Source: an uncultured Ruminococcus sp. (GTDB lineage: Bacteria; Bacillota; Clostridia; Oscillospirales; Ruminococcaceae). Taken from it: a stretch of DNA of 64,000 nt. The notes under the pieces were generated by a model. It ran no database searches. It saw nothing but the letters and a program-made list of their open reading frames with translations, and was not told the DNA's origin. The position numbers were made by a program, and so were the translations under genes. Shown here in pieces: positions 1-64,000 of the stretch; positions within the stretch are counted from its first letter, which is position 1; every line of letters begins with the position of its first letter. The stretch lies in the NCBI GenBank assembly GCA_949291125.1, contig CASEUJ010000038.1:1-64000 (forward strand), written 5' to 3'.

Positions 1-50
1 AGAAAAACGCTCATTCACAAGAAACTTTTCTACCAAATTAGTCAGAAAAT

Positions 51-82
51 AAGAAAAGAATGCCGTAAAATCGACATTCTTT
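51..82 (-). terminator. Intrinsic terminator of tRNA-Leu
   Basis: On the minus strand an 11-bp stem (one G-T pair) with a 6-nt loop is followed directly by a T-rich run. It lies just downstream of the tRNA 3' end and fits a Rho-independent terminator for the tRNA transcript. Confidence 0.7.
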
Positions 83-85
83 CAT

Positions 86-172
86 TGGTGCCGCTGACCG
101 GACTTGAACCGGTACGGATTTTACTCCGAGGGATTTTAAGTCCCTTGTGTCTGCCTATTCCACCACAGCGGC
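86..172 (-). tRNA. tRNA-Leu (anticodon UAA)
   Basis: On the minus strand the sequence forms a complete class II tRNA. The 7-bp acceptor stem is GCCGCTG paired with CAGCGGC, followed by discriminator A and an encoded CCA. The anticodon stem AGGGA/TCCCT closes the loop CTTAAAA, giving anticodon TAA. A variable arm and the TTCAAGTCC T-loop are visible. This tRNA reads UUA leucine codons. It has its own promoter and terminator, so it appears to be a single-gene unit. Confidence 0.97.
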
Positions 173-199
173 GCATGAAATTCTTACGAACTAAAGTAG

Positions 200-228
200 A
201 GTATACCACATTTTTCGCATCCTGTCAA
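200..228 (-). promoter_or_regulatory. Promoter of tRNA-Leu
   Basis: On the minus strand TTGACA and TATACT are separated by 17 nt, about 30 nt upstream of the tRNA 5' end. Confidence 0.75.
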
Positions 229-265
229 GTGTTATTTTCGAAAAAAACTCATCTGTGATGTACAA

Positions 266-294
266 TTGACAAATCAATTGCGAAATGCTATAGT
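266..294 (+). promoter_or_regulatory. Promoter of the 362-877 gene
   Basis: TTGACA and TATAGT are separated by 17 nt, about 70 nt upstream of the chosen start codon. Confidence 0.7.
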
Positions 295-361
295 CAGATG
301 TGCAAAATATGATTTTTTGCATGGGATTGTTCCATATAATCGAAAAAAGAGGTGTTTTGCC

Positions 362-877
362 ATGAAAAAAATTCCCATGCTTCTGCTTGTCTTCTGCCCG
401 TATCTCTATCTGGCTACTGTGATCCTGATCTGTGCGATGGAAAACGGATTGTCCAATGATATACTTTGTACGAATATGTACCTTTTCATTGGGCTTGTCT
501 GCGCTATCTATCTTCCGAATGCAGTCTATGCGTTTTTGCTTCCGAAACTAGGATATCAAAGCCGCCAGATTCTGTTCTGGAATATGCTACTGAAACTGAT
601 GCATATTCCGATTTATCTGGTCATATTTTTATTTGGTACCCTGATGCTGCTGATGATTGTTGGCATTATGATGATCCCATTTTTGGTGATTTTTGATTAC
701 CTGCTGCTTCTAGCTTCTTCGATTTACGGGATAAGCGGTGCGGCGGCTGCCGTAAAAGAAGGGAAACTGAAAAAATCAAGCGCAGTTGTGTTCTGCCTGC
801 TGCAATTCTTTTTCACACTCGATGTGATTAGCGCGATCTGTCTTTATGTCAGTGTGCGAAATCGGGAAAAGGCATAA
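362..877 (+). CDS. Small integral membrane protein of unknown function
   Basis: The protein has 171 residues. I do not recognise a family. It begins MKKIPMLLLVFCPYLYLATVILI and shows about five hydrophobic segments (near residues 5-25, 38-58, 80-105, 108-125 and 145-163), so it should sit in the cytoplasmic membrane. There are no obvious catalytic motifs. The start at 362 is preferred because an AGAGGTG ribosome binding site lies 7-8 nt upstream; the frame could extend upstream to 266, but that would place the start on the promoter's -35 box. It is a single-gene unit beside the convergent repressor gene. Confidence 0.6.
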   Translation: MKKIPMLLLVFCPYLYLATVILICAMENGLSNDILCTNMYLFIGLVCAIYLPNAVYAFLLPKLGYQSRQILFWNMLLKLMHIPIYLVIFLFGTLMLLMIVGIMMIPFLVIFDYLLLLASSIYGISGAAAAVKEGKLKKSSAVVFCLLQFFFTLDVISAICLYVSVRNREKA

Positions 878-918
878 CGCTTTCGCATGGCGGATTTTCT
901 CGCGCCAGACAAAACGCA

Positions 919-1578
919 TCATATGCAGCTCATAAATGCGACGGCTTTTCCGATGATCCGGATGTATTCAAGCTCTTCGCCTACATAGACAAGAGGCGCA
1001 AATGCGGGGTTTTCTGCCACAAGCTGCAGCCGCTTGTTCGCTCTGTCAAAATAGACACGCTTCAGCGTTGCTTCATCATCGATAATGACTGCCGCAATCT
1101 CGCCGTTGTCCACCACCGGCTGGCTACGGATAAAGACAACATCTCCGTCATAGATCCGGGCTCCGATCATGCTGTCGCCATGGGCGATCAGACAAAAATC
1201 TGCATGAATGCCGGCATCGGCGATGACAAATTCGCCGTGATCTTCCTGCGCCAGAATGGGCTTGCCGCAGGCGATCTCCCCGAGGATCGGAAACCGCTTG
1301 CGCTCGATCGGCTTCAGATTCGGATAATCCTCGAGCTGAAACGACGGCGAATTCGCTTCATCTTTGTCCGCTTCATATCCCATCAGCCATGCTGCACTGA
1401 CGTGAAGCGCCTTTGCGATCGGGATTAATTTTTCCTTTTTGGGATGAAATGCGCCGGAACAATATTGACTCATCGTCGAACGCGAGATGCCGGTTTTCGC
1501 GCAAAGTTCTGCCTGTGTGATCTGTTGCTTTTGCATGGCTTGCACCATGCGTGCGGAAAAAGAACTGATCGAACTCAT
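919..1578 (-). CDS. XRE-family repressor with S24 (LexA/CI-like) self-cleavage domain
   Basis: This 219-residue protein has an N-terminal helix-turn-helix (about residues 8-66, with TQAELCAKTGISRSTMSQY as the recognition region). It has a C-terminal S24 peptidase domain (about 95-215). The probable cleavage site is Ala103-Cys104-Gly105, the catalytic serine is Ser136 in HGDSM, and the lysine is Lys173. Members of this family are DNA-damage-sensitive repressors of prophages, integrative elements or stress genes, cleaved with RecA help. It has its own promoter at 1618-1646. No prophage structural genes lie beside it, although phage-type replication genes sit 26 kb away, so its regulon is unknown. 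It could be a domesticated phage repressor. Confidence 0.85.
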   Translation of the reverse strand: MSSISSFSARMVQAMQKQQITQAELCAKTGISRSTMSQYCSGAFHPKKEKLIPIAKALHVSAAWLMGYEADKDEANSPSFQLEDYPNLKPIERKRFPILGEIACGKPILAQEDHGEFVIADAGIHADFCLIAHGDSMIGARIYDGDVVFIRSQPVVDNGEIAAVIIDDEATLKRVYFDRANKRLQLVAENPAFAPLVYVGEELEYIRIIGKAVAFMSCI

Positions 1579-1617
1579 GTTTTGCCCTCCTGTTCATCGG
1601 ATACCACTTTCATGCAT

Positions 1618-1646
1618 ATTATACCATGAAGCTTTCCAAAAGGCAA
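1618..1646 (-). promoter_or_regulatory. Promoter of the S24 repressor gene
   Basis: On the minus strand TTGCCT and TATAAT are separated by 17 nt, about 40 nt upstream of the start codon. Confidence 0.7.
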
Positions 1647-1756
1647 GTGATAATTTCAAGGCGGCAGTCAACGCAGATTACGGCAGAATTTCAGAATTTA
1701 GAAAAAGAACGATTTGGACATAAACGCTTTTGATATCACAAATTTCGGAAAATGGC

Positions 1757-1785
1757 TTGTGTTATCTGAGAAAACCTGTTATGAT
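1757..1785 (+). promoter_or_regulatory. Possible upstream promoter of fumC
   Basis: TTGTGT and TATGAT are separated by 17 nt. The boxes are weaker than those at 1867-1895, so this may be a secondary promoter. The stretch from 1647 to 1756 shows nothing else I can name. Confidence 0.35.
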
Positions 1786-1823
1786 AGTAGACTGGAACGG
1801 ATCGTATATCTATAAGTGGGAAC

Positions 1824-1854
1824 AATTTTATATGCCCGGCGTTCATATAAAATT
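1824..1854 (+). repeat. Perfect 11-bp inverted repeat upstream of the fumC promoter
   Basis: AATTTTATATG and its exact reverse complement flank a 9-nt spacer, and the right arm ends 12 nt before the -35 box of the fumC promoter. It is not followed by a T-run, so it is not a typical terminator. An operator or a hairpin on an upstream transcript are the likely readings. Confidence 0.5.
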
Positions 1855-1866
1855 TGCGAATGCGGC

Positions 1867-1895
1867 TTGCAAAATAAGACGAAATATGTTATAAT
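1867..1895 (+). promoter_or_regulatory. fumC: Main fumC promoter
   Basis: TTGCAA and TATAAT are separated by 17 nt. A start near 1902 leaves an unusually long leader of about 240 nt before fumC. Confidence 0.75.
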
Positions 1896-1901
1896 TAAGA
1901 A

Positions 1902-2135
1902 GATGGTATATCGTATCAGGATTCCGGGATGACAACCGCGCATCTGCACCGGGACGGTATGTCTTTTGCCGGTGTTTGTGTGTCCGGACAGGACAGACAC
2001 ACTGTGCAGGGCATGGCGGATACCCAGATGTCGCCAGTGTCCGGCAGGATCGCAGCATACAACGCAAGGCTACGGACAAGCAGCTTTGGTGCAATTTGCC
2101 GGACACGAAGCTGAAATTTTATCAAAATAGGAGAG
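1902..2135 (+). promoter_or_regulatory. Long structured 5' leader of fumC (candidate RNA regulator)
   Basis: The leader contains a 10-bp perfect inverted repeat, GTGTCCGGCA at 2037-2046 and TGCCGGACAC at 2097-2106. The octamer GTGTCCGG also occurs at 1980-1987, so two upstream segments compete for the same downstream strand. A GTGTGTC/GACACAC hairpin overlaps the first copy. Competing helices close to a ribosome binding site are typical of riboswitches and attenuators, but I do not recognise a known class. Confidence 0.4.
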
Positions 2136-2141
2136 ATGAAC

Positions 2142-3518
2142 ATGGAGTATCGCATTGAGCATGACTCAATGGGCGAAGTCAAGGTGCCTGCTGACAAGTA
2201 TTGGGCGGCGCAGACAGAGCGCAGTCATGAGAACTTTCCGATTGGCGTCGGGATCGAGACGATGCCGCGGGAGATCACACACGCATTCGGCATTCTGAAA
2301 AAAGCGGCTGCCATTGCCAATCATAAGCTGCGTCCGGAGAAAATGACGGATCAGAAGCTGGCTGCTATTTCTGGTGCCTGTGATGAGGTGATCTCTGGAT
2401 CCCTCAACGAGCATTTTCCGCTTGTCGTATGGCAGACGGGAAGTGGCACACAGTCGAACATGAACGCAAACGAAGTTATCGCCAATCGCGGCAATGAGAT
2501 CGCCGGAGAAAAGCTTTTGCATCCAAACGATGATGTCAACATGAGCCAGTCATCGAACGATACGTTCCCGACGGCAATGCACATCTCCGCAGTTCTGGCG
2601 ATTGAAGACCGCGTTCTGCCAGCGATCGATACGCTGACGGCAACGCTGTCTCGACTGGAAGAAGAACATGAGGGGATCGTTAAGAGCGGCAGAACCCATC
2701 TTCAGGATGCAACGCCCATTAAGTTCTCCCAGGAGATCAGTGGCTGGCGCACATCGCTGGAACGTGATCGCGAGATGCTGGTTTCGGCACTGCCATATCT
2801 GAAAACACTTGCACTCGGCGGTACGGCAGTCGGCACAGGCCTGAACGCACCGAAAGGCTTTGACGTAGAGGTGGCAAAGGCTGTTTCTGAACTGACTGGG
2901 AAGGAATTCATTACGGCAGAAAACAAGTTCCATGCGTTGACGAGCAAGGATGAAATCGTCTTTGCGCACGGCGCACTCAAGGCGCTTGCGGCAGACATGA
3001 TGAAGATTGCCAATGATGTTCGCTGGCTGGCAAGCGGTCCGCGTGATGGTCTCGGCGAGATCACCATTCCGGAAAATGAGCCGGGTTCGTCGATTATGCC
3101 GGGCAAAGTGAATCCGACTCAGTGCGAACAGGTGACAATGGTCGCAGTTCAGGTGATGGGCAACGATGTGGCAGTCGGCATGGCGGCTTCGCAGGGCAAC
3201 TTCGAGCTGAATGTATTTATGCCGGTTTGCGCCTATAATTTCCTCCAGTCCGCGCGTCTGCTGGCAGAGTCCATTCTCTCCTTTAATAATAATTGTGCAG
3301 TTGGCATCCGTGCAAACCGTGAAAAGATGCATCACAACCTGCACAATTCGCTGATGCTGGTAACAGCGCTCAATCCGTATATTGGTTATGAGAACGCGGC
3401 AAAGACGGCGAAAAAGGCGTTCCGCGAGAATATCTCTCTGAAGGAAGCATGCGTATCGCTGGGCTTTTTGACGGAAGAACGTTTTGATGAAGTGTTTCAT
3501 CCGGAAGAGATGGTATAA
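2142..3518 (+). CDS. fumC: Fumarate hydratase, class II
   Basis: This enzyme interconverts fumarate and malate. The protein has 458 residues, the usual length for the class II (iron-free, tetrameric) family. The superfamily signature GSSIMPGKVNPTQCE is present, as are TGSGTQSNMNANEV near residue 105 and SSNDTFPT. The start at 2142 lies 7 nt after the AGGAGAG site; the ATG at 2136 would be too close. It is followed by a terminator and then the Hdr-Flx-fumarate reductase genes, which suggests it supplies fumarate from malate for reduction to succinate. Aspartase-like relatives share the fold, but the signature and context favour fumarase. Confidence 0.95.
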   Translation: MEYRIEHDSMGEVKVPADKYWAAQTERSHENFPIGVGIETMPREITHAFGILKKAAAIANHKLRPEKMTDQKLAAISGACDEVISGSLNEHFPLVVWQTGSGTQSNMNANEVIANRGNEIAGEKLLHPNDDVNMSQSSNDTFPTAMHISAVLAIEDRVLPAIDTLTATLSRLEEEHEGIVKSGRTHLQDATPIKFSQEISGWRTSLERDREMLVSALPYLKTLALGGTAVGTGLNAPKGFDVEVAKAVSELTGKEFITAENKFHALTSKDEIVFAHGALKALAADMMKIANDVRWLASGPRDGLGEITIPENEPGSSIMPGKVNPTQCEQVTMVAVQVMGNDVAVGMAASQGNFELNVFMPVCAYNFLQSARLLAESILSFNNNCAVGIRANREKMHHNLHNSLMLVTALNPYIGYENAAKTAKKAFRENISLKEACVSLGFLTEERFDEVFHPEEMV

Positions 3519-3520
3519 GG

Positions 3521-3556
3521 CGCGATCACTGGTTTTCAGCATGTGGTGCGTTTTTA
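3521..3556 (+). terminator. Intrinsic terminator after fumC
   Basis: CGCGATCAC pairs with GTGGTGCG (one bulge, one G-T pair) and is followed by five T. A promoter for the next operon must therefore lie in 3557-3669, or the terminator leaks; only a weak TTTAGA-17-TATATA pair (3553-3581) is visible there. Confidence 0.55.
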
Positions 3557-3669
3557 GAAATTGCTTGATATATGCTATATAAATGTATGGCGTGTTTCAA
3601 TATGACAGCGTGCATCGTCTGTGTGGCGATGCAGACGTTGTCAAAAATAGAAGGAAAGGTAGTTTTGCT

Positions 3670-4452
3670 ATGACATACAGTTATTTCCCTGGCTGTACGC
3701 TCAAGACAAAGGCAAAGGATCTTGATCGCTATGCGCGGATCTCTGCTGAAGCGCTTGGGTTTACGCTGGAAGAGATTCCTCAGTGGCAGTGCTGCGGCGG
3801 TGTGTACCCAATGGCAAAGGATGAGATTGCAACCAAGCTTTCGTCCATCCGGACATTGGCAAAGGCAAGAGATATGGGTATGCCCCTTGTGACCTTGTGC
3901 TCTGCCTGTCATAACGTGGTCAAGCAGGTCAACCATGACATGCAGACCGATGAGAATATTGTGCTGAAAGCGAACAATTACTTGAAGCTTGACACACCGT
4001 ATCAGGGCGAAACGGAAGTGCTGCACTATTTAGAAGTGCTGCGCGACAAGGTTGGCTTTGATGAACTGAAGAAAAAAGTGGTAAATCCTCTGACAGGCAA
4101 AAAGATTGCGGCGTATTACGGTTGTCTTTTGCTCCGTCCGGGCAAGACCATGCAGATGGATAATCCGGAAAATCCGAAAATCCTCGAAGATTTTATCCGC
4201 GCCATTGGTGCGACGCCGGTGCTCTATCCAATGCGCAATGAGTGCTGTGGCGGCTATCTGACGCTCGATGAAAAATCGGTGGCACAGTCTCGCAGTAACA
4301 AGGTCATGACAAGCGCAAAGGAAAACGGCGCAGATCTTGTGATTACGGCATGTCCACTTTGTCTGTATAACCTCCAGAAGAATTCTGGCGTGTCGGATCT
4401 GCCGGTCGTGTACTTTACCGAGCTGCTGGCACAGGCGCTCGGTCTGGAATAA
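3670..4452 (+). CDS. hdrB: Heterodisulfide reductase subunit B-like protein (two CCG domains)
   Basis: HdrB carries the site that reduces a disulfide on two unusual [4Fe-4S] clusters. This 260-residue protein has both CCG motifs complete: Cys9, Cys41-Cys42, Cys77 and Cys80 in the first, and Cys152, Cys192-Cys193, Cys228 and Cys231 in the second. The start at 3670 follows an AGGAAAGG site; an earlier in-frame ATG lacks one. It is the first gene of a tight nine-gene run ending with fumarate reductase subunits. In methanogens the substrate is CoM-S-S-CoB and in sulfate reducers probably DsrC; neither is expected here, so the real partner is open. I infer that it hands electrons, directly or via a thiol, to the fumarate reductase encoded downstream. 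Confidence 0.9.
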   Translation: MTYSYFPGCTLKTKAKDLDRYARISAEALGFTLEEIPQWQCCGGVYPMAKDEIATKLSSIRTLAKARDMGMPLVTLCSACHNVVKQVNHDMQTDENIVLKANNYLKLDTPYQGETEVLHYLEVLRDKVGFDELKKKVVNPLTGKKIAAYYGCLLLRPGKTMQMDNPENPKILEDFIRAIGATPVLYPMRNECCGGYLTLDEKSVAQSRSNKVMTSAKENGADLVITACPLCLYNLQKNSGVSDLPVVYFTELLAQALGLE

Positions 4453-4464
4453 GGAGGCGCAAAA

Positions 4465-4851
4465 ATGGCAGATTACAAAGAACTCGTTTTGCGGGCAAGC
4501 GGCGTCAATCCGCTGAAGTGTATGCGCTGCGGAAAGTGCAGCGGTACCTGTCCGTCCTATGATGCAATGGAGTATCATCCGCATCAGTTTGTCTATATGG
4601 TGGAAAAAGGTGACATTGAAAAGCTTATGGCATCGAAATCCATTTACACCTGCCTCTCCTGCTTTGCCTGTGTGGAACGCTGCCCGCGTGATGTAGAACC
4701 GGCAAAACTTGTAGAAGCAGTCAGACTCGCTGTGATTCGTCAGCAGGGATGTAATCACCTCAAGTCGGAGCAAATTCCGGAAGCAGTCGCCATCGACGAA
4801 GATTTGCCGCAGCAGGCAATTGTCAGTGCGTTCCGGAAATACAGCAAATAA
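4465..4851 (+). CDS. hdrC: Heterodisulfide reductase subunit C-like ferredoxin protein
   Basis: This is a 128-residue electron-transfer subunit that relays electrons from HdrA to HdrB through two [4Fe-4S] clusters. The cluster motifs are CMRCGKCSGTCP (about residues 19-30) and CLSCFACVERCP (about 62-73). AAGGAGG lies 8 nt before the ATG, and only 12 nt separate it from hdrB. Length and motif spacing fit soluble HdrC rather than the membrane HdrE/D type. Confidence 0.9.
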   Translation: MADYKELVLRASGVNPLKCMRCGKCSGTCPSYDAMEYHPHQFVYMVEKGDIEKLMASKSIYTCLSCFACVERCPRDVEPAKLVEAVRLAVIRQQGCNHLKSEQIPEAVAIDEDLPQQAIVSAFRKYSK

Positions 4852-4863
4852 GGAGGCATAAAA

Positions 4864-6864
4864 ATGCGGAGAATAGGTGTTTTTGTATGCCACTGCGGTA
4901 CGAACATTGCGGCGACTGTAGATGTCAAGACGGTTGCGGAAACTCTTGGAAAAGAACCGGCAGTTGTCTTCTCGACAGATTACCCTTACATGTGCTCAGA
5001 GGCAGGCCAAAACATAATTAAAGATGCAATTAAGGAACAAAAGCTCGATGGTGTTGTCGTATGCTCCTGCTCGCCTCGTATGCATGAGACAACGTTCCGT
5101 AAGGCGGTTTCAGCGGCTGGGCTGAACCCTTATATGCTCGAAGTTGCAAACATCCGTGAGCAGTGTTCATGGATTCATAAAGATATCGAAGAGGCAACGG
5201 CAAAGGCAATCGTCCTCGGTCGCGCGGCTATCGCAAAAGTACAGCTCAATGCACCGCTGATCGCCGGCGAAAGCCCGGTTACGAAGCGTGCACTGGTCAT
5301 CGGCGGCGGTATTGCTGGCATCCAGACTGCGCTCGATATTGCAGAAGCCGGTTTCCCGGTCGATATCGTGGAAAAAGAACCCACCATTGGCGGCAAGATG
5401 ACCCAGATCGATAAGACGTTCCCGACGCTCGACTGCTCGTCCTGTATCCTGACCCCGAAAATGGTAGAGTGCGCACAGAACGAAAATATCACGATCTACT
5501 CCTACAGTGAGATCGAAGCTGTGACTGGTTTTGTCGGAAACTTTACCGTCAAGATTCGCCGCAAAGCACGTTATGTGGATGAGGATAAATGTACCGGGTG
5601 CGGTCTGTGTACGGAAAAATGCCCGGTCAAGAATGTGCCGGATGCCTATAACTTAGGGCTCAGCAATCGCCATGCGGCGTACATTCCGTTTGCACAGGCA
5701 ATTCCGAATGTGGCTGTTCTCGACGCGGAACACTGCATCAAGCTGACCAAGGGCAAGTGCGGTCTTTGCTCGAAGGTATGTTCTGCTGGTGCGATTGACT
5801 ATGAGCAGAAAGAACGCGTCATCGAAGAAAAGTATGGCGCAATTGTTGCGGCTACTGGTTATAACCCGATCAATATCGACGGCTATGACGAATTTGCATA
5901 CTTGCAGAGCAAGGATGTTCTGACTTCGCTCGAATTTGAACGCATTCTTAAGGCAGACGGCCCGACCGAAGGTCATCTCCAACGTCTGTCTGATGGCAAA
6001 CAGCCAAAGACGATTGTTTTTGTACAGTGTGTCGGCAGCCGCGAATCCGGCTCGACTCATGGCTGCGGTAAGGAATATTGCTCGAAGATCTGCTGTATGT
6101 ATACCGCAAAGCACGCAATGCTTTGTCGCGAAAAATATCCGGATACCGATGTCTATGTCTTCTACATCGATGTTCGTACACCGGGTAAAAACTATGACGA
6201 ATTCTATCGTCGTGCCGTAGAGCAGTACGGCGTACATTATATTAAAGGTATGGTCGGCAAGGTTTCGCCGCAGGCAGATGGTACACTCGATGTACAGGCG
6301 TCCGACCTGCTCTCCAATGAACAGCTCCATGTCAAGGCAGATATGGTCGTTTTGGCGGCTGCGATCGAGGCAGATAAGTCGGCGCGTCCGCTTGCAACCA
6401 TGCTCACAGCAAGTATGGATACCAATGATTTCTTCACCGAAGCACACGCAAAGTTGCGTCCGGTAGAATCGCCGACGGCCGGCGTATTCCTCTCTGGCGT
6501 CTGCCAGGGTCCAAAGGATATCCCGGAAACAGTTGCACAGGCTGGCGCGGCTGCGTCGAAGGTCATTGGTCTGCTCGCAAAGAATAAGCTGACCGGTAAC
6601 CCATGTGTGGCACACTCCGATGAACTGAAGTGTAACGGATGTTCGTCTTGTGCAAATGTCTGCCCGTATGGCGCGATCACATACGAAGAAAAGGACTTCA
6701 GCCGCAGAAGAGACGGCACTCTCTTGCGCCGTGTGGCGTCTGTCAATGAGGCAGTCTGCCAGGGCTGCGGTGCATGTACCGTTGCTTGCCCGTCCGGTGC
6801 AATGGATCTGAAGGGCTTCGCAACAAGTCAGATTATGGCGGAGGTAGATGCAATATGCAAGTAA
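4864..6864 (+). CDS. hdrA: Heterodisulfide reductase subunit A-like flavoprotein
   Basis: HdrA holds the FAD thought to split electron pairs in flavin-based electron bifurcation. The protein has 666 residues, a normal full length. The N-terminal Cys-rich domain shows CHCG, YMCSEAGQ and CSCSPRMHE. A Rossmann motif GGGIAGIQTALDIAEAG begins near residue 147. Insert ferredoxin clusters are CTGCGLCTEKCP and CGLCSKVC, and two C-terminal ones are CNGCSSCANVCP and CQGCGACTVACP. AAGGAGG precedes the ATG. Its end overlaps the start of the next gene by 10 nt. All expected clusters are present, so it should be functional; whether it really bifurcates here is inference. Confidence 0.92.
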   Translation: MRRIGVFVCHCGTNIAATVDVKTVAETLGKEPAVVFSTDYPYMCSEAGQNIIKDAIKEQKLDGVVVCSCSPRMHETTFRKAVSAAGLNPYMLEVANIREQCSWIHKDIEEATAKAIVLGRAAIAKVQLNAPLIAGESPVTKRALVIGGGIAGIQTALDIAEAGFPVDIVEKEPTIGGKMTQIDKTFPTLDCSSCILTPKMVECAQNENITIYSYSEIEAVTGFVGNFTVKIRRKARYVDEDKCTGCGLCTEKCPVKNVPDAYNLGLSNRHAAYIPFAQAIPNVAVLDAEHCIKLTKGKCGLCSKVCSAGAIDYEQKERVIEEKYGAIVAATGYNPINIDGYDEFAYLQSKDVLTSLEFERILKADGPTEGHLQRLSDGKQPKTIVFVQCVGSRESGSTHGCGKEYCSKICCMYTAKHAMLCREKYPDTDVYVFYIDVRTPGKNYDEFYRRAVEQYGVHYIKGMVGKVSPQADGTLDVQASDLLSNEQLHVKADMVVLAAAIEADKSARPLATMLTASMDTNDFFTEAHAKLRPVESPTAGVFLSGVCQGPKDIPETVAQAGAAASKVIGLLAKNKLTGNPCVAHSDELKCNGCSSCANVCPYGAITYEEKDFSRRRDGTLLRRVASVNEAVCQGCGACTVACPSGAMDLKGFATSQIMAEVDAICK

Positions 6865-7295
6865 ATGGAAATTACAGACCGAAAGTTGTCGCATTCTGCT
6901 GTAACTGGTGTTCGTATGCAGGTGCCGATTTGGCGGGAACAAACCGCTCGAACTATCCGGCAGATGTCAAGATCATTCGTGTTCCTTGCTCTTGCCGCGT
7001 CAATCCGCTCTTTATTCTGCGTGCGTTTCAGCGCGGTGCAGACGGCGTAATCCTCTGTGGATGTCACCCGGGCGACTGCCACTACAGCACCGGTAACTAT
7101 TATGCACGCCGCAGAATGACGCTGCTCTTTTCGATGCTCGATTATCTGGGCATTGAGAAGGAACGTACCCGTGTGGAATGGGTATCCGCCGCTGAGGGTG
7201 CGAAGTTTGCAGAAACCATGAATGAATTCGTGGCAACGGTGGCTTCCCTTGGCGAGAATAAGAGACTGGAGGATCTGAGATGCAAGACACAATGA
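6855..7295 (+). CDS. flxD: MvhD/FlxD-like iron-sulfur adaptor protein
   Basis: This 146-residue protein resembles the delta subunit of F420-non-reducing hydrogenase (MvhD), which links an electron-input module to HdrA through a [2Fe-2S] cluster. Visible Cys motifs are FCCNWCSYAGAD at the N-terminus, VPCSCRVNP and GCHPGDCHY. The start at 6855 has GGAGGTAG 8 nt upstream and overlaps the hdrA stop. In FlxABCD-HdrABC sets this gene is called flxD. No hydrogenase large or small subunit follows; NAD(P)H-handling genes do, so the electron input is probably NADH rather than H2. Confidence 0.88.
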   Translation: MQVNGNYRPKVVAFCCNWCSYAGADLAGTNRSNYPADVKIIRVPCSCRVNPLFILRAFQRGADGVILCGCHPGDCHYSTGNYYARRRMTLLFSMLDYLGIEKERTRVEWVSAAEGAKFAETMNEFVATVASLGENKRLEDLRCKTQ

Positions 7296-8254
7296 GGAAA
7301 AGAGCCTCTGAGCTGTTGGCAGACGGTACCGTTGTACGTGTGCTGGGCTGGAAAAATGGTGAGTTTGTCTACGATCCGACACCGGCTGTCTTCGACTCAG
7401 CCGAGGCTCTCGAAAAGGATTTTGTATATCACGATTTTTGTGGAAGCAATCTTTCCAAATATCTGATCAAGATTTCAAGGCTGGAGGGTAAGACGCTCGT
7501 CTTCTTAAAGCCCTGTGATTCTTATAGCTTTAACCAGCTTCTGACCGAACACCGTATCCGTCGCGAAAATGTCTATATCGTCGGCATCCCGTGTGATGGA
7601 AAGCTCGATCCGGATACCGTTCGTGCATCCGGTGCAGAGGGCATTCTCGGTGTCAAGACAGAAGGCGACAACATCGTGGTAGACACCATGTATGGCGATG
7701 TAACGCTCAATCGCGAAGACTGCCTATTGGAACGTTGTAAAAACTGCAAGAGCAAAAAGGTCGTTGTCTTCGACGAAATGCTCGGAGAAAACGGTGAAGT
7801 ATGCGAAGACTGCAAGCGCTTTGATGAAGTGGAAAAGCTCGAGGCGATGACACCGGATGAACGTTTTGCATTCTGGCGCGGTGAGTTGTCGCGCTGCATC
7901 CGCTGTAATGCATGCCGCAATGTATGCCCGGCGTGCAGCTGTGAACAGTGCGTTTTCGATAACCCGGCTTCTGGCGTATCCCAGAAGGCTGCGGCGGATT
8001 CTTTCGAAGAAAACATGTTCCATATCATCCGCGCATTCCACGTTGCAGGACGTTGTACCGACTGTGGGGAATGTTCACGCGTATGTCCGCAACACATTCC
8101 GCTTCATCTGCTCAACCGCAAGTTCATCAAAGATATCAATACGTTCTATGGCGAATATCAGGCAGGCGCAGAAGAGGGAAGCCGTGCACCACTGGTGAAC
8201 TTTACGCAGGAAGACTGCGAACCGAGCATTGTATATAAAGGAGGCAGCAAGTGA
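7280..8254 (+). CDS. flxC: FlxC-like 4Fe-4S dicluster protein
   Basis: The protein has 324 residues. Its N-terminal half (about 1-150) has no cofactor motif I recognise but resembles the beta-subunit-like domain of this family. A four-Cys group CKNCKSKK...CEDCKRF follows. Two ferredoxin clusters come next, CIRCNACRNVCP and CTDCGECSRVCP. Such proteins pass electrons between the NAD(P)H-oxidising FlxA/B subunits and FlxD-HdrA. It overlaps flxD by 16 nt, with a GGAGG site inside the upstream gene. The assignment to FlxC rests on motif order and position, so the exact subunit letter is less sure than the general role. Confidence 0.75.
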   Translation: MQDTMRKRASELLADGTVVRVLGWKNGEFVYDPTPAVFDSAEALEKDFVYHDFCGSNLSKYLIKISRLEGKTLVFLKPCDSYSFNQLLTEHRIRRENVYIVGIPCDGKLDPDTVRASGAEGILGVKTEGDNIVVDTMYGDVTLNREDCLLERCKNCKSKKVVVFDEMLGENGEVCEDCKRFDEVEKLEAMTPDERFAFWRGELSRCIRCNACRNVCPACSCEQCVFDNPASGVSQKAAADSFEENMFHIIRAFHVAGRCTDCGECSRVCPQHIPLHLLNRKFIKDINTFYGEYQAGAEEGSRAPLVNFTQEDCEPSIVYKGGSK

Positions 8255-9285
8255 TGAAAAAGATTTCTCGTTCTGAATTGGACGCGCTGTTCGCTGCCAT
8301 TGCCGAAGGAAAAAAGCTCTATCTGCCGGTGGTGGACGGAGGCGATGAAAAGCGTGGCGCAAAGTATGCGGCATGGGAGCCGGGTACGCAGTATTGCGGC
8401 ACTGTCAACACCGTGCGTAGTGCCAAAGACTTCTTCTTCCCGCAGGTGGAACGTCTGGTGAACTTCAAGATGGAGGGCAAGACCATCGAGATCGACGACA
8501 TCCGCGAAGAATGCGAAGATTTCGTGCTGTTCGGCGTGCGTGCATGCGATGCGGCAAGCTTTCAGATTCTCGACACCGTTTACCTCGTTGAACCGGTAGA
8601 CAGCTATTATCAGAATCGCCGCGAACATGGCGTTGTCATGACCATGGCGTGTGGCAGACCATCGGAAACCTGTTTCTGCTCCGTATTTGGAATTGATGCT
8701 GCAGAGCCGGCAGGGGACGTTAGCTGTTGGATGACCGAGGACGAAGTTCTTATGCAGGCAAACACCGAAAAGGGTGAAGCACTCTTGGCGTCTCTGCCGA
8801 TGCTGGAAGATGCTGCGGATGATGCCGCAGACGACGCAAAGGCTTCGATCCGCAAGGTGCTCAATAAGCTGCCGCTTAAGGATCTTTCGACCGACTCGTT
8901 CGGCGGCGACAAGCTTATGGAGCTGTTTCAGTCGGATAAGTGGCCGGGTCTGGCAGAGGCTTGTCTGGGCTGCGGCACATGTACCTTTGTATGCCCGACC
9001 TGTCAGTGCTATGATATCCGTGATTTCGACACCGGACATGGCATCCAGCGTTTCCGCTGCTGGGATAGCTGTATGTATTCCGACTTTACCAAGACAGCAG
9101 GCGGCCAGCCGCGTCCGACCCAGGTAGAGCGGTTCCGCCAGCGTTTTATGCATAAGCTGGTATATTATCCGGCGAATAACGACGGCAATTTCGGATGCGT
9201 GGGCTGCGGTCGATGCCTGAAGAGCTGTCCGATCTCAATGAACATTGTAAAAGTAATGAAGACATTGGAGGGGGATCACGAATGA
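8254..9285 (+). CDS. flxB: FlxB-like (sulfite reductase A-like) 4Fe-4S dicluster protein
   Basis: The 343-residue protein resembles the iron-sulfur subunit found beside AsrB/FlxA-type flavoproteins. The N-terminal region includes the family segment VLFGVRACDAASFQILD, and the C-terminus carries two clusters, CLGCGTCTFVCP and CVGCGRCLKSCP. An acidic Ala-rich insert (about residues 180-195) is unremarkable. The ATG at 8254 is 8 nt from AAAGGAGG and its first base is the last base of the flxC stop. It should form the NADH-oxidising module with the next gene. Confidence 0.78.
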   Translation: MKKISRSELDALFAAIAEGKKLYLPVVDGGDEKRGAKYAAWEPGTQYCGTVNTVRSAKDFFFPQVERLVNFKMEGKTIEIDDIREECEDFVLFGVRACDAASFQILDTVYLVEPVDSYYQNRREHGVVMTMACGRPSETCFCSVFGIDAAEPAGDVSCWMTEDEVLMQANTEKGEALLASLPMLEDAADDAADDAKASIRKVLNKLPLKDLSTDSFGGDKLMELFQSDKWPGLAEACLGCGTCTFVCPTCQCYDIRDFDTGHGIQRFRCWDSCMYSDFTKTAGGQPRPTQVERFRQRFMHKLVYYPANNDGNFGCVGCGRCLKSCPISMNIVKVMKTLEGDHE

Positions 9286-10109
9286 GACAGGAAATGTTAA
9301 TTCCGAAGATCGGCGTTGTCACAGACATTCGGATCGATACTCCGGACGTCAAGACCTTCCGCGTAGTCGGACTTGACGGAAAGAAAGTCTTTGAACATAT
9401 GCCCGGTCAGTGTGCGATGCTCTCGATCCCGGGCGTCGGAGAAGGTATGTTCTCCATTACCTCGTCGCCAACCAATACCGAATTCATGGAATTCAGCATC
9501 AAAAAGTGCGGCTGTCTGACAAGCTGGCTGCACATGATGGAAGTAGGACAGCAGGTGACGATTCGCGGACCGTATGGCAAGAATTTCCCGGTAGAAACTG
9601 ATCTGAAGGGAAAGGATCTGCTCTTTATTGCCGGCGGTATCGGTCTGGCGCCACTTCGTTCGGTAATCAACTATTGCCGCGATAAGAAGGAAAACTATGG
9701 TTCGCTACATATCATCTATGGTTCTCGTTCGAAGGACGACTTGGTGGACTATAAAGAAATCCTCGATGAGTGGATGGCAGACGACAATGTCCGCGTGGAT
9801 CTGACGATCGACCGGCCGCAGGAGGGCTGGGACGGACACGTTGGCTTTATCCCGAGCTTTGTGGAAGAGTTACAGCCCGATCTGAACCGCACTGTCCTGA
9901 TGTGCGGACCTCCGATCATGATCAAGTTCACCCTCGATGGCCTGAAAAAGCTGGGATTCCAGGAAAATCAGGTCTATACGACAATGGAACTGCGTATGAA
10001 GTGCGGGATCGGCAAGTGTGGACGCTGTAACATCGGCGATAAATATGTCTGCAAAGACGGTCCGGTATTCCGCTTTGATGAACTGTCCGAACTGCCGGAT
10101 GAATATTAA
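9282..10109 (+). CDS. flxA: FlxA-like FAD/NAD(P)H oxidoreductase with [2Fe-2S] centre
   Basis: This 275-residue protein belongs to the ferredoxin-NADP reductase / AsrB / PyrK superfamily and is the probable NADH entry point. The FAD-binding motif is MFSITSSP, and the nucleotide-binding part shows GGIGLAPLRSVI and MCGPPIM. The C-terminal Cys group CGIGKCGRC...YVCKDGPVF binds a [2Fe-2S] cluster. The start at 9282 follows GGAGGGGG and overlaps the flxB stop as ATGA, indicating coupled translation. NAD+ versus NADP+ preference cannot be read by eye. Confidence 0.87.
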   Translation: MRQEMLIPKIGVVTDIRIDTPDVKTFRVVGLDGKKVFEHMPGQCAMLSIPGVGEGMFSITSSPTNTEFMEFSIKKCGCLTSWLHMMEVGQQVTIRGPYGKNFPVETDLKGKDLLFIAGGIGLAPLRSVINYCRDKKENYGSLHIIYGSRSKDDLVDYKEILDEWMADDNVRVDLTIDRPQEGWDGHVGFIPSFVEELQPDLNRTVLMCGPPIMIKFTLDGLKKLGFQENQVYTTMELRMKCGIGKCGRCNIGDKYVCKDGPVFRFDELSELPDEY

Positions 10110-10127
10110 TGGTAAAGGAGAATTCAC

Positions 10128-10802
10128 ATGGAACAGATGGTTAATGTGTTCGTGATGGGCAAGAAGTACGAGGTACCTGCCAGCCTGACCATCATGAAGG
10201 CTTTGGAATATGCTGGATATAAGCTGGTTCGCGGCTGCGGCTGCCGCAATGGATTTTGCGGTGCTTGTGCAACGATCTATCGCGTGAAGGGCGACAGAGA
10301 GCTGCATACCTGTCTGGCTTGCTCGACCCAGGTCGTAGACGGCATGTATATCACACAGCTGCCGTTCTTCCCGCTGATCAAGGAGATCTATGACATCAAC
10401 GAAGTGCGCCCGGATGAAACGGTGATGATGAAGACCTATCCGGAGATCTATGCATGTATCGGCTGTAATGCCTGCACCAATGCCTGCACGCAGGAGCTGA
10501 ATGTGATGCAGTATATTGCATACGCTCAGCGTGGGGAATATGAAAAGTGTGCAGAAGAGTCGTTTGACTGCGTTATGTGCGGCGTATGTTCGTCCCGCTG
10601 TCCGGCTGGCATCTCGCATCCACAGGTTGCGATGCTTGCACGCCGTCTCAACGGTAAGTATATCGCACCAAAGTGTCAGCACCTTGCGGACCGCGTAGAA
10701 GAGATTGCAAGCGGAAAATGCGAAGAGGCGATTCGTGCAACAATGGCACTCGATGATGCGGCGATCCGTGAAATGTATAACACACGTGAAATCGAAAAGT
10801 AA
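10128..10802 (+). CDS. Fumarate reductase iron-sulfur subunit (TfrB/FrdB-like)
   Basis: The 224-residue protein has an N-terminal plant-type [2Fe-2S] domain (CGCRNGFCGAC with a distal CLAC, about residues 36-65). Two C-terminal cluster motifs follow, CIGCNACTNAC and CVMCGVCSSRC. This is the layout of FrdB/SdhB, but it lacks the extra CCG domains fused to TfrB of methanogen thiol:fumarate reductase; stand-alone HdrB supplies those domains in the same operon. It should wire electrons to the flavoprotein made by the next gene. No frdC or frdD membrane anchor is encoded in the window, so the enzyme is predicted to be cytoplasmic. AAAGGAG precedes the ATG, and the intergenic gap to the next gene is 15 nt. 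Confidence 0.87.
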   Translation: MEQMVNVFVMGKKYEVPASLTIMKALEYAGYKLVRGCGCRNGFCGACATIYRVKGDRELHTCLACSTQVVDGMYITQLPFFPLIKEIYDINEVRPDETVMMKTYPEIYACIGCNACTNACTQELNVMQYIAYAQRGEYEKCAEESFDCVMCGVCSSRCPAGISHPQVAMLARRLNGKYIAPKCQHLADRVEEIASGKCEEAIRATMALDDAAIREMYNTREIEK

Positions 10803-10817
10803 GGGAGGATCTGCAGA

Positions 10818-12416
10818 ATGTATACAGAAGAAATGCTGGAGTCCATTAAGCTGGTAGAAGCAGCGCGTGAAGAAAACGCTGCAATGGAACCGAGAAGAAT
10901 GACTGCGGAAGAAAAGGACACCTTGCTCAAGACCTATCATCCGGACTATCGTACTGATCAGTTCGATACCATTACCGTAGGTCCGAACAAGGGAGAACTT
11001 GCACCGAAAGAACTCGTTCGTCTGTTACAGGCGCACAGCCGTCTGAAGGACAACCTGCCGGATCTCTCTTGCCCGGACTATGAAACTGATGTTCTGATCA
11101 TCGGTGGCGGCGGTGCTGGCGCATCGGCTGCGATCGAGGCAGATGAAGCTGGTCAGAGAGTCATGATCGTGACAAAGCTGCGTATTGGCGATGCAAATAC
11201 CATGATGGCAGAAGGCGGCATTCAGGCTGCAGATAAACCCAATGATTCGCCGGCACAACACTTCCTCGATGCTTACGGCGGCGGTCACTTTGCAGCAGAC
11301 AAGGAACTCGTATACAAGCTCGTTACCGAGGCGCCGGACTGCATTCAGTGGCTCAATGAGCTTGGCGTAGAGTTCGATAAGGACGAAGAGGGCAATATGA
11401 TTACCACCCATGGCGGCGGGACTTCTCGCAAGAGAATGCATGCGGCGAAGGACTATTCCGGTGCGGAGATCATGCGTACCCTACGCGATGAAGTGCTTAA
11501 CCGCGAGATCCCGGTGGTAGATTTTACCTCGGCAATCGAGTTGATCATGGATGACAAGGGACACTGTGCAGGTGCTGTGCTCCAGAACATGGAAACTGGC
11601 GAGATCCTGATCGCAAAGGCAAAGGTTGTCATCATTGCGACCGGCGGCGCCGGCAGAATGCATTATCAGGGCTTCCCAACCTCGAACCACTATGGTGCGA
11701 CCGCAGATGGTCTGGTACTCGCATATCGTGTGGGTGCACCGCTGCTGTATCAGGACACCCTGCAATACCACCCGACCGGCGCAGCATTCCCGGAACAGAT
11801 CTTCGGTGCGCTGGTTACCGAAAAGGTACGTTCGCTGGGTGCAAAGCTGGTAAACGTCAATGGCGAAGTCTTTATGCATCCGTTGGAAACTCGTGACGTA
11901 GCTGCGGCTTCGATCATTCGTGAGTGCAAGCGCGGCAATCAAGTTAAGACACCGGAGGGTCAGGGCGTATGGCTCGATACACCGATGATCGAACTGAAAA
12001 ATGGTGAAGGTACGATCGAAAAGCGCATCCCGGCAATGCTGCGTATGTTCGGCAAGTATGGCATCGATATCCGGAAACAGCCGATCATCGTTTACCCGAC
12101 ACTTCATTATCAGAATGGCGGCGTAAAGGTCGGCACAGACAGCCAGACCTGTGTGGAAAATCTGTTTGTTGCTGGTGAGGCTGCCGGCGGTGTACACGGC
12201 AGAAATCGCTTGATGGGCAACTCGCTGCTTGATGTTATCGTATTCGGACGCAATGCCGGTAAGTATGCTGCGGCAAAGGCAAAGGATGTTGTCGTTGGTG
12301 AGCTCAATCTCGACCACGTTGGCAAGTTTGAGGCAATGCTTGACGATGCCGGTGTTCAGACCGATGCGGTTTCGCCGATGCTGCTCCCGGACTATGCACG
12401 CAAGGTGAACGGCTAA
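10818..12416 (+). CDS. Fumarate reductase flavoprotein subunit, soluble type
   Basis: This 532-residue protein should reduce fumarate to succinate on FAD. The Rossmann motif GGGGAG is at residues 96-101, after a roughly 90-residue N-terminal extension not seen in FrdA. Catalytic features are kept: HPTG (His318), Arg359 in TRDV, His430 and HGRNRLMGN near 460-468. The position of the flavinylated His in classical FrdA/SdhA is Asn127 (ANTMMAEGG), so FAD is probably not covalently bound, as in thiol:fumarate reductase. Only about 65 residues follow the HGRNRL motif, so most of the usual C-terminal helical domain is missing. It closes the operon. A 3-ketosteroid dehydrogenase or aspartate oxidase role is less likely given the paired iron-sulfur subunit. 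Confidence 0.88.
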   Translation: MYTEEMLESIKLVEAAREENAAMEPRRMTAEEKDTLLKTYHPDYRTDQFDTITVGPNKGELAPKELVRLLQAHSRLKDNLPDLSCPDYETDVLIIGGGGAGASAAIEADEAGQRVMIVTKLRIGDANTMMAEGGIQAADKPNDSPAQHFLDAYGGGHFAADKELVYKLVTEAPDCIQWLNELGVEFDKDEEGNMITTHGGGTSRKRMHAAKDYSGAEIMRTLRDEVLNREIPVVDFTSAIELIMDDKGHCAGAVLQNMETGEILIAKAKVVIIATGGAGRMHYQGFPTSNHYGATADGLVLAYRVGAPLLYQDTLQYHPTGAAFPEQIFGALVTEKVRSLGAKLVNVNGEVFMHPLETRDVAAASIIRECKRGNQVKTPEGQGVWLDTPMIELKNGEGTIEKRIPAMLRMFGKYGIDIRKQPIIVYPTLHYQNGGVKVGTDSQTCVENLFVAGEAAGGVHGRNRLMGNSLLDVIVFGRNAGKYAAAKAKDVVVGELNLDHVGKFEAMLDDAGVQTDAVSPMLLPDYARKVNG

Positions 12417-12441
12417 GTTTCAAAAAAATTGCAAAACAGAC

Positions 12442-12470
12442 TTGACAAACCCGGAAAAACTGGGTATAAT
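12442..12470 (+). promoter_or_regulatory. Promoter of the P-type ATPase transcript
   Basis: TTGACA and TATAAT, both perfect consensus, are separated by 17 nt. The expected start near 12477 leaves a leader of about 210 nt that holds the riboswitch candidate. Confidence 0.85.
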
Positions 12471-12477
12471 AAATGAA

Positions 12478-12645
12478 GTAAAAGAGAGTAGCTGGCAGGA
12501 GCATTCCTGTTTATGCGGCGTCAATACGGTTGTGTGATCATAACCCGCTTCATATCTAAACGGCGAGACTTTTACGGAACATGGTAGATAGGCTAACACT
12601 ATTTGGAGTTCCGTAGGAGACTCGCCGTTTTCCTGTCTGCTCAGA
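12478..12645 (+). promoter_or_regulatory. Probable yybP-ykoY (Mn2+-sensing) riboswitch
   Basis: Conserved-looking elements of this class appear in order: GAGAGTAGC at the 5' side, GTCAATACGG, and GGCGAGACTTTT. The last leads into a long helix: CGGCGAG pairs with CTCGCCG and ACGGAAC pairs with GTTCCGT. The 5' GGCAGGA can pair with TCCTGTC downstream, or CAGGA can pair with the nearer TCCTG, giving alternative folds. The class commonly precedes P-type cation ATPases and Mn exporters, which is the context here. Assignment is from memory of the consensus, not a covariance search. Confidence 0.65.
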
Positions 12646-12688
12646 ACCTGCTGCATGACGCAGCATCAAAACGAAAGGAATGTTGTGT

Positions 12689-15298
12689 ATGGACGAATTT
12701 TATCGTCAAAGTCCGGAAGAAGTCTTTGAGGCGCTGGGAACGGGTGCGGATGGACTTTCCGCAGAGGCAGCCGCCAGAAATGCGGAAAAGTATGGCAAAA
12801 ACGAGATTGCAGAGGGGAAGAAAAAACCCGGCTGGGTCATCTTTCTCGAACAATTCAAGGATTTTCTCGTCATCATCCTGATCATTGCTGCGCTGATCTC
12901 GGCGTTCACTGGCGATATCGAGAGCTTTTTGGTCATCATCGCCGTTATCACCATGAATGCAATTCTTGGCACCGTCCAGACGCTCAAGGCAGAAAAGTCG
13001 CTTTCGAACCTCAAAAAGCTTTCATCTCCGACCGCAAAGGTCATTCGTGGTGGTGAAAAGCTTGTACTGCCGGCATCGGAGATCACCGTCGGCGATGTGG
13101 TTTTGTTGGAAGCAGGAGATCAGATTCCGGCGGATGGGCGGCTGATCGAATGCGCTTCGTTGCAAACGAATGAAAGTGCGCTGACCGGGGAGAGTACGAA
13201 TGTCGAAAAGAGCATGGATCCGATCACCAGTGAAGTACCGCTTGCAGACCGGAAAAATATGGTCTACTCCGGTGGCTTTGTCACCTATGGCAGAGGTACA
13301 ATCGTTGTAACCGCGATCGGCATGCAGACCGAAGTCGGCAAGATCGCGTCCCTGATCCAGAATGCACAGGCGAGAAAGACACCGCTCCAGCGGACGCTCG
13401 ATCAGTTTGGCAAACGTCTTTCGATCGCCATTCTCGTCATCTGTGCGCTGGTCTTTGTGCTGAGTCTGATCCGTGAGGATGTGATCGATTTCAGCGCAGT
13501 TATGGATTCGCTGATGTTTGCGATCGCGCTGGCAGTCGCTGCGATCCCGGAGGCACTCAGCTCGATCGTCACCATCGTGCTCTCCTTCGGTACACAGAAA
13601 ATGTCCCGCGAAAACGCCATTATGCGCAAGCTTCAGGCGGTAGAAGGATTGGGTTCGGTGTCGGTCATCTGTTCGGATAAGACCGGTACGCTGACGCAGA
13701 ATAAAATGACCGTTCGCAAGATCGTCGCACAGCGCCACATTATTGCAGCGGAAGACGTCAATCCGGACAATGCGGCAGAACGAGAATTGATCTTAGCATC
13801 CGTTCTCTGCAGCGATGCCACATGTAAAGACGGCACGGAAATCGGCGATCCCACAGAAACAGCGTTTATTCGCTTTGCACAGGATCGCGGCCTGTCCGAT
13901 GAAACCATGCGTCAGCAGCACGCACGCATCAGCGAGATTCCCTTTGATTCCGACCGCAAGCTGATGTCCACGCTCAATGACTTCGGCACAACCCGCAAAA
14001 TGTATACAAAAGGTGCGGCAGATGTGCTGGTGGATCGCATGACATGTCCCGAAGATGTAAAAAAAGAGATCGCCGAACAGGTGCACCAGCTCTCGCAACA
14101 GGGTCTACGCGTTCTCTGTTTTGCGACAAAGGAATTTTCCGGTGATACACTTTCGATCGAAGACGAAAATGATCTTGAATACCTTGGTTTGATCGCTGAA
14201 ATGGATCCGCCTCGTCCGGAATCCAAACAGGCGGTTGCTGAATGCAAGTCCGCCGGCATCAAGCCGGTGATGATCACCGGTGATCACATTGTGACAGCTT
14301 CTGCCATTGCGAAAGAGATCGGTATCCTCGAAAAGCCCGAAGAAGCGGTCGAGGGTGCAGTGCTCGACAATTACACTGACGAAGAGCTGGTGGACTTTGT
14401 GGCGGATAAATCGGTCTATGCCCGCGTAACGCCGGAGCACAAGATCCGCATTGTCCGCGCATGGCAGAGCCGCGATAAGATCGTTGCTATGACTGGTGAC
14501 GGCGTCAATGATGCACCGGCGCTCAAACAAGCCGATGTCGGCGTGGCGATGGGCATTACCGGTACGGAAGTATCCAAGGATGCCGCGGCTATGATCCTGA
14601 CCGATGATAACTTTGCGACCATCGTGAAGGCAGTCAAGAATGGACGAAATATTTATGAAAACATCAAAAAGGCGATCCTGTTTCTGCTGTCGGGCAATCT
14701 GGCAGGGATCATCTCAGTTCTGTTCAACTCCCTGACCGGACTTCCCGTTCCGTTTGCACCGATTCACTTACTTTTTATCAATCTTCTGACAGACTCACTC
14801 CCGGCGATCGCATTGGGGCTCGAGCCGCATTCTGATTCCGTCATGAAGCAGAAGCCGCGACCGGCAGGGGAGTCGATCCTCACCAAAAAGTTCTTAATGC
14901 AGGTCGGCTATTCTGGCATCGTCATCAGCATCGCTACGATCGGCGCATTCCTGATGGGATATTACTATCAGGGGGCACACAATGCAGGGGCAGGAATGAC
15001 TATGGCATTTGCAACGCTTTGTATGTCGCGTCTGTTCCACGGTTTTAGCTGTAAACGCGAAAAGCCGGTCATCTTCTCAAAGCGCCTTTGGAACAACAAG
15101 TTTGCGATCCTGGCATTCCTGCTCGGCATGCTGCTGATCAATGCGGTACTCTGGATTCCGGCGCTCCACGGTCTGTTTAAGATCGAAAACGATCTGCCCG
15201 GCGTTCTGATCGGCTGTATCTATGCATTCAGCTTCGGCTCGATGATCGTGATCCAGATCGTCAAGGCGATCGTTGCGGCGATCCGACGCGCCAAATAA
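12689..15298 (+). CDS. P-type cation-transporting ATPase (Ca2+/Mn2+ type)
   Basis: This 869-residue membrane pump belongs to the P2A (SERCA/PMR1-like) group. The order is an N-terminal actuator region, TGES loop (ALTGESTNVEK), phosphorylation motif SDKTGTLT with Asp330, and hinge TGDGVNDAPALKQADVG. The M4 ion site is IPEAL and the M6 site is NLLTDSLPAIALG. About ten membrane segments are visible. It should export Ca2+ and possibly Mn2+ from the cytoplasm, and the probable Mn riboswitch in its leader favours Mn2+ as a physiological signal. The ATG at 12689 is preferred over 12680 because AAAGGA would otherwise abut the start codon. It is monocistronic, ending at a strong terminator. Confidence 0.93.
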   Translation: MDEFYRQSPEEVFEALGTGADGLSAEAAARNAEKYGKNEIAEGKKKPGWVIFLEQFKDFLVIILIIAALISAFTGDIESFLVIIAVITMNAILGTVQTLKAEKSLSNLKKLSSPTAKVIRGGEKLVLPASEITVGDVVLLEAGDQIPADGRLIECASLQTNESALTGESTNVEKSMDPITSEVPLADRKNMVYSGGFVTYGRGTIVVTAIGMQTEVGKIASLIQNAQARKTPLQRTLDQFGKRLSIAILVICALVFVLSLIREDVIDFSAVMDSLMFAIALAVAAIPEALSSIVTIVLSFGTQKMSRENAIMRKLQAVEGLGSVSVICSDKTGTLTQNKMTVRKIVAQRHIIAAEDVNPDNAAERELILASVLCSDATCKDGTEIGDPTETAFIRFAQDRGLSDETMRQQHARISEIPFDSDRKLMSTLNDFGTTRKMYTKGAADVLVDRMTCPEDVKKEIAEQVHQLSQQGLRVLCFATKEFSGDTLSIEDENDLEYLGLIAEMDPPRPESKQAVAECKSAGIKPVMITGDHIVTASAIAKEIGILEKPEEAVEGAVLDNYTDEELVDFVADKSVYARVTPEHKIRIVRAWQSRDKIVAMTGDGVNDAPALKQADVGVAMGITGTEVSKDAAAMILTDDNFATIVKAVKNGRNIYENIKKAILFLLSGNLAGIISVLFNSLTGLPVPFAPIHLLFINLLTDSLPAIALGLEPHSDSVMKQKPRPAGESILTKKFLMQVGYSGIVISIATIGAFLMGYYYQGAHNAGAGMTMAFATLCMSRLFHGFSCKREKPVIFSKRLWNNKFAILAFLLGMLLINAVLWIPALHGLFKIENDLPGVLIGCIYAFSFGSMIVIQIVKAIVAAIRRAK

Positions 15299-15339
15299 CG
15301 CATTTTCGACACAAAGCTCAAAATAGAACATGCATTTCC

Positions 15340-15378
15340 GAACAGTTGTATGCCGCCGCGCTACAGCTGTTCTTTTTT
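15340..15378 (+). terminator. Intrinsic terminator after the P-type ATPase
   Basis: GAACAGTTGT pairs with ACAGCTGTTC (one G-T pair), followed by six T. Confidence 0.85.
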
Positions 15379-15424
15379 GTGCGCCGAATCCGGTTGATTT
15401 TTGTAGGCAGGTCTATAAAAGGTG

Positions 15425-15453
15425 TGGACAAAACGACTTTTTTGTGATATAAT
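15425..15453 (+). promoter_or_regulatory. Promoter of the recJ-relA operon
   Basis: TGGACA and TATAAT are separated by 17 nt, 60 nt upstream of recJ. Confidence 0.75.
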
Positions 15454-15513
15454 ACATATCATACAAAGAAGAGATCAAAATGGGGTTGTATCCCACAGAC
15501 ACAGGAGTAAGCT

Positions 15514-17544
15514 ATGAAGAAATGGTTGATTCATCAGCCGCCGGAAGATGCGGTGAACAAGATCCGATCGGGAAGTGACTTATCCATGCTGTGTGCACAG
15601 GTTCTGGCATCGCGCGGCATGCAGAGTGTACAGGATGTGGCGGCTTTTTTACAGTGTGATGGGCTGTCTGATCCCTTCCTGACGGCAGATATGCAAGAGG
15701 CAGCAGACCGAATCAATCAGGCACTCGAGAACGGCACACGCATCTGTGTCTATGGCGACTATGACTGCGACGGCGTAACGGCGACGGTGATTCTCTATTC
15801 CTATCTCTCTGAGATGGGCGCGGACGTTACCTATCGCATTCCAGAGCGGGAAGAGGGCTATGGTCTGAATGAAACTGCCATTCGGGAAATGCACGAAGAC
15901 GGCGTGGAACTAATTGTGACAGTCGATAACGGCATTACGGCGATCGAAGAGGCAAAACGAATTCAGGAGCTCGGTATGACGCTGATCATTACTGACCATC
16001 ACCAGCCGCTCGATACCTTGCCTCAGGCGGCGGCAATTGTGGATATGCATCGACCGGACGATACCTCGCCCTATCACAAACTCTGCGGCGCAGGGCTTGC
16101 ACTTAAGCTTGTGGCGGCGCTCGATGGCGGCGATGATACCATGGCGCTTGAACAATTCGGCGAACTCGCCGCGATTGCGACCGTTGCGGATGTGGTGGAG
16201 CTTTCCGGCGAAAACCGCTATCTGGTACAGCTTGGATTGCGGCTTCTGGCGAACACCGAGCGTCCGGGACTTCTGGCGCTGTTGGAACAGGCTGGACTTT
16301 CCGGAAAGACATTTACTTCGACTTCCATTGCGTTTGGCATTGCGCCGCGTCTGAATGCCGCAGGACGTTTTGGCTCACCAGATACGGCGGTGCGGCTATT
16401 GCTCAGTGAGGACATGGATGAGGCGCAGTCGCTCGCGGCAGAGCTCGAACGCCGCAATACGGCACGCAAGGAAGAAGAGGCAAGAATCCTCGAACAGATT
16501 GAGGCACAGGCACGGGAAAATCCTACGCTGCTCAAAGCACGCGTGTTGATCTTTGCCGGAGAGAACTGGCATCATGGCGTGATCGGGATCGCGGCATCCC
16601 GTCTGGAAGAGCGCTTTGGAAAACCTACGATTCTCATCACAATTGAGGGCGAAACAGCACGCGGTTCGATGCGGTCGTTCGGGAACTTTTCGGCGTTTCG
16701 GTGCCTCGATGCCTGCCGGGATCTCTTGACGCGCTATGGCGGTCATCCCGGCGCCGGCGGCTTTTCTCTGGCGTCGGATCAAATCGGGGCATTTTGTGCG
16801 GCAGTGGAAGCCTATGCGGCACAGATGCACCCGGAAATGCCGGTGTTGACATTAGATGCCGACCGGATGCTCTTGCCACAGGATTTTTCACTCGAAGCAT
16901 TTGCGAGCCTGTCGGTGCTTGCGCCGTTCGGCGAGGGCAATCCGACGCCCGTCTTTGCGATTTCACATGCGGTTTTGCAGGAGATTGTGCCGCTTTCTAA
17001 GGGCGCGCACACCAAACTTCGGGTGACATATGGCACGATGGCGCTCGATCTTTTGCTCTTTCGCACCAAACCCGAAGAAGTCTGGCTCAGGCGCGGCGCG
17101 GTGTGTGATTTTTTGGTCATGGCAGAGGTCGGACAGTTTCAAGGCAGACCTCAGCTTTCGCTGATCGTACAGGACTATCGCAAGAGCGGACTGAAACAGG
17201 CGAAGTATTTCGCAGCGCGCCATACATACGAACAGTTTTGTCGGAATGAACCGCTTTCTGCGGCATTTTATCGCGCCATTACGCCGTCACGTGATGCCTT
17301 CGCACAGATTTATAAACGCATCCCGACGACAGACACGGCGTTCGATACACTGTTCGGATCATTGCAGGAGCTTCCGGAGATGAACTACTGCAAAATGCGC
17401 ATTGCGCTTGATATTTTCGAAGAGCTCGGGCTTGTCGGGCAGAATCTCTGGACTGAACAGGTTCGGCGTATCCCGACACAACAGAAAGTGGATTTACAGG
17501 CATCTGAATTACTACAGGGGTTACAGGAAAAAGGAGCGGATTGA
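15514..17544 (+). CDS. recJ: Single-stranded-DNA-specific exonuclease RecJ
   Basis: RecJ degrades single-stranded DNA 5' to 3' in recombination and repair. The 676-residue protein has the DHH-family motifs: DYDCDG (Asp82, Asp84, Asp86), ITDHH (Asp161-His163) and GGHPGAGGFS in the DHHA1 domain. An OB-fold and a C-terminal region complete a normal-length clostridial RecJ. AGGAG lies 7-8 nt upstream of the ATG. Its stop is two bases before the relA ATG, so the two are probably translationally linked, the usual recJ-relA arrangement in Firmicutes. Confidence 0.95.
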   Translation: MKKWLIHQPPEDAVNKIRSGSDLSMLCAQVLASRGMQSVQDVAAFLQCDGLSDPFLTADMQEAADRINQALENGTRICVYGDYDCDGVTATVILYSYLSEMGADVTYRIPEREEGYGLNETAIREMHEDGVELIVTVDNGITAIEEAKRIQELGMTLIITDHHQPLDTLPQAAAIVDMHRPDDTSPYHKLCGAGLALKLVAALDGGDDTMALEQFGELAAIATVADVVELSGENRYLVQLGLRLLANTERPGLLALLEQAGLSGKTFTSTSIAFGIAPRLNAAGRFGSPDTAVRLLLSEDMDEAQSLAAELERRNTARKEEEARILEQIEAQARENPTLLKARVLIFAGENWHHGVIGIAASRLEERFGKPTILITIEGETARGSMRSFGNFSAFRCLDACRDLLTRYGGHPGAGGFSLASDQIGAFCAAVEAYAAQMHPEMPVLTLDADRMLLPQDFSLEAFASLSVLAPFGEGNPTPVFAISHAVLQEIVPLSKGAHTKLRVTYGTMALDLLLFRTKPEEVWLRRGAVCDFLVMAEVGQFQGRPQLSLIVQDYRKSGLKQAKYFAARHTYEQFCRNEPLSAAFYRAITPSRDAFAQIYKRIPTTDTAFDTLFGSLQELPEMNYCKMRIALDIFEELGLVGQNLWTEQVRRIPTQQKVDLQASELLQGLQEKGAD

Positions 17545-17546
17545 AT

Positions 17547-19811
17547 ATGGATGAGGAGAAAAAATTGGCGGAGCAAAAACAGGATGTACCCGCCTATCAA
17601 GTACAGCAGAAAGCACCCATACACGAACCGACCATTTCAGATCTGTCCAAAAAGATCTTGGCGACTGATAAACAGTATGACCTGAGCAAGATCTTGTCCG
17701 CCTATCAGTTTGCGGAAAAAGCACACGCCGGTCAGACGCGCTCTTCCGGCGAACCATATATCATTCATCCGCTTGCCGTGGCAGATATCCTGCTCGACTT
17801 GGGGATGGATACCGACACGATTTGTGTGGGACTATTGCATGATGTGGTGGAGGATACCGAGTATACGCTTGATGATATCCGAAAAAAGTTCGGACAGGAC
17901 GTTGCGATCTTAGTGGATGGCGTTACGAAACTCAATCGCATCCCGATTTTCGACAAGGAACAACAGCAGGCGAATAACGTCCGAAAGATCCTGCTTGCGA
18001 TGTCGCATGATATCCGCGTGATGATCATCAAGCTTGCCGACCGCATTCACAATATGCGCACGCTGCACTTTTTGCCGCCGGATAAACAGCGCCGGATCGC
18101 ACTCGAAACGATGAATGTCTATGCGCCGATTGCACACCGGCTCGGGATTCGAACTGTGAAGGACGAACTCGAAGACCTTTCGTTTTATTACCTCGATTCG
18201 TTTGCCTATTCGGAGATCGAACACATCATGGAGATCAAAAAGGGCGAACGCGAGGCATTCATCGAATCGATCAAAGAACGCATCCGCACGCGTCTGGAAC
18301 AGGAACACTTCGCAAAAGAACCGATCATTGAAGGGCGCGTCAAGAGCGTCTACGGCATCTATAAAAAGGTTTATGTCAACCACAAGAGTATCGATGAGAT
18401 CTATGATAAATATGCCGTGCGCGTGATTGTGTCGACCGTGGCGGAGTGTTATACGGTGCTGGGAATCGTCCACGATATGTTCCGCCCGCTGCCGAACCGG
18501 TTTAAGGATTATATCGCAAACCCGAAGTCTAATATGTATCAGTCGCTGCATACGACTGTCCTCGGACGCGAGAGCATTCCCTTTGAGATTCAGATCCGCA
18601 CATGGGATATGCATGTTTCTGCCGAATACGGCATTGCGGCGCACTGGAAGTATAAAGAGGGCATTCAGGGAAAGGACAAGATGGAAGAACGTCTGGCGTG
18701 GGTCAGAAAGGTCATCGAATCTCAGCAGACTTCTGACGATGTGGAAGAAATTGTCCGCGCCATCAAGAGCGACCTTTCGCCGGAAGATATCGTGGTTATG
18801 ACGCCGCGAGGTGATTCGATCACACTGCCCATCGGCTCGACGGTGATCGACTTTGCCTATCGCATCCACACGGAGATCGGTCACAGAACCATTGGCGGTA
18901 AAGTGGACGGCAAGATGGTGCCGCTCGATTATGCACTCAAAACCGGTGAGATCTGTGAAGTTCTCACGAGCAAAGATCCGAACAAAGGCCCGAATCGCGC
19001 GTGGCTCGGGATCGTGAAGACCAATGAGGCGAAATCGAAGATCCGCTCGTGGTTCAAGAAGGAATGCCGCGAGGAGAACATCGAAACCGGCAGATCCAGC
19101 TTGGAACAGGAGTTTAAGCGCGCCCATATTCGTCTTCCGGAATCGGAATGGGAAACCTTCCTTGCAGATGACCTCAAACGACACAATTGCGCCACACTCG
19201 ATGATTTCTTTGCCTCCATCGGCTATGGCGGCATTATGCTTTCTAAAATTATGCCGCGCCTCAAAGACCGTTACGTCAAAGAATATGGCAGCGACGATGA
19301 AGCGGAAAAGCCCGTTGCACCCGTTGCGCCCCAGCGTCAGGAAAATGGCAAAGGATGTATTATCCTCGATAAGATCGATGACTGTGTCTTTAAGTTTTCC
19401 CAGTGCTGTAATCCGCTGCCCGGAGACGACATTGTGGGCTTTATCACACGCGGCCACGGCATCTCTGTCCACACCACAAGCTGTGTCAACTATCAGTCGG
19501 CGCTTTCGCGCGGCAACGAGGAAGAACTGGCGCGATGGCTTCCAGTACAGTGGACGAACAGCACATCGACCCTCATCCCGACGACCATTGAAGTGATCGC
19601 GGTCGATCGCGTTGGACTTGTTTTTGATATCACAAAGATTTTGTCCGAATCGCATATTCAGATCGTGCATTCCGCATCTCGGAATCTGCGAAACGGCAAC
19701 GCGATCTTTGAAGCAAGCGTCCAGATCGCGGGGACAGATCAGCTCAAATCGATCCTCGATAAGCTAAGGAAGATTCGCGGCGTCATTTCCGTGGATCGTG
19801 CCAAAAAGTAA
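17547..19811 (+). CDS. relA: Bifunctional (p)ppGpp synthetase/hydrolase (RelA/SpoT)
   Basis: This enzyme makes and degrades the stringent-response alarmone. The 754-residue protein has an N-terminal HD hydrolase domain (His60, His74, His98-Asp99 and the VVEDT segment). The synthetase domain has GRVKSVYGIYKK and the RFKD motif (318-321), the RxKD form typical of bifunctional Rel. A TGS domain (DIVVMTPRGDSITLPIGS), a conserved-Cys region (CCNPLPGDDI) and a C-terminal ACT domain follow. The ATG at 17547 lies 10 nt after AAGGAG; an upstream TTG at 17541 is possible but too close. Confidence 0.95.
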   Translation: MDEEKKLAEQKQDVPAYQVQQKAPIHEPTISDLSKKILATDKQYDLSKILSAYQFAEKAHAGQTRSSGEPYIIHPLAVADILLDLGMDTDTICVGLLHDVVEDTEYTLDDIRKKFGQDVAILVDGVTKLNRIPIFDKEQQQANNVRKILLAMSHDIRVMIIKLADRIHNMRTLHFLPPDKQRRIALETMNVYAPIAHRLGIRTVKDELEDLSFYYLDSFAYSEIEHIMEIKKGEREAFIESIKERIRTRLEQEHFAKEPIIEGRVKSVYGIYKKVYVNHKSIDEIYDKYAVRVIVSTVAECYTVLGIVHDMFRPLPNRFKDYIANPKSNMYQSLHTTVLGRESIPFEIQIRTWDMHVSAEYGIAAHWKYKEGIQGKDKMEERLAWVRKVIESQQTSDDVEEIVRAIKSDLSPEDIVVMTPRGDSITLPIGSTVIDFAYRIHTEIGHRTIGGKVDGKMVPLDYALKTGEICEVLTSKDPNKGPNRAWLGIVKTNEAKSKIRSWFKKECREENIETGRSSLEQEFKRAHIRLPESEWETFLADDLKRHNCATLDDFFASIGYGGIMLSKIMPRLKDRYVKEYGSDDEAEKPVAPVAPQRQENGKGCIILDKIDDCVFKFSQCCNPLPGDDIVGFITRGHGISVHTTSCVNYQSALSRGNEEELARWLPVQWTNSTSTLIPTTIEVIAVDRVGLVFDITKILSESHIQIVHSASRNLRNGNAIFEASVQIAGTDQLKSILDKLRKIRGVISVDRAKK

Positions 19812-19829
19812 CAGAGGGGAGGAAACACG

Positions 19830-20453
19830 ATGGAGGTAAAAACACTTGTACTCGGTGCGTTGGCATCGAATTGTTATCTGGTGACACTTGCCGACGGCGG
19901 CTGTGTTGCCGTGGATATTGGTGATGGTGCGGCGACAGTATTGCGCTATCTGAAACAGTATGAAAAGACACTCCGTGCGATTTTGCTCACCCATGGGCAT
20001 TATGACCACATTGCCGGGGTCGAAGCCGTGCGAAAGGCATGTGATGTGCCAGTGTATATCCACACGCTCGATGCTCCGATGTTGACCGACAGTGCGGCAA
20101 ATCTTGCCACATGGCTTTCGGATACGCCGTTTGAATCGGTGCAGCAGTTTCAGACCGTGGAGGACGGCGACACGATCACCATCGGCGGCACAGAATTTAC
20201 TGTGCTCCACACACCGGGACACACGCCGGGGAGCGTCTGCTGGATCTGTGGCGATGTGATGCTGACCGGCGATACGCTTTTTCACTTATCCCGCGGCAGA
20301 ACCGACTTTCCCGGCGGCAGCGATGCCGAGATGCTCCGGTCATTTCGCAGACTTGCGTCGATCGAAGGGGACTATCGGGTGTTGCCGGGGCACAACGAAG
20401 AAACGACGCTTTCCTTTGAAAAAGCACACAATCCCACCATGCGAGGACTTTGA
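19830..20453 (+). CDS. MBL-fold metallo-hydrolase (glyoxalase II-like)
   Basis: The 207-residue protein has the metallo-beta-lactamase metal motif THGHYDHI, a downstream HTPGHTPGSVCW, a GDTLF segment and a C-terminal PGHNEETT, all ligands of a two-metal site. This family includes hydroxyacylglutathione hydrolases and many proteins of unknown substrate. GAGGGAGGA precedes the ATG. Placement between relA and hemZ is common in Clostridia, but does not reveal the substrate. Confidence 0.85.
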   Translation: MEVKTLVLGALASNCYLVTLADGGCVAVDIGDGAATVLRYLKQYEKTLRAILLTHGHYDHIAGVEAVRKACDVPVYIHTLDAPMLTDSAANLATWLSDTPFESVQQFQTVEDGDTITIGGTEFTVLHTPGHTPGSVCWICGDVMLTGDTLFHLSRGRTDFPGGSDAEMLRSFRRLASIEGDYRVLPGHNEETTLSFEKAHNPTMRGL

Positions 20454-20456
20454 TTC

Positions 20457-21980
20457 ATGACCAATCACAAAAGCCAACCCACCCGGATATTTCCCATTGC
20501 GCTATGCGGACATGCGCTGAAATATGAGATCGAATGCATCTGTAAAATCTTTCTGCCCGTGACGAAGTTTCAGTTTTTCTTTGACGCCGCCACACTTCCT
20601 GACGGCGAAACAGACGGCGCAGTCCTGACACTGGAACAATTGCCGGATGCACAGACACGTTTTTTCGTCCGCGTGACTTATCGCGGACAGACACAGCAGG
20701 ACACGCAACTATTTCCGAAGTGCGATCCGGTTGTCGATAAGGCGCTTTGCGAATACCGGTTTAGCGCCATGTTATACCGCCTGTTCGAACGGCTGACCGA
20801 TCTGCACCCGGCATGGGGACTTCTGACGGGCATTCGCCCAGTAAAAAAAGTCCAGCCGCTTTTGGCGCAAGGCATGACCAAGCAGGAAGTCTGTCAGAAC
20901 CTCTGCGACACCTTCTGGGTGTCTCCGGAAAAGGCAGCGTTGACATATGACACTGCAATGACGCAGAAACCGCTCCTTGACCAGACGCCACAGCGATCGG
21001 TGAGTCTTTATGTTTCGATCCCGTTCTGTCCGACCCGGTGCAGCTATTGCTCGTTTGTATCCCATTCGGTGGAACAGGCGTATCAGCTCATCCCGGATTA
21101 TCTGCAAAAGCTCTGTGCAGAACTGGAAATCTGGGGCGAAATGGTGCGCCAGCTCGGGTTATGCATCGACACCGTCTATTTCGGCGGCGGCACACCAACC
21201 GCATTGACCGCAGACCAGCTCGATCTGGTGCTGGAGTCAGTGGAGGCGCATTTTGACCTGACCCACCTCCGGGAATATTGTGTCGAAGCCGGCAGACCCG
21301 ATACCATTACCGCCGAAAAGCTTGATGTCATGCGTCGGCGCGGCGTATCGCGCATTTCCGTCAATCCCCAGACCATGCATGACAGCGTCCTCGAAACCAT
21401 CGGACGCCGGCATACTACAAGCCAGACAGTCGATGCTTTTCATCTGGCGCGGCAGGCAGGGTTTGATAACATCAACATGGATCTGATCGCCGGATTGCCG
21501 GGGGATACACCAGAGGGCTTTCACGATACGCTGGAACAGATCTTTGCGCTGGATCCTGATAGCATCACCGTCCATGCACTGACGCTGAAACGCGCCGCTA
21601 ATCTCTTTGCAGACGGTGTTTCCCAGGTACATAATCCCGTACAACAGATGGTGGAAGAAAGCATCCGCCGCCTGCCGGAACATGGCTATGCGCCATATTA
21701 CATGTACCGCCAGAAGAATACGATCGACAATCAGGAAAATGTCGGCTATGCTCGTCCAGGAAAAGAGTCGCTCTATAATATCCTGATCATGGACGAGACT
21801 CAGTCCATTTTTGGCGCCGGTTGCGGCGCATCGACCAAAATTGTTGAGCCGCAGGGGCGAATTACGCGCATTCACAACTATAAGTTCCCATATGAATATA
21901 TCCGGCAGTTTGATCAGCTGATGGAGAAGAAACAGCAGGTCAGAGAGATTTTTGAGCGAATGGAGCGTGAGGAATCGTGA
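20457..21980 (+). CDS. hemZ: Radical SAM coproporphyrinogen III oxidase-like protein HemZ
   Basis: The 507-residue protein has a radical SAM motif CPTRCSYC (Cys191, Cys195, Cys198) after a roughly 180-residue N-terminal domain that carries the HemZ hallmark GIRPVK near residue 125. FGGGTPTAL and NMDLIAGLPGD are also typical of the HemN/HemZ group. It would decarboxylate coproporphyrinogen anaerobically, but no other heme genes are in the window. HemN relatives can be heme chaperones or act on other substrates. It starts 3 nt after the upstream stop with a GAGGACTT site. Confidence 0.87.
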   Translation: MTNHKSQPTRIFPIALCGHALKYEIECICKIFLPVTKFQFFFDAATLPDGETDGAVLTLEQLPDAQTRFFVRVTYRGQTQQDTQLFPKCDPVVDKALCEYRFSAMLYRLFERLTDLHPAWGLLTGIRPVKKVQPLLAQGMTKQEVCQNLCDTFWVSPEKAALTYDTAMTQKPLLDQTPQRSVSLYVSIPFCPTRCSYCSFVSHSVEQAYQLIPDYLQKLCAELEIWGEMVRQLGLCIDTVYFGGGTPTALTADQLDLVLESVEAHFDLTHLREYCVEAGRPDTITAEKLDVMRRRGVSRISVNPQTMHDSVLETIGRRHTTSQTVDAFHLARQAGFDNINMDLIAGLPGDTPEGFHDTLEQIFALDPDSITVHALTLKRAANLFADGVSQVHNPVQQMVEESIRRLPEHGYAPYYMYRQKNTIDNQENVGYARPGKESLYNILIMDETQSIFGAGCGASTKIVEPQGRITRIHNYKFPYEYIRQFDQLMEKKQQVREIFERMEREES

Positions 21981-22072
21981 TCTTTTTTGACAAGCCAGAT
22001 CAAGACTTTACCTTGAAAATAAGAAGATAGCATAGGGTTTTTGTTTTCTTTTCGTAAAATCAAAAATATGAC

Positions 22073-22101
22073 TTGCAAAATACAACGAAATCGGTTATAC
22101 T
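22073..22101 (+). promoter_or_regulatory. Promoter of the galK-galE unit
   Basis: TTGCAA and TATACT are separated by 17 nt. The leader to galK is about 65 nt and includes a CTGTC/GACAG hairpin near 22127-22144. Confidence 0.7.
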
Positions 22102-22173
22102 AAAAGGTGACCAACCGGAACCGGCTGTCTGGATCCCGGACAGGATATCTTGCGAAAAAGGAGGAGTTTTTTT

Positions 22174-23466
22174 ATGGTATCGATGACACAGGCACGGCAG
22201 AAACTGATGGCAGGAGAGCTTGATGACGTATTGTTACAGCTTTGCTGTGACGAGGAAAGACTTACGGTATATCGCACGCGCCTGCTCGAAATGCTCGATG
22301 CATTCGCCCGCCAGTTCGGCGCAGACCGGGAGATCGCGATTCTTTCTGCACCAGGCAGAACAGAGCTCGGCGGCAACCACACCGATCACCAGCGCGGCCA
22401 TGTCCTGGCGGCAAGCGTGAACTTAGATATTCTTGCGGTTGTGGCAAAGCGCGACGATCGTACCATTCAGGTACAATCCGAAGGGTATCCGCTTGATGTG
22501 ATCTCGCTTGATGAACTCGACCCCATCCCGGAAAGTCAGGAGGCGCATGCGGCGGAACTCATTCGCGGCGTTGTCGCACGCTTCGGTCAGCTCGGCTGTC
22601 CGCTTCCGACGGGATTTGATGCGTATACCACATCTGAGGTGCTCAAAGGCTCGGGTCTTTCGTCTTCGGCGGCGTTTGAAGTATTGATCGGGCAGATCTG
22701 TAATGCGCTCTATGCCGATGATCAGTTTGATGCGATTACACTCGCAGAGATCGGGCAGTATGCCGAAAATACCTATTATCACAAGCCCTGCGGTCTGATG
22801 GATCAGATGGCGTCTGCCGTTGGCGGCGTAGTGGCGATCGATTTTTCCGATGCGGCAAAGCCGGCGGTTGAATCCATCGGCTTTGATTTTTCGAAGACCG
22901 GGTTTGCCCTTTGTATCGTGGACACTGGCGGCAGCCATGCCGACCTGACGGCGGAATATGCCGCGATCCCGGCAGAAATGCGTCAGGTTGCGGCGCATTT
23001 CGGGAAGGAAACGCTCTCGGAGATCACAGAGGGTATGGTGATCGATTCGATTGGCGAGCTGCGCGCGTCCTGTGGCGACCGGGCAGTGTTGCGTGCGCTC
23101 CACTTTTTCCACGAGGATCTGCGGGCGCAGAGCGAGGCAGATGCCCTCCGACGCGGCGATTTTGATTCGTATCTGCAATTGGTGAGATATTCCGGTGAAT
23201 CCTCGATCTGTCTGCTTCAGAATGTCTTTGCATCTTCTTCGCCGATGCACCAGCCGGCATCCATTGCGCTTGCAGTCGGCGGCATGGTGCTTGGCAGGCG
23301 CGGCGCGATCCGCATTCACGGCGGCGGCTTTGGCGGAACAATTCAGGCATATGTCCCGACAGTACTGCTCATGCCGTTCTGTGAGGAGATGGAACAGGTG
23401 TTGGGAAAGGGATGCTGCCATGCACTGCAAATTCGGCAGGTCGGCGCAATGACAGTTTTGATATGA
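22174..23466 (+). CDS. galK: Galactokinase (GHMP kinase family)
   Basis: The 430-residue protein shows the three GHMP regions: a substrate motif GRTELGGNHTDH (61-72), the ATP loop GSGLSSSAAFEV and the C-terminal GGGFGGT. The galactokinase signature normally reads GRxNxxGEHxDY; the N-to-E, GE-to-GN and Y-to-H differences mark a divergent clostridial branch. DQMASAVGG is also conserved. The pairing with galE supports phosphorylation of galactose to galactose-1-phosphate in the Leloir pathway; galT is not in the window. The ATG at 22174 lies 7 nt after AAGGAGGAG. Confidence 0.85.
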   Translation: MVSMTQARQKLMAGELDDVLLQLCCDEERLTVYRTRLLEMLDAFARQFGADREIAILSAPGRTELGGNHTDHQRGHVLAASVNLDILAVVAKRDDRTIQVQSEGYPLDVISLDELDPIPESQEAHAAELIRGVVARFGQLGCPLPTGFDAYTTSEVLKGSGLSSSAAFEVLIGQICNALYADDQFDAITLAEIGQYAENTYYHKPCGLMDQMASAVGGVVAIDFSDAAKPAVESIGFDFSKTGFALCIVDTGGSHADLTAEYAAIPAEMRQVAAHFGKETLSEITEGMVIDSIGELRASCGDRAVLRALHFFHEDLRAQSEADALRRGDFDSYLQLVRYSGESSICLLQNVFASSSPMHQPASIALAVGGMVLGRRGAIRIHGGGFGGTIQAYVPTVLLMPFCEEMEQVLGKGCCHALQIRQVGAMTVLI

Positions 23467-23555
23467 CATGTATCCGGAAAGCGGCGGATTGATCCCGTCC
23501 GCCAGCCCGGCGGCAGAGATGACCGGGAACTTTCCGAGAAAGGATGAATGATTTC

Positions 23556-24566
23556 ATGGGTAAGATTTTAATCACGGGTGGAACAGGTTTTATCGGCAGC
23601 CATACATGTGTGGCGCTGATCAATGCCGGATTTCAGGTGGTCATTATGGACAATTTGTCCAATTCCAAGATCGAGGCAAATGCCCGAATCGAAATGATCA
23701 CCGGCAAACATGTGCGCTTTTATCGCGCGGATCTGCGCGATAAGGAGGAGATGCGCCAGATCTTTTTGGATAACAAGATCGACGCGGTGGTGCATTTTGC
23801 CGGACTTAAGGCCGTGGGAGAATCGGTGGAAAAGCCATTGGAATATTATGACAACAATATCGGCGGCACAATCCAGCTGCTTGAAGTGATGGCAGAATTC
23901 GGCTGTCGTACCATGGTATTCTCATCGAGCGCAACGGTCTATGGCTATGACAATCCGGTGCCGTATGTTGAGGATATGCCGACTTCGGCGACGAATCCGT
24001 ATGGCTACACCAAAGTGATGATCGAACAGATCCTGCGTGATGTCTGTGTGGCGGATCCGCAATTTTCTGCAGTGGCGCTGCGCTATTTCAATCCGATTGG
24101 CGCACACGAAAGCGGTCTGATCGGCGAAGATCCAAACGGCATCCCGAATAATCTCGTGCCCTATGTGGCACAGGTCGCGATCGGGAAGCTCCATGAGCTT
24201 AGCGTCTATGGCGATGACTATGACACGCCGGACGGCACAGGGGTGCGCGATTATATTCACGTCATGGATCTGGCAGATGGCCATGCAGCAGCTTTGAGCT
24301 ATGGCCTTGCACACACGGGGTTTGAGGCGATCAACCTCGGAACCGGTAAGGGCAGCAGTGTCCTTGAAGTTGTACACGCCTATGAAAAGGCATGCGGCAA
24401 GTCGATCCCATATCAGATTACCGAGCGCCGACCCGGAGATATTGCGACATCTTATGCCGATCCGTCCAGAGCGAAGGAGCTACTTGGATGGGAGGCAACC
24501 GCCGATCTCGAAAAGATGTGCGAAGACAGCTGGCGCTTTACCCAACAAAATCCAAACGGACTATGA
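23556..24566 (+). CDS. galE: UDP-glucose 4-epimerase
   Basis: This 336-residue short-chain dehydrogenase/reductase interconverts UDP-galactose and UDP-glucose. It has the NAD motif GGTGFIGS (8-15), the SSSAT motif (123-127) and the catalytic YGYTK (Tyr149, Lys153). The start at 23556 is chosen because the family begins MGKILITGGTGFIG and the upstream ATG at 23544 abuts the AGGA site. It follows galK by 89 nt with no promoter of its own that I can see. Confidence 0.94.
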   Translation: MGKILITGGTGFIGSHTCVALINAGFQVVIMDNLSNSKIEANARIEMITGKHVRFYRADLRDKEEMRQIFLDNKIDAVVHFAGLKAVGESVEKPLEYYDNNIGGTIQLLEVMAEFGCRTMVFSSSATVYGYDNPVPYVEDMPTSATNPYGYTKVMIEQILRDVCVADPQFSAVALRYFNPIGAHESGLIGEDPNGIPNNLVPYVAQVAIGKLHELSVYGDDYDTPDGTGVRDYIHVMDLADGHAAALSYGLAHTGFEAINLGTGKGSSVLEVVHAYEKACGKSIPYQITERRPGDIATSYADPSRAKELLGWEATADLEKMCEDSWRFTQQNPNGL

Positions 24567-24612
24567 TCGGATCGCATCGCAACATCTGCGGTGATCCGGA
24601 AAAGGAGGACTC

Positions 24613-25155
24613 ATGTCAGATCGATTCGGAGATGCCATTGACAATTTTCTGATCATTATGGTCGCAGTCGCGATTGTTCTGCTGCTTGTGGTGATGCTTG
24701 GCTCACGCCAGAGCCCATTCCGGCATAAGCTGAGCCGCATCCTGACGCAGAATCCGCGCAATGTCAGGCGCACGCCGCTTGAATTTAACCGCGAATATTA
24801 TATCACAGGAGAAAAACGTATGCGCAGGCCAAACCGAGGAAAAAGCCCATCCCGTAGTGTAATCGCGGTGTTGGTGCAGAAAGTGGACGAACGCCGCCGG
24901 ACAATGGATCCGAGCGGAACGATGAAGCTCTATAACGAATACTATGAGCTGATTTTTAAGACGCGCAAGGGCGAGATCTTACATATCGTGACCAGTAAGC
25001 GTGCCTATACCGAAACGCCGTTTCATCAGCAGGGTCAGCTGACGTTTCAGGGTGACCAGCTGATCCGGTTTCAGTATAACGGCGGCGAGGTCATCGAAGA
25101 CCCGAACGCCTTTCCGGCGGCATCGCTGAATACCGGCATGGTCGGCAAACGATGA
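24613..25155 (+). CDS. Membrane-anchored protein, DUF2500-like
   Basis: The 180-residue protein has one N-terminal membrane segment (about residues 11-31), a basic linker and a C-terminal beta-rich domain (about 75-165). The latter resembles the DUF2500 pattern: VLVQKVDERR, YYELIFKTRKGE and GQLTFQGDQLIRFQ. Function is unknown. AAAGGAGGAC precedes the ATG. It sits between galE and another uncharacterised membrane protein, and the three may be co-transcribed. Confidence 0.65.
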   Translation: MSDRFGDAIDNFLIIMVAVAIVLLLVVMLGSRQSPFRHKLSRILTQNPRNVRRTPLEFNREYYITGEKRMRRPNRGKSPSRSVIAVLVQKVDERRRTMDPSGTMKLYNEYYELIFKTRKGEILHIVTSKRAYTETPFHQQGQLTFQGDQLIRFQYNGGEVIEDPNAFPAASLNTGMVGKR

Positions 25156-25174
25156 TGGTGGAAGACGGCGCTCT

Positions 25175-26503
25175 ATGATGTTTTCGCATGTATGCATGCG
25201 GTCGGCGATCGTCTGCGGGCTGGCGGCGGCGTGCGGTCCGGTGTTCTGGCTCTGTGGCATTCGTGCCGGGGTGAGCCGGTGGATCAGTATCGCGCTGACG
25301 CTGGTGATGATGATCGCGGCGCTTTCCGGGTTTCTGTCGATGCTCTTTGCCCGGCTAAAATTTCGTCGCCGTCCGCAGATGGTGCGTGCCGGGCGGCTGA
25401 TCGTGGCTGGGCTATGGCTGGCGGCGGCGATCGCGTGGCTGCCGTTTGATTCGGTATGGCTTCGTGCGATCGGCGGCTTGTGGTTCGGGATCGGCTGGTA
25501 TGGCGGCTGTCGGCTTTCGGCAGTGTCGCTCGACCGGCTGTCCCATCCCTATATCCTGACCGGCATATGCCTGTTCGATACGGCGTCCGGCATATTGTGC
25601 CACGCCTTTGAGCCGAATGCTTCGCTTGTGCCGGTGCTTTGTATCCTTGCGGCAAATCTCTTGTGTGATATTGCCGCGCGCAATGTGCTGGCAATGGAGC
25701 GGTTTCTTTCCAATGGCGGAGAATCGACGCAGGGTGTCCCGAATGGCGTGCGGCGACATAATTTGCGGCTGTTGCTGGGATTTTGTGCGGCGAGCGTCAC
25801 CGTGATGCTGTTTGTGGTGCCGCTTTCGAAGTTTCTTGGCTGGGTTGGCAGGTGGATCGCCGCCGGTGCGTGGTATGTCCTGCGCGATCTCTTGCGGTCA
25901 GATGGCGAAACCGCCGAACCGACGCCGCCCGAACCTGTTGCAAGACAGGTGACGCAGGTCGAACAGAACACCGCCGCAGACTGGGTTTGGATCGGGTTTT
26001 TTGTAGTGATCGTCGGCGGACTTGTCATAGTTTTGATCCGCAATCGCCGGGATATCTCAGAGATGCTTCTGTCGCTCTGGGATCGATTTCGCCGGTGGGC
26101 GGCGGCGCGGCGCAGGCATCGTCCGCTTATGGCGTCGGATGAGCCGCAGTTCTATGCCGAATTTGTCGAAGACCTTTTGACCGACCAGAAGATGCCGCCG
26201 GAACAACCCCTTCGGATGACGCGGCGGCGCTGGAACCGGGCGTATCGCCAGTATCGACGCATGCCCTATGATGCGACAAGATTCCGGCTGGGATTTTCTC
26301 TGATGCTTGCGCGGTTTCCGGTGGATTGTGCCAAGGCGACCGACAGCACGGGCGAGATTCTGCAAAACCTCGTACAGACGGGGCAAGCGCCGCCGCACTG
26401 GGACACATTGACTCGGGATTATGATGCTGTGCGCTATGGCGAAAAGCCGCCGACAGCCGATGCATTCGCCGCGCTCGATGCCGCGCTTGAAACGAAAACT
26501 TAA
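25175..26503 (+). CDS. Multi-pass membrane protein, possibly DUF4129-related
   Basis: The 442-residue protein has about seven hydrophobic segments in the first 230 residues, a further one near 268-290, and a basic cytoplasmic C-terminal domain (about 300-442). The tail resembles the C-terminal region that accompanies transglutaminase-like membrane proteins (DUF4129), but I am not certain. Local GC is high and the protein is Arg-rich. The ribosome binding site is poor; the start could be 25175 or the adjacent ATG at 25178. A strong terminator follows. Confidence 0.55.
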   Translation: MMFSHVCMRSAIVCGLAAACGPVFWLCGIRAGVSRWISIALTLVMMIAALSGFLSMLFARLKFRRRPQMVRAGRLIVAGLWLAAAIAWLPFDSVWLRAIGGLWFGIGWYGGCRLSAVSLDRLSHPYILTGICLFDTASGILCHAFEPNASLVPVLCILAANLLCDIAARNVLAMERFLSNGGESTQGVPNGVRRHNLRLLLGFCAASVTVMLFVVPLSKFLGWVGRWIAAGAWYVLRDLLRSDGETAEPTPPEPVARQVTQVEQNTAADWVWIGFFVVIVGGLVIVLIRNRRDISEMLLSLWDRFRRWAAARRRHRPLMASDEPQFYAEFVEDLLTDQKMPPEQPLRMTRRRWNRAYRQYRRMPYDATRFRLGFSLMLARFPVDCAKATDSTGEILQNLVQTGQAPPHWDTLTRDYDAVRYGEKPPTADAFAALDAALETKT

Positions 26504-26528
26504 GGCAACCCTATAAAACCGCTATCAC

Positions 26529-26569
26529 AAAGCCTTTGGGAACTGTTCTGTTCCTGAGGGCTTTTTTTT
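26529..26569 (+). terminator. Intrinsic terminator closing the 22-26.5 kb unit
   Basis: AAAGCC and GGGCTTT form an outer stem around a GGAAC/GTTCC inner stem, followed by eight T. Confidence 0.85.
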
Positions 26570-26577
26570 GTGGTGCA

Positions 26578-27048
26578 TCAGGTGCGCCGGGTATAAGTGA
26601 GGTAGGTATAGGGGATCGGCGCCGGTACCGTCGCGATCACTTCGCGCAGGAAGTCGCGTTCTTCAAATACGGGGAAGAACGTATCGCCGGGAAAGTCGGC
26701 ATGGATCTCGGTCAGAAAGAGCTTTTGCGCAAGCGAAAGCCCCTCCGCATAGACCGCGCCGCCCCCGGCAAGAAAGACATCGGACGTTGTCACAAGGTCG
26801 AGCGCCGCGGAAAGGGACGATGCCGTCTGGCATCCCGGCGGCGAAAATGATGGATCGTGCGAGAGGACGATCGTAATGCGGTCAGGAAGCGGCCGCCCGA
26901 TCTCGGCATAGGTGCGTCTTCCCATGATGACGGTCTGACCGGTAGTCAGCATGCGAAAGCGGCTTTGTTCGCCGGGGATGTGCCACGGGATTTTGCCCTG
27001 AAACCCGATGACGCGGCGTTCGGCATAGGCGGCGATGAGTGCAAGCAT
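26578..27048 (-). CDS. folA: Dihydrofolate reductase
   Basis: This enzyme reduces dihydrofolate with NADPH. The 156-residue protein has GKIPWHIPGEQSRF, where Glu takes the place of the catalytic Asp/Glu. TVIMGRRTYAEIG, LSHD, VFLAGGGAVYAEGL and a C-terminal YLTYTRR are also present; all are classic DHFR blocks at normal length. AAGGAGAG precedes the ATG. It is monocistronic with its own promoter; no thymidylate synthase gene is adjacent. Confidence 0.95.
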   Translation of the reverse strand: MLALIAAYAERRVIGFQGKIPWHIPGEQSRFRMLTTGQTVIMGRRTYAEIGRPLPDRITIVLSHDPSFSPPGCQTASSLSAALDLVTTSDVFLAGGGAVYAEGLSLAQKLFLTEIHADFPGDTFFPVFEERDFLREVIATVPAPIPYTYLTYTRRT

Positions 27049-27107
27049 AATGGAATCTCTCCTTCAGATGACACAGGATCGTTTCTGCGTGGGTTTGGAT
27101 TATCCAT

Positions 27108-27136
27108 AGTATACCACACCCTTCGGCATTGTGCAA
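27108..27136 (-). promoter_or_regulatory. Promoter of folA
   Basis: On the minus strand TTGCAC and TATACT are separated by 17 nt, about 60 nt upstream of the start codon. Confidence 0.7.
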
Positions 27137-27153
27137 GCGCCCGGACGGATGTT

Positions 27154-28002
27154 TTAGCGATGCTCCGATACTGGCATGCGGTAATTTTTCTTCGGATCGC
27201 GCGAGATTCGGAAGAAATAGCCGCCACAGCGTTCGCGGATGCGTCCGGCAAGCGCCGGATCGAGTGAGATCAGATTATGCAGGTCGAGTTCGCTCGAGAG
27301 AATCGTTGTGCGCGATGCGGCATAGCGTGCATTGATCAGCGCAAACGCTGCCGAAAGCTCTGCGCGGTCTGTGGGAAGGCGATCCTGACCGAGTGGTTTC
27401 AAAAAGTCGTCGATGTAGAGCACTTGTGCACATTCGAGTGCAGAAAAGCGTGCCTGACGCGTCTGGAACTGGCTCAGATCACGCACGACTGATTGCCATA
27501 CCTCATATTGCACCTGAATTCCCTGACGCAGCAGAGCGCCGCACACGGCGGTACAGAGATGGGTCTTTCCGGCGCCGGTCTGTCCGCCGAGATAGAGCCA
27601 CTGTGGGCGCGGCTTTTCGGCATAGCGCATGACGTTTTCTTTGAGATGCTGCTGCCATGTTTCGGGACAGCGATAGCTCTCGAAGGTCTTTGTCCGAAGT
27701 GCCTCACCGAGTCCGGATGCGGCGATATTCTGGCGGCTGCGCCGGATCTCCATACAGTCACAGATCCGGTGGACTTCCGCGCCGTTTCTGAGAAAGGCGA
27801 CCGCACCCTTATTGCGGCATTTCGGACAGTCATAGCCCTTTAGTTTTCCTTCGCTTTGGTTATACCAGTCGCAGTGCATCTGTGCCCATGCCTCTTCGGT
27901 TTCCGGCACATGTACCTGTGACCAGTCAAAAGGAAGTTTCCCATCGGCTTGCGTCATAATCTGCCGGAGCATTGCTTCCGCCGCTTGCTTGTTGAATCCC
28001 AT
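27154..28002 (-). CDS. DnaC/DnaI-like helicase-loader ATPase
   Basis: The 282-residue AAA+ ATPase has Walker A GGQTGAGKTH, Walker B VLYIDDF and a conserved arginine region near the C-terminus. The N-terminal part has a Cys4 zinc-binding group (CPKCRNKG...CDC), as in DnaI and phage loaders. It should load the replicative helicase on DNA. AAAGGAG lies 9 nt before the chosen ATG, which places the start 77 nt inside the upstream gene in another frame. Shorter starts at internal Met codons would lessen the overlap. The partner gene upstream is a phage-type replisome organiser. Confidence 0.85.
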   Translation of the reverse strand: MGFNKQAAEAMLRQIMTQADGKLPFDWSQVHVPETEEAWAQMHCDWYNQSEGKLKGYDCPKCRNKGAVAFLRNGAEVHRICDCMEIRRSRQNIAASGLGEALRTKTFESYRCPETWQQHLKENVMRYAEKPRPQWLYLGGQTGAGKTHLCTAVCGALLRQGIQVQYEVWQSVVRDLSQFQTRQARFSALECAQVLYIDDFLKPLGQDRLPTDRAELSAAFALINARYAASRTTILSSELDLHNLISLDPALAGRIRERCGGYFFRISRDPKKNYRMPVSEHR

Positions 28003-28978
28003 GATTTTGCTCCTTTCCCTGATACTTGCCCTCAAGAATCTTGACAAAATTGCTTTCGCACATCATCCAGTCAAAGTCTGCCGTCCAGCCGCGGCTGTTG
28101 GCGCCCTGTAGAAATGCGCTCTGTTCGGCATAGGTAAAGACCCGACGGAATTCTGCAAGCGGATGTTCGCGGATCCGTGCCGTCACTGCACGCCGTCGTT
28201 TCCCGGACATCCCACGCAGTTTCGGGAAGCTGACGCAGATCGCATGATACAGCGCGGCGATCTGTTCCGGAGAAGTCGGTGATGCTGCTGCCGCCTTTGC
28301 AGAAGGCGTGTGTGGCGTCTGCTCTTTCTGTTTCTCTCTCTCTTTCTCTATCTCTATCTCTGTGTAACAAGTTGGAACATCATCGGGAACATTGTTACAC
28401 TCGCCTTGAACATTGTTACACCCACCCTGAACATTGTTACATTCATTCGGAACATTGTCGGGAACAATGTTACACTCACTTTGAACATTGTTACATTCAT
28501 TCGAAACATCGCCTTGAACATTGTGGCGTTCGATTTGCATATCCTCGCGAATCGCATCACGAGTTTCGGCATCCTGTTTTGCTGTGGTGTCGGTTTTGGG
28601 AACATCGCGCTTTGCACGTGTATGCCGCATCCGTTGTGCGGCTGTGGATTCTGTCCCTACCGCCGCATGTGCCTCTTCCAGATAAAACGTTTCCGCGTTT
28701 TCCTCTTCGAGCCTGCCATACCTTTTTAATAGGGCAAGGACATGTTCGACATCGTCCTCACGTTCATTGAGATCCATGGCAAGCTCTGCGCAGAAGGTAT
28801 CTTCGATCCCCTCGAAATAGAGCCGCCCTTCATGTGCAATGCTCGCCAGCATCATTTCCAGATAGATGAGAACATAGCGATCGCCGTGTTCGAGCCGTCG
28901 CAGTTTCTTCACCATTTTGTCCCGGAAAAAGTCCTCTTTGAGCTTGAGCCAATAGTACCGCTTTGCCTGTGCCGCCAT
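27926..28978 (-). CDS. Phage-type replisome organiser protein with internal tandem repeats
   Basis: The 350-residue protein opens with a phage replisome organiser N-terminal domain (about residues 1-110; AQAKRYYWLKLKEDFFRD and the GRLYFEGIEDTF block). A roughly 120-residue low-complexity linker follows, with heptapeptide repeats of the form NNVQGEC, then an acidic/basic run EIEIEKEREKQKEQ. A C-terminal domain (about 250-340; RAVTARIREHPLAEF and FDWMMCESNFVKILEG) is typical of DnaD/DnaB-like phage replication proteins. It presumably binds an origin and recruits the loader encoded next. AGGAG precedes the ATG at 28978. Its 3' end overlaps the loader gene. It is a phage-derived or domesticated primosome component. 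Confidence 0.8.
   Translation of the reverse strand: MAAQAKRYYWLKLKEDFFRDKMVKKLRRLEHGDRYVLIYLEMMLASIAHEGRLYFEGIEDTFCAELAMDLNEREDDVEHVLALLKRYGRLEEENAETFYLEEAHAAVGTESTAAQRMRHTRAKRDVPKTDTTAKQDAETRDAIREDMQIERHNVQGDVSNECNNVQSECNIVPDNVPNECNNVQGGCNNVQGECNNVPDDVPTCYTEIEIEKEREKQKEQTPHTPSAKAAAASPTSPEQIAALYHAICVSFPKLRGMSGKRRRAVTARIREHPLAEFRRVFTYAEQSAFLQGANSRGWTADFDWMMCESNFVKILEGKYQGKEQNHGIQQASGGSNAPADYDASRWETSF
28331..28366. repeat. CT-rich microsatellite inside the replisome organiser gene
   Basis: On the plus strand the tract is CT dinucleotides and CTATCT hexamers. It encodes Glu/Ile/Lys/Arg codons on the minus strand. Slippage in the dinucleotide part would shift the frame before the C-terminal domain. 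Confidence 0.7.
28387..28520. repeat. 21-bp tandem repeats in the replisome organiser gene
   Basis: The motif GAACATTGTTACA recurs at 28387, 28408, 28429, 28450 (interrupted), 28462 and 28483, with a degenerate copy near 28504. The usual period is 21 bp, with one 12-bp step. It keeps the reading frame and encodes repeats such as NNVQGEC on the minus strand. Confidence 0.85.
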
Positions 28979-29080
28979 TCGAAACCACTCCTTTTTTTGA
29001 CAACAGATTTCATTCATAAATATTCCAGAGATTGGATTCTGCAAACAACCCCTCTCACTAATACCGACGAAATGGGCAAA

Positions 29081-29102
29081 AGTTGAACGCTAGCGTTCAA
29101 CT
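29081..29102. promoter_or_regulatory. 22-bp perfect palindrome between divergent genes (candidate operator)
   Basis: AGTTGAACGCT is followed directly by its exact reverse complement. It lies in the 295-nt gap between the replisome organiser (minus) and the GH25 lysozyme (plus). The core GAAC-N6-GTTC resembles, but is 2 nt longer than, the Gram-positive LexA box. The rest of the gap is AT-rich and shows nothing else I can name beyond the lysozyme ribosome binding site. Confidence 0.6.
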
Positions 29103-29273
29103 ATGAATAAAAATTTACATCATGTATTATGAAAATTTACAAGTAGAGATAAAATTGCAGGAAAATGGGAATTGGTAGAGAGTGGAAACTCTGGAGAGAG
29201 GGGAGGAGGGTGACAAGTTCACGCGTCCCTCCGTCGGCGCATATATTAACCATAGAAAGGGGGTGATCCATCC

Positions 29274-30167
29274 ATGAAAACGCTTACAACCGCAGGCATC
29301 GACGTTTCAAAATATCAGGGCGATGTGGACTTTGCTGCGGTCAAGCGTGCGGGCTATGATTTTGTGATCATTCGTGCCGGATATGGCAGATACGCCAGCC
29401 AGAAAGACCCGCTTTTTGAATCGCACTATGCGAAGGCGAAAAAAGCGGGGCTTGGCATCGGGACGTATTGGTATAGCTATGCCACTTCCGCCAAAGAGGC
29501 AGCCGAAGAGGCAAAGGCGTGTTTGGAGGTCATCCGGGATAAACAGTTTGACTATCCAGTCTTCTTTGATCTCGAAACACCGGCGGCGTTTGCAATGGGA
29601 AAGACGGTTTGCAGCGATATGGTCAAGTCGTTCTGTAATGCACTCGAAAGCGCCGGCTACTTTGCCGGGCTCTATATCTCGCGCAGTCCGCTCGAAACGT
29701 ATATTACGGCGGATGTGGCAAAGCGCTATGCACTCTGGATCGCAGAATATGCCGATGCATGCAGCTATGACGGTGCGTATGGTATGTGGCAGAGATCGAG
29801 TACCGGTAATGTTGACGGGGTGAATGGCGATGTCGACCTCAACGCATGTTATGTGGATTATCCGGCGATCATCCGCGGCGGCGGATTCAATGGCTATCCG
29901 CGATCTTCCCAAACAAGTGCGCCATCATCGCCCGAGCCGTCCTTGCGCTTTTCAGCAGGGGAGAAGATCGTATTGCGCGATGCCGTGTTGTATGCATCTG
30001 CGACGGCAGTTCGCGGAAGCAAAAAATCCGGCACATTCTATCTCTATGATGATGCTGTCGTACGCGGCAGAATGCGCATCACCAATGCGAAGGAACATGT
30101 CGGAAAAACACCCATCGGGGTTTATGTCACCGGCTGGGTCAGACAGATCGATATGCTGCCTGGATAG
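29274..30167 (+). CDS. GH25 lysozyme-type muramidase
   Basis: This enzyme would cleave the MurNAc-GlcNAc bond of peptidoglycan. The 297-residue protein has a GH25 catalytic domain (about 1-200) with GIDVSKYQG (Asp10) and FFDLE (Asp99, Glu101) as catalytic-site acids. A Ser/Pro linker (about 208-222) leads to a C-terminal domain of about 75 residues, possibly SH3-like. There is no signal peptide, which fits a phage endolysin released through a holin, although no holin gene is seen. AAAGGGGGTGAT precedes the ATG. Together with the adjacent replication genes it may be a prophage remnant. Confidence 0.88.
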   Translation: MKTLTTAGIDVSKYQGDVDFAAVKRAGYDFVIIRAGYGRYASQKDPLFESHYAKAKKAGLGIGTYWYSYATSAKEAAEEAKACLEVIRDKQFDYPVFFDLETPAAFAMGKTVCSDMVKSFCNALESAGYFAGLYISRSPLETYITADVAKRYALWIAEYADACSYDGAYGMWQRSSTGNVDGVNGDVDLNACYVDYPAIIRGGGFNGYPRSSQTSAPSSPEPSLRFSAGEKIVLRDAVLYASATAVRGSKKSGTFYLYDDAVVRGRMRITNAKEHVGKTPIGVYVTGWVRQIDMLPG

Positions 30168-30178
30168 GGAATAAAACG

Positions 30179-30225
30179 AAAAAGTTGCTTCTGACGCAGC
30201 GCATGCATGCAGAAGCAACTTTTTT
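30179..30225. terminator. Bidirectional terminator between lysozyme and flavin reductase genes
   Basis: An at least 14-bp perfect stem, AAAAGTTGCTTCTG and its complement, has A- and T-runs on both sides and serves both convergent genes. Confidence 0.85.
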
Positions 30226-30244
30226 CAGGATGTGTGCCATCGGA

Positions 30245-30763
30245 TCAATTGTGGGGTGATTCCTCCGGCGTATAGGTCGGTGCATTCTTCGGGCTCTTGC
30301 CCTTGATCACCGTATGGAAATAGGCGTATGTCATCGGGAAAGCGTCGGGATTTGTGACATCACAGTCAATCACTTCTCCGAGCAGGATCATATGCGAACC
30401 TGCATCCATCTTGTCCACGACCTTGCAGACGATCCATGCCATGGCCTCGTCCGGCACCGGCATATCGTGGCGGGGCGTTACGGATATGTCCGCAAACTTG
30501 TCTGCATCGCGACTCGAACGATAGCCAAAGCCGCCGATCAGTGCCGGATTGACGTCGGTGGACAAAATCGAAATGGCAAATACGCCGCTTTGTAAAACGG
30601 CATCATGTGTGGCGTTGTCGTGGTTGAGACTGACGGCAATGCGCGGCGGGCTTGATGTGATCTGCATGGCGCTGTTTGCCACACAGCCATATTGTTTCCC
30701 GTCGGATACCGTGGTGATCAGATAGACACCATAGGAGATTTTTTGGAGTGCATTTGTATTCAT
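30245..30763 (-). CDS. Flavin reductase-like FMN-binding protein
   Basis: The 172-residue protein belongs to the flavin reductase (DIM6/NTAB) split-barrel family. It has GVYLITTVSDGKQYGCVANSAMQI at the N-terminus, the FMN-binding-type SPPRIAVSLNHDN, and FAISILS. Members reduce flavins or act as NAD(P)H:flavin/rubredoxin partners in anaerobes. The start at 30763 follows AAAGGAAGGA. It lies 31 nt downstream of the cellulase gene on the same strand and may be expressed by read-through. The partner is unknown. Confidence 0.8.
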   Translation of the reverse strand: MNTNALQKISYGVYLITTVSDGKQYGCVANSAMQITSSPPRIAVSLNHDNATHDAVLQSGVFAISILSTDVNPALIGGFGYRSSRDADKFADISVTPRHDMPVPDEAMAWIVCKVVDKMDAGSHMILLGEVIDCDVTNPDAFPMTYAYFHTVIKGKSPKNAPTYTPEESPHN

Positions 30764-30794
30764 CTGTCCTTCCTTTCTTTCTGTGGATACAGCG

Positions 30795-32795
30795 TTACTG
30801 CTGGGGTCCGAGATGCGATACAAGCTGTACATTGAATTGCAGCAGCAGCATCGCATCGTTGCCGTCCACCATTCCGTCTACATTGCAGTCCGCGTTTTTC
30901 TCGCTCTGTGGTTCGAGAGAAACAATGTTGACCGCACGCTTGTTGAGCAGAATGGTGTCGGAGAGATCAACATCACGGTCGAGGTTGACATCCCCGAGAA
31001 TGGTGGAAACGCCGGACGGGATCACCGCTGTTGTCTCCGTAGAGGTGGATGCATCCGTTTCGCTTGAGGATACTGGCGGCTCTGTCGCATCTGTTACAGT
31101 GGTGGTTTCCGTAGACGCAGAAACTTCTGTTGTCGTCTGTGGATCGGATGATGTATCGGTCGCTATCGTAGTGGTATCTTCAACAGTGGTGACCTCTTCG
31201 GTTGTGGTGGTCAGTTCTTCCGTTGTGGTAGTGGTTTCTTCTGTGGTCGAGGTGGTTTCCTCAGTTGTGGTCGAGGTGGTATCCTCGGTCGTCGTAGTCT
31301 GCGGTTGCGTTGTCGTCATTACCGGCGGCACTTCACCGTTTGCCACAGCCACTTCCGACGGATATACCGTCACGTCGTCGCCGATCTCTGCAACCACTGA
31401 GCCGGTGCCGAAATAGTCATAGAGTGCAGTCGCCGCGCCGACAAGTCCCACCTGATAGTCAAGGGCAACTTCGTTGGAGGTAGCATCTCTTGCGTCATCG
31501 TTGTAGGTGGTAAAGTCTGAGCTTGTGGGGCCGCCGCAGAGTGCGCCATAGAGCGTATAGCCATCGGTGGCAGAATATTTGCCGTTCCAGTTGTTGTATT
31601 CGCTCCAGTCCGGGCTGATTGTCAGTCTGGATGCAGCGCGGTGGTGCGGAGAAGTGGCGGAAACATCGTTATAGCCAACAACAAGGCAGACATTGGCGTT
31701 GTTGTCACCGAGGATATAGTTCATCTGGTTTTTGCACCAATCGGCATAGTTTTTGCCGGATTCTGCCTCATGCTTGGTGCAGACCATGGCACAGATCTGC
31801 ATAAGGGTATTATGCCGCGCACTGCCCCAGCTATTCATGACATAGAACTGGTTCTGGTTGGCATTGACTTTGGAATCGATATAGCTTGTGGCTCTTGACC
31901 AGTCGCCGGTGATTTCTGCGTTGACGATCGCCGCACCGAGCCAGACGCCGCCATAGAAGTAGTCATAAGTCCAGTTGTTTTGATAAGAAGTATACTTATT
32001 GCTCTCTGTCAGATATGCATCTTCCTGTGTTGCTAAGTACAGCCAACCCGCTGCCCACGAAATGACATCTTGGAGATCTTGCGCATTGTTGGCGGTATAC
32101 TGGGCGTTGTCATAGGTGACTGTGCGATATTTGGTCGCAAAGTTATAAAGCGCGGTGGCATACTCAAGGTCTTCCGGATCGCCGAAGTTGAGATAACTCA
32201 GTGCCAGTGCCGCCGCGTATTGTGCCGCAACATCGCTTGCACCGCTTGAGGTGCTGTAGGTTTCGCTTGCATCGCGGTCATACATGACTTCCGGTGCACA
32301 CCATTTGTTGTGGTCATTTCCGGTGTTGCCGACCTGATATACCAGCGATGTCACTTCACTACCGGAGAGCGTGGTAGATTCTTTCATAAAGTCCACAAAA
32401 TAATCGTTGATGACTCTGAAATGCTCGTCTGTACCCGTCTGCTGATAGGCATCGGCATATTCATAGTACATCCAGCCGAGCGTCGATGCCGTAAAGCCGG
32501 TCGGCAGACCGCACTTGATGGTGTCGCCGGCATCGTGGAAACCGCCGGCGCAGACATCGCCCGTGTGGCAGTCGTCTCGCCATGCAAACGCCGAATCCTC
32601 GCCAACCTCGCTGCCGCACATGTTTGCGTCAAAGAAGTACAACGAGTACTGCATGAGCTTTGCGTAGTTGTCCAGCCCGAGATCCGCCGCCGATACGGTA
32701 GAGCCGGACAATGCCGAAACTGTCCCGGTCACGGCGATCGCACAGGCAGAGACGACCGCACAGATCCGGTGTTTCCATTTTTGAAAATACTTCAT
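30795..32795 (-). CDS. Secreted GH9 endoglucanase with dockerin (cellulosomal)
   Basis: The 666-residue protein degrades beta-1,4-glucans. A signal peptide (1-36, cleavage near VSA-AD) is followed by a GH9 catalytic domain (about 38-490) with the catalytic DAGD (Asp88, Asp91), the SPHHR block and the NEVALDYQ acid motif. A Thr/Glu-rich linker (about 494-600) leads to a type I-like dockerin (about 601-666) with two intact calcium loops, DVNLDRDVDLSD and DCNVDGMVDGND. No carbohydrate-binding module is visible. The dockerin implies attachment to a scaffoldin cohesin not encoded here. The start at 32795 gives the signal peptide. Confidence 0.95.
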   Translation of the reverse strand: MKYFQKWKHRICAVVSACAIAVTGTVSALSGSTVSAADLGLDNYAKLMQYSLYFFDANMCGSEVGEDSAFAWRDDCHTGDVCAGGFHDAGDTIKCGLPTGFTASTLGWMYYEYADAYQQTGTDEHFRVINDYFVDFMKESTTLSGSEVTSLVYQVGNTGNDHNKWCAPEVMYDRDASETYSTSSGASDVAAQYAAALALSYLNFGDPEDLEYATALYNFATKYRTVTYDNAQYTANNAQDLQDVISWAAGWLYLATQEDAYLTESNKYTSYQNNWTYDYFYGGVWLGAAIVNAEITGDWSRATSYIDSKVNANQNQFYVMNSWGSARHNTLMQICAMVCTKHEAESGKNYADWCKNQMNYILGDNNANVCLVVGYNDVSATSPHHRAASRLTISPDWSEYNNWNGKYSATDGYTLYGALCGGPTSSDFTTYNDDARDATSNEVALDYQVGLVGAATALYDYFGTGSVVAEIGDDVTVYPSEVAVANGEVPPVMTTTQPQTTTTEDTTSTTTEETTSTTEETTTTTEELTTTTEEVTTVEDTTTIATDTSSDPQTTTEVSASTETTTVTDATEPPVSSSETDASTSTETTAVIPSGVSTILGDVNLDRDVDLSDTILLNKRAVNIVSLEPQSEKNADCNVDGMVDGNDAMLLLQFNVQLVSHLGPQQ

Positions 32796-32895
32796 ATGTG
32801 TTTCACTCCCATTTTGATGAGATCCGTCGCGTCGCAAGATCGATCCGGTGTTTTCCGCATAAAATGAATCGCCGCTGGATCTGATTGATGGTTTT

Positions 32896-32924
32896 ATCAT
32901 ACCATGATTTTTTTACTTTGTCAA
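32896..32924 (-). promoter_or_regulatory. Promoter of the GH9 gene
   Basis: On the minus strand TTGACA and TATGAT are separated by 17 nt, giving a leader of about 95 nt. In the 364-nt gap 32796-33159, apart from this and the terminator at 32979-33025, I see nothing further. Confidence 0.75.
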
Positions 32925-32978
32925 GATAAAATAGAAAAATTGCACATATCCCCGGGCATTTTTTGTGTATGATTTCTC

Positions 32979-33025
32979 AAAAAAAGTCCACCCATGCGAG
33001 CCGGTGTGCCCGTCTGGGTGGACTT
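32979..33025 (-). terminator. Intrinsic terminator downstream of the binding-protein gene
   Basis: AAAGTCCACCC and its exact complement form an 11-bp stem, and the minus strand continues into seven T. It lies about 135 nt past the stop of the gene it would serve. Confidence 0.8.
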
Positions 33026-33159
33026 TGCCGTATCCATGCCGGAGGCGTTCCGGCGGCGGCATCTATTTTCAAGCAGTCGATCTAACGGCGCCGCTGCTAC
33101 TGTTATTGTATGCAGCAAACGCAAAAATGCGACAGGAAATGTCTGGCATCTGTGTCGGA

Positions 33160-34830
33160 TCATGCAAAGTGTTTTGCATTTCGGAAGCCAAGTGTGCCGG
33201 CGAATGCATCAAAGGCGATATCGGCGTTGTCAGATGTGGTGATGCAATATTGATTCTTGTAGAAGATCGGGACAAACCACGCGTCGTCGAGGATGGCGTT
33301 TTCGAGTGTCTTACATTGTTCCAAAAGCTGTTGTGCCGTCGGGCAAGTCCGCAGCCGGTCGATTTGTGCATCGATATCGTCTTTTGCATACCCGAATGCA
33401 TTGACGTCTGAGCGGAACTGTTCGAGGACTGCCGCCGGATCATCAGCCGTCCCCGTTACGCCATAGACGGCAATGGTATAGTCGCCTTCGGAAAGCCGCT
33501 GCCAGTATTCCGCTTCGGTTACTTCATCGATCCCGATATAAAACCCGAAAACTTCCTGCCATGTTTGGATGATATCATGCAAAAATTCACAATCCATCAG
33601 CGTCTGACAGACGAGGATTTTGGTGGTGTCGATCGATTGGATCTCAAGCTGCTGCATGCCGGTCTGGAAGGTCTGCTGTGCCGCCGCTGTATCGGGCGTA
33701 GGATCCGGTTCGGGCACAAGGTCGCGGTAAAAGGCACTGTCCTGATGTACCGCCGGTGGAATGATTGCAGCAGCCGGCGCTAGATCTGAGCCGGACTGTG
33801 CGCCGATGCTGGTGCGGTCAATTGCCATGGAAAGCCCCTTGCGGATATTTTCGTTGGCAAAGACTTCATTTTCCGGCTGAAAGACCAGCCCGAGCGTTGT
33901 AGCGCGCACAGATGTCACGCAATAGCGGTCGTTTTCCATATAGTGCGCGTCATAGACCGGGGTTACCAGCAGATCGGAATTATCGCCTGCAAAATCCTGT
34001 GTCGTTTCCTGTAGAGTGTCCCGGATGTGGAATGTCAGGTTTGCCGGGTCGATGCTGCGCACGGTGTTGTTGGCAGAATTGCGCCGCATGTAGATGAGGT
34101 TGTCGCTGCCATACGGGTCATAAAACCACAGGCGCAGGTAAAACGCCCCGCACGAGGCGACGGATTCCTGATCCAGTCCATAGCGTCCCTTGGTCTGTTC
34201 AAAAAAGCTTTCATTGCATGGCATGGCAGCCGTAGAAGCAAGCAGGGATAAAAACCGCACATTCGGGGTCGCAAGCGTAAATTCGAGCTGGGTATCGCTC
34301 AGGGCATTTACGCCGATCTCTGTATGCGAAAGCTGTCCTGCCTCGATCTCTGCGGCATTTTGCAGACAGGAAAAGGTTTGGACATAGGGCGAGCGAGTGG
34401 CGGGGTCAAAAATGCGCTGAAACGCATAGACATAATCGGACGCTGTTACTTGCCACGATTCACCCTCATCGATGACATCGTTGCCATTTGCGTCGTAATA
34501 CCAGTATTGTTCCGGCGAAAGCGTGAAGGTATAGGTCAGCCCGTCCGGAGAAATGGTATAGCTCTGTGCGCCGGCAGTCTGGAGCGTGCCGTTTTCGTCA
34601 TATGCAAGCAGCCCCTCATAGAGGTTGCGGATAATCGTCATGGAAGAAGCGTCCGTTGCGGACTGTGGATCTAAGCTCTCCGGATTCCCGATGAGACTTG
34701 CCGTAAAGAGATAGCCCGAGCCGTCGCTCTGCTGTTTCTGAAAGGGGAGATCACAGCCGGAAAGCGGGAACATCAGGCAAAGGGCGGTGGAAACGGACAG
34801 GATTCTGCGGAGAAAGTTGTGGTGTAGCAT
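33160..34830 (-). CDS. Peptide-type ABC transporter substrate-binding lipoprotein
   Basis: The 556-residue protein is a family 5 solute-binding protein (OppA/DppA-like). The lipobox LSGC places the lipidated cysteine at residue 26, so it is anchored outside the membrane. Family blocks include SLDPQSATDASS near residue 55 and a SPDGLTYTFTL segment. The C-terminal half carries the typical second lobe. The start at 34830 has AAAGGA upstream. No permease or ATPase genes are adjacent, so it is an orphan receptor that may share another Opp system or act in sensing. Confidence 0.88.
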   Translation of the reverse strand: MLHHNFLRRILSVSTALCLMFPLSGCDLPFQKQQSDGSGYLFTASLIGNPESLDPQSATDASSMTIIRNLYEGLLAYDENGTLQTAGAQSYTISPDGLTYTFTLSPEQYWYYDANGNDVIDEGESWQVTASDYVYAFQRIFDPATRSPYVQTFSCLQNAAEIEAGQLSHTEIGVNALSDTQLEFTLATPNVRFLSLLASTAAMPCNESFFEQTKGRYGLDQESVASCGAFYLRLWFYDPYGSDNLIYMRRNSANNTVRSIDPANLTFHIRDTLQETTQDFAGDNSDLLVTPVYDAHYMENDRYCVTSVRATTLGLVFQPENEVFANENIRKGLSMAIDRTSIGAQSGSDLAPAAAIIPPAVHQDSAFYRDLVPEPDPTPDTAAAQQTFQTGMQQLEIQSIDTTKILVCQTLMDCEFLHDIIQTWQEVFGFYIGIDEVTEAEYWQRLSEGDYTIAVYGVTGTADDPAAVLEQFRSDVNAFGYAKDDIDAQIDRLRTCPTAQQLLEQCKTLENAILDDAWFVPIFYKNQYCITTSDNADIAFDAFAGTLGFRNAKHFA

Positions 34831-34999
34831 AAGCGGCGTGTCCTTTCTGTATTTCGAACGTGTTCTCATAAAGAATGTGTGCGTATACACAATATATGTG
34901 AACATGCTCTACAATATCTATTGCATGCGGCTGCGTTTCTGTAGTGCCGCAGTTGTATTTGAATCAGGAAAGCTCGAAATTGGTCTTTCTTTGTCTGTT

Positions 35000-35028
35000 A
35001 TTATACCACGCTTGTGTGGCTTGTGCAA
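35000..35028 (-). promoter_or_regulatory. Promoter of the binding-protein gene
   Basis: On the minus strand TTGCAC and TATAAT are separated by 17 nt, giving a leader of about 165 nt. Besides this and the terminator at 35071-35109, the 301-nt gap 34831-35131 shows nothing further. Confidence 0.7.
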
Positions 35029-35070
35029 TAACCATTCGTGAATTTTGTTGTTCCTTTTTCGTATTCGCCC

Positions 35071-35109
35071 AAAAAACCGGCACATGTCCCATAAGGACAA
35101 TGCACCGGT
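35071..35109 (-). terminator. Intrinsic terminator of the YeiH-family gene
   Basis: On the minus strand a stem of about 14 bp (ACCGGTGCA with TGTGCCGGT, and GTCC with GGAC) is followed by six T. Confidence 0.8.
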
Positions 35110-35131
35110 ATTATGTATGGTTCGGATGCGG

Positions 35132-36196
35132 TTACCAGATTCCCAGAACATGCTGCATCGTCAGGCTGACTGCCGCAATGCAGATCCAACAAATTAGACC
35201 TTGGAAAATGGGCTTTGCGCCGGTCTTGACGAGCTTGACGATATCGGTGTTATAGCCGATCGCCGCCATTGCCAGCACGATGAGGAACTTACTTGCCTCT
35301 TTGAGCCAGGAAAACAGGGTGTTTGCACCATCGAGCGCCGCACCGGAAAGTGCCATGTTCACAAGCGTCGTTACGACCGATGCCAGCACGAAATACAAAA
35401 TGAACATCGGGAAGATTTGCCGGAGACTGACTTTTGTCCCGGAAGAAGCGCCGGCGACTTTCTCTTTACGCAGACGGACAAATGCGAGCACGAGTGTAAT
35501 CGGGATAATGGCGAGCGTCCGAGTGAGCTTGACGATCGTTGCGCCGGAAAGAACTGCGCCGTTTGTACCATGGAGCGAATCCCATGTGGACGCCGCAGCC
35601 GTCACGGAAGATGTATCGTTGACCGCAGTTCCGGCAAACAGGGCAAAGCCGTCGTTAGAAAGCCCGATCATGCCGCCAAGCGTCGGGAAGATTAGGGCTG
35701 CGATCACATTAAACAGGAAAATCACCGAGATCGACTGTGCTACTTCAGAATCATCTGCATCGATGACCGGTGCGGTCGCCGCGATTGCCGAACCGCCACA
35801 GATTGACGATCCGACGCCGACAAGCGTTGCGGTCTTTGCCGGGATCTTCAATAGCTTGTAGAGTATAAACGAAACGATCAGTGATGTGGCAATGGTCGAG
35901 AGAATGATCGGAAGCGAGGTCACCCCGACTTTTGCAATGGTCGACAGGTTCAGCCCGAATCCTAACAGCACAACAGCGCACTGTAAGATCTGTTTGGCAC
36001 AAAATCCGATCCCGGCCTGTGCCTTTGGCTTGCTGCGCCAGAAGATCGTCACGATCATACCGGTTAAAATGGCAATGACAGGTGCGCCGATAATCTCAAG
36101 CGCCGGGATGAGCTTTACAAGAATCCACGCCGGGATCGCAATCAGCAGGCATGCACCAATGCCGTACATACGCGCAGAAATGGTCTGAAATTTCAT
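35132..36196 (-). CDS. YeiH/UPF0324-family membrane protein (putative sulfate exporter family)
   Basis: The 354-residue protein is an integral membrane protein with about ten hydrophobic segments. The family blocks are [36 protein letters not shown] and [14 protein letters not shown]. The substrate is not firmly known; the family is named as putative sulfate exporters, and some members are linked to sulfonate degradation. The start at 36196 follows AGGAGG. It is monocistronic with its own promoter and terminator. Confidence 0.88.
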
Positions 36197-36263
36197 ACAA
36201 TTCCTCCTTTTTGTCCGTTGGAAAATACCGCAAAGTTTCTGTGGATTCTCCAAATTTTTCATT

Positions 36264-36292
36264 ATTGTATCATATTTCGCATCAGAATGCAA
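36264..36292 (-). promoter_or_regulatory. Promoter of the YeiH-family gene
   Basis: On the minus strand TTGCAT and TACAAT are separated by 17 nt. It shares the 307-nt divergent gap 36197-36503 with the phosphatase promoter at 36394-36422. Confidence 0.7.
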
Positions 36293-36393
36293 TTGGTTTT
36301 GCAAAATTTGTGAAAAGTGAAATTCCGGTATTCGCGATCATATCAGAATAAGGATAAGCCGCCGCACCACCATGCATTCCAGTGATCGTGGAA

Positions 36394-36422
36394 TTGACAA
36401 ATGGGGGTGTATGTGATACAAT
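36394..36422 (+). promoter_or_regulatory. Promoter of the HAD phosphatase gene
   Basis: TTGACA and TACAAT are separated by 17 nt. Confidence 0.75.
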
Positions 36423-36440
36423 AAAATCGAAAAATGTGTG

Positions 36441-36483
36441 CCGGAAATGGCGCTTTCACATGTGGGGAAAAGCGCATTTCCGG
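36441..36483 (+). promoter_or_regulatory. Leader hairpin just upstream of the phosphatase ribosome binding site
   Basis: CCGGAAATGGCGCTTT pairs with AAAGCGCATTTCCGG (15 bp with one bulged G), ending one base before the GAAAGAGAGGGG site. It lacks a T-run, so it is not a terminator. It may stabilise the mRNA or control initiation. Confidence 0.55.
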
Positions 36484-36503
36484 GAAAGAGAGGGGTTTGT
36501 AAC

Positions 36504-37157
36504 ATGTATCAGCTTGCCATTTTTGATCTGGACGGAACATTGATCGATTCCATTGCCGATTTAGCAGGCGCGGTGAACGATTCGCTGCGGCGCATGGGCT
36601 ATCCCACGCATCCTGTGGCATCATTTCTGCATTTTGTCGGAGATGGCGTTGTGAAATTATGTGAACGAGCACTGCCGCCAGGAACGCCGCCGGAACAGGT
36701 CGATCGGCTTCTTGCGTTGTTTCAGACATACTATACGGCACACTGTATGGATCTGACCCGACCGTATGACGGGATCGGTGAGACGCTCGACTGCCTCAGA
36801 AACGCCGGCATCCGGCTTGCGGTGGCGTCCAATAAGCCACAGGAATTTGCCGAACAGATCGTCACCCACTTTTTCGGAACGGATCGTTTTGCCATGATCC
36901 TCGGCGGAAATCCTACAAGACCCAAAAAGCCTTCGCCCGAGATTCTGCTTGCCATCCTCGATACGCTTGATGTCTCTGCGGACGATGCCGTCATGATCGG
37001 CGATTCCGATGTAGACATCCTGACTGCAAAACACGCGGGCATGGCGTCGGTTGGATGCATTTGGGGATTCCGCGGCAAAGAAGAATTGGAACAGGCAGGG
37101 GCAGATGATTTGGCGGATTCACCAAAAGCACTGTTGCATATCCTTTTGGAATCGTGA
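36504..37157 (+). CDS. HAD-family hydrolase, phosphoglycolate phosphatase-like
   Basis: The 217-residue protein has the four HAD motifs: FDLDGTLID (nucleophile Asp9), SNKP, the Lys in RPKKPSPE, and MIGDSDVDI. The cap domain is of C1 type (about residues 17-80). These features fit phosphoglycolate phosphatase or a related sugar-phosphate/pyrophosphate phosphatase; substrate cannot be told by eye. The start at 36504 gives the N-terminus MYQLAIFDLDGT. It is preceded by a stable hairpin and followed by the orphan RNA locus. Confidence 0.85.
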   Translation: MYQLAIFDLDGTLIDSIADLAGAVNDSLRRMGYPTHPVASFLHFVGDGVVKLCERALPPGTPPEQVDRLLALFQTYYTAHCMDLTRPYDGIGETLDCLRNAGIRLAVASNKPQEFAEQIVTHFFGTDRFAMILGGNPTRPKKPSPEILLAILDTLDVSADDAVMIGDSDVDILTAKHAGMASVGCIWGFRGKEELEQAGADDLADSPKALLHILLES

Positions 37158-37182
37158 GATTTGCAGAAAAAAGTAAAATTGC

Positions 37183-37211
37183 TTGACAAATCGCCGCATG
37201 TCTTGTATAAT
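37183..37211 (+). promoter_or_regulatory. Perfect-consensus promoter with no gene behind it
   Basis: TTGACA and TATAAT are both perfect and separated by 17 nt. No credible reading frame follows for 540 nt, so it probably drives the structured RNA at 37218-37443. Confidence 0.85.
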
Positions 37212-37217
37212 ATTACA

Positions 37218-37443
37218 TAGACTGTTTGCATTCACGCAAACTCCCATTCAATTTTGCAAAAGCATGCAGTTTAGCATATTGCTTTCCGAGAAAGTTGCAT
37301 ACTGTTTTCTCTGAAAATGCATATGCGGTTTTGTTGCAACTGGTTTTGGATCAATACCTTCTGCAATCAGTATTTTTACAAAACCAGATGTCTCTAATAT
37401 CTTTTTTCCCTGCTTTCTCAATGGAGGCGGGGTTTTTCTTTTT
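37218..37443 (+). ncRNA. Candidate structured small RNA, about 225 nt, unknown class
   Basis: The predicted transcript runs from the perfect promoter to an intrinsic terminator. It carries three further perfect stems: GTTTGC/GCAAAC (37224-37241), AGTTGCA/TGCAACT (37293-37341) and CTGGTTTTG/CAAAACCAG (37340-37387), the last two touching by 2 nt. TTGCA-like cores recur about seven times along it. It does not show tmRNA, SRP RNA or RNase P signatures. A 6S RNA was considered, but I find no long closing helix between its ends. It could also be a long leader of gdhA, but gdhA has its own promoter after the terminators. Confidence 0.45.
37408..37443 (+). terminator. Intrinsic terminator of the orphan RNA
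   Basis: CCCTGC pairs with GCGGGG (one G-T pair), followed by TTTTTCTTTTTT. Confidence 0.6.
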
Positions 37444-37448
37444 TCTCC

Positions 37449-37475
37449 ATTTCCTGAGGAAATCTTTTTATTTTT
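37449..37475 (+). terminator. Second terminator after the orphan RNA
   Basis: ATTTCC-TGA-GGAAAT hairpin followed by CTTTTTATTTTT. The stretch from 37476 to 37587 is very T-rich and shows nothing else I can name. Confidence 0.5.
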
Positions 37476-37587
37476 AAATTTCTTCGTCAAAGTATTTGTT
37501 TTTTTAGATTTGCAATAGAAAGACTTTCGATTTTTTGGGTTTTTTGATTTTCAAAGAAAGAAAATAATGAAATCTTCCATTTTTTTA

Positions 37588-37616
37588 TTGAAAAGGACAA
37601 AAAATTGGTGTATAAT
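37588..37616 (+). promoter_or_regulatory. Promoter of gdhA
   Basis: TTGAAA and TATAAT are separated by 17 nt. The leader to gdhA is about 130 nt. Confidence 0.75.
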
Positions 37617-37668
37617 AAATACTGTTTGAAGACGGCATACAGATGTACGGAAAATACAGACATGCTGA

Positions 37669-39111
<1,443 letters not shown>

Positions 39112-39142
39112 TCTGAATTGTAACTGAAAACGATATAAAAAG

Positions 39143-39186
39143 AACCAGCAGTTCCGGCGGAGTTCCGCAGAGCTGCTGGTTTTTTG
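39143..39186 (+). terminator. Intrinsic terminator of gdhA
   Basis: AACCAGCAG and its exact complement, with a GC-rich inner loop, are followed by six T. Confidence 0.85.
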
Positions 39187-39207
39187 TTGATGTCCGGAAA
39201 GTAGTGC

Positions 39208-39777
39208 TTATTTCATTAGGTCTTTTCCGGCGTTCCATGCCTTCCCGACCTGTTCTCCGATGGTGTAATAACCCGACTGGAACTGATCGAAGATGAGGGC
39301 ATTGAGCTTTTTCGGATCAATTTTGCCGTTTTCGGATAACACGGATTCATCCGCGCTGACGTTCACGATCTTTCCGACAATCGCATGAAGATTTTCAGTC
39401 TCGACAATTTCAGCGAGTTCACATTCAAGCGTTACCGGGAACTCTGTGATGATCGGTGCATTGACAAAAGCACTTTTCTCTGCGTGATAGCCACTGCGTG
39501 CGAATTTATCGGACATCTTGTTGCCGGTTGCAATGCCGAAGAAGTCCGCCACATCCATGTGTGCCGCATCTGCGATTGACACCGTAAACGCCTTTGTCTG
39601 GCGAATATTTTTTGTTGTTTTATGGTCTTCATCAATAAAGAGCGCGATTTTGTCCATATCACTGATCATTGCCCATGCTGCGTTCATCGGGTTGACAACA
39701 CCAGCTTCATCATATGCCGCAACAATGGTGACAGGCATCGGGAATAATGCCGGAATTATGCCTAAATTTTTTCTCAT
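39208..39777 (-). CDS. Flavin reductase family protein (FMN-binding split barrel)
   Basis: The 189-residue protein has the family pattern: PMPVTIVAAYDEAGVVNPMNAAWAMI, FTVSIADAAHMDVADFFG and a VTLECELAEIVETENLHAIVGKI block. Members bind FMN and take part in NAD(P)H-dependent flavin or quinone reduction. It lies 44 nt downstream of an NAD(P)-binding protein on the same strand and opposite an HxlR regulator, a common three-gene redox-stress layout. It is a distant relative, not a duplicate, of the protein at 30245-30763. Confidence 0.85.
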   Translation of the reverse strand: MRKNLGIIPALFPMPVTIVAAYDEAGVVNPMNAAWAMISDMDKIALFIDEDHKTTKNIRQTKAFTVSIADAAHMDVADFFGIATGNKMSDKFARSGYHAEKSAFVNAPIITEFPVTLECELAEIVETENLHAIVGKIVNVSADESVLSENGKIDPKKLNALIFDQFQSGYYTIGEQVGKAWNAGKDLMK

Positions 39778-39821
39778 GTGTATCAGTTCCTTTCAATTAA
39801 AATATTGTGCCGCCTGTTCTG

Positions 39822-40460
39822 TCAGACAGCTGCAAGCGCTGTTTCAATCGGCGTGTCACCGCTCTTGCACTTGATGACCTTGCGATAGGTATTTTCCTTG
39901 TCAAGGACGCTGCAAAGTACCGCAGCCACATCCGGGATCGGGTTTGCGCCGTCCGATGCCGGATCGATTTCAATTTTTCCCGTTGCCGGTTCTTCTTTGA
40001 GGATGCTCGGCTGGATAATTGTGTAGTTGAGCGAAGTGCTGTGGATCAGATAGTGATCCGCGAAGAATTTGGAAATGTTATAGTTGGTGATTTTTTGCAG
40101 TGACGGCGACACTGCCCATTTTTCCGGCTCAAGGGCATAGAGCGAACTGAGCATGATATAGCGCGAAATGCCGGCCGCCTCTGCCGCCCACATGAGCTTG
40201 ACTGCGCCGAATGCGTCGGTCTGAAGCAGATCCTTACCTCTCGATCCTGCGAGGAAGTATACAGCATCGCAGCCATTGATCAGTTCCTGGATTTTGCTGA
40301 CGTCGTCATGTAGATCCAACAGCACTGGCTTACAGCGTTCCGATTCTGTCAGAAGCTCCGGATGCCTAGAACCGCATACCAGCGTGTGTCCCTTTGCAAG
40401 CAGTCCTTCTACGACAAATTTTGCGACTCTCCCGGTTGCACCAGCAATAAAAATTTTCAT
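39822..40460 (-). CDS. NAD(P)-binding atypical SDR protein (NmrA/YwnB-like)
   Basis: The 212-residue protein has an N-terminal Rossmann motif GATGRVAKFVVEGLL and a DLHDD acidic segment. It lacks a clear YxxxK catalytic pair, as in atypical short-chain dehydrogenase/reductases that act as redox sensors or flavin/quinone reductases. A TCAGGAGGTCAT-type ribosome binding site lies just upstream. It is the first gene of a two-gene unit under a promoter facing the HxlR gene. Confidence 0.8.
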   Translation of the reverse strand: MKIFIAGATGRVAKFVVEGLLAKGHTLVCGSRHPELLTESERCKPVLLDLHDDVSKIQELINGCDAVYFLAGSRGKDLLQTDAFGAVKLMWAAEAAGISRYIMLSSLYALEPEKWAVSPSLQKITNYNISKFFADHYLIHSTSLNYTIIQPSILKEEPATGKIEIDPASDGANPIPDVAAVLCSVLDKENTYRKVIKCKSGDTPIETALAAV

Positions 40461-40519
40461 AAAAATGACCTCCTGAGAAAAATCGATTTGCGGCAGTGCG
40501 GATTATTTTGACACATGCC

Positions 40520-40548
40520 TTGACTTTTTTGCAAGCTTGCACTATAAT
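40520..40548 (+). promoter_or_regulatory. Promoter of the HxlR gene with operator-like palindrome
   Basis: TTGACT and TATAAT are separated by 17 nt. The spacer contains the 12-bp palindrome TGCAAGCTTGCA (40530-40541). A weaker TATACT at 40593-40598 could be an alternative -10 element. Confidence 0.6.
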
Positions 40549-40574
40549 TATAACATACATCCAAACAATGTCAA
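40547..40574 (-). promoter_or_regulatory. Divergent promoter of the SDR-flavin reductase unit
   Basis: On the minus strand a perfect TTGACA and a perfect TATAAT are separated by 16 nt. The -10 element overlaps that of the opposite promoter, and the palindrome at 40530-40541 would sit at its transcription start. Confidence 0.65.
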
Positions 40575-40622
40575 GTACGCACTTTTATGTGATATACTTA
40601 CGGAAAGGAAAGTGTCAAGATC

Positions 40623-41009
40623 ATGTCGGGAAAATGCATTCAAGGGGCAAAGCTCGAGGATACGGGCTTTAACTATACCATGTCGCTGATCCAGGGAAAG
40701 TATAAAATGTACATTCTTTATACGCTGCTCTGTTATCACACCGTCCGTTTCAATGAGATGAAGCGCTATATCGGCGAGATCTCCTATAAAACGCTCAGCA
40801 GTACGCTCAAAGAGCTGGAGGCAGATGGCCTTGTCCACCGTGAGGAGTATCCCCAGATCCCGCCGAAGGTGGAATACAGCCTGACCGATCGGGGAAAGTC
40901 GCTGATGCCGATCCTTGACCAGATGTGTCAATGGGGGACGGATCACAGAAACGATCTACGGGAACCGATTGATCAGAGTATACCGCAATTGCAAGAACGC
41001 ATTTCATAA
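40623..41009 (+). CDS. HxlR-family winged-helix transcriptional regulator
   Basis: The 128-residue protein is a small dimeric regulator with family blocks GKYKMYILYTLL, RFNEMKRYIGEISYKTLSSTLKELEADGLVHREEY and KVEYSLTDRGKSLMPIL. Cys5 lies near the start; in several redox-sensing HxlR proteins an N-terminal cysteine is the switch. It is divergent from an SDR protein and a flavin reductase, which it probably controls by binding the shared promoter region. GGAAAG precedes the ATG. Confidence 0.9.
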   Translation: MSGKCIQGAKLEDTGFNYTMSLIQGKYKMYILYTLLCYHTVRFNEMKRYIGEISYKTLSSTLKELEADGLVHREEYPQIPPKVEYSLTDRGKSLMPILDQMCQWGTDHRNDLREPIDQSIPQLQERIS

Positions 41010-41026
41010 ACGCGTTTGATAAATGG

Positions 41027-41074
41027 AAAATGACCGGATGCGTCCATGAAAGGGAAACAGCAGCCGGTCATTTT
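41027..41074. terminator. Bidirectional terminator between HxlR and aminopeptidase genes
   Basis: AAAATGACCGG and its exact complement form an 11-bp stem with A/T runs on both sides. Confidence 0.75.
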
Positions 41075-41101
41075 GATTCTAATATTGAATTCCTATGTTG
41101 T

Positions 41102-42505
41102 TTACGATGCAATAAATGCACAGAATGCACGATAGGTCATATAGACATCGAGCTTTGCAACGACTTCCATCGGTGCGTGCATCGAGAGCACCGGTACGCC
41201 AACGTCAATGGTGTCAATGTCTAAATTTGCGATATACGCCGCAACTGTTCCGCCGCCGCCGGCATCGACCTTGCCGAGTTCGCCCGTCTGCCAAACGACA
41301 TTCTGGTCATCGAGTAATTTGCGGATCGTTCCGACAAATTCTGCCGATGCATCTGATGTGCCGGACTTGCCCCTTGCACCGGTGTATTTAGTGACACAGA
41401 CGCCATGGTTAAGGTATGCGCAGTTTTTCAGTTCCATGACATCTGGGAAGGTCGGATCGAACGCCGCATTGACGTCTGCCGACAGACACTGGGAATGGTG
41501 CATCACATGGCGCCCTTTTGCGCCAAAAGCATCGGCTAAGTCTTCGAGGAAGTATGCCAGATAGGACGAGCAAAGCCCGGTGTTGCCGTCGCTCCCGGTT
41601 TCTTCTTTGTCCGTCAGAATGGTAACTGCCGTATGGGTCGGCGATTGACAGTCAAGGATTGCCCGGAGTGCCGGATATGCGCAGACGCGGTCGTCGTGGC
41701 CATAGCCTGCGATCATGCTGCGGTCAAATCCAAGCTCTCTGACCGGAAATGCCGGAACCGCTTCGAGTTCTGCCGAGAGGAAATCAGCTTCGTTGATGCC
41801 GTATTTTTCATGAAGGATGTGGAGGATGTGGAGCTTAACCTGTTCGCTCTCTTCATCTTTGTTAAAGGGCATCGATCCGACTAAGAGATTGAGTTCTTCA
41901 CCCCGAATGAGTTCGCCGGCTGGGCGCTTCATCTGCTGTGGTGCTAGATGCGGCAGAAGGTCGGTGACACAGAAGATCGGATCGCCTGCATCCTCGCCGA
42001 TCTGAACTTCGACCTTCGTACCGCCCGCCAGTACGACAACGCCATGCAGTGACAGCGGGATCGTCGTCCACTGGTATTTCTTGATGCCGCCATAATAGTG
42101 GGTCTTGAACAGCGCAAGCTCGTGGTCTTCATACAGTGGATTCTGCTTGAGGTCGAGCCGCGGGGAATCGATGTGTGCCGCACAAAGCCGCACACCCTCT
42201 TCGATCGGTGCGGTGCCGATGACGGCGGCGATGATTGCCTTGCCGCGGTTGTTAACATAGACCTTATCGCCGGCATGAAGTGCCATGCCCGGCGTAAAGA
42301 GCCGGAATCCCGCTTCCTCGAGAAGGGCTGCCGCATTTCTGGCTGCTTCACGTTCTGTTTTGGAAGTGTTCAAAAACTGCATATAGTCCTTTGCAAATGC
42401 ATCACTTTCTGCCTGCTGTGCATCATCGATGCGCATTGCTGCGTGTTTTGTCTGCATAAATAGCTGCTCTTTGCGTGTTTTTGCTTCACTTTTTGCTTCT
42501 GACAT
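41102..42505 (-). CDS. M18-family aminopeptidase
   Basis: The 467-residue zinc aminopeptidase has the M18 metal-site blocks: AAHIDSPRLD, TDKEETGSDGNTG and the C-terminal LSMHAPMEV. It releases N-terminal residues from peptides in the cytoplasm. GGAGGT lies 9 nt before the ATG. It is the last gene of the unit running DUF951, prfA, tsaC, coaE and this gene, 24 nt after coaE. Confidence 0.92.
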   Translation of the reverse strand: MSEAKSEAKTRKEQLFMQTKHAAMRIDDAQQAESDAFAKDYMQFLNTSKTEREAARNAAALLEEAGFRLFTPGMALHAGDKVYVNNRGKAIIAAVIGTAPIEEGVRLCAAHIDSPRLDLKQNPLYEDHELALFKTHYYGGIKKYQWTTIPLSLHGVVVLAGGTKVEVQIGEDAGDPIFCVTDLLPHLAPQQMKRPAGELIRGEELNLLVGSMPFNKDEESEQVKLHILHILHEKYGINEADFLSAELEAVPAFPVRELGFDRSMIAGYGHDDRVCAYPALRAILDCQSPTHTAVTILTDKEETGSDGNTGLCSSYLAYFLEDLADAFGAKGRHVMHHSQCLSADVNAAFDPTFPDVMELKNCAYLNHGVCVTKYTGARGKSGTSDASAEFVGTIRKLLDDQNVVWQTGELGKVDAGGGGTVAAYIANLDIDTIDVGVPVLSMHAPMEVVAKLDVYMTYRAFCAFIAS

Positions 42506-42529
42506 TTTCTCATTACCTCCATCCGGCGC

Positions 42530-43171
42530 TTATACCATTGCGCCATATTTTGCTTCATAATAATGGATCAGCTTTGCCGAAAGCTCCTGTGCGGCGCTTG
42601 ATAGATCTTCTAGGCTGGTGTTATTTTCCAGCACAATATCGGAATGTTCCCGGAAGAATTCTTCGGTAAGCTGTATATGCATGCGTCTTTGTGCTGCTTC
42701 TTCTGAAATACCGTCGCGTTGGATGATGCGCTTTTTGCGCGTCTGTGCATCCGCGACAACAGAGATGATCAGATCGCAGAAGTCATCCGCTCTGCTTTCG
42801 AACAGGGTCGGGGCATCGAGTAAGATCAGTTTGTGGTTTTGCTGGGAATGGCGGTGGATCATGCGCAGAATCTCGCCCATAATGTAGGGATACATGATCG
42901 TATTGAGCATCTCTAATTTGCGGCGATCTGAAAATGCAATTGATGCAAGCATCCGCCGATCCAGCTCACCGTTTGGACACAGGATTGTATCAGAAAAGCA
43001 TTCACGGAGATCTGCCAGACAGTGCGAGCCGCGCTTGACCACAAGCCGCGCAATCGCATCTGCGTCGATCAGATGAAAGCCGTTTCTGACGAAAATGCCA
43101 GAAACCGTACTTTTCCCGGCGCCGGTCTGACCTGTTAGACCGATCACCATGACTCCATCCAAGCTGTTCAT
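42530..43171 (-). CDS. coaE: Dephospho-CoA kinase
   Basis: This enzyme performs the last step of coenzyme A synthesis. The 213-residue protein has the P-loop GLTGQTGAGKSTVSGIF, the DADAIAR motif, DAPTLFES and the RIIQRDG block. The ATG overlaps the upstream stop as ATGA, so translation is coupled; a second Met at codon 8 is possible. Confidence 0.94.
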   Translation of the reverse strand: MNSLDGVMVIGLTGQTGAGKSTVSGIFVRNGFHLIDADAIARLVVKRGSHCLADLRECFSDTILCPNGELDRRMLASIAFSDRRKLEMLNTIMYPYIMGEILRMIHRHSQQNHKLILLDAPTLFESRADDFCDLIISVVADAQTRKKRIIQRDGISEEAAQRRMHIQLTEEFFREHSDIVLENNTSLEDLSSAAQELSAKLIHYYEAKYGAMV

Positions 43172-44190
43172 ATCTGTATCACCTCAAATCCTGCCGCACG
43201 AATCAGGCGGTTATAGACTGCGAGTCCGACACCCTCTCGGCTTGGCGCATGGACATAGACATGTGCCGCCCCGAGGTCATCGAGGTCGCGCAGTCTTGCA
43301 AAAATCTGCTGTGCCTGTTCCGATCCGGAATTTCCGTATGTCAAACACGGTACACCTGGGATCCGACCGGCTTCATCAAAGACCAGCGCGAAAACGCCGG
43401 GGCGGGCATGCTGTCGTACAAAGTTTTCAAACGCGATCTGCGTCCCTTCGACAAGCGTGACGTTTGCACGGGGGGCATAGTGTTGATACTTCATACCGGG
43501 CGAACGCACGATTTGCCCCTGTTCCACACCGTGTAAAATTGCCGGGTCGAGAATAACCGTTTTGGCATATGATTCAAGCATTTGCTTTGTCACATAGCCC
43601 GGACGCAGAATGCGCACAGTATCGTCATTTTCAAACGCAATGACGGTAGATTCCACGCCGACGTCACATTTACCGCCATCGAGCACAGCTGCGATTTTGC
43701 CCTCCATATCGCGCATGACATGCTCTGCTGTCGTTGGGCTCGGATAGCCTGAACGGTTTGCCGATGGTGCTGCAAGCGGTGTGCCGGAGAGCAGGATCAG
43801 TGCACGTGCCACCGGGTGTGCAGGCATGCGGATCCCGACGGTGTCCAGACCGCCGGAAGTCACATCTGGGATCGCCGTTTGCTTCGGAAGGATCATCGTC
43901 AGTGGTCCCGGCCAGAAATGATCTGCCAGTTTTTGGGCAAGCGCCGGTACAGTTTTCGCAACGGTTTCCAGCTGACAGAGCTGCGCAATATGTACGATCA
44001 GCGGGTTATCCGCCGGACGTCCTTTTGCCGCAAAGATCTGCCGAACGGCCTGTTCATTGCGCGCATCTGCCGCAAGACCATAGACAGTTTCGGTGGGAAT
44101 CCCCACGACCTGTCCGCTTTGCAACAGCTGTGCCGCTTCGATCAGATCTGCCGCACAATCTGTGAGTAATTTTGTTTCCACAATGTTCAC
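43168..44190 (-). CDS. Threonylcarbamoyl-AMP synthase (Sua5/TsaC type)
   Basis: The protein makes the precursor for t6A modification of tRNA from threonine, bicarbonate and ATP. At 340 residues it is the longer Sua5 form, with an N-terminal YrdC domain ([38 protein letters not shown]) and a C-terminal Sua5 domain after about residue 215 ([11 protein letters not shown]). It overlaps prfA and coaE by 4 nt each. Confidence 0.94.
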
Positions 44191-45269
44191 GCCTCTTCCT
44201 GTTGTCCTGCAAGCAGCCTTGCCATTTCGTCTGCTGTGGCGAGTGCATCCAATACTTCATCCAGATTTCCGTTCATAATGTCATCGAGCCGGTACAGCGT
44301 CAGCCCAATGCGGTGATCGGTCATGCGCCCCTGTGGGAAGTTATAGGTGCGGATACGCTCTGAGCGATCTCCTGTTCCGACCTGCATCTTTCGTTCGGAT
44401 GCAATTTTGTCGTTCTGTTCCCGGAGCATCTGTTCATAGAGCCGTGAGCGCAGGATCTTCATCGCTTTGTCCTTGTTTTTATATTGGCTGCGCTCATCCT
44501 GACATTCGACGACGACGCCGGTTGGCAGGTGAGTAATGCGTACGGCGGACTCTGTCTTATTGATATGCTGTCCGCCTGCACCGCTTGCACGGAATACGTC
44601 AATGCGCAGATCCGCCGGATTGATCTCGACTGAAACTTCATCTGCTTCTACGAGTACAGCCACGGTAACTGTGGAGGTGTGGATGCGTCCCTGTGATTCC
44701 GTTTCCGGAACACGCTGGACACGATGCACGCCGCTTTCATATTTGAGTCGGGAATATGCTCCTTCTCCTATGATCGAAAAGCTGATCTCCTTGAATCCGC
44801 CGAGCTCTGTTTCATTTGCGCTGAGCACTTCCTGTTTCCACCCCTGGGATTCGGCATACATCGTATACATCCGATAGAGCGACCCCGCAAACAGCGAAGC
44901 TTCCTCGCCGCCGGCACCGCCGCGGATCTCAATGATGACATTGCGGTCGTCATCCGGGTCCTTTGGCAGCAGCATACGCCGCAGCTGATGTTCGAGCGTT
45001 TCCATCTTCTCCTTGCTGTCTGTATATTCTGCCTGTGCCATTTCTTTGAGTTCTTTATCGGATTCTTCCGAAGACAGAAGCTGTTTTGCTTCCGAAAAGT
45101 CTTGTGCGGCATGTTGGTAGGCATGATATGTTTCCATGATCGGTTCCAAGTGCTTGTATTCGCGCATTAGTTCGGCATACTGCCGGTTGTCCGCGATCAC
45201 TTCGGGATCCGTCATCTTTTCCTGCATGGTCAGGAAATTTTCTTCCATTTGCCGCAATTTTTCGAGCAT
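44187..45269 (-). CDS. prfA: Peptide chain release factor 1
   Basis: RF1 terminates translation at UAA and UAG. The 360-residue protein carries the GGQ loop in [19 protein letters not shown], a normal N-terminal coiled domain and the [12 protein letters not shown] region. The usual prmC gene for GGQ methylation is not adjacent. It lies in an operon with DUF951 upstream and tsaC and coaE downstream. Confidence 0.97.
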
Positions 45270-45359
45270 TTCCGTTTTCCGCCTTTCTTTGGAATCCTCT
45301 CATGAAGACCCCAGCACGACAGATCACCGGCAAAACATGCGGCGACAGATCGATCGGGG

Positions 45360-45572
45360 TCAGGTCTGGTGATGTGGATTCTCTGTTTCAGAAATATTTC
45401 GTGTGATCTGTTTGATATACCGTTCAATTTTATTGCGCGGCACCATAAATTCTCTGCCGCATCCGGTACACCGGAGTTTGAAATCCATCCCGGCGCGGAT
45501 CACATACATGGTTCTTGCGCCACATGGATGCGGCTTTTTCATTGTCAGTATATCTGCCGGCCGGACATCCAT
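45360..45572 (-). CDS. DUF951 family small zinc-ribbon-like protein
   Basis: The 70-residue protein has the DUF951 pattern MDVRPADILTMKKPHPCG, then LRCTGCGREFMVPR. Cys17, Cys35 and Cys38 could bind zinc or RNA. The start at 45572 has GGAGGCGG 8 nt upstream; longer forms lack this. Function is unknown; the neighbourhood is translation-related. Confidence 0.88.
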   Translation of the reverse strand: MDVRPADILTMKKPHPCGARTMYVIRAGMDFKLRCTGCGREFMVPRNKIERYIKQITRNISETENPHHQT

Positions 45573-45649
45573 TTTCCCGCCGCCTCCTTTTTGACACAAA
45601 TATCCGGCAAGCCGGAGCGTGTTGTCACATAGAATTACAATTACTGTTT

Positions 45650-45678
45650 ATTATACTCCATTTTCGGGGAAAAGGCAA
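45650..45678 (-). promoter_or_regulatory. Promoter of the DUF951-prfA-tsaC-coaE unit
   Basis: On the minus strand TTGCCT and TATAAT are separated by 17 nt. The remaining part of the 295-nt divergent gap 45573-45867 shows no other clear site. Confidence 0.7.
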
Positions 45679-45867
45679 TATTTTCGCAGAAGTTTTTTTC
45701 TGTTTGTGTAAATATAATAAATTTGAACCTTCTGAATTGGCGAAGATTCATAAATATCCGAGCCGAGTCGCCGCGCATAATCCCATCACAAGCGGCATAC
45801 AATAAAGCATCAGAAACGATTGCGGCAAAGATTCAGTTGCCTTGAAAATTCAGATCGGAGGTCTAAA

Positions 45868-46809
45868 ATGAATCAATTTTTACCGGAAGGCATGCGGATG
45901 CATACCGCCGAAAACCAAGCGGCATTACATAGTGTGGATGCCATGCGCGAGGCAATGGCGGATGGTACAATCTTAGAGGCACGCGCTGTTCTGTGTGATC
46001 ATGCGCACAACTTAATGGTACAGCTGCCTTGTATGCGCGGCTGGATCCCGCGGGAAGAAGGCGCACTCGGCATCACGGAGGGAACAACGCGGGATATTGC
46101 TCTGATTGCACGCGCTGGGAAACCGGTGTGTTTTCAGATCCAGCGGATCGAAACTGATGCATCTGGAGAACCGGTTGCCATTCTTTCCCGGCGTGCCGTC
46201 CAACAGGCTTGCTGGAATCATTATTTGTCCCTATGTCGTCCCGGCGATATTATCCCGGCTGTTGTGACGCATCTCGAACGCTTTGGTGCATTTGTTGATA
46301 TCGGCTGTGGCATTCCATCGCTTTTGCCGATCGATATGATTTCTGTTTCGCGTATTGCCCATCCTAGAGATCGGTTTCATGTCGGGATGCAGATCCGCGT
46401 AATTGTACGCCAGATCGAACCGGGACGTCTTTATTTGACCCATCGGGAACTTCTTGGCACATGGGAAGAGAATGCAGCGTTGTTTTCTGTCGGTCAGACA
46501 GTCGCAGGCATGGTGCGTTCTATCGAACCATACGGAATCTTTGTCGAGCTGACGCCGAATTTAGCCGGACTTGCCGAACCATGTGAGGATGTACGTGCTG
46601 GTCAGTGTGCAAGTGTGTATATCAAGGCGATCCTGCCGGAGAAGATGAAGATCAAGCTGAGCCTGATCGATGCGTTCCAGACCGACGACCCGCCCGCACC
46701 CATGCATTATTTTATCCAAGACACCCATATCGATCGCTGGCGTTATACCCCATCAGTATCTTCCCGTGTGATCGAAACGGTCTTTTCTCCGGAGCATTCG
46801 ATCTCGTAA
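45868..46809 (+). CDS. S1 RNA-binding domain protein
   Basis: The 313-residue protein has three S1-like OB domains. The first is at about 30-110 and degenerate, the second at about 122-195 (GDIIPAVVTHLERFGAFVDIGCGIPSLLPI), the third at about 205-275 (GQTVAGMVRSIEPYGIFVELTPNLAGLAE). It resembles the short, ribosomal S1-like proteins of Clostridia rather than full S1. It probably binds RNA on or near the ribosome. The start at 45868 follows CGGAGG. Confidence 0.82.
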   Translation: MNQFLPEGMRMHTAENQAALHSVDAMREAMADGTILEARAVLCDHAHNLMVQLPCMRGWIPREEGALGITEGTTRDIALIARAGKPVCFQIQRIETDASGEPVAILSRRAVQQACWNHYLSLCRPGDIIPAVVTHLERFGAFVDIGCGIPSLLPIDMISVSRIAHPRDRFHVGMQIRVIVRQIEPGRLYLTHRELLGTWEENAALFSVGQTVAGMVRSIEPYGIFVELTPNLAGLAEPCEDVRAGQCASVYIKAILPEKMKIKLSLIDAFQTDDPPAPMHYFIQDTHIDRWRYTPSVSSRVIETVFSPEHSIS

Positions 46810-46822
46810 CCATTGTGAATCT

Positions 46823-46863
46823 AAAAGAACGATCTTGCCATTGTCGGACAGGGTCGTTCTTTT
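46823..46863. terminator. Bidirectional terminator between S1-domain and YitT genes
   Basis: AAAAGAACGA and its exact complement form a 10-bp stem flanked by A/T runs. Confidence 0.7.
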
Positions 46864-46885
46864 GCTTTGGCATAAAGATTCGTCT

Positions 46886-47809
46886 TTATTCTTCCGCCGC
46901 AGGTGTCGTCTCGAGTTTTGATGCCGGAATGCCGGTCTTTTCCGCGATCTTTTTCTTGTGTTGATCGCTTGTTTTTTTGATGTGTTCGCCGATGATCTCG
47001 GAGATATCCGAAACGGTGATAAATGCGCTTCCGTCATATTGATCCACAATACGCCGTAGTTCCATCAGTTCCAGACGCGTCATGACGCAATACATCATGT
47101 CTTTTTTTCCACTGATCAGACCGCGTGCATCCAAAATCGTCATGGTTCTGCCAAGCCGTGCATAGATCTCTGCAGCGATCCGTTTCCCGTCGTTGCAAAT
47201 GATGATCGTTTGTTTGGCTTCGTTAAAGCCGGCTTCTACCTGATCAATCAGCTTGGATGCGATGATATAGGTCAGAAGTGACAACAGTGCGCGGTCGATG
47301 CCAAACATAAACGCTGCCACAGAAAAGATGAGCAGATTGATGATCAGGATCACTTGTCCCACAGAAATTGGCAGCTTTTTGTTCACCAGCATTGCAAGGA
47401 GTTCAGTGCCGTCCATACATGCGCCTCCCTTGATCACCATTCCGACGCCGATGCCGAGCAAAATACCACCGAACACAATCGATAACAATTCATCGTCTGT
47501 TGCCGGTTCTGCATGATGCAAAAGCATGGTGCAGACGGACAACAGCACCATGGCGTATAAGTACGAACCGGCAAAGCGCAGCCCCAGCATTTTCCAGCTC
47601 ATCAGGACAAAGGGCATGTTGAGGACAAACGTGAGGATACCCAGCATAATGCCGGTCTGGTAGTTGATCATCAGCGCGATCCCGGTGATGCCGCCATCTA
47701 ACACCAGATTTGGCATCAGGAACATTTCAAGTGCCACGCTATAGATGATCACGCCGATGGTGATCATCAAATAATGTGATCCATATTCGAGTATACTGGG
47801 TTTCTTCAT
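46886..47809 (-). CDS. YitT family membrane protein with DUF2179 domain
   Basis: The 307-residue protein has about five or six membrane segments in the first 180 residues, with family blocks NLVLDGGITGIALMIN and GVGMVIKGGACMDGTELLA. A C-terminal soluble DUF2179 domain (about 215-290) shows IICNDGKRIAAEIYARLGR and YDGSAFITVSDISEI. The transported substance is unknown. The ATG at 47809 is preferred over an upstream GTG because AAGGTG lies 8 nt before it. Confidence 0.9.
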   Translation of the reverse strand: MKKPSILEYGSHYLMITIGVIIYSVALEMFLMPNLVLDGGITGIALMINYQTGIMLGILTFVLNMPFVLMSWKMLGLRFAGSYLYAMVLLSVCTMLLHHAEPATDDELLSIVFGGILLGIGVGMVIKGGACMDGTELLAMLVNKKLPISVGQVILIINLLIFSVAAFMFGIDRALLSLLTYIIASKLIDQVEAGFNEAKQTIIICNDGKRIAAEIYARLGRTMTILDARGLISGKKDMMYCVMTRLELMELRRIVDQYDGSAFITVSDISEIIGEHIKKTSDQHKKKIAEKTGIPASKLETTPAAEE

Positions 47810-47930
47810 TGTTATCACACCTTGTAAATGAATTTTTATGCAATTCCCAAGACGTCTAAATCCGCTTTTCGTATTTGAATTATTTTGTCAAAGTAAGCTG
47901 AAATTTGTTTTCAGAAGGAACTACATTCTT

Positions 47931-47959
47931 ATTATACCTTATTTCCGGGAAAATTGCAA
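47931..47959 (-). promoter_or_regulatory. Promoter of the YitT gene
   Basis: On the minus strand TTGCAA and TATAAT are separated by 17 nt, with a leader of about 115 nt. Confidence 0.7.
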
Positions 47960-48043
47960 TCACACCTTTTCGGATTTCGCTGCATAAATTAAAATGAGAA
48001 GCAAAACGCTTCTGAATCTTTGCATTGAAAAGAGGCTGATACT

Positions 48044-48781
48044 ATGCCAAAGGTTTTTTTAAGCCCATCTACGCAGGAATGGAATCCCTATGTCGGCGGT
48101 GGTAATGAAGAACTTTATATGAACCGAATCGCCGATCGGATGGAGCCGTATCTGCGATCCAGCGGCATCACATATGTCCGTAATGATCCGGAGCGCAATG
48201 TAACTGGTGCGATCGCAGATTCGAATGCGGGTGCTTTTGATGTTCATTTAGCACTTCACAGTAACGCTGCTCCGGAAAATCTTTCGGGAAAGCTACGAGG
48301 AATTGATATCTACTATTCGCCCTATGACAAATACAGCCAGATGCTGGCGACGATTATTGCAAATAATTTTATGAGCATTTATCCGCTCCCAGATAAATGC
48401 ACCGCACGACCGACGACGACTCTTGCAGAAGTGACCCAGACAAAAGCACCAGCAGTGCTCTGCGAGATCGGTTATCATGACAATGAACAGGATGCCGATT
48501 GGATTCGCGGCAATTTAACGACAATTGCCGTCAATTTAGTTCAGTCGCTATGTGATTATTTCGGCATTCCGCTTGTCGAAGCAGGGCCGGTTTACCGCGG
48601 AACGGTCATGACAGACGGTACGACGCTAAACATCCGCCGCTTCCCATCCATGCAGGGCGAGATCATTGGATCAATTCCAAATGGTGCAGCTGTAACGGTA
48701 TACAGCCGCATTGGGAACTGGGATGTGGTATCGTACCAGGGGATCACCGGCTATGCCAGCAGCGATTTCATTGTAATATGA
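48044..48781 (+). CDS. N-acetylmuramoyl-L-alanine amidase-like protein with SH3 domain
   Basis: The 245-residue protein has an amidase_3-type domain (about 1-175) and a C-terminal SH3b domain (about 183-245). Visible are the Glu of GGGNEELYMN, the zinc-ligand His in LALHSN and the catalytic Glu in CEIGYHDN. The first zinc ligand, normally in a GHGG motif, is replaced by SPSTQ. This SPSxQ form occurs in a subset of clostridial and phage amidases. There is no signal peptide. GAGG precedes the ATG. It may act in the mother cell during sporulation or as a lysis protein; neither is shown. Confidence 0.8.
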   Translation: MPKVFLSPSTQEWNPYVGGGNEELYMNRIADRMEPYLRSSGITYVRNDPERNVTGAIADSNAGAFDVHLALHSNAAPENLSGKLRGIDIYYSPYDKYSQMLATIIANNFMSIYPLPDKCTARPTTTLAEVTQTKAPAVLCEIGYHDNEQDADWIRGNLTTIAVNLVQSLCDYFGIPLVEAGPVYRGTVMTDGTTLNIRRFPSMQGEIIGSIPNGAAVTVYSRIGNWDVVSYQGITGYASSDFIVI

Positions 48782-48803
48782 AAGCAAGACTTTTTAGAAA
48801 TAC

Positions 48804-48832
48804 TTGCATTTCCAGTTCTCTTCGGGTATAAT
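48804..48832 (+). promoter_or_regulatory. Promoter of nadE
   Basis: TTGCAT and TATAAT are separated by 17 nt; the leader to nadE is about 180 nt. Confidence 0.75.
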
Positions 48833-48850
48833 AAAAAAGATGAAAACGCT

Positions 48851-48996
48851 TCAGGCGGAATAAAGGAAACACCGCACAAAGATCGCCTGACGGCTTTGCA
48901 CGTCATCTGCTTGTATATTTTCGCAAGAGTATTCATCTGACGAAAAATTGACGTTCGCAGAGTACATTTGGCGCACAATCTTTGTGCGGTGTCGCC
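48851..48996 (+). promoter_or_regulatory. Structured leader of nadE closed by a 15-bp perfect helix
   Basis: ACACCGCACAAAGAT (48869-48883) is exactly complementary to 48978-48992, enclosing 94 nt with smaller hairpins such as GACG/CGTC. TCAGGCG (48851-48857) can pair instead with CGCCTGA (48884-48890), or its GGCG with CGCC at 48993-48996, so alternative folds exist. The helix ends about 10 nt before the AAAGGAG site of nadE. It is not a recognised NAD+ riboswitch class as far as I can tell. Confidence 0.5.
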
Positions 48997-49021
48997 TAAA
49001 AAACAAAGGAGTGTAGAACCA

Positions 49022-50944
49022 TTGAAAGACGGATTTATCAAAATCGCTTGTATTACACCGCCGCTTCGTGTGGCGGATTGTACCTATAACGCAGATCAGA
49101 TCATCACATACGCGAATGAGGCAGCGGAAAACGGTGCAAAGCTCATTGTATTTCCGGAGTTATGCATCACCGGCTATACCTGCGGAGACCTGTTTCTGCA
49201 ACAAACGTTGTTGCGTGGTGCACTTGATGCACTTTATTGGATCTTGACGGAAACCAAAGCGCTGGAATCTGTGGTGGTGGTGGGACTGCCTCTTGCGACG
49301 GGCGGCGTACTGTATAATTGTGCTGCGGTGTGTTATGAAGGGGTATTGCTCGGAATTGTGCCGAAACAGCATATTCCCAATTACAGTGAATTCTATGAGA
49401 TGCGGCACTTTACACCGGGTCCGGATGCAGACGGAAACTGCGTCACGATCACGCTTGCACAAGAGCTTGTGTGTGTACCCTTTGGCGCAAAACAGATTTT
49501 TTCCTGTCTGGATGTGCCTGATTTTACCTTTGGTGTAGAGATTTGTGAAGACGTCTGGGTCGGCGATACGCCTTCAGTGCAGATGGCAAAAATGGGGGCT
49601 TCAATTATTGTGAATCTTTCCTGCAGCGATGAGATCATCGGGAAAGAGGATTATCGCCGCACGATCCTGAAAGCAAAGTCCGGCAGTTTGCTGTGTGCCT
49701 ATGCCTATGCCGATGCCGGGTTCGGAGAATCGACGCAGGACATGGTATTTGCAGGGCATAATCTGATCGTCGAAAACGGCACGATTCTTGCTGAATCTGC
49801 GCTGTTCCGAAGCGGCGTGCTATATGCCGATGTGGATGTCGCACGTCTGTGCGGGGAACGCCGCCGCAGCAATACGTTTGAAACAATTCCGCCGGTATGC
49901 GAAGTTTCATTCCGCATGACGCCCACGCCGACAAAGCTTTCGCGCAAGATCGATCCTTATCCATTCGTCCCGTCCGGCGATCGCGCATTGGCACAGCGCT
50001 GCGAAAAGATCCTGACATTACAGGCGATGGGTCTTGCAACGCGCCTGAAACACATCGGCTGCCGCACGGCGGTGGTCGGGCTGTCCGGCGGATTGGATTC
50101 GACGCTGGCTTTGATCGTCATGGCGCATGCGTTCCGGATCTGCGAACTGGATCCGTCCGGTATGCTTGCGGTGACGATGCCATGCTTTGGCACAACAGAT
50201 CGCACCTATCAGAATGCTTGCCGTCTGGCAGAGGCATATGGTGCAACGCTGCGGGAAATTCCGATCCAGAAAAGTGTACGCCAGCACTTTGCAGATATCG
50301 GTCATGCGGAATCTGTTCATGATGTCACCTATGAAAATGCACAGGCTCGTGAACGTACGCAGGTGTTGATGGATCTGGCGAACCAGGTAGGTGGCATTGT
50401 CATTGGCACAGGGGATCTTTCGGAGCTCGCGCTCGGGTGGGCAACATATAACGGCGATCATATGAGCATGTATGCGGTGAATGCCTCCATTCCGAAGACG
50501 CTGGTGCGCTACCTGGTATCCTATGAGGCGTCCCGTGCGGAGGATGCACTGGCGTTGGTGCTGCGCGATGTATTGGACACGCCGGTTAGTCCCGAGCTTT
50601 TGCCGCCCGAAGAAGACGGCACGATCGCACAGAAGACGGAGGATATCGTCGGGCCATACACGCTCCATGACTTCTATTTATATTATGTACTTCGTCTGGG
50701 GTTTTCTCCGCGCAAGATTTATCGTCTGGCGCAGCGTGCCTTTGCGGGCATGTATGACGATGCTGTGATCTTGAAATGGCTCAAAACGTTTTATTGGCGC
50801 TTTTTCTCTCAGCAGTTTAAGCGCAGTTGTCTGCCCGATGGCCCGAAGGTCGGCAGCGTTACGCTGTCACCGCGTGGAGATTGGCGGATGCCGAGCGATG
50901 CTTGCGTCACATTGTGGCAAAAAGAACTGGATGATCTTGGGTGA
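49022..50944 (+). CDS. nadE: Glutamine-dependent NAD+ synthetase
   Basis: This enzyme converts deamido-NAD to NAD+ with ATP and glutamine, the last step of NAD synthesis. The 640-residue protein has an N-terminal nitrilase-type glutaminase domain with the triad Glu46, Lys115 and Cys175. The C-terminal synthetase domain has the ATP motif SGGLDS (355-360) and a TGDLSELALGW block. The TTG at 49022 is chosen because AAAGGAGTG lies 9 nt upstream and the protein then starts like family members. An upstream ATG at 48968 would fall inside the leader helix. Confidence 0.95.
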   Translation: MKDGFIKIACITPPLRVADCTYNADQIITYANEAAENGAKLIVFPELCITGYTCGDLFLQQTLLRGALDALYWILTETKALESVVVVGLPLATGGVLYNCAAVCYEGVLLGIVPKQHIPNYSEFYEMRHFTPGPDADGNCVTITLAQELVCVPFGAKQIFSCLDVPDFTFGVEICEDVWVGDTPSVQMAKMGASIIVNLSCSDEIIGKEDYRRTILKAKSGSLLCAYAYADAGFGESTQDMVFAGHNLIVENGTILAESALFRSGVLYADVDVARLCGERRRSNTFETIPPVCEVSFRMTPTPTKLSRKIDPYPFVPSGDRALAQRCEKILTLQAMGLATRLKHIGCRTAVVGLSGGLDSTLALIVMAHAFRICELDPSGMLAVTMPCFGTTDRTYQNACRLAEAYGATLREIPIQKSVRQHFADIGHAESVHDVTYENAQARERTQVLMDLANQVGGIVIGTGDLSELALGWATYNGDHMSMYAVNASIPKTLVRYLVSYEASRAEDALALVLRDVLDTPVSPELLPPEEDGTIAQKTEDIVGPYTLHDFYLYYVLRLGFSPRKIYRLAQRAFAGMYDDAVILKWLKTFYWRFFSQQFKRSCLPDGPKVGSVTLSPRGDWRMPSDACVTLWQKELDDLG

Positions 50945-50998
50945 TCCGCTGGATCTGTCGCATTGTCTTGCTTTTTCAGGATACTTGTCTGAAAATAC

Positions 50999-51027
50999 TG
51001 GACAAATGGGATACTGTGTGCTATAAT
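50999..51027 (+). promoter_or_regulatory. Promoter of the phosphoglycerate mutase gene
   Basis: TGGACA and TATAAT are separated by 17 nt. The short leader has a TCGGAT/ATCCGA hairpin (51038-51065). Confidence 0.7.
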
Positions 51028-51089
51028 AGGAAACAGGATCGGATGGAGCCTAGGCGCTCGATCCGACAGGAGAGCAGGAGGCTGAATTG

Positions 51090-52313
51090 ATGAAATATCT
51101 GGTAGTATTGTGTGACGGAATGGCAGATTATCCAGTCGAGGCGCTTGGTGGGAAAACACCGCTTGCGGCGGCGGATACGCCAAATATGGATCGGCTGGCA
51201 AAAAAAGCGACGGTTGGTCTGGTAAAGACTGTTCAGGATGGGATGAAACCCGGCAGCGATGTGGCGAATCTGTCGGTGCTTGGATATGATCCAATGCAGT
51301 ATTACACCGGACGTTCGCCGCTTGAGGCGGGCAGCATTGGCATTGATATGAAGCCGACGGATGTTTCGCTGCGCTGTAATTTGGTCACACTCAGCGATGA
51401 ACCGGTTTATGAAGACCGCACTCTTTTGGATTATTGTGCGGACGACATCTCAACGGAAGAAGCACGGATCCTGATGCAGGCGGTACAGGATGCACTTGGC
51501 ACGGATACATTCCGGTTCTATACTGGCGTGGCGTATCGCCATTGTCTGATCTGGGATCACGGTACGACTGATCTTGGCGGCCTGACACCGCCGCATGATA
51601 TCACGGGTCAGCCGGTGAAGCAGTATCTGCCGCTTTGTCACAGTGAAAATGCAGCACCGCTGTATGATCTGATGGTACGTTCGTATGACGTGCTCAAAGA
51701 TCACCCGGTGAATCTGGAACGTATCCGCTGCGGTAAGCGTCCGGCAAACAGTATCTGGCTCTGGGGCGAAGGCGTGCGTGCAAATTTAGACCCATTCTTA
51801 AAAAAATACGGGCTGCATGCCTCGATGATCTCGGCCGTTGATCTGTTAAAGGGGATCGGTAAATTTTCCGGCATGCATATTGTGGAAGTAGACGGCGCGA
51901 CGGGCTATATCGACACTAATTTTGAGGGAAAGGCTGCGGCGGCGATCGAAGAATTCCGCAATGGGCAGGACTTTGTTTATATCCACGTGGAAGCACCGGA
52001 TGAATGCGGACACCGCGGCGAAGCGGAAAATAAGCGCGACGCCATTTCGCTGATCGACAAAAAGATTTTAGGACCTGTGACAGCTGCGCTGGAACAGATG
52101 GGTGATTATAAAGTGCTTGTCATGCCAGACCATGCAACGCCACTTTCGCTGAAAACACACACCAATGATCCGATTCCGTTTTTAATCTATGACAGCACCG
52201 ATCCGAAACAGGGGCCGGATGCGTTTGATGAAGCAGCTGCGAAAGCGACCGGGCTCTATCTTGACGAAGGATTTCGGATGATGCAGGATTTTGCTGCTGC
52301 ACCCCGGAGGTGA
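51090..52313 (+). CDS. Cofactor-independent phosphoglycerate mutase, archaeal (ApgM) type
   Basis: The 407-residue protein belongs to the alkaline-phosphatase-like ApgM family that interconverts 3- and 2-phosphoglycerate in glycolysis. The metal-site blocks are VLCDGMADYP, GSDVANLSVLGYDP (with the nucleophile Ser), HVEAPDECGHRGE and MPDHATP. Some homologues were annotated as homoserine kinase-like, so a second role is possible. The ATG at 51090 lies 7-8 nt after GCAGGAGG. It is followed closely by a sensor-like gene. Confidence 0.9.
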   Translation: MKYLVVLCDGMADYPVEALGGKTPLAAADTPNMDRLAKKATVGLVKTVQDGMKPGSDVANLSVLGYDPMQYYTGRSPLEAGSIGIDMKPTDVSLRCNLVTLSDEPVYEDRTLLDYCADDISTEEARILMQAVQDALGTDTFRFYTGVAYRHCLIWDHGTTDLGGLTPPHDITGQPVKQYLPLCHSENAAPLYDLMVRSYDVLKDHPVNLERIRCGKRPANSIWLWGEGVRANLDPFLKKYGLHASMISAVDLLKGIGKFSGMHIVEVDGATGYIDTNFEGKAAAAIEEFRNGQDFVYIHVEAPDECGHRGEAENKRDAISLIDKKILGPVTAALEQMGDYKVLVMPDHATPLSLKTHTNDPIPFLIYDSTDPKQGPDAFDEAAAKATGLYLDEGFRMMQDFAAAPRR

Positions 52314-52328
52314 CAAAACGCAACAACA

Positions 52329-53261
52329 ATGAAACAGAATTCTAAAATCTATCGATGGGTGCTCATTTCTCTTGCTGCGGCGATCGTGGTGCTCGCGATC
52401 GCGGCAAGCTATACAGTCGGCATTGTCAGCAAGAACAATGTCGTTGCTCGAATCGACAGTAATATCGGGGCAATGGAATCCTATCTTCAAAAAAACAAGG
52501 ACGCCGCAGAACTGATGACCGATGAACTCAAGGAAGATTATGCGGCAAAGACCCGGACAGTGGCAATGATTTTGTCGCAAGATGCCGGATTTATGACCGA
52601 TGATCAGATACTCGAGGAAATGCGCGTGACCGTCAATGCAGAACGGATCAGCGTGTTTGATCCTACGGGCGATATTGTCGCGAGCACAGATCTCTCCGCA
52701 GAGGGAACACAGGTGCGTGAGGACTTTCGCGGGCATCTGTCAGAAAATGTGTATACCAATGTCTTGTTCCTGCTGGAGTCTGATTCGCCGACGATTGTTG
52801 CGGCATCTTCTCTCGATAGCGGGAACGGTATGGTGCAGATTACATTCCCGACAGACAATGTGATTTCGTTGTTACAGGAAGCGGATTTGTCGAATGCGGC
52901 ATCCGATGTACCGCTTTACACATCTGGTACAACCGCGATCTTAGATGCTGACACACTCGAATACATCAGCTGCACCGACTCCTCTGAGATCGGCAAGACA
53001 GTCGGATATGGTGCATCGCTTTTTAAAAAGAGCAAGGGCAGATTTGATGTGATCGATCCGGATGGTGAGAAGGCCATGCTGCGCTATCAGAAAAGCGGCG
53101 ACTATCTGATCATGGCAGTTGTGGCATACGAAGATATCTATGATTCGCGTGACTTGCTCGTTGGATGGGTGGTGGTCGGCGGCGCATTGCTGCTGGCGGT
53201 CACGGCGCTGGCGTTGCGAATGGGAATGATGCCGTCGAAAGATCCCAACGAAGACGCATAA
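52329..53261 (+). CDS. Orphan Cache-like extracellular sensor protein without output domain
   Basis: The 310-residue protein has an N-terminal membrane anchor (about 10-31), an extracytoplasmic region (about 35-275) and a second membrane segment (about 277-300). A short tail KDPNEDA ends it. The extracellular part resembles double Cache or PAS-like sensors: RISVFDPTGDIVASTD, FRGHLSENVY and TTAILDADTLEYISCTDSSEIG. There is no histidine kinase, HAMP, GGDEF or methyl-accepting domain. A GGAGGTGA site is 14 nt before the ATG, longer than usual. It is probably co-transcribed with the mutase gene. Function unknown. Confidence 0.6.
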   Translation: MKQNSKIYRWVLISLAAAIVVLAIAASYTVGIVSKNNVVARIDSNIGAMESYLQKNKDAAELMTDELKEDYAAKTRTVAMILSQDAGFMTDDQILEEMRVTVNAERISVFDPTGDIVASTDLSAEGTQVREDFRGHLSENVYTNVLFLLESDSPTIVAASSLDSGNGMVQITFPTDNVISLLQEADLSNAASDVPLYTSGTTAILDADTLEYISCTDSSEIGKTVGYGASLFKKSKGRFDVIDPDGEKAMLRYQKSGDYLIMAVVAYEDIYDSRDLLVGWVVVGGALLLAVTALALRMGMMPSKDPNEDA

Positions 53262-53275
53262 GAGAACAATAAAAC

Positions 53276-53314
53276 AAGCGACTTGTAAGAGATTTGTCTT
53301 CACAAGTCGCTTTT
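53276..53314. terminator. Bidirectional terminator between the sensor gene and pheA
   Basis: AAGCGACTTGT and its exact complement form an 11-bp stem, with T-rich sequence on both strands. Confidence 0.8.
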
Positions 53315-53357
53315 AGCGTTGTTTCAAAGGTTTGTAAGGGGATCACGCCGCGGCAGA

Positions 53358-54473
53358 TCACATCACAGCCGCGTTTCCGAGAAGTTTGAATTCCTGACAG
53401 CTTTTACAGAGATCATTCAAAAATGCTGCAATATCCCGACTGCGCAAATTTCCCTTGAAGTCAATATGAAATATGACATCAAAGCTGCCATCGCGGATCG
53501 GGCGGCTTTCGAGCTTTGTCATATCTAGACCGTACAAGAAAAATTTGTTCAGAATCCTGCTAAGGCTGCCCGGCTCATTGGATAATGTCAACATCACGGA
53601 AATAATCGAGGCATCCTGTGCTACCTGCATATCCTTAGTGATACAGATAAATTGGGTATAATTTGGCACAACATTAGAAATATGCGGTGCTAAAACAGTC
53701 AGCTTGTTCTGTTTTGCGCATTCTTCCGAACAGATCGCCGCAATGGTCGGATCGCCCGAATTTGCCACCATGTTTGCTGCAGTTGCCGTATTGCTGTATT
53801 CCCTGCGCGGCAGTTGATATGCATTGAGAAAATCGCTGCACTGCGATAGTGCCTGTGGGTGAGAGTATACCACAGAAATGTTTTCAAGCCGTGCATTCGG
53901 CAGAGCCGCAAGACAGTGGGTGACTTCCACCTGATTCATGGCGGTAATGAAGAAGTTATACTTGCGCATGAGGTCTACCGTCTGAGTGACAGTGCCGGAT
54001 GTACTATTATAAATAGGCAGGACGCCATATTCCAGCGCACCGGATTCTACTGCTTCAAATACTTGTTCAAAGGTAGGGAAAAACCGGATTTCGCGTCCCG
54101 GAAAAAAGGCCTGTGCTGCTGCTTCGGAGTTCGCGCCCACTGTGCCCTGACAGCCCACTTTTACGGCATGATCCATCTGCGGAAAAGGGATTTCCGGGGC
54201 TTCTTCTGCGGCAGTCAGCATCTTCTGCTGAAGCTGAGAGCTGATGCTCATCATATTGGCGAAAAATGTACGGGATGCCGGCGCGAGTCCGTCTGTGGCA
54301 CGGCGCTCTACTTGCTGCAATACCTGTTCTTCGCGGCTCGCCTGAAAGACAGGCATGTGGTGTGCCTGTTTATATCTTGCCACATCTTGACAAAGCAGCA
54401 TGCGTTGTTCAAAGAGTGTCTGGATCTCGCGGTCAAGCGCGTCGATTTTTTCACGAATTTCATTGAGTTCCAT
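53358..54473 (-). CDS. pheA: Chorismate mutase / prephenate dehydratase (P-protein), divergent
   Basis: The bifunctional enzyme makes phenylpyruvate from chorismate. The 371-residue protein has an AroQ chorismate mutase domain (about 1-90), a prephenate dehydratase domain (about 104-280) and a C-terminal ACT domain (about 288-371) with the Phe-binding LESRP motif. Two usually conserved dehydratase motifs are altered: PIYNS has Tyr155 where Glu is normal (PxENS), and NYTQF has Gln274 where Arg is normal (TRF). The GPxGTFSE block is also changed (GCQGTVGANSE). Mutase activity looks secure; dehydratase activity is less certain. It is a single gene with its own promoter. Confidence 0.85.
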   Translation of the reverse strand: MELNEIREKIDALDREIQTLFEQRMLLCQDVARYKQAHHMPVFQASREEQVLQQVERRATDGLAPASRTFFANMMSISSQLQQKMLTAAEEAPEIPFPQMDHAVKVGCQGTVGANSEAAAQAFFPGREIRFFPTFEQVFEAVESGALEYGVLPIYNSTSGTVTQTVDLMRKYNFFITAMNQVEVTHCLAALPNARLENISVVYSHPQALSQCSDFLNAYQLPRREYSNTATAANMVANSGDPTIAAICSEECAKQNKLTVLAPHISNVVPNYTQFICITKDMQVAQDASIISVMLTLSNEPGSLSRILNKFFLYGLDMTKLESRPIRDGSFDVIFHIDFKGNLRSRDIAAFLNDLCKSCQEFKLLGNAAVM

Positions 54474-54519
54474 CGTGGATTCCTTTCTGTTTCTGCATCA
54501 TTGCATAGAGTCTGATATT

Positions 54520-54548
54520 ATTATACAAAAAATGCGTACAAAAATCAA
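54520..54548 (-). promoter_or_regulatory. Promoter of pheA
   Basis: On the minus strand TTGATT and TATAAT are separated by 17 nt, about 45 nt upstream of the start codon. Confidence 0.7.
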
Positions 54549-54710
54549 GTTCCAAGCAGCAATGCTGCAAAGATTTTGCACGGATATAAGGGCTTTAGCA
54601 CGAAAAAAGCGTATTTTTCAATTTTTATTGACCAAATGAATAAAAATTCGGGATTGTTAGATGAAAAATTATGCAATTTTCCAAATGCCTTTCTTTTTGA
54701 AAGGGAAGTA

Positions 54711-54740
54711 TTGAAAATGCAGGTAGTTTTATGATATAAT
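54711..54740 (+). promoter_or_regulatory. Promoter of the ruvCAB operon
   Basis: TTGAAA and TATAAT are separated by 18 nt. No LexA box is seen nearby. The 313-nt gap 54474-54786 otherwise contains only the pheA promoter. Confidence 0.65.
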
Positions 54741-54786
54741 AATCTATATGTGCAAAATTCAGAATGTACAAGGGTGGTGGTAGGAT

Positions 54787-55302
54787 TTGCGGATATTAGG
54801 GATCGATCCGGGCTATGCGATTGTGGGATTTGGTGCGATTGCCTATGAGGGTATGGACTTTGTGCCGCTCGGATATGGTGCGATCACAACTGAGGCTGGC
54901 ACGCAGTTTGCATTGCGTCTGGTGTCCATCTATGATGATCTCGGCGAATTGATCCGACACTATAAGCCGGACTGCATTGCCATTGAACGGCTCTATTTTA
55001 CCTCGAACCAGAAAACAGTGATCGATGTTGCTCAGGCACGCGGCGTGATTGTCCTCTGTGCCCAACAGCATGGCGTTTCGATGTATGAATATACGCCCCT
55101 TCAGGTGAAGCAGGCGGTGGTGGGATACGGCAAGGCGGAAAAACGTCAGGTAATGGACATGACACGCCGCATTCTGCACCTCAAACAGATTCCGAAGCCC
55201 GATGATGCTGCCGATGCCCTTGCCCTTGCGATCTGTCACGGACATTGTGCCACTGGCATACAATGGATGGAACGCAAAGTCAGAACAGGAGATACGATAT
55301 GA
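54787..55302 (+). CDS. ruvC: Holliday junction resolvase RuvC
   Basis: RuvC cuts Holliday junctions in recombination. The 171-residue protein has the four catalytic acids in context: GIDPG (Asp7), AIERLYF and the C-terminal KPDDAADALALAI. It starts with TTG, 9 nt after a weak GGTGG site. The stop overlaps ruvA. Confidence 0.95.
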   Translation: MRILGIDPGYAIVGFGAIAYEGMDFVPLGYGAITTEAGTQFALRLVSIYDDLGELIRHYKPDCIAIERLYFTSNQKTVIDVAQARGVIVLCAQQHGVSMYEYTPLQVKQAVVGYGKAEKRQVMDMTRRILHLKQIPKPDDAADALALAICHGHCATGIQWMERKVRTGDTI

Positions 55303-55913
55303 TCTACAGCGTACATGGAACATTGATTGCCAAAGCGCCATCTCTGGCAGTCGTCGAATGCGGCGGTGTCGGCTATGCCTGCCGTACAACATTTACCACA
55401 CTCGGCCAGCTCGGGAACATCGGTGAAACTGTGATGTTATACACGCACCTTTCCGTCCGGGAAGATGCGGTAGAATTATTCGGCTTTTTTACCCGGCAGG
55501 AGTTGCAATGCTTTGAGCTTCTGATCTCGGTTTCCGGCGTCGGACCGAAGGCCGCGCTTGCGATTTTATCGGATCTGACCCCCGATCAATTCCTGCTGAC
55601 TGTGGCGTCTGGTGACAGCAAGACGTTGACACGTGCCAAAGGCGTAGGTGCAAAATCGGCACAGCGCATTGTCATGGAGCTGAAAGACAAGATCGCAGGC
55701 GAATCGATTGGGCTGCTTTCCGGCACACAGACGGAAACTGTGGCTGGAGCATCGTGTTCCGGCGGTAATGTGGGTGAAGCGATCGAAGCACTTGTGACAC
55801 TTGGCTATACGCAGAGCGAAGTTGCACCGATCGTGGCTGGACTCGATCCGGATCTGTCGTCCTCGGAACTGATTCGTAGGACATTGCAGGAGATCGGGAA
55901 GGGTAATAGGTAA
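55299..55913 (+). CDS. ruvA: Holliday junction DNA helicase subunit RuvA
   Basis: RuvA binds junctions and loads RuvB. The 204-residue protein has the N-terminal OB domain (MIYSVHGTL), helix-hairpin-helix motifs in LLISVSGVGPKAALAIL and KGVGAKSAQRIVMELKDK, and the C-terminal domain III (ALVTLGYTQSEV). ATG overlaps the ruvC stop as ATGA. Confidence 0.96.
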   Translation: MIYSVHGTLIAKAPSLAVVECGGVGYACRTTFTTLGQLGNIGETVMLYTHLSVREDAVELFGFFTRQELQCFELLISVSGVGPKAALAILSDLTPDQFLLTVASGDSKTLTRAKGVGAKSAQRIVMELKDKIAGESIGLLSGTQTETVAGASCSGGNVGEAIEALVTLGYTQSEVAPIVAGLDPDLSSSELIRRTLQEIGKGNR

Positions 55914-55953
55914 TTTTTATAAAATCATAGAAACTGAAAGGGTGTGAACCAGC

Positions 55954-57036
55954 ATGATCGAAACCGGCGATATGGAGTTTGAAGGCCGTATGGTGACGCC
56001 GCAGCAGGTGGAAGAAGACCACGAAATTGAAGTAACGCTGCGCCCACAGACGCTGGTGGAATATATCGGGCAGGATAAAGTTAAGGAAAATCTGGCGATT
56101 TATATTGAAGCGGCAAAACGCCGCAGCGATCCATTAGATCATGTACTGTTATATGGTCCGCCGGGTCTCGGGAAAACCACGCTTTCTGCGATCATTGCCC
56201 ACGAAATGGGCGTGAATCTGCGTGTGACAACAGGGCCTGCCATTGAAAAGGCAGGGGACTTAGCGGCAATCCTGACCAATCTCCAGCCGAACGATGTCTT
56301 ATTTATCGATGAAATCCACCGATTGAATCGACAGGTGGAGGAGATTTTATATCCGGCGCTCGAAGACCACGCCATTGATATCATTATGGGGAAGGGACCT
56401 TCTGCGCGTTCGCTGCGCGTGGAACTTAATCCTTTTACGCTTGTGGGTGCAACGACGCGTGCTGGTCAGCTTTCGAGTCCGCTGCGCGATCGGTTCGGCG
56501 TGATTCTGCGATTGGAATTATATACGACCGAACAGTTGACAGATATTGTACGCCGTAGCGCTATGCTGCTGCAAATTCCTTGTACTATCGATGGCGCTAC
56601 CGAAATTGCCAGCAGAGCCAGGGGCACACCGCGTATTGCCAACCGGTTGTTAAAGCGTGTACGCGACTTTGCGGATGTGATCGGAAACGGTGAGATCACG
56701 CAGGAGATTGCACAAATCGCACTCAATCGCCTGGAAATCGATGCACTCGGGCTGGACAGTAATGACAGACGTATGCTGGAAATGATCATCAAAGGTTATG
56801 GCGGCGGCCCGGTGGGACTGGAAACACTGGCTTCTGCACTGGGGGAAGAAACTGTGACACTCGAAGATGTCTGCGAGCCGTATCTGATGCAGCTCGGATT
56901 TCTGGCACGAACGCCGCGAGGGCGCTGTGCAACGGCACTGGCGTATCAACATCTTGGAATTCGACCGCCGGAATCAGAAACAGGTGGTAAAAATGGTATA
57001 GAAGGGCAAATGTCCCTTCCGGAATCAGAGCTGTAA
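55954..57036 (+). CDS. ruvB: Holliday junction DNA helicase RuvB
   Basis: RuvB is the AAA+ motor for branch migration. The 360-residue protein has [19 protein letters not shown], Walker [10 protein letters not shown], Walker B LFIDEIHR, sensor GATTRAG, and the C-terminal winged helix ([16 protein letters not shown]). It ends with a Glu/Gly-rich tail longer than usual. Confidence 0.97.
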
Positions 57037-57081
57037 TACGCGATAGATAAAATGAGTTGGAACGAAAGGAAACTTTGAACC

Positions 57082-58434
57082 ATGGGTAGATTATTTGGAA
57101 CGGATGGCGCAAGAGGTGTTGCCATTACGGAGTTGACATGTGAACTTGCCATGCAGATCGGACGTGCGGCGGCACTCGTGCTGACGAAAGAAACCAAGCA
57201 TCGGGCGAAAATTTTCATCGGGAAGGATACGCGGATGTCTTCCGATATCCTTGAGGCTGCACTATGCGCCGGAATTTGTTCGGTCGGTGCACAGGCAGTA
57301 AAGCTCGGCGTAGTTCCGACACCGGCAGTGGCATACTTAGTGCGCACAAAGGGCGCAGATGCAGGTGTGATGATTTCCGCTTCGCATAACAGTGTGGAGT
57401 TCAACGGCATCAAGCTCTTTGCCTCTACTGGCTATAAACTGCCAGATGTAGTAGAGGAGGAGATTGAAGCGCTGATCCTCGACCATCCGGAACAGATCGA
57501 ACTGCAATCTCATACCAATGTGGGAACAATTGCTGAATATACAAATGCAAAAGAAGACTATATCGCCTATCTTGCAGATTGTGTACACACAGATTGTACC
57601 GGCATGCGTATGGCGCTCGACTGTGCAAACGGCAGCGCTTCTGCAACGGCACAGTCGCTATTCACACGGCTCGGAGCACAGGTGCATATGCTCAGTGCCC
57701 AGCCGGACGGCACGAATATCAATTTGAATTGCGGCTCCACGCACATGGAACAGTTAATGGAATATGTCAAGACTCATGACTGCGATCTGGGACTTGCCTT
57801 TGATGGCGATGCAGATCGCTGTCTGGCGGTGGATGAGAATGGTGTACTTGTTGACGGTGATAAGATCATTGCCATTTGTGCGCAGGCGATGCAGAAAGCA
57901 GGATCACTCAAGGGCGATACTGCCGTTGTTACAGTCATGACGAATCTCGGCTTTTTTCATTTTGCCAAGGCAAACCACATTGCGACAAAGGCAACCAAAG
58001 TCGGCGACCGGTATGTCCTTGAAGAAATGCTCTCTGGTGGCTATAACATCGGCGGTGAACAGAGCGGACATATCATTTTCCTCGATGAAGCAACCACTGG
58101 CGACGGCGAACTCTCTGGTATTAAGCTGATGGAGATTTTGAAGCGTTCGGGCAAAAAAATGAGCGAGCTTGCCGGCCTGATGGAAACATTTCCGCAGGTA
58201 CTATATAATGTCACGATTCCGGCGGAGAAGAAAGGTCATTGGCAGGAGGACACTGCCATTGCGGCACTGATCGACCAGTACACGCAGGAATTGGGCGATA
58301 ATGGCAGAATCTTGGTGCGCGAAAGCGGTACAGAGCCATTGGTGCGCGTGATGGTTGAGGGTAAGGATGCCCAGCAAATTGAAACAGCAGCGCAGGCAAT
58401 TACAGCACAGGTCAAGGTGTTTGCAGGGGCGTAA
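57082..58434 (+). CDS. glmM: Phosphoglucosamine mutase
   Basis: GlmM converts glucosamine-6-phosphate to glucosamine-1-phosphate for peptidoglycan synthesis. The 450-residue protein has FGTDGARG at the start, the phosphoserine loop ISASHNSVEFNGIK, the metal loop DGDADRC and the phosphate-binding RESGTEPLVRVMVEG. The ATG is 9 nt after GAAAGGAA. It lies 45 nt after ruvB. Confidence 0.96.
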   Translation: MGRLFGTDGARGVAITELTCELAMQIGRAAALVLTKETKHRAKIFIGKDTRMSSDILEAALCAGICSVGAQAVKLGVVPTPAVAYLVRTKGADAGVMISASHNSVEFNGIKLFASTGYKLPDVVEEEIEALILDHPEQIELQSHTNVGTIAEYTNAKEDYIAYLADCVHTDCTGMRMALDCANGSASATAQSLFTRLGAQVHMLSAQPDGTNINLNCGSTHMEQLMEYVKTHDCDLGLAFDGDADRCLAVDENGVLVDGDKIIAICAQAMQKAGSLKGDTAVVTVMTNLGFFHFAKANHIATKATKVGDRYVLEEMLSGGYNIGGEQSGHIIFLDEATTGDGELSGIKLMEILKRSGKKMSELAGLMETFPQVLYNVTIPAEKKGHWQEDTAIAALIDQYTQELGDNGRILVRESGTEPLVRVMVEGKDAQQIETAAQAITAQVKVFAGA

Positions 58435-58571
58435 ACCAAAACAAGTAGAGGTACAAAGCATGCAGGGTGAAATATACCAGGCATTTGCGACGTTTGTATC
58501 TATGCCATCCTGCGGCAGGATTTTTTGCAACCGGCAGAATAAATCATCAGAATAGATAGGAGCAATCCAAA

Positions 58572-59444
58572 TTGAGAACCGCAAACCATTGGAAACAATA
58601 CCAAATTTTAGATACCTCCGAACTGGAAAAATTAGAGTCCTGGAACGGTGTAACGCTGGTACGCCCGGATCCTCAGATCATTTGGAAGACGCCGAAACAA
58701 CATCCGGCATGGAGAAAGTCAGACGGTCACTATAGCCGTTCTTCCTCCGGTGGTGGCAGCTGGACATTTGCCAGGAAGCTGCCGACCTGTTGGGAGATGG
58801 AGTATGAATCCCTTGGACTGACATTCAAGATCCAGCCTACTGGATTCAAGCACACAGGTCTGTTTCCGGAACAGGCGGTGAACTGGGACTGGATGACCAG
58901 TCAAATCCAGAATGCTGGCAGACCGATCTCAGTGCTCAACCTCTTCGCCTATACCGGCGGTGCAACGCTGGCTTGTGCGGCAGCAGGAGCGACGGTTTGT
59001 CATGTAGATGCCTCAAAGGGCATGGTGCAGTGGGCGAGAGAAAACGCTGGACTTTCGGGATTGACAGAAAAGCCGGTACGCTGGATCGTGGACGATTGTG
59101 AAAAATTTGTTGCAAGAGAGATCCGCCGGGGCAGACGCTATGATGCGATCATTATGGATCCGCCCAGCTACGGCAGAGGGCCTGGTGGCGAGGTCTGGAA
59201 ATTAGAAGAAAACATTTTCGACCTGGTTCAGCTCTGTGCCGGGGTGCTGTCCGATGATCCATTGTTTTTCCTGCTCAATAGCTATACCACCGGGCTTTCT
59301 CCGGCGGTAATGGGGTATTTGCTGGGCAGTGTCTTAAAGCCAAAGTTTGGCGGCGATGTCACAGCGGATGAGATCGGCCTGCCGGTAGAACAGAGCGGTA
59401 TGGTGTTGCCCTGCGGCTCTACCGCCATCTGGCAAAAGAGATAA
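58572..59444 (+). CDS. Class I SAM-dependent methyltransferase, probably RNA-modifying
   Basis: The 290-residue protein has a SAM-binding domain (about 115-285) with LNLFAYTGGATLACAAAGA and the DPPSYGRGP catalytic motif, as in RlmI/RlmK-like rRNA cytosine methyltransferases. The N-terminal region is short and has no PUA domain, so the exact target is open. It starts at TTG, 9 nt after AGGAG. It lies between glmM and the ECF genes and may be co-transcribed. Confidence 0.82.
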   Translation: MRTANHWKQYQILDTSELEKLESWNGVTLVRPDPQIIWKTPKQHPAWRKSDGHYSRSSSGGGSWTFARKLPTCWEMEYESLGLTFKIQPTGFKHTGLFPEQAVNWDWMTSQIQNAGRPISVLNLFAYTGGATLACAAAGATVCHVDASKGMVQWARENAGLSGLTEKPVRWIVDDCEKFVAREIRRGRRYDAIIMDPPSYGRGPGGEVWKLEENIFDLVQLCAGVLSDDPLFFLLNSYTTGLSPAVMGYLLGSVLKPKFGGDVTADEIGLPVEQSGMVLPCGSTAIWQKR

Positions 59445-59471
59445 ACACGACCATAGAAAAGGAGCATGTCC

Positions 59472-60320
59472 ATGGAAATCGATATTCATGCAGACCACTT
59501 GTCGTTTCAATATACAGATGATGAGGGTGAGCCAACATCACCGATGATTTTACAGGATCTGTCTTTGACCTTTGCGCCTGGATCATTCGTAGCTGTGTTA
59601 GGACACAATGGCTGCGGCAAATCGACGCTGGCAAAGCTGACAAACGGCATCCTGCTGCCTACCGGCGGTCATATGTATGTTGCTGGGCTGGATACCCTTG
59701 ACGAGGATAAACTCTATGAGATCCGCCAGCGTGTCGGCATGGTCTTTCAGAATCCAGACAACCAGATTGTGGCAACAATCGTGGAAGAAGATGTGGCGTT
59801 CGGGCCGGAAAATCTCGGCATGCCACCGGAAAAGATTCGCCAACGCGTGGATGATGCCTTAAAAGCAGTGGGAATGTATGACTATCGCCTGCATGCACCA
59901 AATCAGCTTTCCGGCGGTCAAAAACAACGTGTTGCCATTGCCGGCATCATTGCCATGCGTCCGTCCTGTATCGTGCTTGACGAGCCGACTGCAATGCTTG
60001 ACCCGAAGGGTAGGCGTGAAGTGATGAAGACGATCCGCATGCTTAACCAGACGTATGGCATCACCATTGTTTTGATCACACATTATATGGACGAAGCAGC
60101 ACAGGCGGATCGGGTGATCGTTATGGATGATGGGGCTGTTGTTCTGGATGATACGCCGCAGGAAGTCTTTTCCCATGTGGACGAGCTGAAAACGCTTGGG
60201 TTAGATGTGCCGCAGGTCACAGAACTTGTCTATGAACTCAATCAATGCGGCTTTCATTTGGATCCGCATATTATCACGGAAGAGGCGTGCGTGGATGCAC
60301 TCCTGCGCCAGTTTTCCTGA
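59472..60320 (+). CDS. ecfA1: ECF transporter ATPase A1
   Basis: This ABC ATPase powers vitamin/metal uptake by energy-coupling-factor transporters. The 282-residue protein has Walker [11 protein letters not shown]-loop [10 protein letters not shown], signature [13 protein letters not shown] and Walker [12 protein letters not shown]. The start at 59472 is 7 nt after AAAAGGAG; an ATG at 59466 is too close. It begins the ecfA1-A2-T set. Confidence 0.94.
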
Positions 60321-60336
60321 AAAGAGGTGTGGGTAT

Positions 60337-61209
60337 TTGGCGGTAATACAAACAAAAGGGCTAACGTATCGCTATGGGATCGGGACGCCATTTGAAAAGA
60401 CGGCTGTCGACCATATCGACTTAGAAATCCCATCTGGCGCATTCATTGGGCTGATTGGACACACCGGTTCTGGGAAATCCACCTTGATCCAGCATCTCAA
60501 TGGTCTGCTGCGCCCGACAGAAGGCACTGTAACACTCGACGGCGTCGATATCTGGACAGAAAAATCCAGCTTGCGGCAGGTACGCTTTCGGGTTGGGCTG
60601 GTGTTCCAATATCCGGAGTATCAGATCTTTGAAGAAACTGTATATCGAGATATTGCCTTCGGGCCGAAAAACATGGGGCTTTCGGAAACCGAGGTGCAAA
60701 AGCGCGTGGAAGAAGCCGCATCGATCGTTGGCCTGACGGAGGATATGCTTGAGCAGTCGCCGTTTTTACTCTCCGGCGGTCAGAAACGTCGTGTGGCGAT
60801 CGCCGGCGTTATGGCAATGCGTCCGGAGGTGCTCATTCTGGATGAACCTGCTGCGGGACTTGATCCCAAGGGCAGGGAAGAGGTCTTACAGGAGATCTGT
60901 ACTTATTGGGAAAAGACCAGCAGTACAGTCATTTTGGTTTCCCATAGTATGGAGGATATTGCACGCTTTGCCCAGCGGATTATCGTGATGAATGCCGGAA
61001 AGGTATTTTGTTACGATACCGTACAAAATGTTTTTCGCCAGGCACAACAGCTGCAAGCCATCGGTCTTGCAGTTCCCCAGATTACACGGGTATGTGCGGC
61101 ACTGCATGCACAGGGTCTGGATATTGAAGAAGATATTTTCACCGTGGAAGAGGCAAAACGCCAGATCTTATCTGCCTATCGGAAGAAAGGGGGAAAACCG
61201 GCATGCTGA
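60337..61209 (+). CDS. ecfA2: ECF transporter ATPase A2
   Basis: This is the second ATPase of the ECF module, 290 residues. It has Walker A GHTGSGKST, Q-loop VFQYPEYQIFEETV, signature LSGGQKRRVAIAG and Walker B LDEPAAGLDP. It starts at TTG, 8 nt after AAGAGGTG, and its end overlaps ecfT by 7 nt. Confidence 0.94.
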   Translation: MAVIQTKGLTYRYGIGTPFEKTAVDHIDLEIPSGAFIGLIGHTGSGKSTLIQHLNGLLRPTEGTVTLDGVDIWTEKSSLRQVRFRVGLVFQYPEYQIFEETVYRDIAFGPKNMGLSETEVQKRVEEAASIVGLTEDMLEQSPFLLSGGQKRRVAIAGVMAMRPEVLILDEPAAGLDPKGREEVLQEICTYWEKTSSTVILVSHSMEDIARFAQRIIVMNAGKVFCYDTVQNVFRQAQQLQAIGLAVPQITRVCAALHAQGLDIEEDIFTVEEAKRQILSAYRKKGGKPAC

Positions 61210-62006
61210 AAGACATTACCATCGGGCAATATTTCCCTGGAAACAGCGTGGTGCACCGAATGGATCCCCGATTCAAGATCGTGATGACACTCATGTTTAT
61301 CGTGATGCTCTTTCTGGGCAATCAGTTGTATTCCCTAAGCTTTGGCGTTGTCTTTTGTTTGTTGGCACTGGCACTTTCCAAGATTCCGCTGCGACTGATC
61401 TGGCAAAGCATGCGCATTCTGATCCCCATCTTAATGATCACAGCCGTGCTGGATCTGTTTCTGATTGATACCGGTGACACATATTTTAAGTGGCGGTTTC
61501 TCGAAATCACATCCGGCGGTGTCCGGACGGCGATCCTGATGATCGTGCGCATTCTGGTGCTGCTCGCCGGATCTTCTCTTCTGACTTACACTACTTCGCC
61601 CATCGCATTAACTGACGCCATTGAGCGTCTGCTTTCACCACTTAAGCGTATCCACGTTCCGGTGCATGCCTTTGCGATGATGATGACCATTGCGCTGCGT
61701 TTTATTCCGACGCTACTGGAAGAAACAGACAAGATTGTGACTGCGCAAAAGGCACGCGGTGCAAATTTTAGTGAAGGAAAGCTGATTGAACGAGCCAAAG
61801 CGCTGATTCCGGTATTTATACCGCTGTTTGTGTCGGCGTTTCGCCGCGCGGAAGAGCTTGCAACGGCAATGGAATGCCGGTGTTATCGTGGGGATGAGGG
61901 GCGCACAAAAATGCGTCAGCTGCATGCATCCAGACGGGATTATGCTGCAATGACCGTAACGTGTCTTTTATTTGTATCGGCAGTTGCCGTAGCGATCATC
62001 TGGTGA
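61203..62006 (+). CDS. ecfT: ECF transporter transmembrane subunit T
   Basis: EcfT couples the ATPases to interchangeable substrate-binding S subunits. The 267-residue protein has about six membrane segments and the two coupling motifs AQKARGANF and ATAMECRCY. An S component is not encoded next to it, so this is likely the shared group II module serving several S proteins elsewhere. The truA-rplM-rpsI genes that often follow are absent. Confidence 0.94.
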   Translation: MLKDITIGQYFPGNSVVHRMDPRFKIVMTLMFIVMLFLGNQLYSLSFGVVFCLLALALSKIPLRLIWQSMRILIPILMITAVLDLFLIDTGDTYFKWRFLEITSGGVRTAILMIVRILVLLAGSSLLTYTTSPIALTDAIERLLSPLKRIHVPVHAFAMMMTIALRFIPTLLEETDKIVTAQKARGANFSEGKLIERAKALIPVFIPLFVSAFRRAEELATAMECRCYRGDEGRTKMRQLHASRRDYAAMTVTCLLFVSAVAVAIIW

Positions 62007-62021
62007 GAGGAGCAATTACAC

Positions 62022-64000
62022 ATGAGAATCGCAAAGTCGACAGAGATCATCGCAAACAACAGTAGAGCCGGACGGATGAAAGGATATCTGCTGATCTCAT
62101 TTCTGGTTCCATTTTTCCTGTTGGGTGCTGCTTTTGTATTACAGGGTATTCACCCATTCGGCGAGAAACAAGTTCTGGTGACAGATCTCTGGCACCAATA
62201 TTATCCGTTCTTGCGGCTTCTTCACGAAAAGCTGCAAAGCGGCGGATCGCTGCTTTATAGCTGGGAATCCGGCATGGGCACAAACTTTCTGTCCATGATT
62301 GCATATTATGCCGCAAGTCCACTGAATCTGTTGACTGTGCTTGTCCCGGAACAGTTTCTGCGTGAAGCGACCGCTTTGTTGATCTTGATTAAAGTCGGGT
62401 TTGCCGGGTTGTTTTTTGCGTGCTTTTTGAAGGGTACATTTCAGCGCAATGATTTTTCCCTGTGCATTTTTTCCGTAATGTATGCGCTTTGTAGCTATAT
62501 TTTAGGGTATTACTGGAATATTATCTGGCTCGATACTGTAGCGCTTTTGCCGCTTGTGGTATTGGGATTGGTTTACCTGGTGCGCGACGGGAAATACCGG
62601 CTCTATGTGATCGCGCTTGGGCTTTCTCTCTTTACCAATTATTACATCGGGTTATTCACCTGCATTTTTGCGGTGATCGCCTACGTGTGCCTTTGTGTGT
62701 TCTATTTGCGCCCGCGTGATCTGCCGGGACGATGTGCCGCGATGCTGTTTAGTTCTTTGGGCGGCGGTGCATTGGCGGCGGTGCTGCTTCTTCCGGCGTA
62801 TTATGCGTTGCAGCTGACATATAATGTCCAGAATGTATTTCCAACGACGTTGGAATTTTATGAAAATTGGCGTGTATTGTTTTCCAATCTGTTTAGTTTT
62901 CATGCGCCGACAGCCAAAGAAGGGCTGCCGAATCTCGCGTGTGGGATGCTGCCGCTTGTCATGATCGGGCCGTTTTTACGTTCGGTGCAGATCCGCATCC
63001 GTGAAAAAGTGGCGGCAATTCTAGTGCTGGCGTTTCTCTTTGTCAGCTGTAACTGTAATATTCTTGATTATATCTGGCATGGGTTTCATTTCCCGAATAT
63101 GCTGCCGTTCCGGTTTTCATTTCTGTTTTCGTTTGTGCTGCTGACACTCGGGTATCGTGCATTTTTGTTGGTGTTGCAGGAAAAGCTGCATATGATTGAT
63201 ATTTTTGCGATGCTGGCAGTTGCAGTGATCCTCTATCTACTTTCATCTGGCGTTCAGGAAAAACGGGTTGCCTATTTTTCGATCGCAGTAGCAGTGTTGT
63301 ATATTCTGATCTTGCTGCTGCATTTTCGCGGGCTGCTTGGAAGACGCCTTTTGTATCTTGCGCTTTCTATTGTACTGGGATTTGAGATGTTTGAAAACAC
63401 CCAGCTTGGTGTGCAGGAGGTTTCGACTTCGGATTATGCCAGCTATCCCACCATGGCAGAAGCGGTTGCGGTTCTGAATGAGGATATTGCAAATGATTCA
63501 GATGATCTGTTTTACCGCACCGAGATGTCTTCGCAATATTCGCTGAACGATCCAGCGCTGTATGGATACCATGGGTTGTCGCAATTTTCGTCTACGGTCA
63601 ATGTCAATATCACCCGATGGATGCGCGCAATGGGATTGACAGCGTCTGAGGCAGGCAACCGCTATTACTACAATGGCTCGACGCCGATTACCAATCTCTT
63701 TTCTGATATCCATTATCTGATCAGCCGTTCCGGTGCCGTTAAAGACACGTTTCAGTGGGAACAGATCGCAGATGCATCCGGCAGCTTTGCCTATCGTAAT
63801 CGTTATGCACTGCCGCTGGGATTCTGTGTCCAGTCTTCGTTTGCGTCTTATGAGAGCGAACCAAATGGCAATCCGTTTGAAAACCAGAATACAATGTTCC
63901 GCCTTGCCACCGGGATCGAAACGCCGCTGTTTACCGCTGTTGAAGCAGAAGATACCACATGTATTGGTGCATCGGCTTCCTCCAATGGTAGCTATGGCAG
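62022..64000 (+). CDS. YfhO-family large membrane protein, cut by the window end
   Basis: The reading frame is open from ATG 62022 (AGAGGAG site 8-9 nt upstream) to the last base, 659 codons so far. It starts with a basic cytoplasmic stretch, then about a dozen membrane segments to near residue 460. A large extracytoplasmic region then begins, with FYRTEMSSQYSLNDPALYGYHGLSQFSS and a NITRWMRAMGL block. This is the YfhO (PF09586) pattern, linked to glycosylation of lipoteichoic acid or glycolipid processing. WNIIWLDTVALLPLVVLGL and NYYIGLF are typical. It is 15 nt after ecfT and likely co-transcribed. Confidence 0.85.
   Translation, partial: MRIAKSTEIIANNSRAGRMKGYLLISFLVPFFLLGAAFVLQGIHPFGEKQVLVTDLWHQYYPFLRLLHEKLQSGGSLLYSWESGMGTNFLSMIAYYAASPLNLLTVLVPEQFLREATALLILIKVGFAGLFFACFLKGTFQRNDFSLCIFSVMYALCSYILGYYWNIIWLDTVALLPLVVLGLVYLVRDGKYRLYVIALGLSLFTNYYIGLFTCIFAVIAYVCLCVFYLRPRDLPGRCAAMLFSSLGGGALAAVLLLPAYYALQLTYNVQNVFPTTLEFYENWRVLFSNLFSFHAPTAKEGLPNLACGMLPLVMIGPFLRSVQIRIREKVAAILVLAFLFVSCNCNILDYIWHGFHFPNMLPFRFSFLFSFVLLTLGYRAFLLVLQEKLHMIDIFAMLAVAVILYLLSSGVQEKRVAYFSIAVAVLYILILLLHFRGLLGRRLLYLALSIVLGFEMFENTQLGVQEVSTSDYASYPTMAEAVAVLNEDIANDSDDLFYRTEMSSQYSLNDPALYGYHGLSQFSSTVNVNITRWMRAMGLTASEAGNRYYYNGSTPITNLFSDIHYLISRSGAVKDTFQWEQIADASGSFAYRNRYALPLGFCVQSSFASYESEPNGNPFENQNTMFRLATGIETPLFTAVEAEDTTCIGASASSNGSYG

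Follow-up and report, generated by a model that had tools for sequence, protein, structure and literature searches.

The sequence studied is the forward strand of contig CASEUJ010000038.1 from position 1 to 64,000 (assembly GCA_949291125.1, an uncultured Ruminococcus sp. of the Ruminococcaceae); this whole stretch is called the window. Nine genes on the plus strand, hdrB-hdrC-hdrA-mvhD/flxD-flxC-flxB-flxA-frdB-frdA, occupy positions 3670-12416, and all nine reading frames are intact. Successive genes, from hdrB to frdA, are spaced by 12, 12, -10, -16, -4, -4, 18, and 15 bp, and purine-rich Shine-Dalgarno-like stretches precede the inner gene starts. The starts of mvhD and flxA were set to 6855 and 9282 instead of 6774 and 9195 in the list of open reading frames. 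Upstream lies fumC (2136-3518, +), encoding a class II fumarase (malate to fumarate) that passes TIGR00979 (704 bits, cut-off 664.75) and ends 151 bp before hdrB. The first-pass annotation had described nine tightly packed co-directional genes with a fumarase just upstream, and frames, strand, and positions agree with it. Its claim that genes for a membrane anchor, a hydrogenase, and DsrC are missing from the operon is likewise borne out by the gene content. By hydropathy, none of the nine proteins contains a transmembrane-like stretch. The peak 19-residue mean is at most 1.39 in these proteins versus 2.76 in the neighboring P-type ATPase.

All seven FlxABCD-HdrABC subunit types are present with their cofactor domains (Pfam/NCBIfam). 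HdrB (3670-4452) matches PF02754 (CCG) twice and is the proposed high-potential outlet towards FrdB. Its two complete CCG motifs (C9, C41, C42, C77, C80 and C152, C192, C193, C228, C231) are predicted from the sequence to ligate two noncubane clusters, and all ten cysteines are kept in 131 of 131 aligned HdrB sequences. Its five sequence relatives in the PDB are all HdrB subunits of CoB-CoM heterodisulfide reductases. The top NCBIfam match is NF042965, but at 160.5 against a cut-off of 500, the protein was rejected as the MFR anchor SdhE, the CCG protein of SdhABE. HdrC (4465-4851) is a dicluster [4Fe-4S] protein that would link HdrA to HdrB (TIGR03290 E 7.6e-18, below the equivalog cut-off; Fer4_17 above cut-off). 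HdrA (4864-6864), the proposed site of bifurcation, is an FAD flavoprotein that carries ferredoxin domains both as an insertion and at the C terminus. It aligns with NF040770 (HdrA2) across residues 3-665 at 787 bits, under the cut-off of 1100, and the remaining part of the model aligns with the separate MvhD.

MvhD/FlxD (6855-7295; PF02662, FlpD, 185.6 bits) is the putative [2Fe-2S] adaptor that connects HdrA with the NADH module. FlxC (7280-8254), a [4Fe-4S] dicluster protein with Fer4_8 above cut-off, is assigned to the NAD(P)H module by position and synteny. FlxB (8251-9285) is a sulfhydrogenase beta/AsrA-like [4Fe-4S] protein (PF17179, Fer4_22, 106.6 bits; ShyB NF040829 E 1.5e-51, below cut-off). 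FlxA (9282-10109), the proposed point of electron entry, is an FAD/NAD(P)H-binding protein with a DHODB-type [2Fe-2S] domain (PF00175, PF10418, and PF00970 above cut-off).

FrdB (10128-10802; 224 aa) combines an N-terminal [2Fe-2S] domain and a C-terminal dicluster domain (Fer2_4 and Fer4). The latter carries two fully ligated [4Fe-4S] motifs (CxxCxxCxxxC), the second of which takes the place of the [3Fe-4S] cluster in the complex II B subunit; all eight cysteines are conserved in 146 of 146 sequences. The closest fold to the dicluster domain is HdrC, with a narrow lead over CODH and RnfC, whereas by sequence FrdB is closer to RnfC and other diclusters than to HdrC. Identification of FrdB as TfrB, the FrdB-CCG fusion, was rejected, with no CCG match and 34.6 bits for NF004898 against a cut-off of 385. 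FrdA (10818-12416; FAD_binding_2) is a fumarate reductase flavoprotein with an N-terminal extension of 88 residues, and the top Foldseek match of its model is E. coli FrdA. Its residues H318, R338, H430, and R464 align with the E. coli FrdA active-site motifs, are invariant in the 38 sequences of alignment A1, and reach 98.5% conservation or more across 140 sequences. The catalytic core and this His/Arg set are thus shared with complex II/quinol:fumarate reductase. Unlike complex II, the window system has no membrane anchor, the C-terminal domain is not matched in FrdA by Pfam, and Asn replaces the covalent-FAD His.

The co-occurrence of HdrB with FrdB was surveyed in 291 genomes of the class, with a FrdB threshold of E<1e-80. 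FrdB was found in 40 of them and a close HdrB in 41, and presence of the two differs only in G071, G032, and G224 (75%, 62%, and 77% complete). Of the 39 other class-level loci, 38 keep the operon order (29 complete, 9 partial); in the exception, L050, frdBA comes first and the sequence ends inside flxB. The order is also kept in all 80 named-genome loci analyzed, the best 80 of 238 (65 complete, 15 partial). Since the order recurs across many families, the arrangement is far beyond chance. Linkage beyond close strains, on which the first-pass annotation had staked its reading, is therefore kept across the class but often broken outside it, where frdBA has no adjoining hdrB in 13 of 29 loci. 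Three minimal loci consist of hdrC-hdrB-frdB(-frdA) alone (L184, L188, and L201; the L188 sequence stops before frdA). At L202, frdBA adjoins an FeS-cytochrome b561 protein gene, and inspection by eye places it beside FMN- or NapC-like membrane genes at L193 and L208 and among Kor-, SucCD-, and malic enzyme-like genes at L189. In G356, G359, and G577, the frdBA family is present with no HdrA match better than E 2e-5. FrdBA does not need HdrB, because its family also occurs without the Frd-type HdrB.

HdrB itself falls into two groups. A single branch divides 33 Frd-associated from 15 standard sequences (100/100; 100% of 200 bootstraps); five unlinked rows in this tree were labeled by similarity rank, so that only the linked rows make an independent test. 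Among 299 genomes of the phylum, 29 carry FrdB, and the best 20 HdrB matches after that of the window all come from 20 of these 29; five of the 20 HdrB genes are not beside frdBA but in an hdrBCA-mvhD-flx cluster of their own. The two groups differ beside the cluster ligands, at S78, V83, L155, and Y196, in a comparison with 15 standard sequences that counts the five unlinked HdrBs as Frd-associated. Gene order differs as well: hdrB comes first in the window, whereas all 15 standard Hdr loci examined in the phylum have hdrC ahead of hdrB.

The genomic surroundings were compared in the same way. A fumC gene lies less than 600 bp upstream in 60 of 62 named-genome loci and in 13 of the 28 class loci that reach hdrB with enough upstream sequence. 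Downstream of frdA, at a distance of at most 3 kb, 24 of the 36 class loci with enough sequence encode an AspT-type permease, which we take to belong to the family of the succinate exporter SucE, and 12 do not. Directly downstream of the window operon there is no transporter gene of this kind; instead, a P-type ATPase gene begins at 12680, preceded by a 12/12 promoter match at 12442, and the AspT-family gene of the host is on another contig (G000:C40). DsrC above cut-off was found in 0 of 42 operon genomes. Sdh_cyt (PF01127), the one anchor family searched genome-wide, was also found in none of the 42. UbiA prenyltransferase above cut-off is absent from 38 and present in 4 (7 at E<=0.001). Dependence of fumarate reduction on quinol or the membrane, which the first-pass annotation had named as grounds for abandoning its reading, is thus unlikely in the operon-bearing group. 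RnfC is above cut-off in only 22 of the 42.

Related systems are known. The FlxABCD-HdrABC of Desulfovibrio vulgaris, reportedly described by Ramos in 2015, has all seven subunit types, as in the window, where frdBA is attached in addition; DsrC is above cut-off in none of the 42 operon genomes. The HdrB order and branch described above are contrasted with those of the phylum's standard Hdr loci. Methanogen TfrAB is soluble. It resembles the window system in placing CCG chemistry beside FrdB, and TfrA is the top NCBIfam match of FrdA (349 against a cut-off of 718). However, the CCG part is fused in TfrB, while in the window it is a separate protein shared with Flx-Hdr.

The idea of a bifurcating fumarate reductase is itself not new and was proposed in 2019-2020 for other bacteria. 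In Pseudoclostridium thermosuccinogenes, the same gene set was proposed to couple fumarate to ferredoxin reduction (PMC7282089; an earlier source, Koendjbiharie & van Kranenburg, Preprints 2019, is cited there). For this "succinate operon", expression data and an effect of H2 were given, although not all subunits showed a significant rise (PMC7282089). By description, it matches the window in its contiguous fumarate hydratase, seven Flx-Hdr, and two fumarate reductase genes, but it includes a putative succinate transporter gene, which we do not regard as defining, where a P-type ATPase follows in the window. The rTCA clusters of tubeworm symbionts and Thioflavicoccus have tfrAB scattered among flxABCD-hdrABC and korABCD, and a Tfr/Flx-Hdr complex with direct electron transfer was proposed for the symbionts (PMC6315080). 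As described there, fumarate reductase genes accompany Flx-Hdr as in the window, but in an autotrophic context that also includes ATP citrate lyase, Kor, and Rnf. The symbiont tfrAB expression pattern is not that of the Hdr-Flx cluster (PMC11636981). We found no biochemical test of the bifurcating fumarate reductase proposal in the literature.

The operon probably encodes a cytoplasmic, quinone-independent NADH:fumarate/ferredoxin oxidoreductase in which HdrB is wired directly to FrdB. FlxA, with FlxB and FlxC, would oxidize NADH, and MvhD/FlxD would pass the electrons on to HdrA. At the HdrA flavin, electron pairs would be split: one electron would go to ferredoxin at low potential and its partner via HdrC to HdrB. 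HdrB would not reduce a disulfide but deliver electrons directly to the FrdB dicluster domain, from which they would reach the FrdA FAD and turn fumarate into succinate. The predicted stoichiometry is 2 NADH + fumarate + 2 Fd(ox) -> 2 NAD+ + succinate + 2 Fd(red), with a net standard energy of -33 to -53 kJ/mol, calculated with NADH and fumarate potentials from general knowledge. Reduced ferredoxin would then feed Rnf where present. Complex formation, direction, bifurcation, and the HdrB-FrdB contact are what we infer here, and the bifurcating reading of the first-pass annotation is partly supported. The tie to succinate formation rests on Ruminococcus callidus physiology as we know it and on the P. 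thermosuccinogenes study (PMC7282089). This model is favored by the conserved order, the minimal loci, the co-occurrence of HdrB and FrdB even when unlinked, the HdrB branch, the cofactor motifs, the FrdA active-site residues, the AspT-type permease, the absence of Sdh_cyt and DsrC, the general lack of UbiA, and the P. thermosuccinogenes parallel. Against it stand the FrdBA relatives without Frd-type HdrB, the narrow fold lead of HdrC, the presence of RnfC in only about half of the operon genomes, the symbiont expression pattern, the incomplete significance of the rise in P. thermosuccinogenes, and the ten retained HdrB cysteines, with which disulfide cleavage is still conceivable.

Indeed, the conservation of both CCG motifs would also suit a dithiol carrier, a small molecule or a protein, reoxidized at the FrdB side, making FrdBA a split bacterial thiol:fumarate reductase. 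The fused CCG domain of methanogen TfrB, the weak NF004898 matches of both HdrB and FrdB, and the DsrC proposed as partner of Desulfovibrio Flx-Hdr all point this way. We nevertheless regard such a carrier as doubtful, given that DsrC is above cut-off in none of the operon genomes and that the Frd-associated HdrB is altered beside its ligands in a way that would fit a changed substrate pocket. FrdB might instead dock on HdrC or directly on HdrA, with HdrB serving a separate disulfide; fumarate coupling would be kept with different wiring. Dicluster [4Fe-4S] proteins do adjoin FrdBA in several HdrB-less loci, and the one at L193 matches HdrC weakly (E 1.8e-4). This docking appears improbable, however, when hdrB stays beside frdB even in the minimal loci, its subtype tracks FrdB, and TfrB fuses FrdB to an HdrB-like part.

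Sequence cannot give direction or stoichiometry, which leaves room for a plain non-bifurcating NADH:fumarate reductase or for reverse running, that is, succinate oxidation with reduced ferredoxin. The latter is possible at L189, given the neighboring genes there. For the window operon, we hold either to be quite improbable: HdrA-type proteins include bifurcating members and HdrA is unneeded in a non-bifurcating route, and in the class the operon is often accompanied by fumC and the AspT-type permease. That FrdA is an L-aspartate oxidase or another enoate reductase merely co-transcribed with Flx-Hdr is hardly credible. It scores 286.1 bits with TIGR00551 and lacks the covalent-FAD His, but this score is under the cut-off of 452.75, a true nadB (457.7 bits, L152) lies beside a nadC-like gene elsewhere in the genome, the FrdA active-site set is conserved, and fumC adjoins the operon.

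The present survey adds the recurrence of the gene order, the co-occurrence of HdrB and FrdB, the counts for Sdh_cyt, DsrC, and UbiA, the HdrB branch, and the FrdB cluster motifs. We give roughly even chances to a broader reading of the direct-wiring model, in which a Flx-Hdr subtype with Frd-type HdrB, mostly ordered hdrB-hdrC-hdrA, came to use a soluble fumarate reductase in place of a disulfide as its high-potential outlet. Many Clostridia of the gut, 40 of the 291 class genomes sampled, would thereby gain quinone-free energy conservation in succinate formation. FrdBA would then be an exchangeable acceptor module, found in relatives attached to HdrBC alone, a double-HdrA set with Kor/SucCD, an FeS-cytochrome b561 protein, or FMN/NapC-like membrane proteins. 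The minimal hdrCB-frdBA variants and the cultured hosts in the survey, Ruminococcus callidus ATCC 27760 and Merdimmobilis hominis, could serve to distinguish a thiol carrier from direct wiring. Should the complex operate as proposed, flavin-based bifurcation would have fumarate as a further electron sink, and gut ruminococci that lack quinones would gain ferredoxin from succinate formation and, where they have Rnf, also ATP. This would bear on the energy and H2 output of such fermenters and on the succinate supply in the gut.

The nine genes at 3670-12416 (hdrB, hdrC, hdrA, mvhD/flxD, flxC, flxB, flxA, frdB and frdA) are intact and lie on the + strand, separated by between -16 and +18 bp; the inner starts are preceded by stretches resembling ribosome-binding sites. 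The corrected starts of mvhD and flxA, also on the + strand, are 6855 and 9282. The fumC gene ends 151 bp upstream, and the close-packed Hdr-Flx-Frd operon with fumarase in front that the first-pass annotation described is thus borne out. Downstream of frdA, a 263-bp gap precedes a P-type cation ATPase gene and contains, at 12442-12470, a 12/12 match to the sigma-70 consensus (TTGACA-17-TATAAT). With this match excepted, promoter and terminator sites were no commoner than in shuffled sequences. Since the 12/12 match and the ATPase gene follow frdA in this way, the transcription unit probably ends with frdA. The genome itself comprises 2.2 Mb in 47 contigs and is 87% complete. The closest cultured relative among the loci listed is Ruminococcus callidus ATCC 27760 (93% FrdB identity), which makes the host probably a Ruminococcus relative from the gut. 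Succinate is a product of R. callidus, which the literature searched did not confirm.

The gene order is well conserved in the class. A FrdB match at E<1e-80 is present in 40 of the 291 genomes of the class, the next-best match being a ferredoxin domain at E 3.5e-12. A close HdrB is present in 41 genomes, 39 of which are common to both proteins; the mismatches (G071 without HdrB, G032 and G224 without FrdB) are all incomplete assemblies. In the 39 other loci from these genomes, the complete nine genes recur in the window's order in 29, nine keep this order as far as their truncated sequence goes, and in L050 frdBA comes first. Loci of named organisms, the best 80 of 238 and therefore leaning to close kin, are complete in 65 cases and cut in 15. 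The two sets partly overlap (e.g., L055 and L116), and their counts are not additive. The linkage of hdr and frd genes beyond close strains, on which the first-pass reading depended, thus held in the class. The fumC gene lies directly upstream in 13 of the 28 class-set loci with enough sequence and in 60 of 62 named-set loci. An AspT-type permease is encoded within 3 kb downstream in 24/36 and 41/61 loci, respectively; in the window's genome, an AspT-family permease (G000:C40:115371-119059) adjoins nadB and not the frd operon.

Beyond the class, the linkage holds only in part. Of 299 phylum genomes, 30 (with the window's) have FrdB at E<1e-20, and the full gene set is found in five of the 29 other loci (L186, L187, L199, L200 and L203), whereas 13 have frdBA without hdrB beside it; the neighbours in these 13 include fumarase/malic enzyme-like genes. 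Three loci (L184, L201 and L188, the last cut before frdA) carry hdrC-hdrB-frdB-frdA only. In eight (L189-L192, L194, L196-L198; L197 cut), frdBA is preceded by hdr genes, additional HdrA-like matches, mvhD and a FlxC-like gene. In L189 the frdBA relatives share one run with a malic enzyme-like gene, hdrC-hdrB-hdrA, a second HdrA-like protein of 1070 aa, mvhD and a FlxC-like gene, with Kor- and SucCD-like genes, read by eye, after frdA; by eye, the run forms a branch of the TCA cycle that includes two proteins of the HdrA type. Its Hdr-Frd part is common to L190, L191, L194, L196 and L198. Because frdBA is found with such varied partners, FrdBA appears to be an exchangeable module, and this exchangeability counts against HdrB as its sole donor.

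The window's HdrB subtype goes together with FrdB. HdrB occurs at E<1e-20 in 121 of the 299 phylum genomes; the 20 best HdrBs after the window's, under ten family labels, all come from FrdB-bearing genomes. Five of them (L241-L245) lie apart from frdBA, within a separate hdrB-hdrC-hdrA-mvhD-flxC-flxB(-flxA) cluster, which in L242 is cut before flxA. In G379 this HdrB is ~1.5 Mb from frdBA on the same contig; the other four are on different contigs from frdBA in draft assemblies. Since HdrB and FrdB co-occur even when unlinked, their distribution argues for a functional partnership, not merely shared inheritance of one operon. The other nine FrdB-bearing genomes have only a more distant HdrB (G322, G328, G363, G368), none better than E 1.1e-39 (G537, frd contig cut), HdrA pieces with no HdrB match (G418), or no HdrB over threshold and no HdrA match better than E 2e-5 (G356, G359, G577).

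In a tree of 33 Frd-associated HdrBs and 15 standard ones, one branch separates the two sets (100/100, 100% of 200 bootstraps); the five unlinked rows took their labels from search rank, and the independent test consists of the linked rows. The tree left out named loci except L075 and L136, two thirds of L032-L070 and HdrBs below 220 aa; L230 replaced L192, whose sequence ended before the nearest HdrB. L251 and L254, standard HdrBs of FrdB-bearing genomes, were entered in the standard set. Gene order also differs: hdrC precedes hdrB in 15/15 standard loci and follows it in the window type. The hdrC-first order is also seen in L203 and, wherever both genes are visible, in the three- and eight-locus phylum groups. 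A comparison of 114 Frd-associated with 15 standard HdrB sequences gives ten differing positions, and several of these adjoin cluster ligands (T10, S78, V83, L155, Y196), which is suggestive of a changed outlet. The standard hdrA genes of L251 and L254 have an in-frame TGA at the site of Cys194 (DCSSC motif) of the window's HdrA and probably encode selenocysteine proteins; the top hdrA matches in G558 and G368 each contain one TGA as well.

FrdB and FrdA were aligned with 146 of 152 and 140 of 147 sequences kept, window counted, after removal of short or low-scoring rows, and their structures were predicted as single chains. In the FrdB model, the [2Fe-2S] loop (residues 31-50) has low pLDDT, and three Foldseek matches reached E<=0.001, each with a low TM-score. 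A second fold comparison placed HdrC at the top for residues 94-180, narrowly ahead of CODH and RnfC diclusters; residues 3-80 matched [2Fe-2S] domains from complex I, hydrogenase and Nfn. SdhB/FrdB chains were absent among the best 50 rows, from which no exclusion follows; the FrdB sequence profile reaches SdhB chains (E 1.7e-5). FrdA was also considered as NadB; this was rejected, as TIGR00551 is below cut-off and a separate true nadB lies elsewhere in the genome.

Some relatives have candidate membrane partners: L202 encodes, downstream of frdBA, a protein fusing two [4Fe-4S] motifs with a cytochrome b561 domain (4848-5855), possibly the same FrdBA bound to the membrane through a different kind of anchor. 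This identity was checked for L202; the L210 and L211 genes look alike by eye. L193 and L208 have a 160-aa dicluster protein gene and FMN-binding/NapH-like genes before frdBA, and L208 also NapC-like multihaem genes (by eye), which suggests an electron donor in the membrane. In the 42 operon genomes (40 of the class, R. callidus and Merdimmobilis hominis), Sdh_cyt was found in none (control matches in 7/14), and UbiA exceeded the cut-off in four and E<=0.001 in seven (control 14/14). The survey covered Sdh_cyt as the anchor family and UbiA as the menaquinone enzyme. Within this scope, and together with the low hydropathy of the nine proteins, these counts make a membrane or quinol route unlikely and do not refute the proposal of fumarate reduction without a quinone or membrane step. 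DsrC as a thiol carrier was rejected, with 0/42 genomes over cut-off (control match in E. coli only) and one sub-threshold match in G179 (E 9.5e-4). RnfC is over cut-off in 22/42, including the window's genome.

The reading as a soluble bifurcating NADH:fumarate reductase is sound but not new, because the coupling was proposed before in PMC7282089 and PMC6315080. The former describes in P. thermosuccinogenes a 'succinate operon' in which fumarase, Flx-Hdr and fumarate reductase genes are joined by that of a putative transporter. Its expression rose about 4-fold when CO2 was limiting, a rise that did not reach significance for all subunits. Citing a 2019 preprint, the paper proposes coupling of fumarate and ferredoxin reduction. 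An older study cited there found that H2 gas nearly abolished succinate, which fits bifurcating fumarate reduction; sulfide had the opposite effect, called confusing (PMC7282089). For tubeworm symbionts, Flx-Hdr was proposed to pass electrons directly to TfrAB and OGOR (PMC6315080), and the cluster is expressed similarly throughout, tfrAB excepted (PMC11636981). A Blautia luti pathway model employs an NADH-dependent fumarate reductase (PMC12773636). Excerpts of PMC6776011, PMC8100219 and PMC9044749, the last on CRISPRi in P. thermosuccinogenes, contained no mention of a Flx-Hdr-Frd complex. In the literature searched, which left out most subscription journals, no biochemical test of the complex was found. 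The distribution, unlinked co-occurrence, HdrB branch and FrdB anatomy are absent from these prior passages and may still have been published.

In the predicted path, NADH would deliver electrons through FlxA/B/C and MvhD to HdrA, where one electron would pass to ferredoxin and the other through HdrC, HdrB and FrdB to FrdA. FrdB would contact HdrB through its dicluster domain, in the manner of HdrC; in TfrB, a fused CCG part meets an FrdB-like part. E0' is -320 mV for NADH and +33 mV for fumarate. Ferredoxin ranges from -400 to -500 mV (PMC12773636). From these values, the net standard energy is computed as -53 to -33 kJ/mol per 2 NADH. The nine subunits are predicted to form one bifurcating complex that would work in the direction from NADH to fumarate.
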